Position numbers and translations under genes: made by a program. From assembly GCF_002884495.1 (NCBI RefSeq), contig NZ_KZ614145.1, positions 1,378,423-1,442,422 on the forward strand: 64,000 bases of DNA, in the 5' to 3' direction. Under the pieces are notes generated by a model. The model was not told where the DNA came from and made no database searches. It saw only the letters and a program-made list of their open reading frames with translations. Source of the stretch: Rummeliibacillus pycnus (GTDB lineage: Bacteria > Bacillota > Bacilli > Bacillales_A > Planococcaceae). Shown piece by piece: positions 1 through 64,000 of the stretch. Position 1 is the stretch's first letter; each line of letters begins with the position of its first letter.

Positions 1-272
1 GTCAAACTTGCAGGACCTTTTTCAAATGCCTTTGTCATTTGAATATTACCATTTGCATTTAAAATGCCAATGATTGCACCAAGTACGATTGTTAATAGAT
101 TAAATGGGGCAAATCCTTTGATTACTCCATATCCACACATTAACAAAAATGCGATCAAGTAAAAGAAAAACTGCATATGCACTTTTGACATTCCTTTACC
201 TGTTGTTGCCTTAAAAATAAGATTATTAATGCCAAAACAAAACATCGTCAAAACTGCTGCTACAATCCACAT
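1..272 (-). CDS. DMT/EamA-type membrane transporter, N-terminal part (runs off window)
   Basis: The minus strand opens with ATG at 270-272 behind an AGAAGGA ribosome site. It continues in frame to the window edge for about 90 codons. The protein is almost wholly hydrophobic, with three membrane segments (roughly residues 2-19, 31-50 and 56-74). A basic turn with a TGKGMSK motif lies between the first two. A Gly/Asn-rich stretch (GNIQMTKAF) follows the third, a pattern typical of the repeated five-helix units of drug/metabolite transporters. Substrate cannot be told from this part. The C-terminus lies outside the window. Confidence 0.6.
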   Translation of the reverse strand, partial: MWIVAAVLTMFCFGINNLIFKATTGKGMSKVHMQFFFYLIAFLLMCGYGVIKGFAPFNLLTIVLGAIIGILNANGNIQMTKAFEKGPASL

Positions 273-495
273 AAAAATCCTTCTCTCTAGTTGCTATTGC
301 TAATTTTAGTATGAAGACTGCTGACATGAAACAATTTTTACGATATTCATCATATCTTGTATGAAATTGGTAGAAGACATGCATGAAATAGAAAATTTGA
401 ATTCTCTTGAATACAAAATTAGATCAACATTCTTTGGTGTCGTTCTCTCTTACTCATCAAATCCCAAAAGATAGGACTTTAACTTTTTTTGTAAA

Positions 496-515
496 TTCAT
501 TAAAATGAATATAAT
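496..515 (+). promoter_or_regulatory. Probable promoter with overlapping palindrome
   Basis: TATAAT at 510-515 is a perfect -10 box with a poor T-rich -35 (TTTGTA near 488). A 14-base inverted repeat, TTCATTAAAATGAA (496-509), abuts the -10, so a repressor could compete with polymerase there. It lies about 70 bases before the small membrane-protein gene. The rest of 273-581 shows nothing else that I can name. Confidence 0.4.
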
Positions 516-581
516 GATTTTGGGGATACTTGTCGAACTCTGAAATCCGAAATTGAGATTAAAAAAGGAAGGTGAAAAATA

Positions 582-914
582 ATGGTTGATAAAATTGAGT
601 ATTTAATAATTATATTATTTATCATCGGGCTTACATACGGATTCGTTATACAACTTCACCATACAATGACTATCAAAAAAATGGTCAGATATAAATATAA
701 AAGATTACTCATTGGTAATTACCTATCAAGTGTGACGCTTTTTGGTTTTATCATTTCTTTTATATTAAACGTTTTAGTAGCACTACAAATCATACAAACC
801 AATAGCATCACAAGTGATACTACTGGTTTTGGATGCACTCTATTTCTTTTGGGCTTTTTTATAGCTGAGTTTTTAGTTATTCCTAATAAGATAGTTAATG
901 AAGATTTATCATAG
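582..914 (+). CDS. Small three-helix membrane protein, unknown function
   Basis: A 110-residue protein with a good ribosome site (GGAAGGTG, seven bases before the ATG). Hydrophobic segments lie at about residues 5-24, 46-70 and 83-102. A Lys/Arg-rich stretch (KKMVRYKYKRLL, 32-43) between the first two should sit in the cytoplasm. I do not recognise the family. It stands alone between the partial transporter on the other strand and the structured element before the Nudix gene, with its own -10 box upstream. No clear terminator follows. Confidence 0.6.
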   Translation: MVDKIEYLIIILFIIGLTYGFVIQLHHTMTIKKMVRYKYKRLLIGNYLSSVTLFGFIISFILNVLVALQIIQTNSITSDTTGFGCTLFLLGFFIAEFLVIPNKIVNEDLS

Positions 915-1020
915 CTTCTTTATCTTTCAAAGTAATAAGATAGTAAGATTTTACTCATTTTGAAATTCCTTTAATATGAAGTTTGCTCTTGTATACTGTA
1001 AAATATAAAGTGAAACTTTA

Positions 1021-1145
1021 ATCAGTGGGGGGTTTCTTCATCCCCACTGATTATTAGTTGAACCAATCGGGCTTTTACGGGCAGTTTATCTCCCACCTAA
1101 CTTCTTTGCTTTCGCTTAATTTTGTGGTGGGAGTATTACTGCCCG
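1021..1145 (+). ncRNA. Two-hairpin structured element before the Nudix gene
   Basis: Hairpin 1 is a perfect 10-bp stem (1021-1030 with 1042-1051, ATCAGTGGGG/CCCCACTGAT, 11-base loop). Hairpin 2 has an outer 8-bp perfect stem (1078-1085 with 1138-1145), a symmetric 5x5 internal loop, an inner 7-bp perfect stem (1091-1097 with 1126-1132) and a 28-base apical loop. No T-run follows either stem, so they are not simple terminators. The element ends 43 bases before the Nudix start and would be part of its leader. It could be a cis-regulatory RNA or a small palindromic mobile repeat; the sequence alone does not decide. Confidence 0.5.
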
Positions 1146-1187
1146 TTATTGCGGGATAAAGTGATTACAATAAAGGAGCAATATATT

Positions 1188-1583
1188 ATGAAAAAATCAC
1201 TACACGTCGTTGGAGCAATTATTGAAAATGAAAAAAATGAGGTTTTCTGTGCATTAAGAGGCCCTGAAATGTCTCTAGCGAACTTTTGGGAATTCCCTGG
1301 TGGTAAAATCGAAGCTGGAGAAACTCCCCAACAGGCTCTAAAACGTGAAATTTCAGAAGAGTTCAGTTGTCTAATTGAGGTTGGCCAAAAAGTAGAAGAT
1401 ACTATATATGAATATGAAAAAGTTATTGTCCGTTTAGAAACGTACATGGCCAAGATTGTACAAGGTGTCCCTACAATAAGTGAACATGCTGATGCCCAAT
1501 GGGTTTCACGTCAAAGTCTTTCGCAACTTGAATTTGCCCTTGCGGATGTGCCAGCCGTGAAAAAATTGTTGTCTGGAATATAA
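1188..1583 (+). CDS. Nudix hydrolase, MutT-like (8-oxo-dGTP diphosphatase type)
   Basis: A 131-residue protein. The start is the ATG at 1188, ten bases after AAAGGAG; a longer in-frame reading would run into the hairpin region. The Nudix box is clear: Gly39, Glu45 and RE-x-x-EE at 53-58 within GGKIEAGETPQQALKREISEE. These residues bind the Mg ions for pyrophosphate hydrolysis. Size and the FWEFPGGK entry into the box match MutT/CTP pyrophosphohydrolase-type sanitising enzymes that remove oxidised nucleotides. The last box position is Ser rather than Gly, a mild deviation. It borders the degraded restriction locus downstream but runs in the opposite direction. Confidence 0.85.
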   Translation: MKKSLHVVGAIIENEKNEVFCALRGPEMSLANFWEFPGGKIEAGETPQQALKREISEEFSCLIEVGQKVEDTIYEYEKVIVRLETYMAKIVQGVPTISEHADAQWVSRQSLSQLEFALADVPAVKKLLSGI

Positions 1584-1635
1584 AAGTACGAAAAAAAGAT
1601 TTGGAAATCAAGTCGCTTAACTAAAATTATGTTGC

Positions 1636-2366
1636 TAATCACATTGTTCTTGGCAATATCCCCTCAGCTTGTAATTTATCTGCTGTTTTATTAAGTAGAT
1701 TAACTATAATTCTTTCTACAAGCTGCCTGGCATTAGGTAAAATGGTAGTCCACCAATATTAACCTTCTCGATACTCTTATATTGAGGATGGTTTTGATAG
1801 TCATCTTCTTGGTTCCATGGAATTAAAACATATGCACCAAATGATGTACGATGTACGAGAGTATTTACCATAACTTTCAACGACTATCGCATCTCGGTAT
1901 CTGTGAATTGGGTTAATATCCTCCTGTTGTGGTCCTGGGCGACTTGTTTCATCCTCTCCTAAATCGATTCTGTATATTGCATTGAAAATGTATTGGAATT
2001 TATAATCCTTTCCTATTTTTCCAATACTCAATATAGAATCTGGTTTTTCTGTACAGTTAGAACATCTTTTTTGGACGTACTGTATTGATACTCTAAAATG
2101 ATATCTTCACCGATATTTTTAAATCTCTGTTCAGCCTGTTTCAACTTCTCTAAATTCACAAATAATCCATCGCGATTTACTTGAACAATATTTTGAAAAA
2201 ATTGCTCACACTTATCTTGCAACATTTTAACTAGTTTTAAAAGTTTCCAATATTGATAAAGCTTTGCTATATCTTTAATCGACATTTTATAAATACCTTT
2301 TTGCAATTCTGTACTTTTTGATAGAGTATCATAAATTTGAAATACTTCTCGATAGCCTAAAGCCAT
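1636..2366 (-). pseudogene. Degraded DUF2357-type nuclease, partner of McrB-like ATPase
   Basis: Two overlapping minus-strand reading frames (2028-2366 and 1801-2031) and a further out-of-frame tail (to about 1636) together give one colinear protein. The first has YREVFQIYDTLSKS, then SIKDIAKLYQYWKLLKLV and VNRDGLFVNLEK. The second has KDYKFQYIFNAIYRID and INPIHRYRDAIVVE. The tail has NIGGLPF, ARQLVERIIVNLLNK and a final ILPRTM. From memory this is the C-terminal half of the DUF2357/PD-(D/E)xK proteins encoded next to McrB-like GTPases. At least two frame changes and loss of the N-terminal half make it a pseudogene. The D-(x)n-YR-D pattern of the nuclease core is still visible. Confidence 0.65.
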
Positions 2367-2406
2367 TTGTAAAACCAGACTTATTACTTATCGGTCTAGT
2401 TTACCG

Positions 2407-2625
2407 ATAGCCCTTAGCCCATATGAAATCATGAATATGTTTAATAAGATCCCCTGCATTTAAATCGTCTACTAACATCTCTTCAGCAATTTTTTTAGTT
2501 TAAAACTGAAGATATTCCTCACTTTTCAAACTTAGCAATAACTCTAAATTAGCATATTTAATGGGGTTTCCTTTGTAAGTTGGAAATGCATTGCCGCCTT
2601 TATTTGCTAGATCAGTTGTAGAAAA
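2407..2625 (-). pseudogene. Fragment of McrB-like AAA protein
   Basis: Reading the minus strand from about 2625, one frame gives DLANKGGNAFPTYKGNP, then NLELLLSLKSEEYLQF, a stop, and on through DDLNAGDLIKHIHDFIWAKGY. The last block resembles the short helical lead-in just before the P-loop domain of McrB-like restriction ATPases. Here the frame runs straight into the DUF2357 remnant, so the whole ATPase domain is missing. It is a relic without a usable start and with an internal stop near 2500. Confidence 0.4.
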
Positions 2626-2755
2626 ATGCTATTCATAATATGCGAAAAAACTGTAGTAAAGCTTTCAGATGAATTTTACCGTTTTAACCAGCAATATTCG
2701 AACCGTATTTCGTTTTATAAAGCCAACGGACTCCATATATTCCTTTATAAAATTT

Positions 2756-2985
2756 TTAGAAATGCTTGAAAGCATATTTTGCTACACCCCATGTTTTTTC
2801 AGGGAATGAACCATCCACAACAACAATCTCCTTATCACTCATTTTACGTTCAATTATCATGTATTGATAGTGTTTGTCAGTAAGTGGAGCTCCTTCGTGT
2901 ATTCGTCTAAATATGTATTCCAACACATAAGACTCTAATTTAGTACGTATTTTATAAAATGCTTTCGTTTTTTTGTTATACTTGT
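2756..2985 (-). pseudogene. Open but startless coding relic, family not recognised
   Basis: One minus-strand frame stays open for about 75 codons and ends at TAA 2756-2758. It contains KIRTKLESYVLEYIFRR, GAPLTDKHYQYMIIERK and DGSFPEKTWGVAKYAF, a normal protein-like composition. There is no ATG/GTG/TTG with a ribosome site. It lies just upstream, in the same orientation, of the McrB-like fragment and probably belongs to the same ruined restriction locus. I cannot name the domain. Between 2625 and 2756 all frames are interrupted. Confidence 0.3.
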
Positions 2986-3022
2986 TTCATAGAAATTTGT
3001 ACTGGATTGAGAGGGACAAAAT

Positions 3023-4744
3023 ATGTGGAACGAACTAGAAAGGAAAAAGAAGGACAAGTACAAGATATTAATAACGAATTTCGCAAGTTTAAGCGAGGCA
3101 TTCTCGCAGAAAGCCGAAACGGAAGACGGAAAGGAAATTATCGAAACAGTTGCACCAATTGTGAACTCTAAGTTTCAAGAAACGGCGTTTCAACGGGCGT
3201 TTGGAGCACTAGGCGAGGATATTGCGAACACGAGTTACGACGCATCGCTGAAGTTAGACGACAAGCACAAGTATCTCGTTGGTATCAAGTCGTTTGGTAT
3301 TCATTCAGGCGACCAAAAAATCGCTCAGTTCAAGGCGAACAGTGAGGCTGACGGATGGAACGTGACGCTTGCTAAAGTCAAAGAGAATGCGCTTGTTATC
3401 GACTCAAAAGAGCGTGCTGACATTGAGAATGAGCCTTTGTATCGTGATGTGGCACTAAAAATAGCCAAGTTACGCAATGAACGTATAGCGTCCTCTAAGG
3501 AGCAAATAAAAGGGTTCGACGCTAACGACGTGAATGTTGAAGCGGTATATCACGTGCTTATGCCGTCGAAAAAAGGCGAAAAACCGCAAATCAATGTCGG
3601 AGAAACTGATTATTTGCCTATCGACGTAGAAAACTTGACTATACTTGGTTCGACAGGTCTTAAAACTCCTACGAATTTCAAGTTCACGGACGGTCAACAC
3701 AATTACAAGTACACCGCTGCGGACTCGCAACTGCTAATGACTTTTAACAACCGTGAAATCGTGGTCGAAACATGGGATGTTGAGTATGTTGCAGACGCAT
3801 TTTCCTTCTTCGAGAACTTGCACGAAAACTTCGAAATAGGCGCACTGGCCGCAAACGAGCCTGCAATCATCCAAGAAACTGTTTCTTGGATGATTGCAGA
3901 CGAAAACGGCTACGTCGAAGAAAACTCGGGCTTTAACGGGTTCGACGGTGCGACTAAACTGGGAAAGAAAGACGAATACAGAGAAAATCGCATCGCAAAG
4001 TTTGAAAACGAGTACACTGAATATATGTCGAACGAAGACATGTCGTTCATCGTGGCTCATCTAAACGACATTCTGCTTAACGAGTGGCGTTCCATCGAAG
4101 ATAAGCGCCAAATGAAGCGTTTGCGTGCCGAACTTATGGAATTAGTTGAGTCGCTTGGTAACAAGGAAATCGAGAACGCCGTAAGTAAGTTGGTTTATCG
4201 TCCCGCGAGCGAAATGTATATTCCAATACCCGATTCGCGCAAGTTCCACAACGAGCACCCTGATTTCTTCGGGAAAAACATCGGTACATTCATGGATGGT
4301 ACGAGTAAGCTCGCACTCTCTAAAAGTGAACGCTCATTCCGATTAGAATTCTTGCCGAGTGGGGACGCAATCACTGCGTACATCAACCAAGACAACGGAA
4401 AAAGTATTCAGTCCACGCAAAATCAAGGCATACTAGGCGAATGGATACTGCGAGGTGTGTTCCAGTTAGCCAAACGCGAACCGTTGACAGGCAAACGCCT
4501 AGATGAGCTAGGAATTAACGCAATTCGTTTGAAGAAGTTTAGCGACCATGCACGTGGAATAGGGTTAGAATTCACGTGGATAGATGTCTCAAACCCGCCA
4601 AGCGACGCGATTGGTTGGGTTAGTCGATTGTCTCGTGAGAACATCGTAAGCGGCGCATCCTATGATCTAACGCGAAAGGGCACTATTATGCCGTTAGTCG
4701 CAGAGCATGACACACAGAAGTATGATACTTCGGGACACGAATAA
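3023..4744 (+). CDS. Orphan restriction-endonuclease-like protein (homologue of the 7745-9040 protein)
   Basis: 573 residues; ATG after GAGAGGGAC. It shares several blocks, in the same order, with the minus-strand protein at 7745-9040: an Asp...GIK core (SYDASL..LVGIKSF, about residues 90-112), LRNERI, FTDGQHNYKY, SGFNGFDGATK, and a C-terminal domain with PDFFGKN, QDNGKSIQS, ILGEWILRGV and REPLTGKRLDELGI. That C-terminal block resembles the DNA-binding domain of NgoFVII/NgoAVII-type enzymes, so DNA cleavage is inferred. An extra, charged helical insert of about 80 residues (KRQMKRLRAELMELVESL) separates GATK from the C-terminal domain. No methyltransferase adjoins it on its own strand. It uses many GC-ending codons (GAC, AAC, GCG, TCG) unlike all neighbours, a sign of transfer. 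A type IV (modified-DNA) target is possible. Confidence 0.6.
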   Translation: MWNELERKKKDKYKILITNFASLSEAFSQKAETEDGKEIIETVAPIVNSKFQETAFQRAFGALGEDIANTSYDASLKLDDKHKYLVGIKSFGIHSGDQKIAQFKANSEADGWNVTLAKVKENALVIDSKERADIENEPLYRDVALKIAKLRNERIASSKEQIKGFDANDVNVEAVYHVLMPSKKGEKPQINVGETDYLPIDVENLTILGSTGLKTPTNFKFTDGQHNYKYTAADSQLLMTFNNREIVVETWDVEYVADAFSFFENLHENFEIGALAANEPAIIQETVSWMIADENGYVEENSGFNGFDGATKLGKKDEYRENRIAKFENEYTEYMSNEDMSFIVAHLNDILLNEWRSIEDKRQMKRLRAELMELVESLGNKEIENAVSKLVYRPASEMYIPIPDSRKFHNEHPDFFGKNIGTFMDGTSKLALSKSERSFRLEFLPSGDAITAYINQDNGKSIQSTQNQGILGEWILRGVFQLAKREPLTGKRLDELGINAIRLKKFSDHARGIGLEFTWIDVSNPPSDAIGWVSRLSRENIVSGASYDLTRKGTIMPLVAEHDTQKYDTSGHE

Positions 4745-4753
4745 GATTGGAGA

Positions 4754-4864
4754 ATGCCCGAACCTTACGCAGAAAGTGCTTTCGATATGATCTATTGGAA
4801 GAACGGCAATGATTGGGTTTGGGTTTATGAAATGAATGGGAAAGAATGGACATACGTTCTTTAA
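4754..4864 (+). other. In-frame continuation of the orphan endonuclease gene / possible 36-residue peptide
   Basis: After the TAA at 4742-4744 the same frame continues DWRMPEPYAE, FDMIYWKNGNDWVWVYEM and ends TYVL at TAA 4862-4864. It has the same GC-ending codon bias as the upstream gene. An ATG at 4754 would give 36 residues, but the only ribosome-like stretch (GGAGA) touches it. The simplest reading is that the upstream protein once ended here, and that one base change of a Tyr codon to TAA removed about 40 residues. A separate small protein cannot be excluded. Confidence 0.4.
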
Positions 4865-5018
4865 GAACAAAACGACACTCCAGACTATTAATAGAAAATC
4901 AACAACGTCGATCATTGTGTAGTAAAATGTCGGTATGTATCAAATTGGGATGTTACGCTTGGGATTGCCCGCGGTATGTTCCAAGAAGATAAAAAACTGA
5001 ATAACACTTAATCCATAT

Positions 5019-5047
5019 AGAGCACCCTAGGGGTTTGCTCTTTTTTG
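5019..5047 (+). terminator. Intrinsic terminator after the orphan endonuclease
   Basis: The stem AGAGCA-CCC...GGG-TGCTCT is followed by TTTTTT (5041-5046). The stretch 4865-5018 holds a further short open frame with the same codon style (WDVTLGIARGMFQEDKK, ending at TAA near 5011) but no start codon; it looks like the tail of a lost gene. Confidence 0.7.
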
Positions 5048-5176
5048 GTGCGGTTTATCACAAAAAGTACGCTATACAAGTTCTTTAATTTGTATCTTTA
5101 GGTTTGGAGCATTTTCTGTGCCGTTTAAGGTTGCTGATCTACTTATTGATTTATATGCTTTGCATGCTTACTAATT

Positions 5177-5596
5177 TTAAATATTTATATTTAATAATTC
5201 ACTAGGTTGCACATGGCATTTTTTACATATTGTAAATAATCTATCTAATGGTGGCGTTCTATTACCTGCTTCATATTTTGCCCATGTACTCAAAGATACT
5301 CCTACTAAAGTAGCTATTTCTTCTTGACTCAAATTTAAACTTATTCTTAATTGATGTATCCTTTGATATAGTAATTTGTAATTTTGAGATATTTTTATAT
5401 ATGGTCCGGCAATATTGAATACATGATCTATAGACAAATTTAATTCTTTACATATTTTTAAAAATACTCCCAGCTCCGGAATACGTCTATTATTTTCGTA
5501 TGCACTTAGCGTGTTTACTGATATATTTAATTTATTTGCTAAATCTTTTTGAGGCATTGGACCTCTACTGCTTTTAATATGAGTACCTAATTTCAT
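5177..5596 (-). CDS. Tandem helix-turn-helix regulator (Xre/Cro family)
   Basis: 139 residues; ATG at 5594-5596 after AGGTGG. It carries two Cro/CI-type HTH domains in one chain: residues about 8-58 (QKDLANKLNISVNTLSAYEN) and about 80-135 (QEEIATLVGVSLSTWAKYE). Both have the usual Gln/Glu-rich helix 2 and recognition helix 3. There is no ligand or oligomerisation domain, so it should bind DNA as a simple repressor or activator. It lies in the restriction island, downstream of the broken resD-like gene and on the methyltransferase strand. A controller (C-protein) role for the restriction-modification genes is plausible but not shown; most C proteins have only one HTH. Confidence 0.7.
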   Translation of the reverse strand: MKLGTHIKSSRGPMPQKDLANKLNISVNTLSAYENNRRIPELGVFLKICKELNLSIDHVFNIAGPYIKISQNYKLLYQRIHQLRISLNLSQEEIATLVGVSLSTWAKYEAGNRTPPLDRLFTICKKCHVQPSELLNINI

Positions 5597-5626
5597 TTAT
5601 TAACCACCTCAATATGTATTCCTCTA

Positions 5627-5669
5627 TAATAAAAAACCACTTCAATCGTTTACTTTGCAATTGAAGTGT
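5627..5669 (-). terminator. Terminator after the resD-like pseudogene
   Basis: The 9-bp perfect stem CACTTCAAT/ATTGAAGTG (5638-5646 with 5660-5668) is followed on the minus strand by GTTTTTTATT. It separates the resD-like gene from the tandem-HTH gene, which therefore probably has its own promoter in the short gap. Confidence 0.75.
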
Positions 5670-5678
5670 GTTATTTAG

Positions 5679-6398
5679 TCATTGCACAACAAATTTATAA
5701 CCAATTCCCCATACAGTCGTAATCATTTTAGCTGCTTCTGGTGAAACCTTGTTCAATTTTTCTCTTAAACGTTTTACATGTGTATCTACCGTTCGTAAAT
5801 CTCCAAAGAAGTCATAGTGCCAAACTTCCTTTAAAAGATCTTCTCGTTCAAAAACTTTATCAGGTGATTTAGCTAAGAAAATGAGTAAATCATACTCTTT
5901 AGGAGTTAAAGCAATTTCTACATCATCTACTAATACTTTATGAGCATCATAATCAATAGATAGGTGTTCAAAAATAATAATATTTTTAGCGGATACTGAA
6001 GACATCATTCCTACATCTGTTATGGCTCTTCGGAGAATAGATTTAACACGTAAAGTTACTTCACGTGGACTAAATGGTTTAACAATGTAATCATCTGCAC
6101 CTAGTTCAAAGCCTGCTATACGGTCAGATTCATCGCCGTTAGCTGTTAATAAGATAATAGGAGTTATGTTATCACTCTCTCGAATCTCTTTACAAACTAT
6201 TAAACCATCTTTTTCGGGCATCATTATATCCAAAATAATACAGCTATAATTACTTTCTGCAATTTATAGTAATGCCTCGTTCCCATTTTCAGCTTCTTGT
6301 ACTGCATAACCATCTCTTGTTAAATACATATTCAGTAAACGGCGGATTCTTTCTTCGTCATCTACTACTAATATACGTCCAAAATTCTCATTTTCCAA
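5679..6398 (-). pseudogene. resD-like: ResD-like OmpR-family response regulator broken by an in-frame stop
   Basis: Read from TTG 6396-6398 (ten bases after GAGGGGG) the frame gives 239 codons that match a full OmpR-type regulator: VVDDEERIRRLLNMYL, phosphoacceptor in LDIMMPEKDG, TA-x-G and KPFSPREV, then a winged helix with LTPKEYDLL, DLRTVDTHVKRLREKL and VWGIGYKF. Wording is closest to ResD, the respiration/anaerobiosis regulator. Codon 45 is TAA (6264-6266), which splits the receiver domain before the phosphoacceptor, so the gene is probably dead unless read through or restarted at an internal TTG (6231-6233). No sensor kinase or resABC gene is nearby. The ribosome site overlaps the end of the methyltransferase gene. 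Confidence 0.8.
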
Positions 6399-6414
6399 AA
6401 TTCTTATTCCCCCT

Positions 6415-7422
6415 CTATATTAATTGTAATATTAATTGTTCAGAATCTTCATGTTTTGGTGGCTCATAGTTACCATTGGCATTAAGTGCAGTCATTATAT
6501 TTTCTGCAATTCTTCTAACAACAGGTACTACTACAGAGTTTCCAGCTTGTTTGTATAAATGTGACATTGCAAGGTTGGCCGGCAATTTAAATTCTAAAGG
6601 GAATCCCTGTACATTAAAGCACTCTTTAGGTGTTAATTTTCTGATACCATATTTCGTATAAATTAGCGGTACATTGTGACCACCTGTTCCCATATTTGCT
6701 GTTAAAGTTGGGCAAACGCCTGATTTATTTTCACGGACATATTGTCTACGCCATTGATAAATTGTTTCGCTACTAACTATATTCCTTTCCAATTCATCGT
6801 AAAATTTACACTTTTCTGGAGTATAGTAGAATTTATCATCTACTTTAGATTCAAAATCAATAACATCTCTTAATTTTCTTTCTAGTGGAATTGTTGATGG
6901 AAACTCAAATTTCTCGTAATCTTTCTCATTTAGGAAAGCAACAATATAAATTCGTTCCCTGTTTTGTGGTACGTTTCCATACTCACAGCCATTCATTACT
7001 TTATCTCTTACTTTATATCCGTTTGCTTCCAGTGCTCCCTTAATAACACGGAATGTGTTTCCATTATCGTGCCCCACCAAGTTTTTAACATTTTCTAAGA
7101 AAACAACACGTGGTTTTTTCACTTCGACTAACCGTAAAACTTCAAAAAATAGGTTACCACGATCATCTTCAAATCCTTTTCGATAACCTGCAATACTGAA
7201 CGCTTGACAAGGGAATCCTCCTGTTAAAATATCTACATCTGGAAAATCATCTGGTTCAACATTGTGAATATCATCAACACGAAGTTCATGTGAATGATTT
7301 AATTGATAAGTAACAGCAGCATTCTTGTCAAACTCATTTGCCCAAATGACATTAAACCCGGCTAACTCAAACCCAAGTTCAATTCCTCCTACTCCTCCAA
7401 ATAGACCAGCTAAAGTATACAT
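6415..7422 (-). CDS. DNA (cytosine-5) methyltransferase of a type II restriction-modification system
   Basis: 335 residues, the usual length for a bacterial C5 methyltransferase. Motif I is LFGGVGGIELGF (7-18), which binds S-adenosylmethionine. Motif IV is GGFPCQAFS with catalytic Cys72; motif VI is FLENVKNL (ENV 110-112); motif VIII is PQNRERIYIV. Motifs IX and X are KLTPKECFNVQGFP and QAGNSVVVPVV. The target-recognition segment between VIII and IX is short, as in monospecific enzymes. It would protect host DNA from the endonuclease-like protein at 7745-9040 on the same strand. A perfect GC-rich palindrome lies directly before its ribosome site. Modification site cannot be read from sequence. 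Confidence 0.93.
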   Translation of the reverse strand: MYTLAGLFGGVGGIELGFELAGFNVIWANEFDKNAAVTYQLNHSHELRVDDIHNVEPDDFPDVDILTGGFPCQAFSIAGYRKGFEDDRGNLFFEVLRLVEVKKPRVVFLENVKNLVGHDNGNTFRVIKGALEANGYKVRDKVMNGCEYGNVPQNRERIYIVAFLNEKDYEKFEFPSTIPLERKLRDVIDFESKVDDKFYYTPEKCKFYDELERNIVSSETIYQWRRQYVRENKSGVCPTLTANMGTGGHNVPLIYTKYGIRKLTPKECFNVQGFPLEFKLPANLAMSHLYKQAGNSVVVPVVRRIAENIMTALNANGNYEPPKHEDSEQLILQLI

Positions 7423-7440
7423 ATTTTTCCACTCTCTTTT

Positions 7441-7458
7441 TTAGCGGCGTGCCGCTTT
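7441..7458. promoter_or_regulatory. GC-rich palindrome in the methyltransferase leader
   Basis: AGCGGC-GT-GCCGCT (7443-7456) is a perfect 6-bp palindrome flanked by T-runs, 21-34 bases before the methyltransferase ATG. On the methyltransferase strand an A-run, not a T-run, follows, so it is not a terminator for that direction. It contains GCGGC and GCCGC. It may be an operator or a self-methylation control site. The remainder of 7459-7570 is AT-rich without other structure. Confidence 0.5.
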
Positions 7459-7570
7459 TTTTAAATTTATAATTAATAAACTATTAATCTTCATTTTCTA
7501 TATAACCTTAATTTTCATTTTACCAAACTTTTGTTCGTCTGTCTTCTACGATGATTATCTATTATAACAT

Positions 7571-7604
7571 ACAAAAATCCGAAGATATATTTCATCTTCG
7601 GATT
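7571..7604 (-). terminator. Terminator after the second endonuclease-like gene
   Basis: The 11-bp perfect stem AATCCGAAGAT/ATCTTCGGATT has an 8-base loop and, on the minus strand, a following TTTTTG. It separates the endonuclease-like gene from the methyltransferase, so the two are probably transcribed apart. Nothing else is visible in 7605-7744. Confidence 0.8.
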
Positions 7605-7744
7605 CAATCTCTAACAAAATTTTGCATGACATTCTTCATATTTAGGCAATGTTCCATAATAAACAATCTATCAGTATCTTTCCTATTAGCATGGATATCT
7701 AAATAGATATTCCCATATTAAGGTTAAATATTATAAACATTTTC

Positions 7745-9040
7745 TCATAATGTTTCCTCTATAAGTTCTTTTCTTAATTCTGGCATCCGATTTGTAACTT
7801 TTCGAATATCTTCCTGTAGACTAATCTTCCACTTTTCAAACGCATACATTTCAGCTAACTCAATTTTAAAATTTTTATTGTTTATTTTACTTATTTTTAA
7901 CGAATCTACTCCTAGTTCGATTAAACGTTGCATCGTTAATAATTCTCTAGCTTGTAATCCCAGAACATCATGTAAAATCCATTTACCAAGAATATTTTGA
8001 GGATTAGTTTGTAAGCTCTTACCGTTAGTTTGTGTTATAATTGCATCAATTGATCTACCATCTGGTAAATGTAATTTAAATCCTTCGGAAGCATTTCTTT
8101 CTTCTCGATTCAGTGCATTAAATCCGAAGAAATTCGGATATAATCGATGTATCCATACAGGTATTGTTATGTAAGCCTCAAAATTCGGGCGATTTTTATT
8201 CGATCCTTTATTCTTTGATGCTCCATTCCAAGCATTAAATCCAGACTTCTTCTTAACCTGCATCGTTTTTCCATCCGAATAGATTGGTAAATAGATTACG
8301 TCTTTAATTTCATTCTTATTTAAGTAATCTGGTATATGTATCATTTTTATTAATTCAAATGGATCATTGAATTGTACAATTGGTACTTGTGTAATAATTT
8401 TGGCAGAGGAAGCATCAAATTCTTCTAATAAAACACTTTTACTAGCATAAAACTTATAATTTCTTATTCCGTCAGTAAAAGAGTACGTTTTACCATTTGA
8501 ATTCATTAGTTTTATAGAGTCCAGTTGCACTAAATCATAGTCCCTTTCAAAAATATTCATTACATTATCATCTCTAGTAATATAATGGTAAATATCTTTA
8601 TTTGTTTTGTATTGCCTTTTATCTAATAGAATTCTATTATTTCTTAATTGAGATACTTTCTGCACAACTTCTTCTGGACTAGCATTTTCAATAAGAGGTC
8701 TTATTTCTGTAGGTGCTAACTTATTAAATTCTGCAACTTTTTGATAAGTAAAATCCCCATTATGAATCCATGTTTTTAATCCAATACCTATATTTCCTTC
8801 ACCAAAATTTGCAACTGCATCAAAAGCAGAATCTTTTCTCGTCAAGTCTTTTACTCTAAAAACTCTAGAATATAACTTTTCATGATTCCGATAATATAAA
8901 TAAGGTTTTTTTGCATTTTCTCCTTCTTGATTGTCTTTAAATAGACCTGATAACGCACCAAATATTTTCAAAAACTGAATATACTCATTTTGCTCTGATT
9001 CAGAAAACTTATCCCAAATTATACCATTAATAATAACCAC
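7745..9040 (-). CDS. Restriction-endonuclease-like protein paired with the C5 methyltransferase
   Basis: 431 residues. Blocks in order: a conserved core with Asp74 and Lys89 (SAFDAVANFG...GIGLKTW), LRNNRI, FTDGIRNYKF, SGFNAWNGASK, IPVWIHRLYPNFFGFN, LHLPDGRSIDAII, QTNGKSLQTNPQNILGKW and ELLTMQRLIELGVDSLKI. The last three blocks resemble the C-terminal DNA-binding domain of NgoFVII/NgoAVII-type enzymes. The N-terminal core is not phospholipase-D-like and is perhaps a divergent PD-(D/E)xK fold with the acid of the last motif replaced by Gly. Next to a C5 methyltransferase, a type II endonuclease is the likely role. The GTG start at 9038-9040 has only AAAAGG two bases away. It begins inside the ruins of an ABC-transporter gene, so it may be cotranscribed with tetR. 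Confidence 0.65.
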   Translation of the reverse strand: MVIINGIIWDKFSESEQNEYIQFLKIFGALSGLFKDNQEGENAKKPYLYYRNHEKLYSRVFRVKDLTRKDSAFDAVANFGEGNIGIGLKTWIHNGDFTYQKVAEFNKLAPTEIRPLIENASPEEVVQKVSQLRNNRILLDKRQYKTNKDIYHYITRDDNVMNIFERDYDLVQLDSIKLMNSNGKTYSFTDGIRNYKFYASKSVLLEEFDASSAKIITQVPIVQFNDPFELIKMIHIPDYLNKNEIKDVIYLPIYSDGKTMQVKKKSGFNAWNGASKNKGSNKNRPNFEAYITIPVWIHRLYPNFFGFNALNREERNASEGFKLHLPDGRSIDAIITQTNGKSLQTNPQNILGKWILHDVLGLQARELLTMQRLIELGVDSLKISKINNKNFKIELAEMYAFEKWKISLQEDIRKVTNRMPELRKELIEETL

Positions 9041-9089
9041 GACCTTTTACTAGATTTTCTGTTTTTACTACAATTTCATGGTTATTCAT
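9027..9089 (-). pseudogene. First codons of an ABC-transporter ATPase, cut by island insertion
   Basis: ATG at 9087-9089 overlaps the tetR stop as ATGAATAA. The frame reads MNNHEIVVKTENLVK, which is the standard beginning of an ABC-transporter ATPase, then changes to GRGYY and stops. Similarity ends at about 9045. The second endonuclease-like gene begins at 9040, so the island border lies within a few bases of that point. No other part of this ATPase is in the window. Confidence 0.65.
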
Positions 9090-9741
9090 TTTGCTTGTAT
9101 CCTCCAATATCAGAATAATGTTCGGATATTTTTTGTATCAATTGATCACTGACAATGTCGGCCCCTAATCCCTTCATCATTTGTTGTAAAAATCGTAATC
9201 GATTCACTGTATCCGTATGTTTTCGTTCAAATAATATAGGATTAATCCAAATATTCACTAACAGCATGAAAATTTCTGCACACTCAGTTGGATAATCCGT
9301 AGTGATTGACCCATCCTCTTTTCCCTCTAACATAATTTTCGCTATATAAGGCGCATCCTTATTGACACCATTTCTAATACCTGTCAAGACAAATTGTGGA
9401 TTCTTAATCTGCTCGCTCAAAATACTGTCTACGGAATGTGCTTTAGGATCTGCCACAACATGTTCTAAGATCTTCACAAGTTTTTCTTTGGCATTAGCTG
9501 CTTGCGTTTTATGAATCAGCTCATTTAACATTTGCTCAGCATAACTAAATTGTTGCTCCATCACAGCAAATAATATTTCTTCTTTTGATTTGAAGTGATG
9601 GTAAATTGCCCCCTTCGACATACCTAATGCACTAATAATGTCTTGAATACTAGTTTTTTCATAACCTTTTTCTCTAAAAAGTTCTGTTGATACTAACAGT
9701 ATTTGTTCTAACGTTTGCTCTGGATATTTATTTCTCGCCAT
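9082..9741 (-). CDS. TetR/AcrR-family transcriptional repressor
   Basis: 219 residues from the ATG at 9739-9741, placed seven bases after AAAGGAG; longer readings would cross the operator. The HTH lies at residues 30-50 (TSIQDIISALGMSKGAIYHHF), the signature of the family. The C-terminal all-helical ligand domain follows at normal length. A palindrome between promoter and gene (9758-9777) suggests self-repression. The gene directly behind it, overlapping by eight bases, was an ABC-transporter ATPase, so it most likely controlled an efflux or multidrug ABC transporter that is now destroyed. The endonuclease-like gene has taken that position. Confidence 0.9.
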   Translation of the reverse strand: MARNKYPEQTLEQILLVSTELFREKGYEKTSIQDIISALGMSKGAIYHHFKSKEEILFAVMEQQFSYAEQMLNELIHKTQAANAKEKLVKILEHVVADPKAHSVDSILSEQIKNPQFVLTGIRNGVNKDAPYIAKIMLEGKEDGSITTDYPTECAEIFMLLVNIWINPILFERKHTDTVNRLRFLQQMMKGLGADIVSDQLIQKISEHYSDIGGYKQNE

Positions 9742-9757
9742 ATTCATTCTCCTTTTT

Positions 9758-9777
9758 AATACCGACCGTTGGTATTT
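9758..9777. promoter_or_regulatory. TetR-type operator
   Basis: AATACC-N6-GGTATT, within AATACCGACCGTTGGTATT, is a near-perfect dyad ending about 17 bases before the tetR start. Position and symmetry fit an autoregulatory site for the adjacent repressor. Confidence 0.65.
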
Positions 9778-10064
9778 ATAATAAGTGATAATTTTTTCCA
9801 AGTCAATATTAAGAAATAATAATACCTCGGATTTTTTCAAAAATATGAAAAATATTTAAAATTACCTTTCTTAAAACTAAAAGCAGCACAATAGAAGGAA
9901 CTTAGAAATAATTGCATAGCAAATGCATCTCTCCCAAAAACCAAGGCACTACCACCACCCTACCTGACTTCTCTTTGGTTGTACCGTTAATGTTGCATCC
10001 GTAGAATTAGTAGTTTTTGAATAGAAAAGTAATCTGAAGGGTAAATAAAAGAAGGAGTACAAAC

Positions 10065-10108
10065 AAAGGATAGCTAAAGCAAAAAATATCCGCTTTAGCT
10101 ATCCTTTT
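10065..10108. terminator. Bidirectional terminator after the symporter gene
   Basis: The 13-bp perfect stem GGATAGCTAAAGC/GCTTTAGCTATCC (10068-10080 with 10092-10104) is flanked by A- and T-runs on both sides. In the rest of 9742-10149 I see only the tetR promoter region. There is also an imperfect dyad around 9938-9990 (AACCAA...TTGGTT) of unknown meaning. Confidence 0.85.
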
Positions 10109-10149
10109 CATCTTTGATAAAACATAAATATGTTATTTTTACAATCTAT

Positions 10150-11661
10150 CTAGCTTGCGGTTGTTTTTATTTCTTCTATTTCTTCTTTGCTACCTACTTC
10201 ATCTAATGATTTATCTTTCTCGATTTTATGCATGTCGAGAACGTGTTGTGAAGGCGGGATGATGAGGCTTACAACGACGATTGTAATTCCAGAAATGACA
10301 ACTCCTGAGAAACCAGGTACTAGCCAAAGCTCACTTAACAATCCGATAAAGCCATCCGATTCAATTTTCGGTCCAGGAACATGCGTAAGAGATGTCGTAA
10401 TATAATAGACAAGTCCTACAGAGATGCTAGCCCAAACAGCTGGAGTACTTACTCGTTTCCAGAATGGTCCCAGAACAATTGGCCAGAAAATCGTAACAAA
10501 TATAATATCCCACGCTAAATAGGCTAAGTCGATTACTTTTTGTGCACTAACAGCCAAAAAGAAGCCAAATACAGCACTGACTAGAATCATGATTCTGGAG
10601 AATAATAATAGCTTTTTTGAATCTGGATTCTTATTTATAAAATCGAGATAAATATTTTTCGTCACAATCCCTGATGTAGCAACGTAACAAGCGGCAACAG
10701 TTGACATCCCCATGGCTGCCATCGCTGTTAAGAATATCGCTGATAACAACGGAGGGAAATAACCTTGTGCAAATGCTAACATCAGTGTTTCCGGATTAGA
10801 ACTATTTGGGTAAATTGTTTTAAAAGCTTCTCCTAACATACCTGGCATCCAACTAATCGCTATTATGACAATGCCTGCAATAATCATACTCTTTTGTGCT
10901 ATACGCGGACTTTTTGCAGCAGCAACCCTTTGTCCTAAATCCACAGCTGGAATATCACCAAGTGCTAAAACTAAATAGAGCGTCCAAAATTCTACTCCAC
11001 CCTTATTAAATAATTCACTTACATTCCACCAGTCTGGGTTAAAGGTAATATCAGGATAATAGAACATGATAAATATCGTGATGCCTAGAATCCCAGCAAT
11101 CGCAAGTGTCCCTTGAACCACTTCAGTATATGCAACAGCCCATAATCCGCCTATAACGGAATATAACGCTGTTAAAGATACAAATAATAAGGCAGCTGGT
11201 AAAAAGTCGATTTGTAGAAGGGTTTGGATAATATAGGTTCCCCCAACAGTTAGTGCGCCAGCATTGAAAACGCCAAATGCTATTGCCATCACAATTCCTG
11301 TATATGCACCTAATTTTTTACTCCCATATCGTAAGCCATAATAATCTGCCAATGTCCAACCTCTTAATCTTCTAAGAGGTTTTGTCCATATCATTGCGCC
11401 TAAAATCATACATGTGCCTAAGCCACCCATTGTAGCAGATCCCTCGAATCCACCACTTCTATAACCTGAACCAACTGCGGCAAAGAAGAATGGTGCCGCT
11501 AATAATGCGGCAACCAAACTCCCCGTTACAACAGACAATGGCATACTCCAGCCCGCCACTATTAAGTCCTCAGCTGTCTTGACACGGCGATAACCCTTGA
11601 AACCAATATAATATATAAAAATCAAATACAAACTAAAAACGACAATATTCAACAATTCCAT
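10150..11661 (-). CDS. Sodium:solute symporter (SSS family)
   Basis: 503 residues with about 13 membrane helices and a charged C-terminal tail (EKDKSLDEVGSKEEIEE). Family traits are the early AEDLIVAGWSMP segment, the Gly/Ala-rich second helix, GGLWAVAYTEVVQG in the middle (the usual SSS signature region) and TAMAAMGMSTVAACYV. It should bring in an organic solute driven by Na+; the substrate cannot be told. It is the last gene of an operon MCP-dehydrogenase-symporter, 18 bases after the dehydrogenase, and a strong terminator follows. The company of a chemoreceptor and an oxidoreductase suggests sensing, uptake and oxidation of one compound. Confidence 0.9.
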   Translation of the reverse strand: MELLNIVVFSLYLIFIYYIGFKGYRRVKTAEDLIVAGWSMPLSVVTGSLVAALLAAPFFFAAVGSGYRSGGFEGSATMGGLGTCMILGAMIWTKPLRRLRGWTLADYYGLRYGSKKLGAYTGIVMAIAFGVFNAGALTVGGTYIIQTLLQIDFLPAALLFVSLTALYSVIGGLWAVAYTEVVQGTLAIAGILGITIFIMFYYPDITFNPDWWNVSELFNKGGVEFWTLYLVLALGDIPAVDLGQRVAAAKSPRIAQKSMIIAGIVIIAISWMPGMLGEAFKTIYPNSSNPETLMLAFAQGYFPPLLSAIFLTAMAAMGMSTVAACYVATSGIVTKNIYLDFINKNPDSKKLLLFSRIMILVSAVFGFFLAVSAQKVIDLAYLAWDIIFVTIFWPIVLGPFWKRVSTPAVWASISVGLVYYITTSLTHVPGPKIESDGFIGLLSELWLVPGFSGVVISGITIVVVSLIIPPSQHVLDMHKIEKDKSLDEVGSKEEIEEIKTTAS

Positions 11662-11679
11662 TACTCCCTAACTTCAACA

Positions 11680-12432
11680 TTATCCATTCATGACTCCCCC
11701 ACCATTAGGGCCCAAAATTTGTCCTGTATAAAAATCAGCCATTTCTGATGCTAAAAACAAGACACTTTTTGCGATTTCCTCTGGTTGGGCTAATCGTTTT
11801 AATGGGTATTTTGCTGACTCTTCCTCGACATAATTATCTCCAAAAGCTAACAAAATATCTGTATGTGTTCCGCCTGGCGCCACAGCATTAACATTAATAT
11901 ACGGTGCCAACTCTCTAGCTAATGATTTCGTAAAAGCATTGATACCACCTTTTGCAGCTGAATAATGCGCATATTCTTCACAGCCTAAACTTCCTAAATC
12001 GGAAGAAATATTAACGATTTTACCTTTTTTCCTTTTCAACATTCTTTTTGCTGCTTCTCGGCAATTGTAGAAGTTTCCATAGAGATGAACCTTTATCATT
12101 CGGTCCCATTGTTCATCAGTCATTTCTGTTATGGGTGCACTTTGTGCAATTCCTGCATTGTTCACAAGGATATCAATTTCACCTAGTTGACGGTCCATGT
12201 ATTCAAACAATTCGGCTACTTGTTTAGAATCTGATACATCCGCGTTGCATTTGAGCGCCTTTACACCATACTCCTCAGCTTGTAAACGAACAGTCTCTGC
12301 TGTTTGGTCGTCTCCTACATAATTGATCAAAACATTAGCACCTTGTTCAGCAAATGCTAATGCAATTGCCTTTCCAATCCCCATGCTTGAACCTGTAATC
12401 AGTACATTTTTCCCTGCGAGTTTTAAGTCCAT
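11680..12432 (-). CDS. Short-chain dehydrogenase/reductase (FabG-like)
   Basis: 250 residues, standard SDR length. The cofactor motif TGSSMGIG is at 13-20, NNAG at 91-94, and the catalytic Ser144, Tyr157 and Lys161 (YSAAK) are all present, so an active NAD(P)-dependent enzyme is expected. The segment PGGTHTDI after the active site is normal. The start ATG overlaps the stop of the chemoreceptor gene by one base (TAATG), so translation is coupled. The general pattern is shared by 3-oxoacyl-ACP reductases and sugar/polyol dehydrogenases. With a transporter rather than fatty-acid genes around it, a catabolic alcohol or sugar dehydrogenase seems more likely. Confidence 0.88.
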   Translation of the reverse strand: MDLKLAGKNVLITGSSMGIGKAIALAFAEQGANVLINYVGDDQTAETVRLQAEEYGVKALKCNADVSDSKQVAELFEYMDRQLGEIDILVNNAGIAQSAPITEMTDEQWDRMIKVHLYGNFYNCREAAKRMLKRKKGKIVNISSDLGSLGCEEYAHYSAAKGGINAFTKSLARELAPYINVNAVAPGGTHTDILLAFGDNYVEEESAKYPLKRLAQPEEIAKSVLFLASEMADFYTGQILGPNGGGVMNG

Positions 12433-14171
12433 TATTTTTCATCCTCTAATTCAAATTTCGTAATAAGTGCATGCAATTCCTCTGCTGTATGTCCTAAAGT
12501 GGAAGAAGCATCCTTTACTTCTTGCATTGCTAATAATTGCTCTTCTGTTGAATTTGAAACACTCATTGAAAATTCCGCAGATTGTTGCGCTGATGATTTC
12601 ATATTATTAAGCGATGCTGCTACTTCCTCAGATGCTGCAGATATTTGTTGCGATGCAGCTGAGATTTCTTGGATTTGTCCCGCTACATCTTCCGTAGATT
12701 TCAATATATCTTTGAAAATAGAACCTGCTTTTGTTGTAAAATCGATGCCAACTTTTACATTTTCTTTTCCTTTTTCTACAACTATTAAGGAGGCATCTGA
12801 TTCTGATTGAATTTCATGAATGATCTTGAATATTTCAGAAGCAAAATGGGATGATTGTTCGGCTAATTTCTTAACTTCACCAGCAACTACAGCAAATCCT
12901 TTACCATGCTCACCAGCTCTTGCTGCTTCAATTGCTGCATTAAGAGCTAATAGATTGGTTTGCTCTGCTATATCAGTGATAAAGTTCACAATACCACTAA
13001 TTTTACTTGAGTTATCATTTAGACCACGAATCGTATCATCCATCTGACTAACGGATTCACGGATTAAGTTCATTTGATCAATGATTTGTTGAATGACTTC
13101 ATTACCTTGTTTCGCCGCATTTGTAGTGAGTTGAGATGATTCAGAAACGGTATATGCTGACTCGGCGATTTTTTGGATACTTTCTGCTGATTCTCCCATT
13201 GCAAGTGCTGTTTCTTCTGTCATTACTAGTGATGTTTTAGCATTTTGGGCGATAAGTTCCATTTCTTTAGAAACTTGAGAAGCATTATTGTAAGTCTCAT
13301 TTGCATTCGCTGTTAGTTGGCTAGCTGATGAAGCAACGTTGTTTGATGTATTTTTAATATTCGATATGATGTGTTGTAAATTTGAAACCATTATTTTAAT
13401 AGATTGTGAAAGCTTTCCTACCTCATCATTTGAAGCCTTAAGCTCTACATCTTTTAAATCGCCATTAGCCACTTGATTTGCAACAACTACTGCTTTATTG
13501 AGTGGTTTTAGTAGACGTGTGATTGTCACATATAGGATGCCTAGTAATAGCAATAGACCTAAAATTGCCGTAATAATTTGTTTCATAATACTTTTAGTAA
13601 TGATTGTATTAATATAATCGGCTGAATAATCTATTCCAAGTACTGCAACTGTCTTTCCGCTTTCATCTTTTAAAGGCATAAAAACAGTTCGCCATGAACC
13701 GTATGAATCTTTGAAAATACTCGTTACTTCCGGTCGATCGTTCTCAATAGCAAGTTTTGCAGTTTTCACATGAATTGGAGCAAGATCTGTAAATAATTCC
13801 CCTGCATTATATACATCATTTAAATTTTTAGTGTAACCAAGAGTGGTAACGCCATTTGTTTCCATCCTCCATATGTAACTCCAATACATCGTTCCTTGTT
13901 TTTCTTTTATGTTGTCTAATTTACTTTGCAATTCCAGGAATTTCGGATCTTTTTCTCCATTTACCGTTAATATGTCCGATACTTCTTTTGGACTTATGTT
14001 CATGGCTGTCAATAACCCAACACTTTTTAATTCTTGTTTAAGGCTATCTTCCATTTGACCTTTCAATTGCGTAACACTTTGAGTTGTAATGACTGCAAAA
14101 AGTGCAATGACAATAATAGAAACTGTTAATAATAGCTTATATTTTAAGGACAGTCTTTTCAAAAAACGCAT
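12432..14171 (-). CDS. Methyl-accepting chemotaxis protein with extracellular Cache-type sensor
   Basis: 579 residues. TM1 is at about 11-31 and TM2 at about 197-218. The roughly 165-residue extracellular part between them ends in [25 protein letters not shown], typical of Cache sensors. HAMP follows ([20 protein letters not shown]). The cytoplasmic coiled coil has the invariant hairpin tip [21 protein letters not shown] with flanking methylation helices. It signals to CheA/CheW, which are not in this window. It is the first gene of the operon with the dehydrogenase and symporter; the ribosome site GAAGGAGATG is 12 bases before ATG. Confidence 0.95.
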
Positions 14172-14737
14172 AGCTTAATCTTACATCTCCTTCTACTTTT
14201 TTCTTGTAAAAATAATAATTAAATCAGTACATCTTAAGAATAAAGCAAATTTTGATTATAAAAATAACTTTAGACCTATAATTAAATAAACAAGCATTAC
14301 AATAAGCCTATTTATTTTACTTAAAAAATATAACATACATTTTAATATGTAGCAATTACACATGACTATAGTGATTATTTGTTTTTATCAATACCGATCT
14401 AAAAATCCTACAAATTTATACATCAAATATGCATATAATCTCATACTAAAAATTACATATTATGTCTTTTATATTAATAACAGAAAAGCTATAGTCATAC
14501 CTTCTTAGCGCAAATACAATTTTTTCAGTGTATGCTATTCCCTAATCCCTAGATTTCTTTTCTGATTTTTCTAAAACTGACCTCTACATTTTTTAAAGAA
14601 TTGATACTTTTATAAAGACCAATCCTTTGCTATTCTTATCAGTAATTCAGAAAACGGATTAAACAAATAGGATATCAAAGAACTACATATTTATGAGCAA
14701 TTATTCATTGATATCTTTTAAAAAGGAAGGGTTTATC
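14172..14737. other. Long divergent intergenic region
   Basis: 566 AT-rich bases between the chemoreceptor operon and the S-component gene. It carries a 10-bp inverted pair ATGACTATAG (near 14360) and CTATAGTCAT (near 14492), and an 8-bp pair GATATCAA/TTGATATC around 14673-14720 close to the S-component ribosome site. No known riboswitch fold is evident to me. Confidence 0.4.
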
Positions 14738-15277
14738 ATGCAAAAAACAGCAAGTTATTCGACGAACAAAACGCGTACTTTTGAATTAATCTTAAGCGCA
14801 ATGTGTATTGCACTTGTTTTTGTTGCAACGCTTATGTTAAATATCAAACTACCGATTACAGCTAATGGTGGTTTGGTTCATCTTGGAACAGCAATGCTCT
14901 TTATCGTATCGATTCTTTTCGGTCCAAAAACAGGTGCAATTGCTGGAGCATTTGGGATGGGGCTATTTGACTTAGTTTCTGGATGGACAATGTGGGCACC
15001 TATCACTTTTGTTTCTCGTGGTTTACAAGGATATATTGCAGGGAAAATCGCCTGGTCAAACGGACGCAAAGGAAACAGTATTGGGATCAATCTACTAGCT
15101 ACTATCGTTTCAATGCCTCCAATGATGGCTGTATATTATATTGGTGAAGGTATTTTATATGGTAATTGGATCGCACCAGTTGCCTCAATTCCTGGGGACC
15201 TTGTGCAAAATATGTTAGGGCTTATCATATCGATTCCTGTTTGTGCTTTCTTGAAGAAAATTCCAGCTTTTAAATAA
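14738..15277 (+). CDS. ECF transporter S component, possibly for vitamin B6
   Basis: 179 residues from the ATG at 14738 behind AAAAGGAAGGG; an upstream ATG would lack a ribosome site. It has six hydrophobic segments, a basic first loop, and the pattern LVHLGTAMLFIVSILFGP...GAFGMGLFDLVSGWTMWAP, which is characteristic of ECF substrate-binding (S) subunits. It would work with the shared EcfA/A'/T module encoded elsewhere. Substrate is unproven. A pyridoxal kinase gene lies 1.4 kb away on the other strand, and related S proteins are grouped with B6 or thiamine precursors, so B6 is a reasonable guess. A strong terminator follows, so it is a single-gene unit. Confidence 0.75.
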   Translation: MQKTASYSTNKTRTFELILSAMCIALVFVATLMLNIKLPITANGGLVHLGTAMLFIVSILFGPKTGAIAGAFGMGLFDLVSGWTMWAPITFVSRGLQGYIAGKIAWSNGRKGNSIGINLLATIVSMPPMMAVYYIGEGILYGNWIAPVASIPGDLVQNMLGLIISIPVCAFLKKIPAFK

Positions 15278-15296
15278 TGAGGCGATGTGGATTCTA

Positions 15297-15331
15297 AAAA
15301 TAAGCGTATTCGAAGTGAATACGCTTATTTT
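15297..15331 (+). terminator. Terminator after the S-component gene
   Basis: The 14-bp perfect stem AAATAAGCGTATTC/GAATACGCTTATTT has a five-base loop and a following T-run. Confidence 0.9.
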
Positions 15332-15549
15332 ATATTTCTAGTAAATTAAAGATTGTTTCTGTACTTACTGGTGTAATCATAAATATGGAAAATGAAATGC
15401 AACATAGTCTCACAAACAGAAAACCTCCTTTAATGAACGAAGATGGCTTTTTGAAAGGTATTTTTCATGAACTTTGTTGTTTTTTCGTAAATAATTCAAA
15501 AGAATGATTGTTATAGTAAAGTTAATCTATAAATAGGGGGAATGGTCAA

Positions 15550-15650
15550 GTGAGAATAGAGCTTTTGTTGCTATTTTCACATGTTTTATGGGTGCATTCG
15601 TTTGTATAACTGTCGCTATTAAAATAAGAAAAGATAGGAAAACAGCCTAA
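15550..15650 (+). other. Possible frameshifted small membrane protein
   Basis: GTG at 15550 has a good ribosome site (AGGGGG, 15535-15540). Its own frame stops after 19 codons. The frame one base over reads FVAIFTCFMGAFVCITVAIK and ends in a basic tail IRKDRKTA at TAA 15648-15650, a convincing one-helix membrane peptide without a start codon. A one-base indel would join the two. A short hairpin with T-run follows. It may be a real small gene with a sequence error, or a recent pseudogene. Otherwise 15331-15802 shows nothing. Confidence 0.3.
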
Positions 15651-15653
15651 ATG

Positions 15654-15680
15654 GACCTCAATCAACTGAGGTTATTTTTA
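15654..15680 (+). terminator. Short terminator-like hairpin
   Basis: ACCTCA-N6-TGAGGT followed by TATTTTT. It supports transcription of the short reading frame just before it. Confidence 0.5.
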
Positions 15681-15802
15681 TGCGTTTCTAATGATTTCAA
15701 CAGTGTTATAATTTGTTTTTTGATACGTCGAAATAAGCATTTGCTCTACTTGTTTCTCAGAAATGAGTAACTTCTAATTCAAAAAAGTACTCTCCCATCA
15801 AT

Positions 15803-16174
15803 TTAATCTTTAACTGTATTTTTGTATTTTTTAGCTAACCTCATAGCGATCAACTGGGGAATTAAATTGAATACACTCACAATTACTAATAGTTGAGTCG
15901 ATGAAAAAGGTTTAAAATAACCACCATCCCATCCGTATGTATCCTCCATCCTAACGTTAAAGTAATAAGAAATAATTGCCGATACAATATTACCCAAAAC
16001 AAAAGGAATTGAGTTGCATAGAAATTGCCCAAGGTAAGCAAGTAGCGAAGTCAATACAATCATCATTAAATAAGCTAACATCGAACCGTTAGCAAAATCT
16101 TGGTACATTGAAAAATAAACAAAAGGAAAACTGTATAAACAGACGATTAGTATACCAATTACTATTTTTTTCAT
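15803..16174 (-). CDS. Four-helix membrane protein, unknown function
   Basis: 123 residues; ATG nine bases after GAGAGGTG. Hydrophobic stretches are at about 3-22, 32-52, 56-73 and 88-112. A polar loop MEDTYGWDGGYFKPFSS faces out between the last two, and a basic C-terminus (RLAKKYKNTVKD) faces in. No family is recognised. It stands alone; its neighbours are on other transcription units. Confidence 0.65.
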   Translation of the reverse strand: MKKIVIGILIVCLYSFPFVYFSMYQDFANGSMLAYLMMIVLTSLLAYLGQFLCNSIPFVLGNIVSAIISYYFNVRMEDTYGWDGGYFKPFSSTQLLVIVSVFNLIPQLIAMRLAKKYKNTVKD

Positions 16175-16361
16175 ATTGTCACCTCTCTTATCTCTTAATA
16201 TAACAAATTAGTAGATTATGTATGAAACTATTACAGACGATCACTCTAACCGATTATGTTAATAGACAAACCAATTGTATATAACTCTATTTGATTAATT
16301 GCTATTTAATAGTACAACCACGACCAAGCATCCAACAAATGTACTTTATGGTTCTACTCGG

Positions 16362-16510
16362 TCATAATAAATCGTCCATATGATTGTCTGGACTTTCCCC
16401 ATCTTGACAACATTCATTTAAATCCCCATTGTCATAAGCTCCTGTTCGCCAACAATAACAAAGAGAATAATGAATGTTGGAAACTAAAAGTGATTCACTC
16501 AGTTGATATA
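16362..16510 (-). other. Cys-rich open frame without a start codon
   Basis: The minus-strand frame reads NIHYSLCYCWRTGAYDNG, then NECCQDGESPDNHMDDLL and ends at TGA 16362-16364. Cys pairs and acidic tail look like protein, not noise, but no ATG/GTG/TTG with a ribosome site precedes it. It is probably the end of a lost gene. The rest of 16175-16663 is empty apart from the terminator before the kinase gene end. Confidence 0.25.
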
Positions 16511-16559
16511 TCGATTATTACAAATGTTTACTAACCTTCAAAATGTGGAAATCAAAAAA

Positions 16560-16618
16560 GCAAAACACCTCTATTTTTAAATCAGGCATTGATCCCCCAA
16601 TTCAATTTAGAGGTGAAT
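16560..16618 (-). terminator. Terminator after the pyridoxal kinase gene
   Basis: The 8-bp stem CACCTCTA/TAGAGGTG (16566-16573 with 16608-16615) encloses a 34-base loop, then GTTTTGCTTTTTT on the minus strand. Confidence 0.55.
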
Positions 16619-16663
16619 TTTTAATGAGTATTTACTTTCTAAAAAACGATGAAGTTTCTGCTT

Positions 16664-17512
16664 TCACAACAACATCTTCAAATATTTTTCAAAGTTAACG
16701 CCTGCTTCTTTCGGGGTTTCCTCCAAGGACGAATCATTGATGGCCGCATTTAGAAAACTTTCAGCAAGTTGCACCGATTCTCTTAAATCTTCTCCACGCA
16801 TCAAGCCCCCCATAATAACTGATGCAAACAAGTCTCCTGTACCAGAATAACTTTGACCGTTGTAAGGCATCGTACGATAAAATGTAGTTCTGCCATCTAA
16901 ATACATATTCCCAATAAATTGTTGATCAGGATGGGTTGTAGGTGGATTCACTCCCGTGATAATGACTTGTGCATCTGTTTCTTGTTGCAAAATGTTTCCG
17001 GCTTCCTCAATTGCTTGAATAAAGTCTTCTTCTTTTGAATAACGATGTAGCTTATCATAAGATAATCCAGTCAAAAGACAGCATTCCGTAACGTTCGGTG
17101 TAATCACATTGGCACATTTCACAAGTTCCCTCATGCGTACTAGCAATTCATTTGTAAAAAGCTTATAGGCTTGCCCCATATCGCCCATTACCGGATCAAC
17201 CAGTAATCGTGATTCTTTGGTTTGAAAATGATCTAAAAAGTGGAAAATATTATCAATTTGTTCTCGCCCCGTAACGAATCCTGTATATATACCGTCAAAC
17301 GTGACGTCTAACTTGTTCCATTCATCTACAAAACAGTGCATTTTATCGGTAAAATCTTCGCAAAAAAAGCTTGGATAACCAGTTTGTGCAGACAATATTG
17401 CAGTTGGTAGAGGACATGCTTGCACGCCCATGACCGATAGAACTGGAATTGCAGCCGTTAATGAGCATCTCCCAAAAGATGATAAATCCTGTATGACCGC
17501 GACTTTTTTCAT
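16664..17512 (-). CDS. pdxK: Pyridoxal/pyridoxamine kinase (PdxY/PdxK family)
   Basis: 282 residues from the ATG behind GGAGG (TTTTGGAGG, ten bases before). Ribokinase-fold pattern: N-terminal IQDLSSFGRCSLTAAIPVLS, DPVMGDMGQ (substrate/Mg region), TPNVTE, TGV (phosphate anchor) and GQSYSGTGDLFASVIMG with the catalytic Asp of GTGD around residue 220. The SSFGRCSLT opening is typical of the pyridoxamine-kinase subgroup. It phosphorylates pyridoxal, pyridoxine or pyridoxamine with ATP in the B6 salvage route. It is a single-gene unit with its own terminator. A possible B6 transporter subunit lies 1.4 kb away. Confidence 0.9.
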   Translation of the reverse strand: MKKVAVIQDLSSFGRCSLTAAIPVLSVMGVQACPLPTAILSAQTGYPSFFCEDFTDKMHCFVDEWNKLDVTFDGIYTGFVTGREQIDNIFHFLDHFQTKESRLLVDPVMGDMGQAYKLFTNELLVRMRELVKCANVITPNVTECCLLTGLSYDKLHRYSKEEDFIQAIEEAGNILQQETDAQVIITGVNPPTTHPDQQFIGNMYLDGRTTFYRTMPYNGQSYSGTGDLFASVIMGGLMRGEDLRESVQLAESFLNAAINDSSLEETPKEAGVNFEKYLKMLL

Positions 17513-17723
17513 AATACTAGTACCTCCAAAAGGTTTATCGTCTATCCCACATCGTATCACAAAAAAAGAATTGGGAAAATGCTTAATAGTAGATCAATGA
17601 GCGATTTAAAGCGGGGCATATATTGCAACATCATTGAAACTTCTTCTAACGACAGTACTGTTTTGATTAATCGTGACATATATAATGTTGTTTTGTTGAT
17701 TTTCGATAATTCGAATCTATATC

Positions 17724-17849
17724 CTATTCATCTACAATAACTCGCTCTTTAGAATTTCTAAAATAATACTCACTTAGCAAAAGCTTATTTGCTGCATCCA
17801 TTTCCCCAACATCTTGTATAATGTCCCATTTTCCAAATGTTAAAAACAT
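17724..17849 (-). other. 41-codon relic or small protein
   Basis: ATG 17847-17849 opens a minus-strand frame with FLTFGKWDIIQDVGEMDAAN and EYYFRNSKERVIVDE, ending at TAG. The composition is protein-like but no ribosome site precedes it, so it is more likely the end of a decayed gene. Other parts of 17513-18299 (787 bases) show only AT-rich sequence and the leader of the RND pump gene. Confidence 0.25.
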
Positions 17850-18299
17850 TAACAAATACTATTTTATATAAAAATGATGTATTTTTTTACAAATATAGTA
17901 GACAATAGATTCATTTCCATTAGAATTAATATGAATATAAAGAAAGCATGTGACTTTTTCTCCATTGATTATTGATTAGAAAAATTCGTTTATTCCCTAA
18001 TTGAATGGCTCTGTTATATGGATGCTCAGCATTTTTTGAGTGCGTTCTTACGATGTTTTCTCATATTCAAACATTTCTTTCCCTGGAACATCTCAGTCTC
18101 AGGTCTTAGAAAAAATAAGCACTGGGGCTGATATGGATTTTTTACTTATTTCTTACAATTAGAGGGGTAGAAGAAGAAGGGAGGAATTATTTCGAAAGAG
18201 ATCATTAACATTTTTATTTTCAAAAAAGTGTGATATTTCACCATGCATTATTCGTATATTTTATTTCGTGTTAAATTTGTTTTTAGGAGGAGATTTACG

Positions 18300-21200
18300 A
18301 TGTCGAGTATTACAAAATGGGCTTTTGGTAACAAGCCAGCTGTCGCTTTTTTGACCGTTCTCATATTAATCATCGGTGTTGTTAGCTATTATAGACTGCC
18401 CATGGAGTTTTTACCTTCTGCGGATAATCCGCAAGTAACGATCATTTCGATGGGCCAAGGTACGGATTCCAAAACTATGGAATCTGAAGTTACCAATCCC
18501 CTTGAACATGCCGTTAAAGGAATCAATGGAAAAAAATCTGTTTATTCAACGACTGGAGATGGATTTTCCAAAATAGATCTGAATTTCGAATCAGGCTATG
18601 ACATGAAACAAGCTAAACAAGATGTAGAAGAAGCAATTACTAATGTCAATTTACCTACCTATATCTCAAAGCCCATCATTTCACAGCTGAATACTTCAAT
18701 GATTCCAATTGTCAACATTGCCGTTACCTTTAAAGATGGGTTGACGGATCAAAATAAGGAATTTGCACGTGAAGAGCTTCAATCCAGATATCAAGAAATC
18801 AAAGGAGTTTCCAGTGTAGATGTATACGGAATTACAGACTCTATCGTTTCCGTTAACATAGATGATCAAAAACTAGTTAAAAAACAAATTTCACTTCAAT
18901 CAGTAATGAGTATTCTTCAGGGACAAAACACCGCAGTCGCTGTTGGTGAAAAGAACATTGATGGCAAAACAAGTAATATCAAAGTGATCGGTGATGTCAC
19001 AAGTATCAAAAAATTAAAAGACGTAGCCGTAGCACCTGGCGTTAAACTTGGTGACATCGCAACAATTAAAGAAACAACGGATAATAGTTACATCAACCGT
19101 TTTAATGGAAAAGATAGTTTAAACATTAGCATTACAAAGGATAGTCAATCGAATGCGGTGGCGATTAGCAAAGAAGTTGAAAAAGTCACAAAAGAAATCA
19201 ATAAAGAATATGCTCAGCAAGAATCTGTCATTTATGTTTCTTCAGCTGATTTGGTACAAAATTCTGTTCATACGATGATTAAAGAAGTACTCATAGGTGC
19301 TCTTTTTGCAACGATCGTGATTATGCTCTTCTTACGTAATATCCGAACTACTTTGATCACCATTGTGTCGATTCCTTTATCACTTTGTTTCACTCTGTTC
19401 CTTCTATCAAGGTCAGGTGTAACATTGAACATTCTTACGCTCGGTGGTGTCGCTGTTGCTGTTGGACGTCTAGTGGATGATAGTATTGTCGTGATTGAAA
19501 ATATTTTCCGTAAAATGCAAACAGAGAAATTCTCTGTCCGTATGGTCATCGATGCCACAAAGCAAGTAGGCGTTGCAATTACTGCTTCAACCTTAACAAC
19601 TGTGGCTGTATTCCTACCAATGAGTCTATTAAGTGGAGGCCTACAGGCGTTCCTTTTGCCATTCGCCTTAACAGTTACCTATTCCCTACTTGCTTCATTG
19701 CTCGTTGCATTAACTGTAGTACCGTTAATGAGTGCTGGGTTATTAAAAAATACGAAGCTTTCGGAACATAAACCAGCTGTTCGTTTCCCTAAAGCCGTGA
19801 CTTGGTCCTTAAACCATAAATGGGTTATCTTCTCGATTTCCTTGTTCTGTTTTATCGGATCTATTGGTGCTTACTTTATGATTCCAAAAGGTGCAGTTGA
19901 CAACTCTTCTGCAGATTATGTTACGGCAAAGCTCACTTACCCGAATGATACACCTTTTGAAACAGTAAAGGAAAAGTCTTTTGAACTTGAATCATCTATT
20001 CGAAAAGCAAAGAACGTTAAACAAGTGTTTACACAGATTGGTTTTTCTGCCGAAAATGCACAATACGGCGTGGTCGGCTCTTCAACAGAAGCATCCTACA
20101 GTATTCTGCTTGACGATAAAAAGGATACAGACCAGGTAGTTAAAGAGCTAGAAAAGGAAAAAGACCAATATCCAGATGCCACTTTAGAAGTAAATGCAGC
20201 CTCCTTTATGATGGGCGGAGGAAGTACAAATATTACCATCGATGTCGTTGGAGATAATGTAAATGAACTTGAACAAGTAGCAACCAATGTTAAAGAAAAA
20301 GTACAACATATCAAAGGTGTCGAAAAAGTCTCGACCAATCAAGAAGAAAAGAAAACTGTCTACTCCTTTACGGTTAATCCTTCAAAAGGAAACACGGCAC
20401 AAGTTGCACAGCAGTTAGGCGTTATGTTAAATAAAACACCAATTGGCTCGATTAATCTAAACGACAAACAAAAAACAGTTTTCCTAGAACCTCTCATAGA
20501 CACAAAAACACCTAAAGATTTAAAAAATATCAAAGTGCAAACTAATTCAGGTCTTGTACCAGTATCATCCATTGCAACATTACAACGCGAAGAACGATCA
20601 ACAAGCCAATTCCATAAAGACGGAAAAACATACCTTCGCGTTACAGCAACTGTTGATCCTGCAAAACTATCTGATATCTCAAGTGATGTTAATACAGTGA
20701 TTTTCGGTGATAAAAAAGATAAAAAGGGAATTAGTATACCAGAGAATGTCAAAGTACTAATCGGTGGAGCAAGTAGCGATCAGGCAAATGATTTTGCTGA
20801 TTTATTCCTAATTATGCTAGCATCTATTGGCATTGTCTTCTTGATTATGGTCATTACATTCAAGTCGATTAAAACACCAATCGCTATTCTGTGCTCTCTC
20901 CCACTAGCTGCGATCGGGGCTATTTTAGGGATTCTCATCAGTCGCATTTCAGTCGATATTACGGCCCTTTTAGGTGCATTAATGCTAATTGGTATCGTAG
21001 TCACCAATGCGATTGTACTATTAGATCGTGTCAAACAAAACGAACGCACAATGATCATTCGCGATGCACTTATCGAAGCAACAGCTTCAAGAATGCGACC
21101 AATCTTTATGACCGCAGTAGCAACGATTTGTGCAATGCTTCCATTATTATTAAAGAAATCTGAAGCAGGAAGTTTAGTTTCACAGAGTCTGGCAATTGTC

Positions 21201-21353
21201 GTAATCGGTGGATTAGCAATGGCTACACTACTAACGCTGATTGTCATTCCTTGTGTATATGAACTGCTTTACTTTAGAAAATCGAAAAAACAACGAATGA
21301 AGAAAGTAACGATAGAAGATAGTTCAAACGAATCAGAGTCAACGATTGCTTAA
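18300..21353 (+). CDS. swrC: RND efflux transporter, SwrC-like
   Basis: 1017 residues from ATG 18300, seven bases after AGGAGG; a further-upstream ATG has no ribosome site. Full RND plan: TM1 at the N-terminus, then two large extracellular loops (about 40-335 and 550-840). The helix block TLGGVAVAVGRLVDDSIVVIENI (motif with paired Asp needed for proton relay) is near residue 400. Its C-half counterpart is LMLIGIVVTNAIVLLDRV near 910. The opening ITKWAFGNKPAVAF and overall wording match Bacillus SwrC (YerP), which gives self-resistance to surfactin and exports lipids or drugs. No membrane-fusion or outer-membrane gene is present, as expected for a Gram-positive. A strong terminator follows. 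Confidence 0.93.
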   Translation: MSSITKWAFGNKPAVAFLTVLILIIGVVSYYRLPMEFLPSADNPQVTIISMGQGTDSKTMESEVTNPLEHAVKGINGKKSVYSTTGDGFSKIDLNFESGYDMKQAKQDVEEAITNVNLPTYISKPIISQLNTSMIPIVNIAVTFKDGLTDQNKEFAREELQSRYQEIKGVSSVDVYGITDSIVSVNIDDQKLVKKQISLQSVMSILQGQNTAVAVGEKNIDGKTSNIKVIGDVTSIKKLKDVAVAPGVKLGDIATIKETTDNSYINRFNGKDSLNISITKDSQSNAVAISKEVEKVTKEINKEYAQQESVIYVSSADLVQNSVHTMIKEVLIGALFATIVIMLFLRNIRTTLITIVSIPLSLCFTLFLLSRSGVTLNILTLGGVAVAVGRLVDDSIVVIENIFRKMQTEKFSVRMVIDATKQVGVAITASTLTTVAVFLPMSLLSGGLQAFLLPFALTVTYSLLASLLVALTVVPLMSAGLLKNTKLSEHKPAVRFPKAVTWSLNHKWVIFSISLFCFIGSIGAYFMIPKGAVDNSSADYVTAKLTYPNDTPFETVKEKSFELESSIRKAKNVKQVFTQIGFSAENAQYGVVGSSTEASYSILLDDKKDTDQVVKELEKEKDQYPDATLEVNAASFMMGGGSTNITIDVVGDNVNELEQVATNVKEKVQHIKGVEKVSTNQEEKKTVYSFTVNPSKGNTAQVAQQLGVMLNKTPIGSINLNDKQKTVFLEPLIDTKTPKDLKNIKVQTNSGLVPVSSIATLQREERSTSQFHKDGKTYLRVTATVDPAKLSDISSDVNTVIFGDKKDKKGISIPENVKVLIGGASSDQANDFADLFLIMLASIGIVFLIMVITFKSIKTPIAILCSLPLAAIGAILGILISRISVDITALLGALMLIGIVVTNAIVLLDRVKQNERTMIIRDALIEATASRMRPIFMTAVATICAMLPLLLKKSEAGSLVSQSLAIVVIGGLAMATLLTLIVIPCVYELLYFRKSKKQRMKKVTIEDSSNESESTIA

Positions 21354-21374
21354 TCGCGTTAATATGAAGACAAG

Positions 21375-21412
21375 AAAACCAGACTTTAGCTTGATGGCTA
21401 GAGTCTGGTTTT
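21375..21412 (+). terminator. Terminator after swrC
   Basis: AAAACCAGACT...AGTCTGGTTTT with an inner TAGC/GCTA pairing; a long stem with T-run in both directions. Confidence 0.9.
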
Positions 21413-21554
21413 ACTTCCTTCTCTCAAAAATTTAACTGACGATGATAAACTGTCAGTTAAATTCATATTCATGTCTCAAAACCATTATCTGCGGACGAGT
21501 TCAAGAGAAAATACTTAGATGAACGCCGCGAACAAAGATATAAATTGTAAAGAA

Positions 21555-21655
21555 CGCGGATATAATTCAAAAAATCGCGGATAAGAGAGTGGAATCCGTG
21601 GAAACAAACCTAAAAACCGCGGATATAACTCAGAGAATCGCGGATATCCCCAATC
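21555..21655. repeat. Tandem 21-bp repeat, five degenerate copies
   Basis: CGCGGATA-type units begin at 21555, 21576, 21597, 21618 and 21639, exactly 21 bases apart. The rough consensus is CGCGGATATAACTCAAAGAAT. The third copy is the most diverged (CGTGGAAAC). A partial sixth (CGCG at 21527) is out of step. The array fills the gap between swrC and selO terminators and has no reading frame. Two helical turns per unit would put all CGCGGATA faces on one side of the helix. Confidence 0.75.
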
Positions 21656-21671
21656 CCTGCTACCTTCGATT

Positions 21672-23099
21672 TTATGTTCCACAATACGTAATAAATGGTC
21701 CGTCTTCTTTTGGTGGTGTTTGGAAATGCTGATGTTCTTTCTTTACTGTAAATGGTGATCGCAATGCATCTACGAATGTTTCAACATACGATAGATCACC
21801 TTGCTCCGCAAATCTCAGTGCTTCTTCTACATAATAATTTCGTGCGATGATCGCTGGGTTGACCTTTTGCATAGATGCCTTTGCCGCTTCTAAGGTTGTA
21901 TTTTCTTTTTGTAGTCGGCTATGCCAATTCTGTTGCCACGCTTTAAAATCCTTTGTCTCAAAAATTTCTAGCTCCTGTTCTGTACTTAGCCCTCGGAATG
22001 TATTCGTATAATCTGCCTGTTGTTGATACATCATCGTTAATAGTTGATCGATTAATGACGCATCTTCTTCCATAGCTACTTGTAGTCCTAACTTTTTACG
22101 CATACCATCTAACCAATATTGCTGAAATGCTGTTGGATACTCATCAAGTTTTGCCTGCATAATTTCTAAAGCTTGATCCTCATCTTCATGAACAAGTGGT
22201 AATAACGTTTCTGCTAGTCGTGCTAAATTCCAACCACCAATTTTCGGTTGATTTTCATATGCATAGCGACCAACTGTGTCAATCGAGCTAAAAACGGTCG
22301 CTGGGTTAAATGTATCCATAAATGCACACGGTCCAAAATCAATTGCTTCACCACTAATGGTCATATTATCGGTATTCATGACACCATGAATAAAACCAAT
22401 TTGCTGCCAACTTGCAATCAACTTCGCTTGACGATCGACTACATGACTAAAAAACGCTGCATATCGATTAGCCTGATTTGCTAGTGTTGGATCATGACGA
22501 TTAATAGTATAATCAGCAAGAGCTTTTAAATCCTCTTCATCACAAAAATGTCGTGCAAACTGGAAAGTACCTACACGTAAATGACTAGATGCGACTCTGG
22601 TTAAAATCGCTCCATCTAATACACGCTCGCGATAAACAGGCTCTCCTGTTTTAACGACAGCTAAACTTCTCGTAGTCGGAATATGAAGAGCATGTAAAGC
22701 TTCACTAATCATGTATTCTCTTAGCATTGGGCCGACTGCTGCACGTCCATCTCCCCCTCGAGAATATGGCGTTCTTCCAGATCCCTTTAATTGAAAATCT
22801 TTTAGTCCTTTTTTCGTCTCTTGCTCACCAATTAAAAGTGCACGTCCATCTCCTAGCATTGTAAACTGTCCAAACTGATGTCCTGCATAGCTTTGTGCAA
22901 TTTGAGCTGCTGATTCAGGCATCTCATTCCCCGCAAAAATCTGCAGCGCTCGTTCAGTCTTTAATTTATCTGGATCAATTCCAAGTTCTTCAGCTAATTG
23001 GTCATTGACAACTAAAAATGACGGATGCTTCACTGGATTTAATGGTACTACTTTATAAAAAGAAGATGGAAGTGTCAGGTAGCTTTGATTTTCTTGCAT
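21672..23099 (-). CDS. selO: SelO-type protein adenylyltransferase (YdiU family), Cys form
   Basis: 475 residues, standard length; ATG after GAGGAG. Pseudokinase-like AMPylase motifs: LGDGRALLIGE, FQLKGSGRTPYSRGGDGRAA (inverted nucleotide pocket), TRSLAVVKTGE, GFIHGVMNTDNM (catalytic-loop equivalent) and IDFGPCAFMD (metal Asp). It transfers AMP from ATP to Ser/Thr/Tyr of target proteins and is linked to redox stress. It ends in TYCGT, so the place used for selenocysteine in some homologues is Cys here. Single-gene unit on the minus strand, facing away from the biotin genes. Confidence 0.95.
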   Translation of the reverse strand: MQENQSYLTLPSSFYKVVPLNPVKHPSFLVVNDQLAEELGIDPDKLKTERALQIFAGNEMPESAAQIAQSYAGHQFGQFTMLGDGRALLIGEQETKKGLKDFQLKGSGRTPYSRGGDGRAAVGPMLREYMISEALHALHIPTTRSLAVVKTGEPVYRERVLDGAILTRVASSHLRVGTFQFARHFCDEEDLKALADYTINRHDPTLANQANRYAAFFSHVVDRQAKLIASWQQIGFIHGVMNTDNMTISGEAIDFGPCAFMDTFNPATVFSSIDTVGRYAYENQPKIGGWNLARLAETLLPLVHEDEDQALEIMQAKLDEYPTAFQQYWLDGMRKKLGLQVAMEEDASLIDQLLTMMYQQQADYTNTFRGLSTEQELEIFETKDFKAWQQNWHSRLQKENTTLEAAKASMQKVNPAIIARNYYVEEALRFAEQGDLSYVETFVDALRSPFTVKKEHQHFQTPPKEDGPFITYCGT

Positions 23100-23203
23100 A
23101 GTTTCTCCTCACTTTTTTACATTCTTATTTACAGTATAGAGGAAAAAACCTACATCCCAAACTTTCAAGATTCAAAAGATTATTTACATTTATTACATAA
23201 TAT

Positions 23204-23233
23204 AAAAAAGCACCCTAATATGGATGCTTTTTT
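23204..23233. terminator. Bidirectional hairpin
   Basis: AAAAAAGCA-CC...GG-TGCTTTTTT is near-perfect with T-runs both ways. It lies upstream of selO; the unit it serves is unclear. The stretch 23234-23443 holds nothing recognisable. Confidence 0.5.
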
Positions 23234-23443
23234 ACCTACAACAAAATGCTTTAAATCATTAAATTAGTGCTAATTCGTAAGCTTGTACGACTTAGCATTA
23301 CATTGCTGTTAATCCACATCGACGATAAATTTAGAACTAGTTGAGTAGCTAGATTCATCATGCATACTTAGTAGATTGAGTGAACTATTTCATGGTAATT
23401 TGCTAGAGCCACCAAGTCATTCAAATAATTAACAATAAAAAAA

Positions 23444-23475
23444 ATAAAAAAGAGAGAATTTTCGCCCTCTTTTTC
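23444..23475 (-). terminator. Terminator of the biotin operon
   Basis: On the minus strand GAAAAAGAG-N10-CTCTCTTTTTT directly follows the bioF-like stop codon. Confidence 0.7.
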
Positions 23476-23483
23476 ATCAGAAA

Positions 23484-24674
23484 TTAGTAAACTAAGTTAT
23501 TTGCAGAAAGAAGATTCATCTCCTTACCAATTTTCAAAAAGGTTTGTAAAGCATATTCCAATTGTCCTCTCCGGTGAGTGGCCATGACAGTTAGTCGGAT
23601 TCTGCTCATACCTTCAGGGACTGTAGGCGGGCGAATCGCTGGGGCGAATATCCCCTCTTCTTCTAACCTTTTGGAAAAACGTACGGCATCTTGTGCGGAA
23701 CCAATTAAAACTGCGAGAATTGGAGTAGTTCCATCTACAAGTGAAAAACCTGCCTTTTTCAATCCTGTTCGCAAAAATTCTGCATTTTCTAGAAGCTGTA
23801 TCCTTCTCTCTCTCTCTTCATGAATAATTCGAATTCCTTCTATACTAGCAGCAATGACACCAGGAGACAAAGATGTTTGGAAAATAAACGTACGAGCTTT
23901 ATTGCGTAAATAGTGAATCATCGATCGAGATGCAGCAACATACCCACCTTCAGATCCAACTGATTTACTAAGTGTACCCATCAAGAGTTCGATTTGATTG
24001 GTTAATCCAAAATATTCCGCAGTACCGGCACCTGTTTTACCTAGAACGCCTGTAGCGTGTGCATCATCGACCATTACCATCGCTCCGTATTTTTGGGCAA
24101 GTTGGACGATCGCAGGAAGAGGTGCAATATTCCCATCCATACTAAATACACCATCTGTGACAATAAGTTTTCGTCGATAAGAACTTGTACGTTGCAACTT
24201 TTTCTCTAAATCATTCATATCAACATGATGGTAAATAAGTGTATCTGCATTACTTAAGCGGCAGCCATCAATAATACTTGCATGATTGAGGGCATCGCTT
24301 AAAATAACATCTCCACTTTCCATTAATGAAGAAATTATGCCGACATTTGCTAGAAATCCACTGCCGAAAATAAGGCTAGCTTCTTTCCCTTTAAAAGCAG
24401 CAATGTCCTGTTCTAGCTGTTCATGCAAACAAAAATTTCCTGTTGTTAAACGCGATCCTCCGCTTCCTATACCAAATTGTTGAATGGCCTCAATGGCTTT
24501 TTCTTTCAAACGCGGATCATTTGCCAAACCTAAATAATTATTAGATGAAAATAATAGTATTTTTTTTCCTTCTAGAATTGTTTCTGGATCACTTGCTGCA
24601 TTCATTGTTCGAAGTGTACGAAATAAACCTTTTTCTTGGATTTGTTGTAATTCTTGATTAATATCAACTTTCAT
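23484..24674 (-). CDS. bioF: 8-amino-7-oxononanoate synthase (BioF-like alpha-oxoamine synthase)
   Basis: 396 residues of the fold-type I PLP alpha-oxoamine synthase family. SSNNYLGL (44-51) and GSGGSRLTTG (70-79) come first, His131 stacks on PLP, and VDDAHATGV holds the PLP Asp. The Schiff-base Lys237 sits in GTLSKSVG. The family also includes glycine C-acetyltransferase, and sequence alone does not separate the two well. Lying four bases behind bioW, in a BirA-controlled unit, it most likely condenses pimeloyl-CoA with L-alanine in biotin synthesis. bioA, bioD and bioB are not in this window. Confidence 0.88.
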   Translation of the reverse strand: MKVDINQELQQIQEKGLFRTLRTMNAASDPETILEGKKILLFSSNNYLGLANDPRLKEKAIEAIQQFGIGSGGSRLTTGNFCLHEQLEQDIAAFKGKEASLIFGSGFLANVGIISSLMESGDVILSDALNHASIIDGCRLSNADTLIYHHVDMNDLEKKLQRTSSYRRKLIVTDGVFSMDGNIAPLPAIVQLAQKYGAMVMVDDAHATGVLGKTGAGTAEYFGLTNQIELLMGTLSKSVGSEGGYVAASRSMIHYLRNKARTFIFQTSLSPGVIAASIEGIRIIHEERERRIQLLENAEFLRTGLKKAGFSLVDGTTPILAVLIGSAQDAVRFSKRLEEEGIFAPAIRPPTVPEGMSRIRLTVMATHRRGQLEYALQTFLKIGKEMNLLSANNLVY

Positions 24675-24678
24675 ACGT

Positions 24679-25464
24679 TTATAGTCCTTTCATATCTGCT
24701 TCATCTTCATATGAAATACAAACAGGGGTTGTTTCCATATATGTAATGTAATCATCTAATGAAATATTGTGTTTAATAAAAAAGATACGCCCACCACAAT
24801 CTTCTCCATTATTCTTCAAATGGGGAATTCGTATATATCCCTTACTAGAACTTGCTACGTAACCAGTTGTATACTCTAGATCATCTGACCAGCATAATTC
24901 AGCTACTGTATAAGGCGAAGCTGTAACTTTTGATGCCAGTGCAATTGCTTCTCTAATACGAGGTGAAATCAATGGTGCATGAGATTTAGACCACTTCTCC
25001 CAACTTTCTTTACTCCAATCCATGCGAGAAGCACGTACACCCTTTAGTCCACGGTTATCTAGTCGTTGCCCAGTTTGACTATCGACAATAATAGCTCCTC
25101 TTTGGTGTGTGGATTGCTTCAAGAATTCAATTCCATTTTTAATCGCTTCATCTGAAATGCCTAGCGATGCTAGTAATGACATGGCTATTTTTCTTCCTTC
25201 TTTAACATTTTGTGCTTGTTCGCTAGAAATAGGAAGAGGGCTAATTCTTTGAATCTCATCATCCATAAGCTTTTCAATAACAATCTGAATGAAGTCACAA
25301 TCACCACGTGAATGATGAAGTGATTTATCGAGTAACTCTTTTGCTAATTCCTGCAGTTCTTCTTTTTGTCCGAGACGCTCTCCACCAGATATATGTCGTC
25401 CACCATGTTCATGAGGACCGCCTTCAGCGCCTCTCATTCTGATGCTATAGAGATTGTTTAACAT
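24679..25464 (-). CDS. bioW: 6-carboxyhexanoate-CoA ligase (pimeloyl-CoA synthetase)
   Basis: 261 residues, the usual BioW length. The start chosen is the second of two close ATGs (25462-25464), because AAAGGAG then sits eight bases away. BioW hallmarks are YSIRMR at the N-terminus, GGRHISGGERL (nucleotide-binding turn), LHHSRG, RGAIIVDSQTGQRLD, GVRASRMDW and AELCWSDDLEYTTGYV. It makes pimeloyl-CoA from free pimelate, CoA and ATP, the first committed step of the BioW-type biotin route, and so depends on pimelate supplied from outside or from BioI. It overlaps the upstream membrane-protein gene by 20 bases. Confidence 0.95.
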   Translation of the reverse strand: MLNNLYSIRMRGAEGGPHEHGGRHISGGERLGQKEELQELAKELLDKSLHHSRGDCDFIQIVIEKLMDDEIQRISPLPISSEQAQNVKEGRKIAMSLLASLGISDEAIKNGIEFLKQSTHQRGAIIVDSQTGQRLDNRGLKGVRASRMDWSKESWEKWSKSHAPLISPRIREAIALASKVTASPYTVAELCWSDDLEYTTGYVASSSKGYIRIPHLKNNGEDCGGRIFFIKHNISLDDYITYMETTPVCISYEDEADMKGL

Positions 25465-25945
25465 AATCATGGCTCCTTTGTTTTTCACTAATTATTCTGA
25501 ATACTCCTTTTAATGGCAAAACAGTTGCAGCAGTAAAAATCATTCCTGGAATAGCAGTTAAAAGCAACGGGCCAGAAGGAATGTCAAGTGTGAATGCTAG
25601 TACCATACGCGCAGCAGCCGTTCCAATCGGTCCAGCTAACATTAATACAGGAAAAGAAGTTCCGAATAGAGCAACTAATCCACCAGCCACTATTCGAAAA
25701 GTCATCGCAATTTCAACGTTAAATAGATTATGTATTCCAAGTAAAAATAAAATCAGACTGGCAAGAATACCTGCAAGTATGTAGCGTTTAAATCCAAACA
25801 CAGCAACAATTGCTACTGCAATAGGAGCAGAAAGCTGAAATTCAGATCCAGGAATACCTATAGGAATCTTAATTGATCCCGAAATCGCTATGAAACTAGC
25901 AAGTAAAGCAATCTGTGCAAGATCATAAGTTGTCCATTTTTTCAT
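25445..25945 (-). CDS. S-component-like membrane protein of the biotin operon
   Basis: 166 residues, five or six membrane helices, with a good ribosome site (GAAGGGGGAG). Features such as IALLASFIAISGSIKIP near the start, GSEFQLSAPIAVAIVAVFG and RMVLAF look like the substrate-binding subunit of ECF vitamin transporters. It is not obviously BioY. As first gene of a BirA-regulated unit with bioW and bioF, it may import biotin, pimelate or another precursor. Pimelate would explain the tight coupling to BioW, which needs free pimelate. This is an inference from position. Confidence 0.6.
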   Translation of the reverse strand: MKKWTTYDLAQIALLASFIAISGSIKIPIGIPGSEFQLSAPIAVAIVAVFGFKRYILAGILASLILFLLGIHNLFNVEIAMTFRIVAGGLVALFGTSFPVLMLAGPIGTAAARMVLAFTLDIPSGPLLLTAIPGMIFTAATVLPLKGVFRIISEKQRSHDYVKQSL

Positions 25946-25965
25946 AAAACTCCCCCTTCAAATAG

Positions 25966-25992
25966 GTTAACCTATTTTAAAATTAAGTTAAC
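25966..25992. promoter_or_regulatory. BirA (biotin repressor) operator
   Basis: Two GTTAAC half-sites (25966-25971 and 25987-25992) are separated by exactly 15 bases, with flanking A/T, 21-47 bases before the first gene of the biotin operon. This matches the GTTAAC-N14/15-GTTAAC form of bifunctional BirA binding sites, so biotin should repress the unit. Confidence 0.85.
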
Positions 25993-26303
25993 ACATTTAT
26001 GCGTATTAAAACATACTAGAACGACATCGTCAATATAGAAAATAGAATTGAGTGAATTGATTCTATGTGATACTAATACTATCAAATCAATTTTGATTTA
26101 ACTTAAATGATTCCAGCAACTAACAATGTCATTTTCCTATTAACATTTGTATAAAATTTATAAATTGAATAAGCGATAAAACAACCATGATTAGATTGTA
26201 TGAAATATTAAAAATTCCCATTTTTATATAAATAAATAAATTTCATAATTCAAAATTAATATTAAAATTCCGAACATTTAATGTTTATACTTTTGTTCAA
26301 TAT

Positions 26304-26478
26304 GGAGCGGAAGACGGCGACTCCTACGGGAATAGCTTGAACTGAAAGCCCCACAGGAACGTCATTAAGGAACAAAACCTAAGAACGCCACGTCCTGTGG
26401 CAACGGCTTTGTGATCAACATCGTGTTGACCCGAGGAGATTGAAGTCAAGCCCGTGGAAAGCGTCGTCTGGAGCGGAA
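26304..26478. repeat. Interspersed palindromic repeat (MITE-like), about 175 bp
   Basis: The element opens with GGAGCGGAAGACGGCGACTCC and closes with GCGTCGTCTGGAGCGGAA, with inner GC-rich blocks (CCCACAGGAACG, CGTCCTGTGGCAACGG). GC content is far above its surroundings and it has no reading frame. From memory, similar GGAGCGGAAGNCGNCGACTCC elements are scattered in Bacillaceae genomes. A decayed piece of the same element lies at 53247-53304 in the opposite direction. No target-site duplication is evident. Confidence 0.75.
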
Positions 26479-26584
26479 TTGTCAACTATGAATATTAGAT
26501 CTTTTGTTGGTCTGAATTGTTCGTATTTATTAACAAAATACTGATTTATGAAATTGATTCAAATGAAGTTAATTTTCGCCTAAG

Positions 26585-26622
26585 AAAAAAGAACACAGAT
26601 TTTAGTAAAATCTGTGTTCTCT
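26585..26622 (-). terminator. Terminator after the enoyl-CoA hydratase gene
   Basis: A 14-bp perfect stem, GAACACAGATTTTA/TAAAATCTGTGTTC, followed on the minus strand by TTTTTTCTTA. Confidence 0.9.
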
Positions 26623-26698
26623 CATTTATAAATCAATATAAACTGTTAGTAACTTCGTTTTCTTTTATACCTTATATGAATACTTTCTTTCCTTCACA

Positions 26699-27487
26699 TC
26701 AATCTAAAAACCTCGGTGTTCTTTTTTCTATAAATGCTGCAACGCCTTCTTTTACATCCTCTGTTTGGAACACATGGCCAAAATAGTGGGCTTCTGTTTG
26801 AAGTGCGTCTGAAAGGCTTTGATCAGCACCCTCATCGATTGCCTGTTTGGCATAGGTTAATGCTTGCCGTGAATGAGTGGCTATTTTTTTTGCTAGTTGT
26901 ATGCCTGTTGTTAAGCCATACCATTTCGGTACAACCGTATTGACTAATCCTATTGCTAGGGCTTCATCTGCAGTTAGAGATTCCCCCGTGAAAATGATTT
27001 CTTTAGCCTTGGCTTTCCCTATTAATCTTGCAAGTCTTTGCGTGCCACCAGCACCAGGGAATAGACCGAGTTTTATTTCAGGTAATCCTATGGTAACGTG
27101 CTTTTCTGCGATGCGAATATCACAGGCTAATGCCAATTCACATCCTCCTCCTAGCGCAGCACCATTTAATACACAGATGGTTGGATAAGGTAACGCCTCT
27201 ATTCGATTAAGTGGATGTTGCAACCATCGTGATTTAGCCTCAGCAAGTTCGATTCCTTTTCCCATCCATTCAGGAAATGACTTAATGTCTCCCCCTGCCA
27301 TAAACGCCTTTTCTCCTTCACCCGTAAGTATCACAACTTTGATTGTTGGTGTCTGTTCAATTTCATCTATTTTCTGATGCAATTGTTCTACTACATCCGC
27401 ATCAAGTATATTCACAGGTGGATTTTGGATCATAAGAATGGCTATTTGATTTTCAATGGTTAAACTTACTTTTTCTTTGCGATTCAT
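26699..27487 (-). CDS. Enoyl-CoA hydratase/isomerase (crotonase family)
   Basis: 262 residues, full family length. The oxyanion hole is formed by MAGGDIKSF (63-71) and GAALGGGCELAL (109-120). Both catalytic glutamates are present, Glu117 and Glu137 (GLPEIKLGLFPGAGGTQRL), so hydratase activity is expected. It overlaps the acyl-CoA ligase gene by four bases (ATGA), so both are made together. The ligase would load a carboxylic acid onto CoA and this enzyme hydrate its 2-enoyl form. The substrate is unknown; the GntP-type permease divergent from the pair may import it. Confidence 0.92.
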   Translation of the reverse strand: MNRKEKVSLTIENQIAILMIQNPPVNILDADVVEQLHQKIDEIEQTPTIKVVILTGEGEKAFMAGGDIKSFPEWMGKGIELAEAKSRWLQHPLNRIEALPYPTICVLNGAALGGGCELALACDIRIAEKHVTIGLPEIKLGLFPGAGGTQRLARLIGKAKAKEIIFTGESLTADEALAIGLVNTVVPKWYGLTTGIQLAKKIATHSRQALTYAKQAIDEGADQSLSDALQTEAHYFGHVFQTEDVKEGVAAFIEKRTPRFLD

Positions 27488-29040
27488 AAAATACCTCCTT
27501 TATGACCATACATATTGCGTAACTCAAACTTCTTCACCTTTCCAGAAGGTGTACGGGGAATATCATCAACAAAAATTACTTTTTTAGGTGTTTTATAGCT
27601 TGCTAAAAACTGCTTACTGTATTGAATAAATGCTTCTTCTGAAATCTCTGTATCTTCTTTCAACACAATGACTGCACAAACGGATTCAATATATTTTTTG
27701 TCTGGAACTCCAATCACCGCGACAGCTTTTACTGCTTTATGTCGATAAAAAACATCTTCAATTTCAGCTGCATAAATATTCTCTCCACCGCTACGAATCA
27801 TATCTTTCTTGCGACCTGCTATTGATAAAAATCCTTCTTCATCGAATTTCCCTAAATCTCCTGTTTTGCACCAACCATTCCAAAATGTATCTGCTGTTGC
27901 TTTAGGCTTTTCCCAATAACCTTCAGAAACAACTGGACTCTTAATCCAAATTTCTCCTACCTCACCTGGTAAAGCCTCACTCTCATCATCCTTCATCACG
28001 CGTATTTCCGTTAATGGTAGAGGTTTTCCAACTGTATTACTTTTCGTTATGGAATACTTTGGATCTAAACAAGCAGCGATTGGTTGTCCTTCCGTTAAAC
28101 CATATACTTGCACAATCCCAACTTGAGGATAAAGGCGATATATTTCTTCGATTGCCCAAGGCATTAATGGGTCTCCACCAGTAAAGATTGTTTTTAAATT
28201 TGTTAACTGATAATCAGACAAGTTCGGCAAATTTAACATGTCGTAAATCATAAATGGGAATAAGAAACAATCCGTCACCTTTTCTTCCTCAATTACTTTT
28301 AGCACACGCTCTATTTCGAATCCTTTACTTTTGGTAATGATGACTGTTCCACCCATTAATAGAACAGGCAATGCTACATCTTCCATTGCACCAACATGAT
28401 ATAAAGGCCCTGTTGTCATGGCAATTTCATTTCCTGTAAATCCCCATTGCATAATTTGGATGGTCGAAAACCAAAAGGTCGTATTATGTGTCCAGAGTGC
28501 ACCTTTTGGTCTACCTGTTGTACCAGATGTGTACATGAGCATTACTGGATCATTGATAGAAATATGAATGTCAACTTCATCGATTGAGCCATTAGATAAT
28601 ACATTCCAATCATCCGCCCAAGATGGCTTTTCTCCATTATTGGTAAGGCAAATAAAATGTTCCGTACAGATTTTTTTATGAATTGGTGTGATCTTTTCGC
28701 TAAATTCTTCATGAAAACATAGGATTCTCGTTTTAGAATCATTGAGAATGTACTCAAGTTCATTTGAAGTGAGTCTAAAATTAATACGAACAGCTATCGC
28801 ACCAACTTTTCCAATGGCAAAATATAGTGCAAAATACTCTAAACAATTGTAGAGTAGAATCCCCACACAATCCCCTTTTTTTACGCCCATTTTCAAAAGC
28901 TGATGGGCATAGGCATTGGATTTTTCATGTAGTTCTGCAAAACTCCACGAGCGACCTGATTCTTCTTGCACTGCAGTTTTCTGATTTAATTTCTCATCTG
29001 ATGCTTTATAGAGTCTCCTTGTAAAATGACCGATATCCAT
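27484..29040 (-). CDS. Acyl-CoA synthetase (class I adenylate-forming enzyme)
   Basis: 518 residues from the ATG at 29038-29040, seven bases after GAGGAG. The P-loop-like A3 motif is YTSGTTGRPKG (170-180), followed by VYGLTEG (A5), WCKTGDLG with the ribose-binding Asp (A7), GRKKDMIRSGGENIYAAEIE (A8 hinge) and PRTPSGKVKK with the adenylation Lys (A10). It activates a carboxylate to its CoA thioester with ATP. Closest general type is the medium/long-chain or crotonobetaine/carnitine-CoA ligase branch. Cotranscribed with the hydratase. Confidence 0.9.
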   Translation of the reverse strand: MDIGHFTRRLYKASDEKLNQKTAVQEESGRSWSFAELHEKSNAYAHQLLKMGVKKGDCVGILLYNCLEYFALYFAIGKVGAIAVRINFRLTSNELEYILNDSKTRILCFHEEFSEKITPIHKKICTEHFICLTNNGEKPSWADDWNVLSNGSIDEVDIHISINDPVMLMYTSGTTGRPKGALWTHNTTFWFSTIQIMQWGFTGNEIAMTTGPLYHVGAMEDVALPVLLMGGTVIITKSKGFEIERVLKVIEEEKVTDCFLFPFMIYDMLNLPNLSDYQLTNLKTIFTGGDPLMPWAIEEIYRLYPQVGIVQVYGLTEGQPIAACLDPKYSITKSNTVGKPLPLTEIRVMKDDESEALPGEVGEIWIKSPVVSEGYWEKPKATADTFWNGWCKTGDLGKFDEEGFLSIAGRKKDMIRSGGENIYAAEIEDVFYRHKAVKAVAVIGVPDKKYIESVCAVIVLKEDTEISEEAFIQYSKQFLASYKTPKKVIFVDDIPRTPSGKVKKFELRNMYGHKGGIL

Positions 29041-29235
29041 CGTCAATCTCCTCGTTTCTTCTCAATATCTGATGAGATTATGAGATTCTATCTATATTCG
29101 CTTTCTAATCATTTATATTAATTTGGAGTCAAAAATATTAATATTTCATTCTATTTTGTGGTAGCTATCAATAGAGAGTCAATTTTCTCTCTTATATATT
29201 TTTTTCAATTTTGTTATTAAACTCTTTTTGAAATA

Positions 29236-29248
29236 TGAATCAATTTCA
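29236..29248. promoter_or_regulatory. 13-base dyad in the divergent promoter region
   Basis: TGAATCAATTTCA (half-sites TGAA/TTCA) lies between the ligase gene and the GntP permease. A partial copy (TGAAATTGACTA) is near 29307. The same 13-mer occurs on the other strand at 26549-26561, behind the hydratase gene. It may be the operator of a regulator of this unit; nothing proves it. The gap 29041-29425 otherwise has only AT-rich sequence and a small AATATTAATATT palindrome. Confidence 0.3.
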
Positions 29249-29425
29249 TAAATACTTTTCTAGTTAGAGAACACAAATGCTATCTAATTTACGATTCAAT
29301 AATGATGATTATGAAATTGACTATGTAGTTAACATTTAAACTCTCTTAAACTAACTTTTAATAATCTTTCTATACTATTTGAATGAAAATCGGCATATTG
29401 TATCTTCAAAAGGGGGTCGATGAAA

Positions 29426-30742
29426 ATGTTAGGATTTATTGGTGTATTTGGGAGTTTAGCATTATTAATTTATTTAACAGTTAGGGGTGTGAATGTACTT
29501 ATTGCAGCTCCTTTTGCCGCTTTAATTGCTGCAGTTTTCAGTGGCATTACATTGTTCCCACAATTGGCAGCAGAAGGCAGTCCGAATCTTCTTACCAGTT
29601 ATATGAATGGATTTACTGGTTTTATCGGATCATGGTGGTTGATGTTCTTAGCAGGAGCTATATTCGGAAAAGTGATGGAAGATAGTGGTGCTGCAGATAG
29701 TGTTTCCAAATGGATTGTTGAAAAAATAGGCGTGAAATATGCAGCATTATCTGTCGTCATCGCATGCGCTGTCTTAACTTATGGTGGCGTTAGTCTATTT
29801 ATCGTTGCATTCTCCGTGTTTCCAATGGCATTAAGTCTTTTCAAACAGGCAGACATCCCTAGGAGATTTATCCCTGCTACATTAGCACTTGGTTCGGTTA
29901 CATTTACAATGACTTCAGCAGGATCTCCTGAAATTCAAAACTGGATTCCTATTACGTACCTTAAAACAACACCATATGCCGGATGGGAAGTAAGTTTAGT
30001 TGTTTCCATTTTCATGGCAACTCTTGGTTTTTGGTGGTTGAAACGGATGATTTCAAAAGCAATTGCTAGAGGCGAAAGATTTGTAGCAAAAGAATTTGAT
30101 AAAATCGGTGAAAATAGCAATCATCCGCTACCTAATCCGTTATTAAGTATGACTCCATTATTAGTGGTGCTTGGCTTCTCATTTATCTTCCATGAACGTT
30201 TAGGAACATCTGCACTTATTATTGCTTTAATTGGCGGCATATTGACTACCTATTTAGTTAGTTACAAATACATGAAAGATAGAAAGAAAGCGATTGCAGA
30301 TGGTGGACTTGGTGCTGTTATTGCGATAGCAAATACAGCTGCCATCGTTGGATTTGGTGGTGTTGTAAAGGAAACACCTGCTTTTTTGGCAGCAGTAGAT
30401 TTTATGACACATATCCCTGGTAGTCCATTAGTTGGAGGTGCATTAGCTGTAGCCGTTTTAGCAGGTTTGACAGGTTCCTCTTCTGGTGGCCAAGCAATTG
30501 CATTACCTTTAATCGCACCGCATTATTTAGATGCAGGTGTTGATCCTGAAGCTCTACATCGTGTTGTAGCAATCTCATCTGGATCACTTGATACACTTCC
30601 ACATAGTGGATATGTAGTCACAACCATTCACTCGATTGCTCAAGAATCCTATAAAGGTGCCTACCCTGCTTTCGGAGCCCTGACCGTCATTATCCCTCTA
30701 TTAGGTTCTATCCTGGCAATTATCTTATTTTCAATTTTTTGA
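29426..30742 (+). CDS. GntP-family permease
   Basis: 438 residues from ATG 29426, nine bases after AAGGGGG; an ATG six bases earlier would be too close to the ribosome site. It has about 12 membrane segments. Family features: FAALIAAVFSGI, LMFLAGAIFGKVMEDSG, VSLFIVAFSVFPMALSLF, TMTSAGSPEIQNWIP and the late ALAVAVLAGLTGSSSGGQAIALPLI followed by SSGSLDTLPHSG. GntP proteins import gluconate, and related ones citrate, lactate or 3-hydroxybutyrate. The TGSSSGG and DTLPHSG wording is common in the hydroxyacid branch. It is divergent from the acyl-CoA ligase/hydratase pair, which fits a short-chain acid substrate. Confidence 0.88.
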   Translation: MLGFIGVFGSLALLIYLTVRGVNVLIAAPFAALIAAVFSGITLFPQLAAEGSPNLLTSYMNGFTGFIGSWWLMFLAGAIFGKVMEDSGAADSVSKWIVEKIGVKYAALSVVIACAVLTYGGVSLFIVAFSVFPMALSLFKQADIPRRFIPATLALGSVTFTMTSAGSPEIQNWIPITYLKTTPYAGWEVSLVVSIFMATLGFWWLKRMISKAIARGERFVAKEFDKIGENSNHPLPNPLLSMTPLLVVLGFSFIFHERLGTSALIIALIGGILTTYLVSYKYMKDRKKAIADGGLGAVIAIANTAAIVGFGGVVKETPAFLAAVDFMTHIPGSPLVGGALAVAVLAGLTGSSSGGQAIALPLIAPHYLDAGVDPEALHRVVAISSGSLDTLPHSGYVVTTIHSIAQESYKGAYPAFGALTVIIPLLGSILAIILFSIF

Positions 30743-30797
30743 TTTTTGGCAACAATTGATAGTTTACTAGCTAGTAAACTAAAATAATTCGGATTTT

Positions 30798-30836
30798 AAG
30801 ACAGAATCACAAATTGATGTTGATTCTGTCTTTTTA
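30798..30836 (+). terminator. Terminator after the GntP permease gene
   Basis: AAGACAGAATCA...TGATTCTGTCTTTTT, a 12-bp perfect stem with T-run. Confidence 0.9.
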
Positions 30837-30957
30837 TTTATGACTAAGGTTAGTTGGAATTTTCTGCTTTATTAAATATACAAAATAGTTATTTTTTAAA
30901 ACTTTTACCATGTTGATTACGTAAATTAAATGAATACTAATTTTAGGAGGTTTTGTT

Positions 30958-31341
30958 TGTTGATCACTTACATTAATCCTGATAAATTGATAGAAATTTG
31001 GTTAACCAAAGATTATAAAAGTAGTCGATGGATTAAAAGATAATATCCCTGGTAAAATGGATGAAAACAATTCAGCAGGGAATTATCTTGTGATTCAACA
31101 TGCTAATAATGAATTTAGTATGATTGCCCATTTCAAAAAGAACTCTATTTTAGTAAAACCAAATGAAGTTGTATCGGAAGGACAAGTTATCGGCAAATGT
31201 GGTAACTCTGGAAATTCATCAGAGCCCCATATTCATTTTCAGGTAATGGATGCTCTAGACATTGATACAGCTAAATCAATTCGTATTCAATTCAAAAATA
31301 TTAAAGAGCCAATACAAGGAGATACCATATCAAATTTATAA
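30958..31341 (+). pseudogene. Remnant of an M23-family peptidase
   Basis: The C-terminal 94 codons (31057-31341) read GNYLVIQHANNEFSMIAHF, EGQVIGKCGNSGNSSEPHIHFQVMD, the typical end of LytM/M23 metallopeptidases with the HIHF zinc motif. The N-terminal part with the first zinc ligands is missing. A TTG with a perfect AGGAGG site at 30958 opens a different frame (ITYINPDKLIEIWLTKDYK) that stops at 31042, and the M23 frame has a stop just before 31013. So the 5' part has been deleted and shifted. It is unlikely to be an active cell-wall hydrolase. Confidence 0.65.
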
Positions 31342-31461
31342 GTTTAGTAGCTTCTCCATATCCTTTGATTCTGAGTTGCATCCTAAACATCATTATTTAC
31401 TTTTACAATATAATCAATTTATAGGATTTTATATAAATAGAAAGTTTAAAGGAAGTAAAAT

Positions 31462-31740
31462 ATGGAAAACACAAATAAAGAGTTACCGTGGTATTTAAAG
31501 AAAAGTTGGTCGATTTTTTTAGCTTTTATTTGTCCACCAATTGCATACTTGATTATTTTATTTAATTTAGAAAAAATGGATCACGAAACTAAAATGGATC
31601 GATTGTTTTTTGCTACAATTATGACTTCAATGTGGTTATTGAAATTTTTACCACATAATCCATTTACTTTATTCATTTTAATCTTTTGTTTTGCTGGTTC
31701 TGCATTTCTTTTATTCTATAAATTCTTAGCAGAAAAATAA
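31462..31740 (+). CDS. Small membrane protein, unknown function
   Basis: 92 residues; ATG after AAAGGAAG. Three hydrophobic segments at about 15-34, 47-60 and 66-88, joined by a charged loop LEKMDHETKMDRLF. PWYLKKSWSI at the N-terminus is a common amphipathic entry. It resembles many short Bacillales membrane proteins without known role. In 31741-32006 only a weak frame from GTG 31801 without ribosome site is seen. Confidence 0.6.
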   Translation: MENTNKELPWYLKKSWSIFLAFICPPIAYLIILFNLEKMDHETKMDRLFFATIMTSMWLLKFLPHNPFTLFILIFCFAGSAFLLFYKFLAEK

Positions 31741-32006
31741 TAGAATAATATTTTTAAAAACATATTTGAGCAATCGAGGGTTACATTGGCTACATTATAG
31801 GTGCACATTGAGTGCATTTTAGACCAGATTTATACGAATATCTGTGAATTAAACGACATGCCTTGGTATTGTGTTGTTACTCTAAAATTTGAACATTACA
31901 ATCTCTATTCTGTGTTGATAGAGAAAGGTTATTATTTATATAAATATATTCCTCCAAAGACTACTTTTTATAAAAAATTTTAGTTAGCTATTAATTTAAC
32001 AAAGAG

Positions 32007-32056
32007 AAAGAGCTTGTTTTGACTATTTCCCCTTTCAAAACAAGCTCTTTTTTCTA
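32007..32056. terminator. Bidirectional terminator
   Basis: AAAGAGCTTGTTTTGA/TCAAAACAAGCTCTTT, a 16-bp perfect stem, T-run on the plus side and A-run turned T-run on the minus side. It serves the P-type ATPase gene ending at 32079. Confidence 0.9.
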
Positions 32057-32078
32057 TAATATTTGCTTACTAACGAGA

Positions 32079-34682
32079 TTATCTCATTCTCACATACAAC
32101 ACCTTAAACCATTGATTCACTAAAAACGGAATAAATGATAATACGTAGATATAACCAAATTGTAGACTACTTAATTTGGCTACTTCAAATACGCCCGTTA
32201 GTGATGGGACAAATAGTACTAAATGTAAGCAAATCACTCCAATTATAAATGCGACCCATGTGTATTTATTTGAGAATACACCGATTGCGAAGATGGATTC
32301 TTTTGATCTCGAGTTGAAGCCATGTATTAATCGCGATAAACATAGTGTTGTAAATGCCATGGTGCTTGCTGTTTGGGTATCGCCTGTTGCCAACCCCATG
32401 CGAAAAGCAATAATTGTCGAAATCGCAATGACGATTCCTTCGAGCATTACTTGAGTGGTAAATTTTTTATTTAATAATGGCTGATGGATATTTCTTGGCT
32501 TGTCCTTCATTATTTTTTTGCTATGTGGTTCTAAACCTATGGCAATAGCAGGTAAACTATCGGTCAGTAGGTTAATAAATAATAGATGCACGGGCGCAAA
32601 AGGAACGGGTAGTCCAAAGATCGTAGCATACAAGACTACAAAAATTGCGCCTGCATTCCCTGATAATAGGAACATGATGGCATTTTTAATATTGGCATAG
32701 AGACTTCTTCCATTGGCAATCGCTTTGACAATTGTGGAAAAATTGTCATCCGTTAAGACCATTGAAGATGCATCTTTTGCTACTTCGGTACCTGTAATTC
32801 CCATTGCTACACCGATGTCAGCTTGTTTTAAGGCAGGTCCATCATTAACTCCATCTCCTGTCATTGCTACAACATTTCCTTTTTCCTGCCATGCTTTGAC
32901 AATCCGAAGTTTATGCTCTGGTGAGACGCGAGCGTAGACGGAAATATCTTCAACCTTATCTTGTAGCTCTTCATCTGTTAATCCTTCAATTTCATGCCCT
33001 TCGATAGCTTCGGATGGATTTTTTAAAATACCGATTTGTTTCGCAATTGCAGTAGCTGTAATTTTGTGATCACCTGTAATCATCACTGGTTTAATACCTG
33101 CTTTTATACAACTTGCAACAGCTGCTCTTGACTCCTCTCTCGGAGGATCCATCATTGCAATTAAGCCAACAAAGATTAAATCTTTTTCATCTTGTATATC
33201 AATTGATTGCTTTGCTATGTTCTTGTACGTAATTGCCAGAACACGTAAACCATTCTTAGAGAAATTACGATTGACAATTTCGATTTTCTTACGATGTTCT
33301 TCTGTAAAATTAATGATGCCATTAGATGTCTCCATTTTTACAATTCTAGGTAAGAGCACATCTAATGCCCCTTTTGTAATCATAACATTTTGCTGATTGA
33401 TACGATTTAATGTACTCATCAGCTTACGTTCGGAATCAAAAGGAATTTCGGCTATTCTTGGGTTGCTTTCTCTCACTACAAATTCATCGTATTGATATGC
33501 CCTACCTAATTTAACAAGTGCCAATTCTGTTGGATCACCAATTTCTTTTTGATCACTTGTCAGAGCATTATTACACAATAACGCTAATACAATACATTGT
33601 TCCTGGATTATATTGGATCTATTTAGTTGATTGTATGGAATAATTTGTTGATCCACAAATACCTGCTGAACAGCCATTTTATTTTGTGTGAGCGTTCCCG
33701 TTTTATCGGAACAAATCACAGATACACTTCCCAAACTTTCAACAGCATAGAGTTTTCGAATAATGGCATTTTCCTTCGCCATTTTTTGTGTTCCAAAAGC
33801 CAATACAATTGTAACGATTGAACTTAATGCTTCCGGAATTGCTGCAACGGCAAGTGAAACAGCAAACATGAACGATTCAACTAATGCTCGTCCTCGAACA
33901 AGGTCAATCGTGAAAATGAACAAGCAAATTAGTGTGATCGCTAACGCTAGTTTTTCACCAAAATTATCTAAACTAATTTGTAAAGGGGTTTTCTTTTCTT
34001 TTGCAGTATCTAGTAAATTTGCAATTTTTCCGATTTCAGTATCCATTCCGATTGCTGTCACAATAACCGTACCCCGTCCATTTGTGACAAAGCTTCCGGT
34101 AAAAACCATATTTGTTTTATCCGCAATGGGCACATTGTCTTCTCTAATTGGATCCGTACTTTTTGCTACAGCTAAGGATTCACCAGTCAACGAACTCTCG
34201 TTTATTTGAAGATTGTGGCTTTCTAATAATCGTCCATCCGCACTAACATAATCTCCAGCTTCCAAAAACAGAAGATCTCCGATAACGATCTCCGCAGAGG
34301 GAATCTCTACGATTTGATTATTACGCAACACTTTTGCTACTGGGGAAGTCAAAGCTTTCAGATTATCCAAAGACTGTTCTGCCTTCACATGCTGAACAGT
34401 TCCTAGTATTGCATTTAATATAACTACAATCATAATCACCACTGTACTTTCAACTTCACCTAATAAAAATGAAATAACAGCGGCTATCATTAAAATAATG
34501 ACTAGTAAATCTTTAAATTGTTCTAAGAAAACAGCTAAGGTGCTTGTCCTTTTTCCTTCCTCTAACTCATTATAGCCGTATTCTTCTTGTCTCATTTGGA
34601 CGTCATAATCATTTAAGCCTTGATTTGTCACATCTAACCTATCCATGACTTCGACTGTCGATTGTTGATGAAATTCTGACAT
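32079..34682 (-). CDS. Cation-translocating P-type ATPase (Ca2+-type, P2A)
   Basis: 867 residues; ATG after AAAGGGGAAG. Order of domains: actuator with TGES (166-169), M4 with PEAL (284-287, a calcium-site motif), phosphorylation site DKTGTLTQNK with Asp326, nucleotide domain KGALDVLLPR, hinge MTGDGVNDGPALKQADIG, then six C-terminal helices. It pumps a divalent cation, most likely Ca2+ out of the cytosol, as do the B. subtilis YloB and Listeria LMCA1 relatives. Mn2+ is possible. Alone in its unit. Confidence 0.93.
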   Translation of the reverse strand: MSEFHQQSTVEVMDRLDVTNQGLNDYDVQMRQEEYGYNELEEGKRTSTLAVFLEQFKDLLVIILMIAAVISFLLGEVESTVVIMIVVILNAILGTVQHVKAEQSLDNLKALTSPVAKVLRNNQIVEIPSAEIVIGDLLFLEAGDYVSADGRLLESHNLQINESSLTGESLAVAKSTDPIREDNVPIADKTNMVFTGSFVTNGRGTVIVTAIGMDTEIGKIANLLDTAKEKKTPLQISLDNFGEKLALAITLICLFIFTIDLVRGRALVESFMFAVSLAVAAIPEALSSIVTIVLAFGTQKMAKENAIIRKLYAVESLGSVSVICSDKTGTLTQNKMAVQQVFVDQQIIPYNQLNRSNIIQEQCIVLALLCNNALTSDQKEIGDPTELALVKLGRAYQYDEFVVRESNPRIAEIPFDSERKLMSTLNRINQQNVMITKGALDVLLPRIVKMETSNGIINFTEEHRKKIEIVNRNFSKNGLRVLAITYKNIAKQSIDIQDEKDLIFVGLIAMMDPPREESRAAVASCIKAGIKPVMITGDHKITATAIAKQIGILKNPSEAIEGHEIEGLTDEELQDKVEDISVYARVSPEHKLRIVKAWQEKGNVVAMTGDGVNDGPALKQADIGVAMGITGTEVAKDASSMVLTDDNFSTIVKAIANGRSLYANIKNAIMFLLSGNAGAIFVVLYATIFGLPVPFAPVHLLFINLLTDSLPAIAIGLEPHSKKIMKDKPRNIHQPLLNKKFTTQVMLEGIVIAISTIIAFRMGLATGDTQTASTMAFTTLCLSRLIHGFNSRSKESIFAIGVFSNKYTWVAFIIGVICLHLVLFVPSLTGVFEVAKLSSLQFGYIYVLSFIPFLVNQWFKVLYVRMR

Positions 34683-35014
34683 ATGCTTCCCCTTTCTTTG
34701 TGATCATTAGAATATCAACGATTATAGAAGATATTGCAGATATCCTAGTAGCTATAGATTCTAAAAAAATAAAATAATCATGGTAAATTAGCAATTTTGA
34801 TTGGCAGAAGTTAACTTGAAAAGATATACCAAAGCCTGTCCAATTTGTAAAGATCATTTGTTATTCACCATAAATTTTAGAATGTAATAATCTTTGACTC
34901 TTAAAATCACTTCACTTTTCTTTTTACGACCAACAAATCACTGTAACTCTTACACTATATTCATTGTATTCTTTCGGTATGTATAAGAATTGATATGGAA
35001 AAGAAAATTATTCG

Positions 35015-35035
35015 GATTGAGTAATCTACTCAATC
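35015..35035. promoter_or_regulatory. Perfect palindrome before the LRR gene
   Basis: GATTGAGT-AATCT-ACTCAATC, 8-bp perfect arms. It lies 260 bases before the LRR gene in the 614-base gap 34683-35296, which otherwise holds only AT-rich sequence. It may be an operator; no T-run follows. Confidence 0.35.
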
Positions 35036-35296
35036 TATTGCTGATAGGAAGGAATAGTTTATTATTACATTTCATTTTAGAAAAGTTGTAAATTTAAGAC
35101 TTGAAAGTTCGGTAAAGTGGATACAATTCATTTTTTCGAAGATTGAATTCTATTTTTTTTGGGTTAGATCTGTTATAAATTAGCTTATTTATGTTTGATC
35201 AAAAAATCATATCATCTAAGTCATCTATATTTAATATCAAAAAAATGTTAAAATGTTGTTCAGACGTATTATTTTTGAAAAAAAGGAGACGATTTT

Positions 35297-36517
35297 TTGG
35301 CCCAAAATATGAAAAAAGCGATTTGTATTTCCATGATGACTGGTTTTATAGGCGCTACAACAGTTTTGGCATACAGTGAAACAACAACTGTTTCTGCGAA
35401 AAGCTTATACAACATGAAAAGTGGAAAGTTAATTTCCACTAAAACAGGGAAAACAGTAAAAGGTTATAAAGTCTTTAATTCCACCTTGTTTAAAAACGGA
35501 AAAAAATACACGGGGATATATAAGGGGTACCAATATAAAAGCGGAAAAAAGCTAACAGGCACTTATAAGGGCTTGCAATACAAAAGCGGGAAAAAATTGA
35601 CTGGCACAAAAGATGGGATTACTTATAAAAACGGGATGGTTGTTTCAGCCAAGAATGTAAGTAAAGTTAGCAAGACAGCTATTGTTTATGTGCAAGACGA
35701 ACCATTACTAAAAGCATTAAATGAGATCTTAGGACATAAAAATTTATACCAAACTATTAAAGTGGCTGATTTAAGAAGTTTCAAAGGAACATTATTCTTA
35801 AACGGAGATACTGATGAAAGAGATACTTTTGGTCCGTTTGATATCGAAAATATTCAACCACTCGCCTTTTGTACAAATATTAGCGAATTATCGATTGCCA
35901 ACAATGCTATTCATAATTTAACACCGCTTTCGAAACTAACAAATTTAAAAAAATTAGATATTCGTTTTAACAATTTAAGAACCATTGATTCACTTGAAAA
36001 GTTAGTAAATTTAACTGAGTTAAAAGTGTCCGGAAATACATTGAAAGATGTCATGGTTGTTAGCAATATGACTAAATTACAAGTTTTAGATGCTTGGAAC
36101 AATAAAATTGAAAACTTGGAAGGGATTCATCAATTATCTAAATTAGAAACACTTAATCTATACGATAACAAAATAAAAGATTTATCAGAAATTGCTCATT
36201 TGCAAAATCTAAAGGAATTAAATCTTTCCAACAACATGGTAAGAGACATTCAACAACTAAGTGATGCTAAAAATCTTGAAACTCTTTACTTATCTTATAA
36301 TAGTATTTTTTCAGTAGAAGGATTAGAAGCATTACAACATCTACAAACACTCTATTTAAATAATAACTACCTAACTTCAATGGAATCTCTTGCACCCATA
36401 AAAACCTTATCTACTCTTCACATTGAAGAAAATGATATTCCTGTAGCATCAATTCTTCCTAGTGAAACATGGCCATCCATGCAAGATTATCTAAATGATT
36501 TGAATAAATTTGAATAA
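35297..36517 (+). CDS. Secreted leucine-rich-repeat protein (internalin-like)
   Basis: 406 residues from TTG 35297: AAAAGGAG is eight bases away, whereas the next ATG is 20 away. A signal peptide at 1-34 has a basic start, a hydrophobic core and an expected cut after VSA. Residues 36-115 carry repeated modules (YKSGKKLTGTYKG, twice, and variants), common in surface proteins of this group. Residues about 180-385 are nine or so 22-residue LRRs of SDS22/internalin type (NLKKLDIRFNNLRTI, LETLNLYDNKIKDL). There is no LPXTG anchor or membrane tail, so it is released or held by the lysine-rich repeats. It probably binds a protein or polysaccharide partner. Confidence 0.8.
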   Translation: MAQNMKKAICISMMTGFIGATTVLAYSETTTVSAKSLYNMKSGKLISTKTGKTVKGYKVFNSTLFKNGKKYTGIYKGYQYKSGKKLTGTYKGLQYKSGKKLTGTKDGITYKNGMVVSAKNVSKVSKTAIVYVQDEPLLKALNEILGHKNLYQTIKVADLRSFKGTLFLNGDTDERDTFGPFDIENIQPLAFCTNISELSIANNAIHNLTPLSKLTNLKKLDIRFNNLRTIDSLEKLVNLTELKVSGNTLKDVMVVSNMTKLQVLDAWNNKIENLEGIHQLSKLETLNLYDNKIKDLSEIAHLQNLKELNLSNNMVRDIQQLSDAKNLETLYLSYNSIFSVEGLEALQHLQTLYLNNNYLTSMESLAPIKTLSTLHIEENDIPVASILPSETWPSMQDYLNDLNKFE

Positions 36518-36523
36518 CTAATG

Positions 36524-36558
36524 AAACAACCCCCTCTTATTATATTGAGGGGGTTTTG
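36524..36558 (+). terminator. Terminator after the LRR gene
   Basis: AAAC-AACCCCCTC...GAGGGGG-TTTT, a GC-rich stem with following T-run. Confidence 0.9.
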
Positions 36559-36608
36559 TATAAAACTGTTCATAAAGATTGGTTAAGATTTAAATCACTC
36601 AGCAATCA

Positions 36609-37187
36609 TTATCTAACGCAAACATTCTTCCTAAATTTATCATTTAGTTTCTGATAGATAATTTTCATATTTGGCTCGTTACTTTTTTCCACCGCTTCAT
36701 CTAACGCAATCCATTGAATGGCACTATTTTCATCTGGTTTGATTCGAGTTAGTTCCTTCTCATCTGCTTCGATCAGATAGGTTACGTTTAGATGCACATG
36801 TGTAGCCACATACTTACCCTTTTTTACATGTCCATCCACACCAAGTATTTCCAGGGAGAAAATTTCTTCCGATAATGGTTTGATATTCTTTAAACCCGTT
36901 TCTTCTTCTGTTTCTTTTAAAGCAACGTGCAGGAGATCAGGATCTCCATCCGCATGTCCCCCTATCCAAGCCCATGATTGATAAATATTATGATAGGCCA
37001 TCAAAACTTTTGTATGATTATGGTTTACAATCCATGCAGAGGCTGTAAAATGGGCAAATTCATTTTCTCTCGTTAATATATTGGGAAATGTATCAATATA
37101 TTGCACCATAACTTCTCGTTCTTTCGCTTCTTGCTCATTGTATGGTTGATAAGTAGTTAGTTGATTTCTTACGTTTATTAAGTTCAA
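36609..37187 (-). CDS. Nudix hydrolase
   Basis: 192 residues from TTG 37185-37187, nine bases after GGAGG; no ATG is near. The Nudix box is GGHADGDPDLLHVALKETEEETGL with the metal Glu residues in ETEEE. An N-terminal helical extension of about 45 residues and a long C-terminal part make it larger than MutT. Related proteins are annotated only as Nudix, and substrate is not predictable. It is a single-gene unit. Confidence 0.85.
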   Translation of the reverse strand: MNLINVRNQLTTYQPYNEQEAKEREVMVQYIDTFPNILTRENEFAHFTASAWIVNHNHTKVLMAYHNIYQSWAWIGGHADGDPDLLHVALKETEEETGLKNIKPLSEEIFSLEILGVDGHVKKGKYVATHVHLNVTYLIEADEKELTRIKPDENSAIQWIALDEAVEKSNEPNMKIIYQKLNDKFRKNVCVR

Positions 37188-37537
37188 TTGTCTCTGCCTC
37201 CATCGTATTTCTTCACTATCTTTTTATTGTAGCTTTTGAATAAAATTTGGTCAAAACGGTCTTGTCCGAATAATTAAAATAATTCTCAAGCTGTTGATCC
37301 AAATTAAAGTTATTATGTAATTTGACCCTCTATATAGATCATTACCCAAATTGATGTTTTATTGAATACTCATCTAATTTTTAATAGTTTCAAATTATTC
37401 TAATCTTTTTATGAGGTTTCTCAAAATAGCTAGCCATTTTATGTAAGCTAGTTATATTTTTATATCATAATTTAAGATTTCATGAATCTTTATTAAAATG
37501 TCTACGTAAATGAATATAGGAGAAGGAGGCGACCTAT

Positions 37538-37741
37538 ATGAATGAAAAAGGTTGTATAAAATGTGGTAGTACAGATGCAGATACGAAGGAAGTCGCGATG
37601 ACTGGAACAGGATTATCGAAAATGTTCGATATTCAGCATAATCAATTTGTCGTGGTCTATTGTAAAAATTGTGGTTATTCAGAGTTCTATAATAAAAACT
37701 CTTCTACAGCATCTAACATACTTGACTTATTCTTTGGTTAA
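37538..37741 (+). CDS. Small zinc-ribbon protein
   Basis: 67 residues; ATG seven bases after GAAGGAGG. Two Cys pairs, CIKCG (6-10) and CKNCGYSEFY (43-52), form a zinc ribbon; the segment between them, TGTGLSKMFDIQHNQFVVVY, is a beta hairpin. Such proteins are widespread, called nucleic-acid-binding zinc ribbon, with no settled role. The gap 37188-37537 before it holds no other feature. Confidence 0.75.
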   Translation: MNEKGCIKCGSTDADTKEVAMTGTGLSKMFDIQHNQFVVVYCKNCGYSEFYNKNSSTASNILDLFFG

Positions 37742-37802
37742 AAACACTAGTATTATAAATGTGATGTAACATTAAAATTGTTTAATTACCCTAAAGCCAA
37801 TC

Positions 37803-37838
37803 AAAAAGTTCCAAAGAAAACTTCTTTGGAACTTTTTT
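37803..37838. terminator. Bidirectional terminator between convergent genes
   Basis: AAAAGTTCCAAAG/CTTTGGAACTTTT, a 13-bp stem with T-runs both ways; serves the zinc-ribbon and beta-helix genes. Confidence 0.9.
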
Positions 37839-37891
37839 GACATCAATCTATTTAGAATTGCAAATGAAGCAACTTGCACTTAACATTCTTA

Positions 37892-39193
37892 TTACTGAAG
37901 CGCTGGAGCACTTACTGGAAGATAAATTTTCTCCGGATAAGAGTAATCATCATACTTTTTGTTATTAATCCGAATAAAATTCTCTGCAACATTCTCTATG
38001 ACGTTATTTTGTAACATCTTCTTGTTTTCATCACTTAGCTTATTATAAATAGGTTTGTATTCGCTACCAGGACCTGTGTTCTCCCATACCATGAATTGCA
38101 TCGCTCTTGGTACGGAGATAAATGTATTGTTTTGAACAGTTGGATTACTAACACCACTTAACAAGATACCACGTGTTGTATCGTATGGATTACTATTATC
38201 GCCAATATTATCAAATGTGTTATTTTCAATAATAGGATTAGACCAATTCATCACACGAATAGCATCTGAACGCATGTTTTGAATGGTATTATTGCGGATC
38301 ACTACTTTGTTATGTAGGCTTCCTTGTGAATATTTATGTGTTCCAATAGCTCGATCCAATCCATCAAAAACATTATCAGTGATGACAACATCATTATTGG
38401 CTTGTTTATCATATTTACTCCAATCATGCGTAAATCCTTGTGTTGACAGGTCTGGTGTATCCAGATTAATGCCCTCTTTATCATGCCCCTCCATATGAAG
38501 AGAAGATACAAAGGAAGAATTCTTGATGATGACATGGTTAGATGCATCCAATTCAATAAAGTGACCACCGTTCATATTTTTGAATTGAATATGATCAATC
38601 GTAACATTTTGATTGTGTCCCATGACAATTCCTAACGTTTTCAAATCATAGTTTACATCGATTGTGGCCGTCCCTTTGCCAATAAGTTGAATATTTTTTT
38701 CGCCTTCAAACTTTCCATACACATGTTTTTTTTGCGCTTTTGATGGACGGACGAATTGAAAAATGGAGTTAGATGGTAGCATTTTTTCAGTACCTGTATC
38801 CGTGCCCTTTACTACAGTTACACCATCTTCAAGCTGGATTGTTACATTTGAAGGTACATATAAAGCGTTCGTTACTGTATACGTTCCTTTTTTTAAAATC
38901 AGTTTACCTCCACCTGTTTTTTCAAGTTTTTCAAGATAAGAACGTAACATGTAATACGTTTTTGTTTGGTTCGTGTATGTAGAATACTTTGTCATTTTAG
39001 GATCCAATGTTTTGGTTTTCGTCGTTATTGTATAGGTTGGCTTCGGTTGAACCTTTGTTTTTGTCTTTGCTTTTGCTGTTGAAGCTATTCCCATCAACAG
39101 TATGAATACTATTGCGAGTATTACAGCCGAGAAATAAAATTGTTTTCGCATTAATAGATGCTCTTTTTTACTTTCAACTACTTTATTAGTCAA
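37892..39193 (-). CDS. Secreted right-handed parallel beta-helix protein
   Basis: 433 residues; start taken as TTG 39191-39193 with AGGG seven bases away, but an ATG 14 codons later (MRKQFYF) is possible. A signal peptide has its hydrophobic core at about 20-38 and an AKA cut. Low-complexity Lys/Thr follows (AKTKTKVQPKPTYTITTKTK). From about 95 to 400 come repeating beta-helix rungs (NVTIDHIQFKNMNGGHFIELD, VIITDNVFDGLDRAIGTH, NPIIENNTFDNIG), as in pectate-lyase-like and NosD-like proteins. GHDKEGINLD is a typical turn. It probably acts on or binds an extracellular polysaccharide. Confidence 0.8.
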   Translation of the reverse strand: MTNKVVESKKEHLLMRKQFYFSAVILAIVFILLMGIASTAKAKTKTKVQPKPTYTITTKTKTLDPKMTKYSTYTNQTKTYYMLRSYLEKLEKTGGGKLILKKGTYTVTNALYVPSNVTIQLEDGVTVVKGTDTGTEKMLPSNSIFQFVRPSKAQKKHVYGKFEGEKNIQLIGKGTATIDVNYDLKTLGIVMGHNQNVTIDHIQFKNMNGGHFIELDASNHVIIKNSSFVSSLHMEGHDKEGINLDTPDLSTQGFTHDWSKYDKQANNDVVITDNVFDGLDRAIGTHKYSQGSLHNKVVIRNNTIQNMRSDAIRVMNWSNPIIENNTFDNIGDNSNPYDTTRGILLSGVSNPTVQNNTFISVPRAMQFMVWENTGPGSEYKPIYNKLSDENKKMLQNNVIENVAENFIRINNKKYDDYSYPEKIYLPVSAPALQ

Positions 39194-39413
39194 TATGGAT
39201 CCCTGCCTTTCTACCTAATAATCATGTACATGAATCCCAATTCTTTAGGATTAGATGTCATAATTATTACATTCCTTAGATTTTTTTAGTATAACTTACA
39301 TTTCCATAATGTTCTCTATAAAATACATAGACGCGTAAATTTATCCAATTTTTAATCATATATCCTACAAATAATGGAATGCTTCTCTCAACTTTGAGAA
39401 TGAATAATAAATG

Positions 39414-39450
39414 AAAAGCTCTAACCCCCCGTATGGGAATTAGAGCTTTG
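39414..39450 (-). terminator. Terminator of the dicarboxylate symporter gene
   Basis: AAAGCTCTAA...TTAGAGCTTT stem with inner CCC/GGG pairing, directly behind the stop codon; T-run on the minus side. Confidence 0.8.
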
Positions 39451-39451
39451 T

Positions 39452-40693
39452 TTAATTTTCGTGTTCACTTTTATCGACAATAGCAGCACCTACAATATCT
39501 CCTGTTACATTACACATTGTAAAAACCATATCAGTAATAACATTCACACCTGCCGTTAGCCCAACAATTTCAATCGGTAATCCTGCTTGAGTAAATACAA
39601 TTGACAGACCAATCATGCCTGCTCCTGGAACTCCTGCTGTACCAATAGCTGCCAATGTACCTGCTAAAATGATCCCAATAATAGAACCAACATTAAATTC
39701 ATAGCCAACGACATTCGCAGCAAGAACAACACCCACGCCAAAATGAATAGCAGATCCGTTCATATTCACCGTTGCGCCAATCGGTAAGGTGAAATTTGCA
39801 ACCGGTTCACTGATGCCCGCTTTTTTTGCAGATTTTAACGTGACTGGTAATGTCCCCAAACTACTACAAGTTACAAATGCAGTCATCATTGCTTCTCGTA
39901 CATCTTTGAAAAATTTAAAAACAGGAACTTTAAATAAGGTTAGTAAGATTGGAAAAATAATCATTATTTGAATAGCTACACCTAAGTAAGAAGCACCAAC
40001 ATATTTAGAAAGCGCATACAACGTATCTAGACCTTGATTACCAACTGTAGCAGCCGTAATTCCAAGCACCCCAATTGGAGCATATTGCAAGACTCCATTT
40101 AAAATGCGTGAACTTAATTCACTCCCTGCTTCCATCAACTTCAACAAAAGATTGCCCCATTCAACAACAGTTGTCTCTCTTGAATGTCTCATGAATGAAA
40201 TCACAAAACCCGCAATCACTGTCACAAACACAATACTTAAGATTTCACCTTTCGCCAATGCATCGAAAATATTGGTCGGTACAACATTCAAAATGACATC
40301 AATTAGCGAAGGTGCATCTGGTACCTCAACTTCTGTTTCTTTTGGTAAAGTCAATCCCGCTCCCGGATTAATAACTATAGCAATGACCAACCCGATTGCA
40401 ACGGCTAATGCCGTAGTGAGAATGTAGTAAGGAAAAATTTTCCCACCAATACTCCCTAGTTTCTTAGGATCTGTGGTATTGACTGACACCACTAAGGTAA
40501 ATAGAATGAGCGGCACCACTACCATTTTCAACAGATTTAAAAAAAGTTTACCAAAAGGTGATAAGATACTGGCAGATGGACCAAAGATTAACCCAATCAT
40601 AATACCGATAATAAATCCAACTGTAATCTTAAATGCAAAAGATTTCTTATAATACCATTTCCATAATATCTTTATGGATTTTCCCCCTTTCAA
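39452..40693 (-). CDS. Dicarboxylate/glutamate:cation symporter (DAACS family)
   Basis: 413 codons as an open frame. Family blocks: LLKMVVVPLILFTLVVSV, HP1 segment TCSSLGTLPVTLKSA, the TM7/HP2 region FTLPIGATVNMNGSAIHFGVGVVLAANV and GVPGAGMIGLSIVF, then the cation site VITDMVFTMCNVTGD. It imports glutamate, aspartate or C4-dicarboxylates with H+ or Na+. The start is odd. The first possible start, TTG 40691-40693, overlaps the only ribosome-like stretch (AAAGGGGG). At the right distance behind that stretch there is ATA AAG ATA TTA, with no ATG, GTG or TTG. The true start may be a rare ATA codon or the TTG with a weak site. Confidence 0.88.
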   Translation of the reverse strand: MKGGKSIKILWKWYYKKSFAFKITVGFIIGIMIGLIFGPSASILSPFGKLFLNLLKMVVVPLILFTLVVSVNTTDPKKLGSIGGKIFPYYILTTALAVAIGLVIAIVINPGAGLTLPKETEVEVPDAPSLIDVILNVVPTNIFDALAKGEILSIVFVTVIAGFVISFMRHSRETTVVEWGNLLLKLMEAGSELSSRILNGVLQYAPIGVLGITAATVGNQGLDTLYALSKYVGASYLGVAIQIMIIFPILLTLFKVPVFKFFKDVREAMMTAFVTCSSLGTLPVTLKSAKKAGISEPVANFTLPIGATVNMNGSAIHFGVGVVLAANVVGYEFNVGSIIGIILAGTLAAIGTAGVPGAGMIGLSIVFTQAGLPIEIVGLTAGVNVITDMVFTMCNVTGDIVGAAIVDKSEHEN

Positions 40694-41271
40694 TCACAGC
40701 CTATAAAGTGTTTATACGTTTGAAATTTGGCGTTCAAAAATAAATAAGCATGGGATGAGTGTAAATGAGGTAGACTTTTTTAAAGTAATCATATTAAATA
40801 TGATAGAAATTCATGACAAATTATTGAATATTTCATGAAGTGAAAAACACATCTGATGGACTCTTCAGTTGCGCTTTTTTCGATTTATTCTATTGTAAGC
40901 AATTGATGGCTGATACTAATAAATGAATATTTTCCAAAACATATTGTCCAGTTTTTAATTGTGTAAATTTGAAAGTAATTGTGATGGTGTTCATTGGACT
41001 ATAGTTTTTTGGCAGGAATTATTTGAATATTTATCCTCTCTCCATCATTCAATTTTTTTATCTTCACTTTTATCAACTAGTATATTAAAACTAAAACATA
41101 TCATTTATGAAATATGTCATAAAATAAAAGTTATTTTTACCACTTAATTAATCACTTTTCACTAAAATAATATATATGTTTTAGTAGACTAAAGGCTTTT
41201 TTCGTTCTATCCCATGAATAATAAGGTATAATATTACTATATATTTATAAGAAAAAGGAATGAGTACTGTA

Positions 41272-44046
41272 ATGTTGAGCGAACAAACAAGATATTCTTA
41301 TCTTGCAAATATCATAAAAATGATCAATACAAAACTTGATTTATACGAAGTACTAAACCAGGTAACACTTGCTATATCTGAGGAAATTGCTCTATGTCAA
41401 TCTGTTAGTATATATTTACCACAGAAAGATGGCTCATTCAAAGTAGTTGCAGGAAATAGCAGTACCTTAAATAGTCATATTATTGATCCTAAAATAGATT
41501 TACTTGTTAAAGAAGTAATTGCATCAAAAAAACCTATTTATATTCCAGATACCTCAAAGGATGATCGGCCTAATCAAGAAGCCATCAAGAAATATCATAT
41601 TCATTCATTATTAGTTCTTCCTATCTCTTTTGAGGATGAGTTATTTGGTCTCATTTTTTTATTTGATAATGGAAATCCGATGAATTTAACCTATAAAGAA
41701 ATACAAATTATTGATGCTTATGTGAATATGGTTACTGTTGCGATTCAAAACGCAAAAAACCTAAAAGATAAACAGTTACTTCTTGAAGCAACACGAGAGT
41801 TGTCCATGTGTTCATCCATACAAGAAAGCCTTGATAAATGTTTTTATTATTTAGGGCAAGTTTTAAATACATACAATATTGGCATTCATTTGCTCGATCC
41901 AATCGTAGAAAAAAAGATAAAACCTGCAGTTTTGAGCAAGGATAGTGATTGGACAGAAGCAGACTGGCTTGAAACACATAATTTAACAAAGTTAGATCCA
42001 AGTAATGATCTTGTGATGCAAGAAGTTTATAAAACAAAAAAGGCGATTTTCATTCCAGATGTCTATAAAGATGATAGACCTAATCACAAAGCTTGTAGAA
42101 ATTTTGGGATTAAAAGTTTGCTCATGCTTCCTCTAATAGCAATGGGCGAGAATTTAGGGCAAATTTGTGCCGTCAATCTGGGCGAAAGGGAGATTTATTA
42201 TCCTGAATCTGATTTACAACTTGCACAGTCAATAATCGATGCAACAGCAGCTACTCTATCAAACCTTTTATACATGGAAAAACAAGACGCAATCATCCAT
42301 GAAAGAACATCCGAAATAACCTTAAAAAATAAAGAACTTGAGAGTGTTGTAGCAAAATTACAAAAACTTAGCCGCGAAAAAGAATTACTTCTTAACTCTG
42401 CAGGAGAAGGGATTTTTGGTTTAGACCTTAATCGAAAAATTACATTCTGCAACCCAGCTGGCGCAAGAATGTTGGGATATCATTCAGAAGATGAATTAAT
42501 CGGTGAGTCGGTAAACGCTATTCTTTGTAAAGATCAAATAGATAGTTCCTTGAATGATGTAGAAAGTATTTTGAAAGAAGGGGTATTTTTTAGAAAGGAT
42601 ACTTCCCTATTCCCTGTTGAATATGTCATCTCTTCTATTAAAGAAGACACTAAAATAGTTGGAGAAGTCGTAACATTCAAAGATATCACACAAAGAAAGC
42701 AACTGGAAGAAGAGATTACATACAATGCTTATTTTGATAGCTTAACGGACTTACCTAACCGAGTTTTGTTAACAGATAGATTATCTCAAGGAATTCTAGA
42801 TGCACAGCAGAACAAAGAAAAATTAGCCGTATTATATCTCGATTTAGACCGTTTTAAATATGTAAATGATTCGCTCGGCCATAGTTTTGGAGATCTCTTA
42901 CTACGAGATGTTGCCGATCGATTACGTAACTGTGTTCCTGCTTCCGCAACTTTATCGCGACAAGGTGGTGACGAATTCGCGATTTATTTACCACATATTC
43001 AAAATGATAATGATATTCTGTCCGTTGTGAATAATATTATCCACGCTATTTCAGAACCTTTTTATTTAGTAGATCAAGAAATCAATATCAATACAAGTAT
43101 CGGTATTAGTTTGTACCCTGAACATGGCGATACGACTGACATTTTAATCAAAAATGCGGATACAGCTATGTACAAATCCAAAGAAACAGCCGGCAATAGC
43201 TATCATTATTTTAGTAAAACTATGGATAACAAAACATTTGAAGCAATTAAACTGGAAAATGATCTTTACAAAGCTTTAGAACAAGATGAACTTGTTCTCT
43301 ACTATCAACCACAGATTAACTATAGAACAGGTCAACTGGAAGGAGCAGAAGCTTTAATAAGGTGGAATCATCCAGAACATGGCATCATTTCACCGGAAAA
43401 GTTTATTCCAATTGCCGAAGAAACAGGTTTAATCGTACCAATCGGTGAGTGGGTTCTGATTGAAGCATGTAAACAAATAAAAACATGGCATCATCAAGGT
43501 TTTCCATTAAAAAGCATGTCCGTAAACCTATCAGTTCGTCAATTTGAACAAAAGAATCTCTATTCTATCGTCAAAAATATTTTAGAAAAAATAGAACTTT
43601 CACCTGAGTACTTACATTTAGAGCTCACAGAAAATCTGATTGTTAAAAATATAGAGTTAACATTAGAAACAATGCAACAATTAAAAAGGCTAGGTATTAA
43701 CATAGAGATTGATGATTTTGGCACTGGCTATTCATCTTTGGGCTATATTAAGAATTTACCGATTTCCACATTGAAAGTTGATAAATCCTTTGTACAGGAC
43801 ATGATCAAGGATAAAGCGGCAATTACGAATACCATCATAACCTTAGCACAAAATTTAAACCTAGATGTCATTGCAGAAGGCGTCGAAACAAAGGAACAAG
43901 CCGAATTTTTATCCTCTCAAAATTGTTATTTAATGCAGGGCTACTTTTTCAGTAAACCTTTAACAGCTGATGATTTTGTAAGAAAGTACTTTTTAAGTAG
44001 CGATTCTAAACCTATAGAAAAAGACAGAAGAAAAAACCGTAGATAA
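41272..44046 (+). CDS. GAF-GAF-PAS-GGDEF-EAL cyclic-di-GMP protein
   Basis: 924 residues from ATG 41272 (AAAAAGGA 12 bases before; an ATG at 41260 touches the ribosome site). Two GAF domains (about 10-165 and 170-335) share the phrase IPD-x-x-KDDRPN. A short coiled coil and a PAS domain (about 370-475) follow. GGDEF is intact (SRQGGDEFAIYL at about 565) with LDLDRFKYVND for Mg binding. EAL is intact (EALIRW about 693, NLSVRQF, ELTEN, DDFGTGYSSL, EGVE). It should both make and degrade c-di-GMP, with balance set by ligands of the GAF/PAS sensors. No membrane segment. Ends tail to tail with a second GGDEF-EAL gene. The gap 40694-41271 holds only a -10 (TATAAT) near 41227. Confidence 0.93.
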   Translation: MLSEQTRYSYLANIIKMINTKLDLYEVLNQVTLAISEEIALCQSVSIYLPQKDGSFKVVAGNSSTLNSHIIDPKIDLLVKEVIASKKPIYIPDTSKDDRPNQEAIKKYHIHSLLVLPISFEDELFGLIFLFDNGNPMNLTYKEIQIIDAYVNMVTVAIQNAKNLKDKQLLLEATRELSMCSSIQESLDKCFYYLGQVLNTYNIGIHLLDPIVEKKIKPAVLSKDSDWTEADWLETHNLTKLDPSNDLVMQEVYKTKKAIFIPDVYKDDRPNHKACRNFGIKSLLMLPLIAMGENLGQICAVNLGEREIYYPESDLQLAQSIIDATAATLSNLLYMEKQDAIIHERTSEITLKNKELESVVAKLQKLSREKELLLNSAGEGIFGLDLNRKITFCNPAGARMLGYHSEDELIGESVNAILCKDQIDSSLNDVESILKEGVFFRKDTSLFPVEYVISSIKEDTKIVGEVVTFKDITQRKQLEEEITYNAYFDSLTDLPNRVLLTDRLSQGILDAQQNKEKLAVLYLDLDRFKYVNDSLGHSFGDLLLRDVADRLRNCVPASATLSRQGGDEFAIYLPHIQNDNDILSVVNNIIHAISEPFYLVDQEININTSIGISLYPEHGDTTDILIKNADTAMYKSKETAGNSYHYFSKTMDNKTFEAIKLENDLYKALEQDELVLYYQPQINYRTGQLEGAEALIRWNHPEHGIISPEKFIPIAEETGLIVPIGEWVLIEACKQIKTWHHQGFPLKSMSVNLSVRQFEQKNLYSIVKNILEKIELSPEYLHLELTENLIVKNIELTLETMQQLKRLGINIEIDDFGTGYSSLGYIKNLPISTLKVDKSFVQDMIKDKAAITNTIITLAQNLNLDVIAEGVETKEQAEFLSSQNCYLMQGYFFSKPLTADDFVRKYFLSSDSKPIEKDRRKNRR

Positions 44047-44083
44047 ACTCGAATTTCTTTGAGTTTATCTACGGCCTTTCATA
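44037..44083 (+). terminator. Terminator overlapping the end of the GGDEF-EAL gene
   Basis: CCGTAGATAAACTC/GAGTTTATCTACGG, a 14-bp perfect stem beginning inside the last codons, followed by CCTTT; the T-run is short. Confidence 0.75.
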
Positions 44084-44260
44084 TAGTACTGCAGTTTACA
44101 TCTTACATAGTTTATGTGTGAACAGTTTTTGGATTCATAAATGTTTATACTTTACTATCTTGCGAAATCGATGAATAATAATCTGATGGGATCAAGATAA
44201 AAGGGCTGATCCACTTATAGACAGTCCCTCTTCTTTCCTGAAATTCTTTTATCCTAGTTG

Positions 44261-46402
44261 TCAAATATAGTTATATACTCTCTTCTGTAGTTCCTCAAAT
44301 TTCACTGATAATTCTTCTGGGTGCATTGGTTTGCCACATAAGTATCCTTGAATATAATCAACATTCAACTGAGCTAGAAATGCAAATTGGTCTATTTTTT
44401 CAACTCCTTCGGCGATGATTTTCAGATTAAGGTGTTTTGCCAAAGAAATGATCATAGAAATTAGAACCGCTTCTTGATCATTTGATTGGATATTCTGAAC
44501 AAAAGCACGGTCAATTTTCAGACAGTCAATAGGGAAATCCTTTAAATATGAAAGCGAAGAATATCCTGTACCAAAGTCATCAATGGCAATTTTCACACCT
44601 ACTCCCTTTAAACTCTCTAAAGTTTCGATAGTATGTTTGGTATCCATGGTCATACTTTCTGTAATTTCAAGTTCTAAGTAATCAGGAGATAGATTTGTTT
44701 TTCTCAAGATGTCTTTAATCGTATTCACCAAATTATGTTGGAAGAATTGTCGAATCGATAAATTAACCGCTACACACAAATTCGGCATTCCCTGATCATG
44801 CCATTCTTTTGTTTGTCTACACGCTGTTTCTAATACCCACTCACCAATTGGTACAATTAAACCTGTTTCTTCTGCCATTGGTATAAAAGTAGCTGGAGAA
44901 ATTACCCCTTTTTTTGGATGTTGCCATCTAACCAAAGCTTCTACTGCATCAATTTTCCCTGTGCTTACATTAAATTGAGGCTGGTATTCTAGAAAAAGTT
45001 CTCCGTTTTTAAGTGCATTATGCAAATCGTGTTCTAACATGATACGCTCTTCAAGATGTTGTTCCATTTTTGGTTGATAAAACAGATATCTTTCTACTTC
45101 TTGTTGAGCTTTACGCATGGCAACTTGAGCATGCTTTAATAATTCTTCAATACTATTTCCATGATCAGGGAAAATACTAATTCCAATATTTAATGTTACT
45201 TTCAACTGAAAATGTTGGATCTGAAATTGCATTTTCATCATCTGATGAATTTTATTACAAACTCTTACTATTTCTTCTTGTTCCTTCACTTCATGAAGAA
45301 TAATCGTAAATTCGCCACCATTTAATCTACTGATAAATATTTCCCTTGGTAGTGATTCTCGTAATCGTATGGCTACTTCTTGTATTACTTTATCTGTAAA
45401 TGTAGTACCAATTGAATCATAAATGGCCTTTAGTCGGTTAATCTTCAGCATCAAAATCGCTGTTTTTGTATCTTTTTTCTCAATTTCCGATGTTAGTAAT
45501 TCATTTAAGAAGCGTAAATTTGGTAATCCTGTCAATTCATCATGATAAGCTGTATGATGGAGGGACTCTTTAGAATTTTCTAATTTAGCTTTCGTCTCTA
45601 CTAACAATTTAAATGGTTCTTCCACCGATGAATAGTAGAGTGCTTTTAAGAAATAATGATAGCTCAATAATTGCAGTACATGCCCGATAAAATTTCGAAT
45701 ATCGTATACATTTACATACGTGGTAAACATAATATCGCCAAGTATCAAAAAGATTGAACCTATAATAATCATTGTTTTTTCAATTGGACTTGAATTTCTA
45801 TTGATCCGTAAATACACAATTAATATGATTTGCAAAAGTACAGCGATAAATTGTAGGCTCTTCTTTAATACCGTTGTACCTACTCCATCAATGAATAACG
45901 ATGGAAGTAAATGAGTTGGCTGGAAAATCAAAAGTATCCAAATCGCTACGTATAATGTTGCAAAACCATATGTACTCCAACGCTTGGCAGGGCTAACCTT
46001 CTTAGGTTTCAATATGTATATAATTAATAAGCCAACAGGTAATGTTAATCGACCAATGATATAAAACCAAGTAGCTGAATAGGGTGAACTTTCTTCTATA
46101 AAAAATGGCATTCCTTTATAAGAAAGTGTATGAATAATTTCAGTTAGTCCTAAAGATAGGAAAAGAGCGCCAATATACATTCGTCTATTCGATAAAATAT
46201 AAGGAACAATTAGCCATGCCTGAATAGCAATCGAAAACGAAGCAATGATGATCAATATCTCCATCATTAAATGAATAGCAACATAATTTTTTTGTCCAAA
46301 GATTCCATAAAATTGCTGATTAAATACTAGTACTAGTGAAAGTAATAGTAGTAAAAATACTAGGTTCAAACGGTGCTTTTTTAAAACTTCTAGATTTTCC
46401 AT
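44261..46402 (-). CDS. Membrane GGDEF(degenerate)-EAL protein, probable c-di-GMP phosphodiesterase
   Basis: 713 residues. Residues 12-255 hold about seven membrane helices with a MASE3-like pattern (GLTEIIHTLSYKGMPFF, the short HTLSYKGMP loop). The GGDEF domain is degenerate: the signature is NGGEF (361-365) and the Mg-binding DxD is replaced by KINR, so no cyclase activity is expected. EAL is complete: EALVRW (near 487), NLSIRQF, EITES, DDFGTGYSSL, KIDR and EGVE. So a membrane-bound phosphodiesterase whose GGDEF may act as a GTP sensor is likely. Its unusually similar EAL wording to the convergent neighbour (IPIGEWVL, EETGLIVP) suggests common ancestry. Confidence 0.9.
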   Translation of the reverse strand: MENLEVLKKHRLNLVFLLLLLSLVLVFNQQFYGIFGQKNYVAIHLMMEILIIIASFSIAIQAWLIVPYILSNRRMYIGALFLSLGLTEIIHTLSYKGMPFFIEESSPYSATWFYIIGRLTLPVGLLIIYILKPKKVSPAKRWSTYGFATLYVAIWILLIFQPTHLLPSLFIDGVGTTVLKKSLQFIAVLLQIILIVYLRINRNSSPIEKTMIIIGSIFLILGDIMFTTYVNVYDIRNFIGHVLQLLSYHYFLKALYYSSVEEPFKLLVETKAKLENSKESLHHTAYHDELTGLPNLRFLNELLTSEIEKKDTKTAILMLKINRLKAIYDSIGTTFTDKVIQEVAIRLRESLPREIFISRLNGGEFTIILHEVKEQEEIVRVCNKIHQMMKMQFQIQHFQLKVTLNIGISIFPDHGNSIEELLKHAQVAMRKAQQEVERYLFYQPKMEQHLEERIMLEHDLHNALKNGELFLEYQPQFNVSTGKIDAVEALVRWQHPKKGVISPATFIPMAEETGLIVPIGEWVLETACRQTKEWHDQGMPNLCVAVNLSIRQFFQHNLVNTIKDILRKTNLSPDYLELEITESMTMDTKHTIETLESLKGVGVKIAIDDFGTGYSSLSYLKDFPIDCLKIDRAFVQNIQSNDQEAVLISMIISLAKHLNLKIIAEGVEKIDQFAFLAQLNVDYIQGYLCGKPMHPEELSVKFEELQKRVYNYI

Positions 46403-46640
46403 ATGTTTAATCTCCTTTCATCGTCTCAGGAAATAAAGAACCAAATAATGTAATATTAACTTTTTATAGGAATTTTATAATTTTAAGTTACCATTTTCAC
46501 ACATATATATACTTTTAACGATTACATTATACCTATATATAATACAAAATTATATAAATAATATAATCATTTTCTTTATTGACTTATTTTATTCACGTTT
46601 TTGTCATAATTAGCTACTATATGACACCGAACGTTGCCAT

Positions 46641-46676
46641 ACAAAAAAACCGTTGATCCTTGTCCATCAACGGTCT
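46641..46676 (-). terminator. Terminator after amtB
   Basis: ACCGTTGAT-N8-ATCAACGGT followed by TTTTTTTG on the minus strand. The rest of 46403-46754 has no visible feature besides the promoter side of the GGDEF-EAL gene. Confidence 0.9.
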
Positions 46677-46754
46677 GTGTATCAATTGTTCTATTTTACA
46701 AATCGTTTGTCATAATGTGTGTAGGAATAATAAAGTTAAAATAGGAAAGGAAAG

Positions 46755-48074
46755 TTACTCATTAACTCTTTCCTTATGAACGTTTTTATGATTAGCAGGG
46801 GAAATTTTGACACCTGTTGACTCTTCAAAATCATACAAATTAGTTGGTAAATCTGTGAATCGTTCTAATTCGTTGTACGCAGGAATACCGTGATAAGTCA
46901 TGTCTAAACCTTCTTCTTCCTCTCGTTCACTCGCTCTTAATCCTACTGTCTTTTCGCAAACCTTTGCCATAAATATACCGCCTGCAAATCCCCAAAGAAT
47001 TACAACAACAGCACCTAATAGTTGGATAAGTAAAAGAGAAAAATGACCAGTTGTGAATAGACCTTTTGAGGAATCGAATAATCCAACAGCAATGGTTCCG
47101 AACACTCCATTGAAGCCATGAACTGCTACTGCTCCTACTGGATCATCTACTTTTATATTATCTACAAATAGCGTAGCATAAATCACGATAAAACCACTGA
47201 TTACACCAATTATAATTGCACTCCATTGAGAAACAAAAGCACAACCAGCAGTAATGGCCACCAACCCAGCTAATACACCATTAATGGTCATACTAGGGTC
47301 AACTTTTCCAAACTTTTTCATGGTGATGAATAATGCGGCTGTACCACCACTTGCCCCTGCAAGCATCGTGTTTAACGCAATAGACGCCAAAGACGTATTA
47401 GAGGCATCCAATGTACTTCCAGCATTAAATGCAAACCAACCAAACCATAAGATAAACGAACCAGCAGAAGCTAAAGGAATATTACTGGGTGCAAATACAT
47501 TAGCACTACCATCTGAATTAAATCTCCCTTTTCTAGGACCTAATATTTTTGCCATTGCAAAGGCTGCAAATCCACCAACTGCATGTATGGCTGCAGAGCC
47601 TGCAAAATCCTTCATCCCTAGTTTTGCTAACCATCCATCATTATTCCAAATCCAATGCCCTGAGAGTGGATAAATAATAGTACAAATTAGGACTGCTGTT
47701 AAGATATATGCTTTAAAATTCATACGTTCAGCTACTGCTCCAGAAATAATTGAAATACTCGCTACAGCAAATCCCATTTGAAATAGTACAAAGGCAGCAC
47801 TTGGTAATTTTATTGAAAGATGAATCTTTTCCGGACTACCGAATAACGTCGTACCAATGATGCCAAGTTCATCATGCCCGTACATAACGCCAAATCCTAT
47901 AATCCAAAAAGCTAATGCACCAATCGTTAAATCAACAAAAATCTTCATCGTAACATTGACTGCATTTTTTGTACGTACAAAACCAGATTCTAGTAAACTA
48001 AATCCGCCTTCCATAAATAACACCATTGCTGCAGCTATTACAATCCAAACTGTATTGATATACATCAGTTCCAT
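46755..48074 (-). CDS. amtB: Ammonium transporter
   Basis: 439 residues, eleven membrane helices. Amt signature region GSAAIHAVGGFAAF and the second pore histidine in VAVHGFNGVFGTIA; the twin-His channel is complete. WFGWFAFNAGS and MEGGFSLLESGFVRTKN are standard. A hydrophilic tail of about 60 residues (ASEREEEEGLDMTYHGIPAY...) is the GlnK-facing C-terminus. It conducts NH4+/NH3 into the cell under nitrogen limitation. It lies four bases behind glnK, so the order is glnK-amtB, the reverse of the B. subtilis amtB-glnK pair. Confidence 0.95.
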   Translation of the reverse strand: MELMYINTVWIVIAAAMVLFMEGGFSLLESGFVRTKNAVNVTMKIFVDLTIGALAFWIIGFGVMYGHDELGIIGTTLFGSPEKIHLSIKLPSAAFVLFQMGFAVASISIISGAVAERMNFKAYILTAVLICTIIYPLSGHWIWNNDGWLAKLGMKDFAGSAAIHAVGGFAAFAMAKILGPRKGRFNSDGSANVFAPSNIPLASAGSFILWFGWFAFNAGSTLDASNTSLASIALNTMLAGASGGTAALFITMKKFGKVDPSMTINGVLAGLVAITAGCAFVSQWSAIIIGVISGFIVIYATLFVDNIKVDDPVGAVAVHGFNGVFGTIAVGLFDSSKGLFTTGHFSLLLIQLLGAVVVILWGFAGGIFMAKVCEKTVGLRASEREEEEGLDMTYHGIPAYNELERFTDLPTNLYDFEESTGVKISPANHKNVHKERVNE

Positions 48075-48078
48075 GCTG

Positions 48079-48438
48079 TTACTCCTCTCGCTCTAGTAAA
48101 TCATCAATATCATCGTCTAGTTTTCCTGTTCGAATGTTATAAGCTTCTAAGATTGGATAGACATAAATTTTACCATCGCCATCTTCACCCGTTTGAGCAT
48201 TTTCAACAATTGTCCTGATTGTACGTTCGACCATATGATCTGAAAGAATAATCTCTAATTTTATCTTAGGATGGAGTGTTACTTTATAATTCTTTCCTCG
48301 ATAGACTCCTTGACTGTCTTTCTGCTTCCCTCTCCCAACTACCTGAGATACGGTAAAACCAGTAATGCCAATATTTTTTAACCCTTTAATGGTATCGCTT
48401 AATTTTTCAGTTCTAATAATTGCTTCAATTTTTTTCAT
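48079..48438 (-). CDS. glnK: PII signal protein GlnK
   Basis: 119 residues. Opening KKIEAIIRTEKL, T-loop GRGKQKDSQGVYRGKNY with Tyr51 present, and B-loop region ENAQTGEDGDGKIYVYPILEAYNIRTG. It senses ATP/ADP and 2-oxoglutarate and plugs AmtB when ammonium is ample. In Bacilli it may also hold TnrA. The tail DDDIDDLLEREE is longer and more acidic than usual. First gene of the unit, under two GlnR/TnrA boxes. Confidence 0.95.
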   Translation of the reverse strand: MKKIEAIIRTEKLSDTIKGLKNIGITGFTVSQVVGRGKQKDSQGVYRGKNYKVTLHPKIKLEIILSDHMVERTIRTIVENAQTGEDGDGKIYVYPILEAYNIRTGKLDDDIDDLLEREE

Positions 48439-48455
48439 TTAAAGCACCCTTCTTG

Positions 48456-48494
48456 TGTTAGATTTTCTAACATCTGATGTTATAAAGTATAACA
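48456..48494. promoter_or_regulatory. Two tandem GlnR/TnrA boxes
   Basis: TGTTAGATTTTCTAACA (48456-48472) and TGTTATAAAGTATAACA (48478-48494) both match TGTNA-N7-TNACA perfectly, 22 bases centre to centre, 18-56 bases before glnK. This is the binding pattern of the nitrogen regulators GlnR and TnrA. Confidence 0.9.
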
Positions 48495-48576
48495 AATAAT
48501 AAGAATGTGTCAATATAGTAAAACTAAAAATTACGCATTGCCTAAATTTTCAGTTTTATCTTTTTTCCAAATTAAA

Positions 48577-48609
48577 AGGGATTAAAAAGATAGTTCTTTT
48601 TAATCCCTC
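48577..48609. terminator. Terminator after the DUF1540 gene
   Basis: GGGATTAAAAAGA/TCTTTTTAATCCC, a 13-bp perfect stem with a four-base loop. Confidence 0.75.
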
Positions 48610-48683
48610 CATTTCAATGTTTAGATCGCTACCAATAATCGAATATTTATTGACTTACCTTAAAGCTATTCGAATAAATACGT

Positions 48684-48902
48684 TTATTCACTTTTAGCTT
48701 TAAACGTTTTACAACATGTATCCGCAGAATGACTTGCTTCCTCTGAAATAGCATAAACGTCAAATTCTGAAGCAAACTCTGTATTTCTATTTTGGGAGCG
48801 GTAGTTGTCCATCTCTACATCGATTTTCTCAGCTCCGCAAATATTGCCTTCCTTATGAAAAAAACAATTCGATACAGTACAGTTTACCTTTACAGTTGGC
48901 AT
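48684..48902 (-). CDS. DUF1540 Cys-rich protein
   Basis: 72 residues from the ATG at 48900-48902, behind GAGGGGGATCGCA. VNCTVSNCFFHKEGNICGA gives the DUF1540 Cys spacing (C-x4-C-x8-C) and HSADTCCKTF near the end completes a probable metal site. Function of the family is unknown; members are common in spore-forming Firmicutes. Confidence 0.8.
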   Translation of the reverse strand: MPTVKVNCTVSNCFFHKEGNICGAEKIDVEMDNYRSQNRNTEFASEFDVYAISEEASHSADTCCKTFKAKSE

Positions 48903-49062
48903 TGCGATCCCCCTCATTGATTTTTGAAAAATATAGAAAGAATTTTTATTTCCTTTCTACACTCCTCAAAATGTATTCTAACCAATCGAAGCCTTTTTAT
49001 TTTCATTCCAGTTATTTTTTGTACAAATACTCGATAAAAACAATGCTTTTATTTTATAAACA

Positions 49063-49090
49063 TAAAAAAGCACCCATAAAGGATGCCTTC
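49063..49090 (-). terminator. Terminator after the cold-shock gene
   Basis: GGCATCC-TTTAT-GGGTGCTTTTTT on the minus strand. Confidence 0.65.
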
Positions 49091-49119
49091 TCGCTTACCA
49101 TTTTCTTCAATTGTATGAA

Positions 49120-49320
49120 TTAAAGTTTAGTTACATTAGTAGCTTGTGGTCCGCGGTTGCCTTCTTCAATACCGAATTCAACTTTTTGACCTTCTTCTAG
49201 TGATTTGAAACCATCACCTAGAATAGCTGAGAAGTGTACGAATACATCGTTACCGCCTTCAACTTCGATGAAACCAAAACCTTTTTCTGCGTTAAACCAT
49301 TTTACTGTACCTTGTGTCAT
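49120..49320 (-). CDS. csp: Cold-shock protein (CspA/CspB family)
   Basis: 66 residues; ATG after AGGAGG. RNP1 is KGFGFI (14-19) and RNP2 is VFVHF (26-30); [14 protein letters not shown] opens the OB fold. It binds single-stranded RNA/DNA and melts structure in mRNA in the cold. Its leader of about 140 bases contains a large hairpin with a T-run (see 49366-49422), and the promoter is a good sigma-A type. Confidence 0.97.
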
Positions 49321-49365
49321 TTAAATGACCTCCTATTTTTGTTTAATAATTCATCTTCCAATAGA

Positions 49366-49422
49366 TAAAAAAATCACCTATAAATGTGATCGATACAAAT
49401 ACGATCACACTTTAATAGGTGA
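49366..49422 (-). promoter_or_regulatory. Hairpin with T-run in the cold-shock leader (attenuator-like)
   Basis: TCACCTATTAAAGTGTGATCG pairs with CGATCACATTTATAGGTGA with small internal mismatches and a 9-base loop, followed on the minus strand by TTTTTTT, 46 bases before the csp ATG. It lies downstream of the csp promoter, so a transcript from that promoter would meet it before the gene. Confidence 0.65.
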
Positions 49423-49461
49423 ATGTTTTGTTTACGATTAGCCGGATTAATTATTACCTTT

Positions 49462-49490
49462 ATTCTATAACAGATATTACCAAGCGTCAA
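49462..49490 (-). promoter_or_regulatory. Sigma-A promoter of the cold-shock gene
   Basis: TTGACG (49485-49490) - 17 bases - TAGAAT (49462-49467), both close to consensus. Transcription should begin about 49455, giving a leader of roughly 135 bases. The remainder of 49491-49628 is empty. Confidence 0.7.
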
Positions 49491-49628
49491 CTATAAAGTG
49501 AAAAATTTTCTGTTTGCTAAAATATTTTTTCTATTAATCATAAGGTACACACTACTCAAGTTTTTTACTCTTTACCTTAATGAGACTACAACTCGTACTC
49601 CCCATCAAAATCTTAAAGTAGCAATACA

Positions 49629-50732
49629 TTATTTAGAACCCAAATAGAATTGTTCTAATTCCTTTATCGCACTACTAACTCTAGCAGATGTAATTGATCC
49701 AATCGGCATTAAATGGATTGTCTCCTCTGGTATCGTTGCTTTTTTTGCCACTTGATGAATCATCTCATTTGTTATGGCATCAATACCTAATTCTTTTAAG
49801 GACAAAGGTAAACCTAATTGTTGATAAAAAGGAAGAAGTTGTTTGATTTCATCCCAGCGATTTTCTAGTACTAATTGTATTAAAATGCCATATGCAACTT
49901 TTGATCCGTGTAATGCTTGATGTGTCTCTTCCAAAACTGTCAAACCATTATGAATCGAATGTGCGCCAGTTGTTCTTCCAAAATGGTCTCCAAATCCACC
50001 AACCATCCCTGCATAGACGATAATCGTTTCAACAACTTTGATAAAATCATCATTTAGTTTACCATTTTGAACCGCAAGAACAGCTTCTTTAGAGGATTTT
50101 AAAAGGATCTCTTTGCACTGCTGTGCAGCATAATAAGAGATCATCATCGGTACAGTTTTATTGGTAATTGTTCTTAATTGTACATCTGCTTCATACCATT
50201 TCGCTAATGTATCACCAATCCCAGCTATAAACAAATCAATCGGTGCATTTACTAAAATTTCAGGTTCAATTAATAACAAACTCGTTGAAACAGGATAAAT
50301 ATCAAAACGAATAAAAGCACCAAAATCGTCATATAGCACACTTAAAGGTGTCCAAGGAGCACAGTTTGAAGCCAAAGTTGGAATTAATACTACTGGTTTG
50401 TTTGTATGATTGCCTGACGCCTTTACTAAATCTAAAACCTTCCCACCACCAACACCAATAATTGCCTCAAACTTGTTAGTCATGACTAAATTTGATACTT
50501 TCTCAATTTCACTCAAGGAGCACTCTCCACCATATGTATATTCCTCAGTTTGGATTTCAGTCATTTTAGGCCAATACTCTTTCGTGACTTCCCATGATTT
50601 AACACCATGTACAACTAATACTTTCTTAAAATTTCTCTCTTCTAATTTGGACTCCAAAAGTTCTAAAGCACCCTTTTGTAAAAAATATTCACTTGGTGCA
50701 GCATGTACATGAATTGTTTTCAATTTTTTCAC
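49629..50732 (-). CDS. Iron-containing alcohol dehydrogenase family, glycerol-dehydrogenase-like
   Basis: 367 residues. NAD site GVGGGKVLD, ATLASNCAPWTPLS-type loop (here PTLASNCAPW), and the metal ligands Asp in AGIGDTLAKWYE, His in GAHSIHNGLT and His in ALHGSKVAYG. Size and order match GldA-type polyol dehydrogenases, including glycerol and hydroxyketone dehydrogenases. Substrate is not certain. Start is GTG 50730-50732, with AGAAAGA touching it; a TTG three codons later is possible. Single gene. Confidence 0.82.
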   Translation of the reverse strand: MKKLKTIHVHAAPSEYFLQKGALELLESKLEERNFKKVLVVHGVKSWEVTKEYWPKMTEIQTEEYTYGGECSLSEIEKVSNLVMTNKFEAIIGVGGGKVLDLVKASGNHTNKPVVLIPTLASNCAPWTPLSVLYDDFGAFIRFDIYPVSTSLLLIEPEILVNAPIDLFIAGIGDTLAKWYEADVQLRTITNKTVPMMISYYAAQQCKEILLKSSKEAVLAVQNGKLNDDFIKVVETIIVYAGMVGGFGDHFGRTTGAHSIHNGLTVLEETHQALHGSKVAYGILIQLVLENRWDEIKQLLPFYQQLGLPLSLKELGIDAITNEMIHQVAKKATIPEETIHLMPIGSITSARVSSAIKELEQFYLGSK

Positions 50733-51062
50733 TCTTTCTAATATATTGTATACTTTATCCTACATTATAGAACTCCTCTAATAACTTTCAATGTTATTTT
50801 TGAATTTATTTGATAATTCATATAAATCAGGAGTTATTTCTAAGAAAAATGCTAATTTTGCCCACTTGATTTGAATAAACGATATTTTTTTATTCTCACT
50901 ACATTCAAAAACACAAGAATATCCATTTATTTTGTCTAATTACAATTAATATAAGGTAAAAAAATACTATTAAACATTTTTTTAACACTAACTTAAATTA
51001 AATGTGCTATATTCTATTTTGAACAAATTAGTCTCTAAAATAGAAAAGGTCAGGTGGTTGGA

Positions 51063-53072
51063 ATGAAAGGTAAAAAAACATCAGCTTTAAAATTTTTGTC
51101 TAGTACACTTGCAGTCAGTATGTTGTTAACAGCAGTTACTCCAAGTAATGCAAATGCCGCAAAACCTTCTAAACCTAAGGTACAATCACAAGTAAAACTT
51201 CGAATTATGGAAACGACAGATGTTCACATAAATCTACTGGACTTTGATTATTACAAAAATACCGTAGCTCCAAAATTGGGCTTAGCGAAAACTGCTACTC
51301 TTGTGAAAACAGCGAGATCAGAAGTGGAAAATTCCGTATTAGTAGATAACGGTGATTTGATACAAGGTACTCCTCTCGGTACGTATGAAGCGAAAATTAA
51401 TCCATTAAAAGATGGTGAAGTACATCCTATTATTAAAGCTATGAATATCATGAAATATGATATGGCGACACTTGGAAATCATGAGTTCAACTATGGATTG
51501 GATTATTTAGATGAAGTATACGACGATGCAAAATTTCCTTTTGTTAACGCAAACGTCTATATAGATGATCATGACAACAATCCAAATAACGATAAAAATA
51601 AGTACACTCCATACAAGATTATTACTAAAAAAGTGAAAGATGAGTCTGGTAAAACAACTACAATTAAAATCGGCTACATTGGTTTTGTTCCCCCTCAAAT
51701 TAATGAATGGGATAAAGCAAATTTAGATGGAAAAGTAATAACCAAGAATATCGTAGAAACAGCTAAGAAATATGTACCTGCTATGAAAAAGAAAGGTGCA
51801 GATTTAGTTATTGCATTAACTCATTCTGGCTTTAGTGGAAAATTAGACAATACAGAAGATACGATTTATGCATTGAGTAAAGTATCTGGAATTGATGCAA
51901 TTACTTTTTCACATACACATAAAGTATTCCCTGCCAAAGATGTTGCTAGCTTAGATGCGTTATTTAAAGATCCCAATGGACAACCATTACCTGGGGTAAA
52001 CAACGAGAAAGGAACGATTAACGGGGTTCCTGCCGTACAAGCTGGTTTTGGCGGTGGTAATTTAGGGATTATCGATTTAACTTTGAAAAAAGTCAAAGGA
52101 AAATGGGCAGTTTCAAATTCCCAATCTGAAAATAGATCAATTGAAGCAGTAGCTGCAGACACAACGATTGTAAATGCCGTTAATGCAAATCATGAGGCAA
52201 CATTAAAATATGTTAATACAGCCATTGGCAAAACAACAGATGATATTTATAGCTATTTTGCACTAGTACAAGATGATCCATCTGTTCAAGTCGTGACAAA
52301 TGCTCAAAGGTGGTATGTAGAAAAATATATCGCCTTAAACAAGCCTGAATTAAAAAACATTCCGATTCTATCAGTAGGTGCACCTTTTAAAGCTGGACGA
52401 AATGGCGTGGATGAATACACAGAAATTAAAAAAGGTGATTTAACAATCCGTAGTGCTGGAGATTTGTATCTTTATGACAATACATTAAAAGCGATTAAAG
52501 TAAAAGGCTCTGACGTAAAAGAATGGCTTGAGATGTCAGCAGGTCAATTCAATACCATCGATCCTACAAAAACAACGGAACAAGCATTGATTAATTCTGC
52601 ATTCCCAGTTTATAATTTTGATGTTATTGATGGTGTTAAATACCAAATTGACGTTACAAAACCAGCTAAATACGGTACAGACGGTAAACTGGTAAATCCT
52701 ACATCCAGTCGAATTGTGAATCTCGAATTCAACGGCAAACCGATTGATCCTAATCAAGAATTTATCGTTGTTACAAATAATTATCGCGCGAACGGCGGAG
52801 GAAATTTCCCTGGTATAAAAGGAAGTCCATTAGTAGTAGATTCAGCTGATGAAAATCGACAAATCTTAATGGAATATATCACTGAAAAGAAAGAAATTAC
52901 CCCAACTGCTGATGGCAACTGGTCTATTGCACCAATTTCTGAAAAGGTGAACGTAACATTCACAACTTCTCCAAAAGCAGTGCAATATATCACTAAAGAT
53001 AGTCCATTCTCTTACACAGGTAAAAAGGATTTAAGAGATTTTGGAATCTTTAATATTAACCTTCATCGGTAA
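51063..53072 (+). CDS. cpdB: Exported 2',3'-cyclic-nucleotide phosphodiesterase/3'-nucleotidase
   Basis: 669 residues from ATG 51063 (AGGTGG five bases before; a GTG three codons earlier is possible). Signal peptide 1-33 with cut after NANA. The metallophosphatase domain starts METTDVHINLLDFDYY, then GDLIQGTPLG, TLGNHEFNYG, LTHSGF and FSHTHKVF, all the two-metal ligands. The C-terminal 5'-nucleotidase domain has VGAPFKAGRNG and NYRANGGGNFPG. It hydrolyses cyclic and 3'-nucleotides outside the cell to salvage nucleoside and phosphate. No SLH or LPXTG anchor, unlike YfkN. Confidence 0.92.
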   Translation: MKGKKTSALKFLSSTLAVSMLLTAVTPSNANAAKPSKPKVQSQVKLRIMETTDVHINLLDFDYYKNTVAPKLGLAKTATLVKTARSEVENSVLVDNGDLIQGTPLGTYEAKINPLKDGEVHPIIKAMNIMKYDMATLGNHEFNYGLDYLDEVYDDAKFPFVNANVYIDDHDNNPNNDKNKYTPYKIITKKVKDESGKTTTIKIGYIGFVPPQINEWDKANLDGKVITKNIVETAKKYVPAMKKKGADLVIALTHSGFSGKLDNTEDTIYALSKVSGIDAITFSHTHKVFPAKDVASLDALFKDPNGQPLPGVNNEKGTINGVPAVQAGFGGGNLGIIDLTLKKVKGKWAVSNSQSENRSIEAVAADTTIVNAVNANHEATLKYVNTAIGKTTDDIYSYFALVQDDPSVQVVTNAQRWYVEKYIALNKPELKNIPILSVGAPFKAGRNGVDEYTEIKKGDLTIRSAGDLYLYDNTLKAIKVKGSDVKEWLEMSAGQFNTIDPTKTTEQALINSAFPVYNFDVIDGVKYQIDVTKPAKYGTDGKLVNPTSSRIVNLEFNGKPIDPNQEFIVVTNNYRANGGGNFPGIKGSPLVVDSADENRQILMEYITEKKEITPTADGNWSIAPISEKVNVTFTTSPKAVQYITKDSPFSYTGKKDLRDFGIFNINLHR

Positions 53073-53150
53073 TAAAAAGTTTAGAAGAAGTAATAGTTAT
53101 CATATACTTTAAGTAGGTATTGCATTTCCAATTAATGTTATTCTAAAAGT

Positions 53151-53195
53151 AAAATACACAGCACCGAAGCATCTTTTTTCAGTGCTGTGTATTTT
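53151..53195. terminator. Bidirectional terminator between cpdB and the hydrogenase operon
   Basis: AAAATACACAGCAC/GTGCTGTGTATTTT, a 14-bp perfect stem; loop of 17 bases. Confidence 0.85.
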
Positions 53196-53246
53196 AACAT
53201 AATCGTCATATATAAGAAATTTGTTATTATACTTAGAAAATAGTTT

Positions 53247-53304
53247 CACGGAGCCGTTGCCAAAGGACTTGGCATTCTTAGACTCTTAGACTCTGTTCCT
53301 TGAA
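53247..53304. repeat. Decayed copy of the interspersed repeat at 26304
   Basis: GAGCCGTTGCCAAAGGACTTGG and following ATTCTTAGACTC...TGTTCCTT match, with a few changes, the reverse complement of the middle of the 26304-26478 element (GCCGTTGCCACAGGACGTGG, GTTCTTAGG, TGTTCCTT). An 8-base duplication (TTAGACTC twice) is inside. Only about 58 of 175 bases remain. Confidence 0.65.
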
Positions 53305-53357
53305 GAATAATATGAATTATTGGGTTGTAATTTTAGAAAAGCTGAAATGGAAAGTAT

Positions 53358-53816
53358 TTATGAAATTGATTCAATTAATTTATCTATTATATTTTCTACG
53401 TTTTTAATGATTATTCCCCATTGTTGTTCTAACTTTTCACTTAATCCAATATTAAATTTTATTTCGTAAGGTTCTACACCAATTATATATCCTTTTATCC
53501 TATCTTTTGATAAATGTAAAATTTGGAACAAATGCAGGTTGTGTGGTGATATATCTAGTGTATGAAAACCATTTAGACTTTCTAATGGATAAACTGTAAC
53601 ATCGCCTGGATCACAACCTGAAAAAATAGCATCTAATAGTATAACAAATGTTGCTTTTTCAATTAGTCCAATACAATATTCAACATCTGACTCACCAATT
53701 ATATATTGTATGGTAGAGTTTTTATTTTGTAATGCAATTTCTTCCGCAAGGTAAATTCCTACACCATCATCCATCATTAAACGGTTTCCTATCCCAAGAA
53801 CAATGATATTTTCCAT
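53358..53816 (-). CDS. hupD: [NiFe] hydrogenase maturation endopeptidase
   Basis: 152 residues, HyaD/HybD/HupD type. GIGNRLMMDDGVG opens the domain. Nickel-sensing ligands are Asp16/17, Asp62 (LLDAIFSG) and a His at 92-95 (SPHNLHLF). It cuts the C-terminal extension of the large subunit after the nickel site has been filled. The gene starts on the base after the large-subunit stop and is the last of the operon. Confidence 0.92.
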   Translation of the reverse strand: MENIIVLGIGNRLMMDDGVGIYLAEEIALQNKNSTIQYIIGESDVEYCIGLIEKATFVILLDAIFSGCDPGDVTVYPLESLNGFHTLDISPHNLHLFQILHLSKDRIKGYIIGVEPYEIKFNIGLSEKLEQQWGIIIKNVENIIDKLIESIS

Positions 53817-55223
53817 TTAAAGTACCTTTATAGTTTTGACTTGTTTACCTGGCCTATATACATGAGTTGCACAGGACATACACGGATCAAAGGACCGTAA
53901 AATCCTCCCTATTTCAACTGGTTGATCTGGATTTTGAATTGGTGTACCTACTAAGGCTTCTTCAGCTACACCTCTATTGCCGTTCTCATCGCGCGTTGAG
54001 AAATCCCATGTAGATGGCGTTATAATTTGATAGAAAGAAATCTTTTTGTCTTTTATTTTAAGCCAATGTCCTAACGCCCCTCTTGTAGTATCTACCAATC
54101 CCTTTCCTGATGCAGATTCAGGAATTTCGTATTTTTGCTGTACATCTACATCTGGAATAATTTGTTTCAGCAGTGTACTTATAATTTCAGTTATTTTCTT
54201 GGTTTCAAGCGCTCTAGCAATTGTTCGATCCATTGCTGAGACTCTATTTGGATAGGCTCCACATAAAATTAATCTTGCTAACGGTCCCACTTCAAACGGT
54301 AAATGATTATATCTTGGTGCTTTAACCCAAGAATATGCCTCTTTCTTATCCATATCAGGCACTGGAACTATCGAATCTGGCTTATACGTGTTTTCTGGTG
54401 CCTTAAACCAAGAGTAATCAATTTTTTCTTGGATGTTAGTTTCATCAAATACTTCAATACGATCATTCATTTTTACAAATGGATCAACATAAAGAGTTCC
54501 TAAATCTTCATAATGATTAAAAGAACCATATGATAGTAGATTGCCGTACCCTCCTCCAAGTTGAAAATACTCTGGGTAATATTTTGCAATATCGTATACA
54601 TCAGGTATCATTTCTTCATTTATAAAAGCGGTTATTTTTTGTAGATTTGCGTCAAGAAGAACTACTTTCTCCGCAGTTGCTTTCGTTGTAACTCCTCCTA
54701 TAAAGACTCCATGGTTATGGGGAGCTTTACCTCCTAATACCGCTAACATTTGGTGAGCTAAACGACTTATTGAAAGTGAATCAAAGTAATTTTTTGAAAT
54801 CCGATTGTTTATTTCTTTTGGTAATCTAAAATCATCATGATCTGCTTGTAAAATTGTAGTTTGTTCAATTTTCACAAAATCAGGAACAGTATATTGATAA
54901 AAGTGGCGAATATGATTTTGTAAAAATTCACAAGCATGAATGATATCTCGTAAATATATTCCTTGCTCATTTGGTTTAATCTTTAGAGCATTCTCTAAAG
55001 CTAAGGATGAAGCCATTGAGTGTGCGGCTGAGCATATACCACAAATTCTTTGTGTAAAATAAACCGCGTCAAATGGGCTTCTATCAATCAACATTTGTTC
55101 AAAACCACGAAATAAATTTCCTTTTGTTTTCGCATCAACTATTTTGTTTTGTTCTATGAGCACATCAATTTCCATAAAGCCACTAATTCGTGTTAAAGGA
55201 TTAATAACAATTCTTTTACTCAT
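53817..55223 (-). CDS. hupL: [NiFe] uptake hydrogenase large subunit
   Basis: 468 residues. L1 motif RICGICSAAH with Cys61/Cys64, and L2 motif DPCMSCATH with Cys448/Cys451; these four Cys hold the Ni-Fe(CN)2CO centre. After His454 there are 14 further residues (VYRPGKQVKTIKVL) that the endopeptidase must remove. NPLTRISGFMEID and HNHGVFIGGVT are also typical. It splits H2 heterolytically. The start overlaps the small-subunit end by eight bases. Comparison from memory places it in the group 1/2 uptake class, and the small subunit favours 2a. Confidence 0.95.
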   Translation of the reverse strand: MSKRIVINPLTRISGFMEIDVLIEQNKIVDAKTKGNLFRGFEQMLIDRSPFDAVYFTQRICGICSAAHSMASSLALENALKIKPNEQGIYLRDIIHACEFLQNHIRHFYQYTVPDFVKIEQTTILQADHDDFRLPKEINNRISKNYFDSLSISRLAHQMLAVLGGKAPHNHGVFIGGVTTKATAEKVVLLDANLQKITAFINEEMIPDVYDIAKYYPEYFQLGGGYGNLLSYGSFNHYEDLGTLYVDPFVKMNDRIEVFDETNIQEKIDYSWFKAPENTYKPDSIVPVPDMDKKEAYSWVKAPRYNHLPFEVGPLARLILCGAYPNRVSAMDRTIARALETKKITEIISTLLKQIIPDVDVQQKYEIPESASGKGLVDTTRGALGHWLKIKDKKISFYQIITPSTWDFSTRDENGNRGVAEEALVGTPIQNPDQPVEIGRILRSFDPCMSCATHVYRPGKQVKTIKVL

Positions 55224-56121
55224 CTTTCACCACTCTCGTTGTATCAAAGCTTATGAAAGGCGCCATAGCATCCGGAAAACCAAATTGGGCACAGCCAATA
55301 CATGGTGTGTTATCCCCAATAGGCCAATTTACATGTCCATTCCACTGCCTTGTTGGACAATCCGTTCTGGTAACTGGTCCTCTGCAGCCGAGTTTGAACA
55401 AACAGGTTTTGTCACTTAGTTTTTCAGCAAAAATCCCACGGTCAAAAAATGGTCTTCTTGGGCATCGGTCATGTATTAACGTGCTATAAAACATTAAAGG
55501 GCGTCCTAAATTATCTGTTTCCGGTTCCCCGTACAATAAAAGATGTGCGACCGTTCCTAAAAACCAATCCGGGTGAACTGGACAACCCGGTAATTTGATC
55601 ATCTTCTTATTTGGAAGAACATTTTGTAAGCTTACTGATTGAGATGGATTCGGTTTAGCAGCCGATACCCCTCCGTGAGTTGCACAAGCCCCTACTGCTA
55701 GAATAGTGGATGCCTTTTCTCCTAACATGGTTGCCGCTTGTAAACCCGTTAGCGGTTTCCCTTGCCACCTACCTATTACGTTATATAACCCATTATTTTT
55801 TAATGCTACGGCTCCTTCAACAGCTAATATATACTCCTCATCCATTGCTTTCATGAGTTTATCTATAGCCTTTTCACCTTCTGACACCATTAAACTGTTA
55901 CTATATTGAATATTAACCATGGATTGAAATGCATATTCAAAGTCGGGGTTTTGCCCATTTAGAAGAGAAATGATATTTCCTGAACATCCATTTAGCTCTA
56001 AATAAATAAGATTTTTTTTCTTAATTAGTCCATCCTTAATGCCATTCATTGCGCTTTTCTTTAATCTTTCTGCAATCGCTTCATTGGTTACCTGTTCTGG
56101 AGGTAAAACGAAATTTCCCAT
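55216..56121 (-). CDS. hupS: [NiFe] uptake hydrogenase small subunit, no Tat signal
   Basis: 301 residues from ATG 56119-56121, which overlaps the stop of the b5-like gene by one base. No twin-arginine signal peptide: it should stay in the cytoplasm. Proximal-cluster ligands are Cys46, Cys146 (GACATHGG) and Cys180 (PGCPVHP). The position of the usual fourth Cys is Asn49 (GCSGN), as I recall for cyanobacterial HupS and other group 2a enzymes. Distal cluster: His217, Cys220, Cys240, Cys246. Medial: Cys255, Cys274, Cys277. So three Fe-S clusters carry electrons from the Ni-Fe site to a partner, most likely the b5-like protein. Confidence 0.93.
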   Translation of the reverse strand: MGNFVLPPEQVTNEAIAERLKKSAMNGIKDGLIKKKNLIYLELNGCSGNIISLLNGQNPDFEYAFQSMVNIQYSNSLMVSEGEKAIDKLMKAMDEEYILAVEGAVALKNNGLYNVIGRWQGKPLTGLQAATMLGEKASTILAVGACATHGGVSAAKPNPSQSVSLQNVLPNKKMIKLPGCPVHPDWFLGTVAHLLLYGEPETDNLGRPLMFYSTLIHDRCPRRPFFDRGIFAEKLSDKTCLFKLGCRGPVTRTDCPTRQWNGHVNWPIGDNTPCIGCAQFGFPDAMAPFISFDTTRVVKDE

Positions 56122-56642
56122 TACACCAACCTTCCAACTACTGGTAATGTATTTAATATAGATTGCTGTCCTGCATGACAGGAAGCAAACTCTTGGGTAT
56201 AGTCTCTTCCAGAGATTAATCCAAAATGTGTAGCAGCTGCCCAAGCCCTGTTGTTCGTTACATCATACACATTATTTTTTACCGCCACATAGGCAGGTCT
56301 TCCATTTTTTCCATTATAGGAACTTAATTCTTCTGCCGTGAAATTTCGTAGATTAGGTGGTGGAGCTGTTTCATTACTTAAAGGGGTTTTTGGTGGTATT
56401 TGAGTAGAACTAACCGCATTGCTATTTATAGGGACTATTTGTTGAGCAGATGGATTCGTATGGATTAACTGATTTGCAAGTAGTTCACTAATGAATTGAA
56501 TTGATGATAGTGTATCCCATAACCTTTGCAGGATTTGAGGTGTCATTGAACCGCAATTATATGTGGAAAGTGTATAAATGTCCTGTCTTGCCTGATTAAT
56601 ATGAGAATTCAGTTGAAATCTAAGAATCTCGTTGTTTTGCAT
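56121..56642 (-). CDS. Cytochrome b5-like haem-binding protein of the hydrogenase operon
   Basis: 173 residues; ATG after GGGAGGGC. Residues 1-65 form predicted helices with a lone Cys30 (ARQDIYTLSTYNCGSMTP). Then a Pro/Thr-rich linker (66-98). Residues 100-172 are a cytochrome b5-type domain of the short bacterial kind: FTAEELSSYNGKNGRPAYVA, VYDVT, THFGLISGRDYT and ASCHAG ... PVVGRLV. His139 and His156 stand where haem ligands are usual in that group. No signal peptide or membrane helix. Its place between hypE and hupS, coupled to hupS by TAATG, suggests it takes electrons from the hydrogenase or anchors it to a quinone-reducing partner. Confidence 0.82.
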   Translation of the reverse strand: MQNNEILRFQLNSHINQARQDIYTLSTYNCGSMTPQILQRLWDTLSSIQFISELLANQLIHTNPSAQQIVPINSNAVSSTQIPPKTPLSNETAPPPNLRNFTAEELSSYNGKNGRPAYVAVKNNVYDVTNNRAWAAATHFGLISGRDYTQEFASCHAGQQSILNTLPVVGRLV

Positions 56643-56698
56643 TATGCCCTCCCAATTTTACAGATTCCACATATATTATGCTTGAAGGCTAGAATAAT

Positions 56699-57709
56699 TT
56701 AACATATTCTAGGCAAAAGTAATCCTGAAAGGCGATGGAGACGTCTTGTTGTGCCAATCGGAGTTTTTATCATTAATTTCCCCACTTGGTTTTGACAAGA
56801 AGTAACTTGACCAATTACAGCTGCTTCCTCTCCCAATTTATTAGCGTTTAAAATATCTAAAACCATTTTTTGCTTTAATGAATCAACAACAATCACTACT
56901 TTCCCTTCATTAGCTATATATAGAGGATCAAAACCCAAAATATCACATGCGCCTTCAACTTCTTTTCGTATTGGTATCAATAGTTCATCCAATTCCACAT
57001 TAAAGTGGAAATCTTCACATAGCTCTACAAGCGTTGTTGCTAAGCCACCTCGAGTTGGGTCTCGCATAATACGAATTCCTTCAACTTTCTCTAAAAGTTG
57101 ATGAATTAAATCATTTAAGGAAGCACAATCGCTCTCAACCTTCGTTAGTAACCCTAGTTCTTCACGTGCAGATATAATTGAAATTCCATGATCTCCTAAT
57201 GTCCCACTAATAATAATCGAATCACCTGGGCATATTTTCTCAGGAGTCATTTGATACTTTTCATTTACAACACCAATTCCTGTCGTATTTATAAATAAGC
57301 CATCTACGCTCCCCTTTTCTACAACTTTCGTATCACCAGCAATAATGGAAACCCCAGCATTTCTTGCTTCTCTTGCCATACTCTCAACAATGATATTCAA
57401 ATCTCTTAAAGGAAAACCTTCTTCAAGAATAAATCCAGTAGTTATTACTTTTGGAATCGCACCACTTACTGCTAGATCATTTATTGTACCTGTAATGGCT
57501 AGTTTTCCAATATTCCCCCCTGGAAAAAATAGTGGTTTGACGACGTAACTATCTGTACTGACAGCTAAAGTTTTGGAAGTACTTTTTAAGATAGCAGCAT
57601 CAAGTTGTGTCTGCTCTCTGTTCCCAAAAGATGCAAGAAATACATCTCGAATAAGTTGGTGTGTTAAGTCACCACCTTCTCCGTGTGCCAAGGTAATCCG
57701 TCGAACCAA
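56699..57709 (-). CDS. hypE: Hydrogenase maturation protein HypE
   Basis: 336 residues; TTG start at 57707-57709 behind GGGAGG. AIR-synthase-like ATP domain: STDSYVVKPLFFPGGNIGKLA, GTINDLAVSGA, ISGTLGDHG, MRDPTRGGLATTL. It ends in PRIC, whose last Cys336 carries the carbamoyl that is dehydrated to thiocyanate, the source of the CN ligands. It works with HypF and the HypCD complex. Confidence 0.96.
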   Translation of the reverse strand: MVRRITLAHGEGGDLTHQLIRDVFLASFGNREQTQLDAAILKSTSKTLAVSTDSYVVKPLFFPGGNIGKLAITGTINDLAVSGAIPKVITTGFILEEGFPLRDLNIIVESMAREARNAGVSIIAGDTKVVEKGSVDGLFINTTGIGVVNEKYQMTPEKICPGDSIIISGTLGDHGISIISAREELGLLTKVESDCASLNDLIHQLLEKVEGIRIMRDPTRGGLATTLVELCEDFHFNVELDELLIPIRKEVEGACDILGFDPLYIANEGKVVIVVDSLKQKMVLDILNANKLGEEAAVIGQVTSCQNQVGKLMIKTPIGTTRRLHRLSGLLLPRIC

Positions 57710-57712
57710 GAT

Positions 57713-58819
57713 TTATACCTCCCTCATGTACTGATAATATGCTGCGCATGTCCCTTCTGTAGATACCATACAAGGACCTATAGGACGTAATGGTGTACAA
57801 CTTTTGTTGAACAAGACACACTCTTCTGGTGTAATGAGTCCACGAATAATTTCTCCACAGCGACATTTCGTTTTCCTTGGTTCTCCTACATTCACTTTAA
57901 ATTTTCTTTTTGCATCAAATTGAGCATATTCACGTTTAAATCCTAAACCACTTTTTGAAATAACACTCATTCCTCGCCACGCCTCGTCATGAAAATCAAA
58001 ATATTTTTTTATCAAATTTTGAGCAACTGGATTTCCTTCATCTTTTACCACATACTTATAGTCATTAATAATTGATACTTTTTTATCTATTAAAAGTTGT
58101 AAGATTTTATAAATACCGCTCAATAACTCAATGGTTTCAAACCCCGTAATGACACCCGGCATCTGAAACCCTTCGACTAAAAATTCATAATTCTTTTTCC
58201 CCATCACAACCGACACATGCCCTGGTAATAGAAATCCATCTATATTTACGTCTTCAGAGCTAAGTAATACTCTTAACACAGGCTCTACTAACTTAGTAGT
58301 CATCCATATTGAGTAATTTTTCAACTCTTTTTTTTGCGCTTCGTGAACAGTTAACGCTAGAATAGGTATTGTCGTTTCAAACCCAATTCCTAAAAAAATA
58401 ACCTCTTGATCAGGATTTTCTTCTGCAATTTTAATACTATCTAAAGGTGAATAGACAACTCTTATATCCTTTCCTTCGGTCTTTGCCTCCATTAAACTGA
58501 AATTAGAGCCAGGGACACGCATCATATCGCCAAAAGTGCAAATTATTCTTTTAGGGCCCTCAGTTAATTTAATCATGGCATCAATAGACTTTTGATCTGT
58601 TACACAAACTGGACAACCTGGACCTGCTATTAAACGGACGTGTTCTTTTAATCTCTTTTTTATTCCAGATTTCGCAAATGCCATTGTATGTGATCCACAC
58701 ACTTCCATTAACACGGGTACCCTTCCATTTTGTTCTTTAAATGTATTAGCTAATCTCAAAACGGCTTCTATTGATTTACGAATTAGTTGAGGATCTGAAA
58801 GGTCATTCAGCTGTTCCAT
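57713..58819 (-). CDS. hypD: Hydrogenase maturation protein HypD
   Basis: 368 residues. EVCGSHTMAFAKSG (Cys41), GPGCPVCVT, GFETTIPI and the C-terminal Cys set (KCRCGEI, CVLFNKSC, GPCMVSTEGTCAAY) for the [4Fe-4S] cluster. HypD with HypC assembles the Fe(CN)2CO unit. The start overlaps hypC by 17 bases. Confidence 0.97.
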   Translation of the reverse strand: MEQLNDLSDPQLIRKSIEAVLRLANTFKEQNGRVPVLMEVCGSHTMAFAKSGIKKRLKEHVRLIAGPGCPVCVTDQKSIDAMIKLTEGPKRIICTFGDMMRVPGSNFSLMEAKTEGKDIRVVYSPLDSIKIAEENPDQEVIFLGIGFETTIPILALTVHEAQKKELKNYSIWMTTKLVEPVLRVLLSSEDVNIDGFLLPGHVSVVMGKKNYEFLVEGFQMPGVITGFETIELLSGIYKILQLLIDKKVSIINDYKYVVKDEGNPVAQNLIKKYFDFHDEAWRGMSVISKSGLGFKREYAQFDAKRKFKVNVGEPRKTKCRCGEIIRGLITPEECVLFNKSCTPLRPIGPCMVSTEGTCAAYYQYMREV

Positions 58820-59027
58820 TAATTAAAATCCTCCATTCTTCAATACTTTCTTTAGCAAATTTCTCGTCAACTATTGTCATTGCTTGCCCAGCATGTAATA
58901 AAATATAGTCGTTGATCTTAACACCTGGAACAAAAATGATTCCGGCATACATTCTAGCCCCCATCACATCAACTAACGCTTTCTCTTCCTCAATCGAAAT
59001 AACTTTAGCAGGAACAGCTAAGCACAT
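58803..59027 (-). CDS. hypC: Hydrogenase maturation chaperone HypC
   Basis: 74 residues. MCLAVPAKV with the essential Cys2, then VDVMGARMYAGI and DYILLHAGQAMTIVDE, the OB-fold of HypC/HupF. It brings the Fe(CN)2CO group to the large subunit. Ribosome site AGGCG, 23 bases after the hypF stop. Confidence 0.97.
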   Translation of the reverse strand: MCLAVPAKVISIEEEKALVDVMGARMYAGIIFVPGVKINDYILLHAGQAMTIVDEKFAKESIEEWRILINGTAE

Positions 59028-59050
59028 TTGAACTCAACGCCTTTCTATAG

Positions 59051-61345
59051 TTATTTTGAAATTGCTTTTGCAGCTATGATCATTTGACCAAATGCTAATC
59101 CCCCATCATGACATGGAATATTTTTATGAGTATAAACGTTGAATTCTTTATGTTCGAGCTGACGTTGTATTTCTTTACGTAAATAATTATTTTGAAATGT
59201 TCCTCCAGACAAAACAAGCGTTCTACTCAAATGTGGATTATTATTAATAATCTTTAAAGTCATATCAACACAGCTTGATACGATTGTTCGGTGGAATTTT
59301 TGAATAATAGGATTCAGCGGTTTTTGTAGTAGTTTTTCTTGGATAATCTGATAAATCATAGGGGAAAAATCTAGTTCAAGTTGATTATGTATAGTTGGTA
59401 TGATTTGATATGGATAAGTTGTAGAAGAGTTTTCTACTTGTTCATGATTCATTTTATCCGCTAATTTTATAGCTGGCTCACCTTCATATGTGGAAGTCAT
59501 GCAAATACCAAGAATTGCGCTTATAGAATCAAATAAACGTCCACAAGTACCTGCCATCGGGGTATTAATTTGTTTAGCAATCATCTGCTCAATAATGTTT
59601 ATTTCAAATAATTTCTCAGGAAAAAGCTTAGCAAGCCATTTTCTCCCCTCATTTGGCCAGTAAGAAAGAATCATTCCCACCGCATTTCTCCAAGGTTCTT
59701 TCACTGCTTTTTCTCCACCTGGAAGCGGCGTATACTTTAAATGCCCTAATCGCTGATAAAAATTGGCGTCCCCATATAAAAATTCAAATCCCCAAATATG
59801 TCCATCATCTCCGTATCCTGTTCCGTCTAATATGATTCCTAAACAAGGTTCATCAAGATGATTGTCTTCTATACAAGAGACATGATGTGCATGGTGATGT
59901 TGAATTTGAATTATATTACAGTTGTAATTCTTTGCAAAAATAGTCGTTGAGTATGATGGATGTTTATCAACAGCCACATTCTTTATGTCTACTTCATACC
60001 ACTTGGAATATTGCTTTAGTTGCTCTTCAAAATATTGATTCATTTCTTCATTTTTTAAGTCACCAATATACGGACTCAGAATAATTTGATTTTGTTTTCC
60101 AATAGCAAATGTGTTTTTTTGATTTCCACCTAAAGCAACAATATTCGAAACCGTAGAATTTGTTGTAAATACTTCTGGAGCAAATCCCCTTGCACGTCTA
60201 TAAAATAACAGTTTTCTCTCGTCCAATTGAACAACAGAATCATCAATTGGGTGAACAATTTCTCGATTGTGGGTTAATTTATAATCACAGATTTCCTGTA
60301 AATTTGTTAAATCAGTATCTTTGTATTGAATGGGGAAGCCAGAAGGGTTTGCACTAGTCATTATGAGACACTCCACATCATTTCCTTCAAATAATAAATG
60401 ATGTAGTGGCGTATACGGTAACATGATGCCAAGCGTCGTTAAATCTGGAGCTATTATTTCTGGTAAAGCGCAATCTGTTTTTTTATGTAATACTGCTATC
60501 GGCATTGCAGAACTGGTAATTATTTTTTCTTCATCAACTGTAATATGACATAAACTTTTTGCAATTTCCAATGATTTTACCATGATTGCAAATGGCTGTT
60601 GTGGTCTTTGTTTTCGGAGCCTCAATCGATTCACTGCCTTTTCCTGATATGCATCGCAAGCCAAATGATAGCCTCCAAGACCTTTTATCGCAATAATTTC
60701 ACCATGTTGGATGAGCTCAATCGTTTTTAAGACAGCAGTATGATTTTCAGCAAGTAATTCTCCCTTTTTATTCAAAAGCGTAAGGGTAGGTCCACATTCA
60801 GCACAACAAATTGGTTGTGCGTGGTGTCGACGATTAAGTGGATTATTATACTCTACTTGACAAGCAGTACACATTGAAAATGCACTCATTGTTGTGTTTG
60901 GACGATCATAGGGTAATCGGTTAATAATCGTATAGCGTGGCCCACATTGCGTACAATTTATAAACGGATATTGAAAGCGTCTATTTAGAGGATCTCTCAT
61001 CTCTTCTAAACATTCTTTACAAATAGCTGCATCTAATGTTATCGAAGTAACACTAGCTTCAGTATTAATTTCGCTTTGGATAATCGAAAAATCTTTATAA
61101 TAGACTGGCTGCGTTTCGTAAATATGAATTTCATTAATTTTTGCCAATTTTGGTGGAGACAATTCAAGTTCCTTTAACATTTTAGTAATCTGTTGTTTTT
61201 CTCCTTCCAGTATAATATTTACACGATCAATATTATTTTGAACTGTTCCATTAAGTTGATGCTTTTTTGAAAGCGCGTAAACAAATGGACGAAATCCTAC
61301 TCCCTGAACCTTCCCTTTAACAATCACATTTATAGCGCTAAACAT
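59051..61345 (-). CDS. hypF: Carbamoyltransferase HypF
   Basis: 764 residues, full length. Acylphosphatase domain (GKVQGVGFRPFVY, 11-23), two zinc fingers (CKECLEEM, INCTQCGPRYT, MCTACQVEY, ICCAECGPTL), YrdC-like domain (IAIKGLGGYHLACDA, RKQRPQQPFAIM, YTPLHHLL) and a Kae1-like domain with HHAHHVSCIEDN and GTGYGDDGHIWG. It makes carbamoyl-AMP from carbamoyl phosphate and passes it to HypE. The start overlaps hypB by 16 bases. Confidence 0.97.
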   Translation of the reverse strand: MFSAINVIVKGKVQGVGFRPFVYALSKKHQLNGTVQNNIDRVNIILEGEKQQITKMLKELELSPPKLAKINEIHIYETQPVYYKDFSIIQSEINTEASVTSITLDAAICKECLEEMRDPLNRRFQYPFINCTQCGPRYTIINRLPYDRPNTTMSAFSMCTACQVEYNNPLNRRHHAQPICCAECGPTLTLLNKKGELLAENHTAVLKTIELIQHGEIIAIKGLGGYHLACDAYQEKAVNRLRLRKQRPQQPFAIMVKSLEIAKSLCHITVDEEKIITSSAMPIAVLHKKTDCALPEIIAPDLTTLGIMLPYTPLHHLLFEGNDVECLIMTSANPSGFPIQYKDTDLTNLQEICDYKLTHNREIVHPIDDSVVQLDERKLLFYRRARGFAPEVFTTNSTVSNIVALGGNQKNTFAIGKQNQIILSPYIGDLKNEEMNQYFEEQLKQYSKWYEVDIKNVAVDKHPSYSTTIFAKNYNCNIIQIQHHHAHHVSCIEDNHLDEPCLGIILDGTGYGDDGHIWGFEFLYGDANFYQRLGHLKYTPLPGGEKAVKEPWRNAVGMILSYWPNEGRKWLAKLFPEKLFEINIIEQMIAKQINTPMAGTCGRLFDSISAILGICMTSTYEGEPAIKLADKMNHEQVENSSTTYPYQIIPTIHNQLELDFSPMIYQIIQEKLLQKPLNPIIQKFHRTIVSSCVDMTLKIINNNPHLSRTLVLSGGTFQNNYLRKEIQRQLEHKEFNVYTHKNIPCHDGGLAFGQMIIAAKAISK

Positions 61346-61989
61346 TTATAATACGCATCCTTTATCCAACTTAACCAACTATCCATTCCAATTCCTGTTT
61401 GTGCAGATAGTACTTTTAGTTGTGCTTTGGGATTAATTTTCTCTAAGTCCCTTTTTGCTTCTTCTAAATTGAAAGAAAGATATGGTAGAAGGTCAATTTT
61501 ATTAATGATTGTTATATCTGTTTTTCTAAACATTACAGGGTATTTTGGAATTTTATCATTCCCCTCAGGAACGCTTAACACAACTACTTTATAATCTTGT
61601 CCTAAGTCATAACCGGATGGACAAACTAAATTACCGATATTCTCAATAAAAAGGATGTCGATACTTTTAAGATCAAACTTTGGTATGGTTTTAGCAATCA
61701 TTCTTGCATCAAGATGACAACCACCAACTGTATTAATTTGAATTGTTTTGATTCCAAGTGACCGTAATCTTTCAGAATCAAGCTCTGTTGCTAAATCCCC
61801 TTCTATGACGGCAATCCTAAATTCATCTTTTAAACTTTTTATAGTCTCTTCCAACAAGGTTGTTTTACCCGCGCCTGGAGAACTCATCAAATTGATAACT
61901 AGGATTTTATGTTGTTTAAAAATTCCCCTATTTCTATTTGCGACTAAATTTTGATCTGATAAAACATCTTCCTTTAAGTTAATTTTCAA
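61330..61989 (-). CDS. hypB: Nickel-inserting GTPase HypB
   Basis: 219 residues from TTG 61987-61989, because AAGGAAG is then seven bases away and the N-terminus KINLKEDVLSDQN equals the family start; an ATG six codons upstream is possible. P-loop SSPGAGKTT (36-44), metal-binding Cys91-His92 (GGCHLD) and Cys123 (GNLVCPS), then NKIDLL. No N-terminal CxxCGC or His-rich stretch, so it is a simple GTPase without a nickel store. Overlaps hypA by 11 bases. Confidence 0.95.
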   Translation of the reverse strand: MKINLKEDVLSDQNLVANRNRGIFKQHKILVINLMSSPGAGKTTLLEETIKSLKDEFRIAVIEGDLATELDSERLRSLGIKTIQINTVGGCHLDARMIAKTIPKFDLKSIDILFIENIGNLVCPSGYDLGQDYKVVVLSVPEGNDKIPKYPVMFRKTDITIINKIDLLPYLSFNLEEAKRDLEKINPKAQLKVLSAQTGIGMDSWLSWIKDAYYKCLAL

Positions 61990-62344
61990 AGTTGTCACTT
62001 CCTTCATAAGATTCTGTTCTAAATGTTTCTCCAGAAATGAGAACACAACTTGGTAGATCACATTTCGGACAAAGTGCAATTCGATAATCAGGTACAAATT
62101 CATATAAACACTTTAGACATCTTGATTTTGCTTCTTCTCGTATAATATGTAGTTGTGATTTTTCATCAAGAAGACCCATCTTTTCTTTACGAAGATAGAA
62201 AAAAGCTAACTCTAAAGCATCTGGTAACACATTGGAAAGGTCCCCTACAATTACATCGATTTTCTTTACTTTCGTAAAACCTCTAACCGCAGCATCCTCT
62301 GAGACAAGATGAATAATTTCAAACATTAATGACATCTCATGCAT
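61979..62344 (-). CDS. hypA: Nickel chaperone HypA
   Basis: 121 residues from ATG 62342-62344, after GAAAGGTG. It begins MHEMSLM, where the N-terminus and His2 bind Ni. The zinc site is Cys76/Cys79 (SRCLKC) and Cys92/Cys95 (LCPKC). It hands nickel to the large subunit with HypB. First gene of the ten-gene operon. The leader 62345-62535 is AT-rich with several possible -10 boxes (TATACAT); I see no clear regulator site. Confidence 0.96.
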   Translation of the reverse strand: MHEMSLMFEIIHLVSEDAAVRGFTKVKKIDVIVGDLSNVLPDALELAFFYLRKEKMGLLDEKSQLHIIREEAKSRCLKCLYEFVPDYRIALCPKCDLPSCVLISGETFRTESYEGSDNFEN

Positions 62345-62535
62345 TAGAAAAGCACCTTTCTCATTTCTCTTCATAAATTTTATGTATATTTTTACAAAAA
62401 AGAACTTGCTATCGTTAAGTTTAAGTAAGGAATATTTTCTCTACAAAAAATATTTTTGGGCTTTATTTTCTATGATTAAAATAACATTTCAAAGCCATAT
62501 TAAGAATGAGCCAAATGGAAAGGAGCGTTCATCTG

Positions 62536-62703
62536 ATGGGAAGAGACAATAAACAAGGCAAAAGCAAAAATAAAAACTCATTACCTCAAACACCAAAAAA
62601 CGAAAAAATAGCACCACAAGCTGCGAAAGAAGAAACTGCTCAAGAGTTAGTTGAGCTCGAAAACTTAGTTGCTAAAAATAAACAAAAGAAAAAACAAAAA
62701 TAG
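62536..62703 (+). CDS. Small Lys/Gln-rich protein, YfhD-like
   Basis: 55 residues from ATG 62536 with AAAGGAG ten bases before. GRDNKQGKSKNKNSLPQTPK at the N-terminus resembles YfhD-type small Bacillus proteins, which are made late in sporulation. The C-terminus is a Lys/Gln repeat (NKQKKKQK). It lies 12 bases before sspH, so both are probably one unit. Confidence 0.6.
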   Translation: MGRDNKQGKSKNKNSLPQTPKNEKIAPQAAKEETAQELVELENLVAKNKQKKKQK

Positions 62704-62715
62704 GAGGGCTCTCTT

Positions 62716-62904
62716 ATGGAATATCAACGAGCACAAGAAATTGTTGCTTCACCGAAAGAATTTGAAGTTAGCTATAACGGTGTTTCTGTTTGGATTGATA
62801 AGTTACTTAACGAAAGAACTGCAACCGTTCATTTAAGACATTCTCTTGAAGAAAGATCTGAAGTGGATATCTCCGAATTAAAAGAGGAATATCTCATACA
62901 TTAA
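62716..62904 (+). CDS. sspH: Small acid-soluble spore protein, H type
   Basis: 62 residues; ATG after AGGAGGGC. MEYQRAQEIVASPKEFEV, YNGVSVWIDKL and a short acidic end follow the SspH pattern (QRAQEI-x-ASP, YNG). Made in the forespore; minor SASP of the spore core. Direct evidence that the organism forms spores. Confidence 0.9.
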   Translation: MEYQRAQEIVASPKEFEVSYNGVSVWIDKLLNERTATVHLRHSLEERSEVDISELKEEYLIH

Positions 62905-62911
62905 AACTAGG

Positions 62912-62945
62912 TCCCATTGGAAATTTCCAGTGGGATTCATTTTTG
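62912..62945 (+). terminator. Terminator after sspH
   Basis: TCCCA-T-TGGA...TCCA-G-TGGGA followed by TTCATTTTT. Confidence 0.75.
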
Positions 62946-63029
62946 TATGCTTTAGTTATATTTTTCTTGCCTTTTTAAAGACATAAGTTTATTATAAGTA
63001 TTGATTGATAATTTTATTACATAATTTAT

Positions 63030-63103
63030 GCCCTTATAGCTCAGCTGGATAGAGCAAGAGTTTCCTAAACTCTGTGTCGCAGGTTCGAGTCCTGTTAAGG
63101 GCA
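63030..63103 (+). tRNA. tRNA-Arg (anticodon CCU)
   Basis: Acceptor stem GCCCTTA (63030-63036) pairs with TAAGGGC (63096-63102) plus A73. D-arm GCTC...GAGC. Anticodon stem AGAGT/ACTCT with loop TTCCTAA, anticodon CCT. T-arm GCAGG-TTCGAGT-CCTGT. No encoded CCA. T-run follows directly. It reads the AGG codon. Confidence 0.95.
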
Positions 63104-63277
63104 TTTTTTTAATTGGATCTACCCTAAAAAAATTCAGGACATTAAATTAACTAAATATCATAAATTAAAATATTAAAAATAATCAGAATATTTTGCATTT
63201 TATATTTTTTTCTGTTACTATATGATAAAGTTACTTCCATCACAACTATGGTTTTCATTTAAAAGGAGATGAATATT

Positions 63278-63442
63278 ATGACAAAGGTAGTTTTAGTAAA
63301 TGGACAATACTTAGCAATCATTAATGAATCACATATGGTAGAAACAAGAGAATTACCAGAAGGCATCCAACTCGGAGCGATGAGTGAAGTTGAATACGAC
63401 CATACAACAGGTCAAATTATTGTAGATGGACAGATTCTTTAA
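63278..63442 (+). CDS. 54-residue protein of unknown function
   Basis: ATG seven bases after AAAAGGAGATG. Reads KVVLVNGQYLAIINESH, ETRELPEGIQLGAMSEVEY and ends GQIIVDGQIL, a small beta-rich protein with no signal or membrane part. A hairpin with T-run begins within its last codons. I do not recognise the family. Confidence 0.7.
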   Translation: MTKVVLVNGQYLAIINESHMVETRELPEGIQLGAMSEVEYDHTTGQIIVDGQIL

Positions 63443-63460
63443 TCTGAATCCATCTTTTTT
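63428..63460 (+). terminator. Terminator overlapping the 54-residue gene end
   Basis: CAGATT-CTTT-AATCTG extended by GGA/TCC, followed by ATCTTTTTT. Confidence 0.6.
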
Positions 63461-63941
63461 AATGTTCCTGGAGTCACCGTCATTTGTTCCATTAGTTTGT
63501 ATTTTACATTTAGCTAAGAATTACAAAATTAGTCCACTTTCCTCTTTTTTAAAATTTTTCTACTCACACCATAAAATAGATTTACAATGTGTTAATTTCT
63601 ACTCCTTCTTTTTTACCTTCATATCTTTTCCACCAACAATACTATGCTGAAAGCTAATAATACTCTGCAAAATTATCTAGAAGAATTTTTACTTTTTATT
63701 CAACTACTCTACTTCTTCCCCTCACTTTATTATGATCTAAATCACTCGATCCAGATCCTTATCAAGCATTTTTTTAAATTCTTCATAAATAACGATGAAA
63801 TTTATTAAAAAAACACTATTGTATAAAAATCATAGATTATGTATAATAACAACCTGTCGAGAAACAATTTAAGTCATTTCGTAAATTTCTATAGAATTCG
63901 ATATATTTCAGATTATTTTGGCATCAGTAAGGAGCAAGGCT
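63461..63941. other. AT-rich intergenic region, nothing recognised
   Basis: About 480 bases of very AT-rich sequence. The open frames in it have low-complexity Phe/Ser/Leu composition and no ribosome sites. It contains the promoter region of the gene starting at 63942. Confidence 0.5.
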
Positions 63942-64000
63942 ATGTTTAAGAAAAAGAAAGTAGATCAAGGAAATAAGGGTGTTAATGCATATGTATTAAT
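63942..64000 (+). CDS. Start of a gene cut by the window end
   Basis: ATG after AAGGAG. Nineteen codons are visible: FKKKKVDQGNKGVNAYVL, a Lys-rich cytoplasmic start that could lead into a membrane helix. Nothing more can be said. Confidence 0.55.
   Translation, partial: MFKKKKVDQGNKGVNAYVL

What the first reader, a model, noticed from the sequence alone, without database searches (positions are those of the whole stretch)
3023..9040. Two homologous endonuclease-like proteins in one island, one methyltransferase
The plus-strand 573-residue and minus-strand 431-residue proteins share at least seven blocks in the same order, yet only the second neighbours the C5 methyltransferase. Either one methylase protects against both, or the first targets modified DNA. 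The N-terminal core (Asp...GIK/GLK) is not phospholipase-D-like, so this may be a poorly described nuclease family.
Basis: partly seen in the sequence, partly recalled or inferred. Interest (0 to 1): 0.7.

Follow-up and report, generated by a model that had tools for sequence, protein, structure and literature searches.

The report
Two DNA cutters sharing one methylase
This bacterium carries two distantly related DNA-cutting restriction enzymes close to a single DNA-marking enzyme that, judging from dozens of relatives, most likely protects the cell from both; it looks like an ordinary restriction system that has picked up a second, recently imported cutter.

Summary
The 573-aa (R1) and 431-aa (R2) proteins are homologous (BLASTP 8e-20 and 2e-15), and the genome's only C5-methylase hit (M) lies between them. 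Both have an N-terminal PD-(D/E)XK-like nuclease (invariant E53, D73, K89, but G at the usual acid position) and an R.NgoAVII-type B3 DNA-binding domain; no PLD domain. R1 has a helical insert inside its B3 domain. "R1 targets modified DNA" is not supported: 50 of 51 R1-type genes in fetched loci have the same C5-methylase family in the flank, 46 within 200 bp, as do 33 of 36 R2-type genes (29 within 200 bp). R1 and R2 types form two clades, yet their methylases intermingle, and the methylase recognition core is 83% identical between partners of the two types, the rest 52%. The simplest reading: both cut the same unmethylated site and one methylase protects against both. R1 is compositionally foreign, so it probably arrived alone. 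The double arrangement was seen in one other genome (Butyrivibrio). Target site and activity are untested. The enzymes fall in known, poorly described type II families.

The parts
3023..4744 (+). R1, 573-aa restriction endonuclease (N-terminal nuclease, C-terminal B3 domain)
   Evidence: ORF; PF20731 E 4e-5; PADLOC REase_II E 6.5e-13; AF2 pLDDT 87.7, pTM 0.52; keeps 140 of 141 columns that are at least 95% conserved in 49 relatives
3023..3766 (+). R1 PD-(D/E)XK-like nuclease domain, about residues 1-248; E53, D73, GxK89, K99
   Evidence: VIA Z 8.0 to 3ndh and 7.5 to HinP1I 2fkc; residues invariant
3863..4588 (+). R1 B3 DNA-binding domain, about residues 281-522
   Evidence: VIA Z 14.0, rmsd 2.5 A over 143 residues to R.NgoAVII B3 4rd5; profile against PDB 4rd5 E 8.4e-5
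3968..4195 (+). R1-type helical insert (about residues 316-391) inside the B3 domain, absent from R2 types
   Evidence: Helices 316-334, 337-352, 358-377, 381-391 in the model; gap in R2 types in alignment A7
4628..4741 (+). R1 C-terminal tail (residues 536-573) beyond the end of most relatives, low confidence in the model
   Evidence: pLDDT < 50 at 545-573; alignment A7
7745..9040 (-). R2, 431-aa restriction endonuclease of the same architecture
   Evidence: PADLOC REase_II E 2.7e-117; PF20731 E 1.2e-10; AF2 pLDDT 89.3, pTM 0.75
8387..9013 (-). R2 PD-(D/E)XK-like nuclease domain, residues about 10-218
   Evidence: VIA Z 8.4 to 3ndh; HinP1I, EcoRV, SwaI and Hjc rows at Z 6-7.3
7844..8317 (-). 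R2 B3 domain, residues about 242-399
   Evidence: VIA Z 15.1 to 4rd5; profile against PDB E 1.4e-5
6415..7422 (-). M, C5-cytosine DNA methyltransferase (335 aa), the only PF00145 match in the genome
6664..6759 (-). Target-recognition core of M (residues 222-253; assigned by position between the conserved MTase motifs)
   Evidence: Conserved across M of R1- and R2-type systems; matched in 6 phage records
5177..5596 (-). Xre-type regulator with two HTH domains, possible controller of the R-M genes (inferred)
   Evidence: PF01381, 2 stretches, E 1.7e-24
1809..2264 (-). Decayed PDDEXK_7 nuclease pseudogene (4 in-frame stops); remnant of another nuclease gene beside R1
   Evidence: PF04411 over profile 1-163 with 1 TGA and 3 TAG

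Best explanation
R2 (431 aa) and M are a resident type II restriction-modification pair. R1 (573 aa) is a second type II endonuclease of the same superfamily, acquired separately without its own methylase, and tolerated because the resident M methylates the site that R1 cuts. Each enzyme would bind its site with the C-terminal B3 domain and hydrolyse DNA with the N-terminal metal-dependent PD-(D/E)XK-like domain (E53, D73, K89 in R1). M adds a 5-methyl group to a cytosine in that site and blocks both. Shown by computation: homology, domain architecture, partner methylase, intermingling of R types on the methylase tree, conserved recognition core, foreign composition of R1. Inferred: nuclease activity, identity of the two target sites, protection by M. 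A quasi-palindromic site of the GCNGC kind is only a lead (the B3 domain of R.NgoAVII binds GCCGC).
For: R1-R2 homology. Both models: NgoAVII-type B3 (Z 14.0 and 15.1) plus a restriction-enzyme-like nuclease domain. In fetched loci 50 of 51 R1-type and 33 of 36 R2-type genes of at least 340 aa have this methylase family in the flank, 46 and 29 of them within 200 bp. For the one R1-type gene without (L068), M is on the same contig about 5 kb away. R tree, 62 rows: each type one clade, 100% SH-aLRT. M tree, 58 rows: the R-type label needs 8 changes (7 if the two double-R rows are left out), 6 forced by starred branches. M recognition core: 83.3% mean identity between partners of different R types (621 pairs) against 51.8% for the rest of the protein. 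One PF00145 match and no PF01555 match in the genome. R1 third-position GC 50.9% against 25.6 +/- 4.4% for 35 other window ORFs; M 21.4%, R2 19.0%. The double-R, one-M layout recurs in L052.
Against: No activity or specificity was measured. A conserved recognition core could partly reflect structure rather than specificity, and no REBASE sequence of known specificity could be aligned. The acid two residues before the lysine is replaced by glycine, so catalysis by E53/D73/K89 is a proposal. The structural matches of the nuclease domain are modest, and a non-nuclease (human Rep15, Z 6.0 and 6.9) scores among them. R2 keeps only 60 of 70 columns that are at least 90% conserved among 36 relatives, so it may have drifted in specificity. 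Three R2-type genes have no close M in the flank: for L012 a partial M lies at the contig start near R, for L082 M lies on another contig in two pieces, and L090 has only a more distant C5-methylase match (34%) on its contig. The two-R arrangement is rare (1 of 57 related genomes searched plus the window), which also fits a passing accident. The trees are quick ones with SH-aLRT support alone.
Confidence: 0.75

Rival explanations
1. R1 is a modification-dependent (type IV or BisI-like) nuclease that cuts DNA carrying 5-methylcytosine.
For: In the window R1 is not directly adjacent to M. The nuclease domains have some structural likeness to BisI-family enzymes (NhoI and Eco15I Z 5.2 for R1, Eco15I 6.4 for R2). 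In E. faecalis T11 four genes with endonuclease domains, three predicted to recognise m5C, surround a methylase inferred to make Gm5CWGC (PMC4894674, section 7).
Against: 50 of 51 R1-type genes have an m5C methylase of one family in the flank, 46 within 200 bp, which would be suicidal if they cut its product. The BisI-family Z values are no higher than those of HinP1I, EcoRV or SwaI and are generic for the fold. R1-type and R2-type partners share one recognition core.
Confidence: 0.06
2. R1 and R2 have different but nested specificities: M methylates the broader site, and one endonuclease cuts only a subset of it.
For: R1 has a helical insert inside the B3 fold. R2 has lost 10 of 70 conserved positions. 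B3-type R.NgoAVII and R.CglI cut at GCCGC, and C5 methylases of the neighbouring specificities GCWGC, GCSGC and GCCGC appear together in one REBASE hit list (PMC10734518, section 9; their kinship to M was not tested).
Against: Residues S302, G303, N305, R393, E397, Q456 and K460 of the B3 domain are nearly invariant in both types, and R types swap partners repeatedly.
Confidence: 0.25
3. R1 is a non-functional newcomer: intact in sequence but unexpressed or inactive, with no role in restriction.
For: Foreign composition, an extra C-terminal tail, and a perfect 19-bp palindrome in the gene not seen in 10 relatives checked, which suggests recent mutation.
Against: One uninterrupted ORF keeping 140 of 141 near-invariant columns.
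Confidence: 0.2

Closest known systems
R.NgoAVII / R.NgoFVII / R.CglI (PLD nuclease + B3 domain, GCSGC or GCCGC)
   Same: C-terminal B3 DNA-binding domain (PF20731; Z 14.0 and 15.1 to 4rd5); partner is a C5 methylase; R2-type relatives are labelled 'NgoFVII family'.
   Different: Nuclease domain is PD-(D/E)XK-like, not PLD; no DEAD-Z1 ATPase gene found beside them, which CglI and NgoAVII need (PMC4267653, passages).
PADLOC REase_II models PDLC03446 and PDLC03479 (type II restriction enzymes)
   Same: R2 matches at 2.7e-117 and 2.6e-57; of 41 aligned members 40 match PDLC03479 and 28 match PDLC03446.
   Different: R1 matches weakly (4.6e-7 and 6.5e-13) and carries the B3 insert.
EcoRII and UbaLAI (B3 domain plus PD-(D/E)XK nuclease, CCWGG); domain make-up recalled, the UbaLAI paper seen only in a reference list
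   Same: The same two kinds of domain in one chain.
   Different: Domain order is reversed (nuclease first here) and the B3 domain is of the NgoAVII kind.
LmoJ2/LmoJ3 (Listeria) and EfaRFI/T11 (Enterococcus) type II systems, GCWGC/GCNGC (passages and sections)
   Same: Type II systems of low-GC Gram-positives, m5C in the cases of EfaRFI and M.LmoJ2I; T11 has one methylase with several endonuclease genes around it.
   Different: Sequence relation to R1, R2 or M could not be tested here; a lead only.
Type II systems with two isoschizomeric endonucleases (SsuDAT1I of S. suis); recalled, from no call
   Same: Two endonucleases in one system.
   Different: SsuDAT1I has two methylases and targets GATC; here one methylase serves two endonuclease types.

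Membership tests
Type II restriction-modification system | Endonuclease gene paired with a cognate methylase gene | tested here: met
   R1 types 50 of 51 and R2 types 33 of 36 with M in the flank; M 322 bp from R2 in the window
Type II restriction-modification system | Cuts unmethylated sites, spares methylated ones | not testable with these tools
   needs purified enzymes
PD-(D/E)XK nuclease superfamily | Core restriction-endonuclease fold | tested here: met
   Best N-terminal rows for both models are restriction enzymes: 3ndh Z 8.0 and 8.4, 2fkc 7.5 and 7.3, then EcoRV, SwaI, Hjc. The tool warns that Z under 8 can be a common arrangement, and human Rep15 (Z 6.0 and 6.9) is among the rows
PD-(D/E)XK nuclease superfamily | Invariant Asp at first strand and Lys of xxK | tested here: met
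   D73 and K89 in 89 of 89 rows; E53 in 89 of 89
PD-(D/E)XK nuclease superfamily | Acidic residue two before the Lys (D/ExK) | tested here: not met
   G in 87 of 89, A in 2 of 89; hence 'PD-(D/E)XK-like', with E53 proposed as replacement
NgoFVII/NgoAVII family | C-terminal B3 domain | tested here: met
   PF20731 in 40 of 41 members; 4rd5 Z 14.0 and 15.1
NgoFVII/NgoAVII family | N-terminal PLD nuclease domain | tested here: not met
   No PLD model among the 22 Pfam families that any of 41 members matched at E 0.1; fold is restriction-enzyme-like; R.NgoAVII full chain 4rct aligns by its B3 part only (chain residues 193-345)
NgoFVII/NgoAVII family | Partner DEAD-Z1 ATPase | tested here: not met
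   None of the 5 neighbouring ORFs scanned beside R1, R2 and M is an ATPase; other ORFs up to 14 kb were only read. Of 9 neighbour proteins scanned from 4 relatives, L025 has a Z1 protein and L052 a DEAD helicase without Z1; no other held locus has a BLAST relative of the Z1 protein
BisI family / type IV modification-dependent nucleases | No cognate methylase of the same site alongside | tested here: not met
   m5C methylase in the flank of 50 of 51 R1-type genes
Type IIE enzymes (EcoRII, UbaLAI) | B3 domain as allosteric effector needing two sites | not testable with these tools
   needs kinetics

The most novel reading that the evidence does not exclude
R1 and R2 are two long-diverged endonuclease lineages (with a third, unrelated PD-(D/E)XK type in a Helicobacter prophage) that are interchangeable modules around one methylase with a near-fixed recognition core. 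The window and Butyrivibrio NC2002 hold working two-endonuclease, one-methylase systems in which the R1-type B3 insert gives the second enzyme a different activity (site number, effector binding or inhibitor escape) on the same site, so that anti-restriction against one does not disarm the cell.
Probability: 0.25. Interest if true: 0.55.

Novelty: new variant of a known kind. Interest (0 to 1): 0.4.

Why it matters
The data make a clear case of endonuclease swapping around a constant methylase, a step in restriction-modification evolution. They also suggest that an endonuclease gene can enter a genome alone when a resident methylase already covers its site. The architecture (PD-(D/E)XK-like nuclease with GxK, then an NgoAVII-type B3 domain) explains why database labels calling such proteins PLD nucleases are misleading and gives residues to mutate. 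It does not open a new class of defence.

Tried and rejected
Single-protein phmmer of R1 and R2 against the PDB found nothing at E 1; profiles did. NCBIfam gave nothing above cut-off (one hit at E 0.13 for R1, none for R2). PHROGs gave only a weak unknown for R1 (E 0.007) and none for R2. Viral-contig scans gave one R1-type contig and a copy of the phiS11 protein; two others gave nothing. The first genome-contig scan picked poor N-terminal patterns and found no relative; a five-sequence alignment found 79 loci (106 relatives confirmed, the best 80 kept, so counts are of the fetched loci only). Searches of 261 genomes of the window's family and 398 of its phylum found no R1-type gene outside the window: the hits were R2-type ORFs and one 27-residue fragment (G551, 59%). 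The order search covered the same 261 genomes. The genes flanking the island (Nudix, TetR) have no match in the three congeners held, so no empty site could be shown.

The site could not be assigned. The methylase recognition stretch matched only 6 phage records at E 0.01, one of them partially, while 1517 phage records match the full methylase at E 1e-5. Of these 6, phiS11 (two records) and Pmp10 have an R2-type gene beside M. A Helicobacter prophage (H58) has instead a PDDEXK_5 protein unrelated to R1 and R2 by BLAST. A Blautia phage (H59) has no relative of R1 or R2 within 4 kb, and the Morganella phage was not examined. The Bacillus multispecific phage methylases that I recall as methylating GCNGC were not among the 6, which gives no support to that site. 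Paper searches for the family name, B3-type relatives and two-endonuclease systems found no description of this architecture in the open library; most subscription papers are not in it.

One search dropped, before counting, ORFs under 340 aa (R1 types L069 and L070; R2 types L010 and L083) and L018 (phiS11 copy); L014 (same contig as L013) and the window's own copies were not in the set. So 51 of 53 R1-type loci and 36 of 39 R2-type loci were counted. L069 and L010 have M beside them; L070, a broken fragment, has none in its locus, and its genome has only other C5 methylases (best 46%). L067 and L068 are split genes that still count because their larger piece exceeds 340 aa. Foldseek alone gave no E below 0.001 for the nuclease domain; the fold call rests on VIA rows and the order of strands and helices in the models.
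Full report
What is there. The window's first 14 kb hold R1 (3023-4744, +, 573 aa), a two-HTH Xre regulator (5177-5596, -), a truncated response regulator (5679-6233, -), a C5-cytosine methyltransferase M (6415-7422, -) and R2 (7745-9040, -, 431 aa). R1 and R2 align collinearly: 42% identity over 127 residues at the C-terminus (E 8e-20) and 25% over 329 residues at the N-terminus (E 2e-15). M is the only PF00145 match in the 3.85-Mb genome, and PF01555 has none.

Architecture. Pfam finds the NgoFVII C-terminal B3-like domain in R1 (4e-5) and R2 (1.2e-10) and in 40 of 41 aligned members, with no PLD model among the 22 families that any member matched at E 0.1. AlphaFold2 models are confident within domains (mean pLDDT 87.7 for R1 and 89.3 for R2; pTM 0.52 and 0.75, so the domain arrangement in R1 is unsure). 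[quoted passage not shown] Z 15.1, rmsd 2.5 A over 141 for R2). The best rows for the N-terminal half are restriction enzymes of the PD-(D/E)XK kind: 3ndh (ThaI, name recalled) Z 8.0 and 8.4, HinP1I 7.5 and 7.3, then EcoRV, SwaI and Hjc. These Z values are modest: human Rep15 scores 6.0 and 6.9 among them, and Foldseek alone gave no E below 0.001 for this domain. E53, D73, K89 and K99 (R1 numbers) are present in 89 of 89 rows, while the position two before the lysine is G in 87 and A in 2. A GxK variant with E53 as extra acid is therefore proposed, not shown. R1 types carry a helical insert (about residues 316-391) inside the B3 domain that R2 types lack.

Relatives and partners. A five-sequence alignment found 79 loci in the one-per-species genome collection. 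The R1 types are mostly from streptococci, with Enterococcus, Listeria, Staphylococcus, Lactococcus, Gemella, Lachnospiraceae and some other bacteria. With phage, plasmid and genome-search loci added, 51 R1-type and 36 R2-type genes of at least 340 aa were counted (of 53 and 39 loci). M of the same family was in the flank of 50 and 33, within 200 bp in 46 and 29. For the four without, a genome search put M on the same contig for L068 (about 5 kb off) and, cut by the contig start, for L012; on another contig and in two pieces for L082; and found only a more distant C5 methylase (34%) on the contig of L090. This is the layout of type II systems and speaks against R1 being a methylation-dependent cutter.

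Same site. On the endonuclease tree (62 rows) the two types are one clade each with 100% SH-aLRT support. On the methylase tree (58 rows) the same labels need 8 changes (7 without the two double-R rows), at least 6 forced by well-supported branches; for example the methylase of phage phiS11 (R2 type) groups with those of L013 and L067 (R1 types). Among 52 non-redundant methylases the 32-residue recognition core is 83.3% identical between partners of different R types (621 pairs), 84.3% within R2 partners and 88.7% within R1 partners, against 51.8%, 51.7% and 60.0% for the rest of the protein. Endonuclease types have thus been exchanged around a methylase whose recognition core hardly changes; a Helicobacter prophage even pairs the core with an unrelated PDDEXK_5 protein. 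The most economical reading is one shared site, hence one methylase protecting against both. The core could be conserved partly for structure, so this is strong inference, not proof.

How it arose. R1 is compositionally foreign: third-position GC 50.9%, against 25.6 +/- 4.4% (maximum 33.5%) for 35 other ORFs in the window, with M at 21.4% and R2 at 19.0%. M and R2 look resident; R1 most likely arrived alone later. It keeps 140 of 141 columns that are at least 95% conserved in 49 relatives, so it is probably still functional. M's nearest relative is L004, from a genome of the same family, whose partner is an R2 type. Of 30 genomes searched (through 30 of the 52 genome loci with an R1 type) only one also has an R2 type, judged by ORF length and score: L052, Butyrivibrio NC2002, where the two genes are adjacent. 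Of 27 genomes reached through the R2-type loci L071-L097, 26 had hits, all in ORFs too short to be R1 types, and one had none. The double state is rare and was seen twice here.

What is known. R2-type relatives are labelled 'NgoFVII family' or 'restriction endonuclease PLD domain-containing protein', and PADLOC has type II models for the family. NgoAVII and CglI share the B3 domain but have PLD nucleases and need an ATPase; they cut near GCCGC (PMC4267653, abstract and passages). E. faecalis T11 is reported to have one methylase, inferred to make Gm5CWGC, amid four genes with endonuclease domains, one resembling R.EfaRFI (PMC4894674, passages and section 7), and Listeria LmoJ2 and LmoJ3 target GCWGC and GCNGC (PMC10059834, passages). 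Whether these are the same families could not be tested, so a GCNGC-like target is a lead only. My paper searches found no description of this architecture or of a two-endonuclease, one-methylase case of this kind; the library lacks most subscription papers.

Verdict. The finding is a variant of ordinary type II restriction-modification with a good evolutionary story.

Noticed in passing
window 3861-3899: A perfect 19-bp inverted repeat with a 1-nt loop inside the R1 coding sequence (linker before the B3 domain), the longest perfect hairpin in the 64 kb (arm at least 13, loop up to 8). In 10 R1-type relatives checked the longest perfect arm anywhere in the gene was 9 bp, in one. Possibly a template-switch mutation.
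   Followed up: partly
window 1809-2264 (-): Decayed PDDEXK_7 nuclease gene with four in-frame stops next to R1. If it was part of an m5C-reading system, its loss would fit the reported mutual exclusion of type IV and m5C type II systems in Dolosigranulum (PMC8547433, passages).
   Followed up: partly
L052:153-7137: Butyrivibrio NC2002: M on the other strand, then Vsr, an AspBHI-like gene (RE_AspBHI_N plus Mrr_cat), an HTH gene, an R2 type and an R1 type in a row.
   Followed up: partly
L025:8036-11598: Staphylococcus pragensis: R1 type and M followed by a Z1-domain protein and an ORF that looks like a GHKL ATPase (by eye), reminiscent of paraMORC-type restriction clusters (recalled).
   Followed up: no
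L100:3428-5235: Helicobacter pullorum prophage: the same methylase core beside a 293-aa PDDEXK_5 protein (E 2.3e-7) unrelated to R1 and R2 by BLAST, a possible third endonuclease type on this methylase.
   Followed up: partly
window 5679-6233 (-): Response regulator truncated at its N-terminus (receiver profile from position 48 on) between M and the Xre regulator; probably a remnant.
   Followed up: no
L013:6570-7352, L052:7279-8070: Two different unassigned proteins of about 260 aa directly after R1-type genes, without Pfam match; L052's has a homologue in L055 (38% over 239 aa), L013's a weak one in L010.
   Followed up: no
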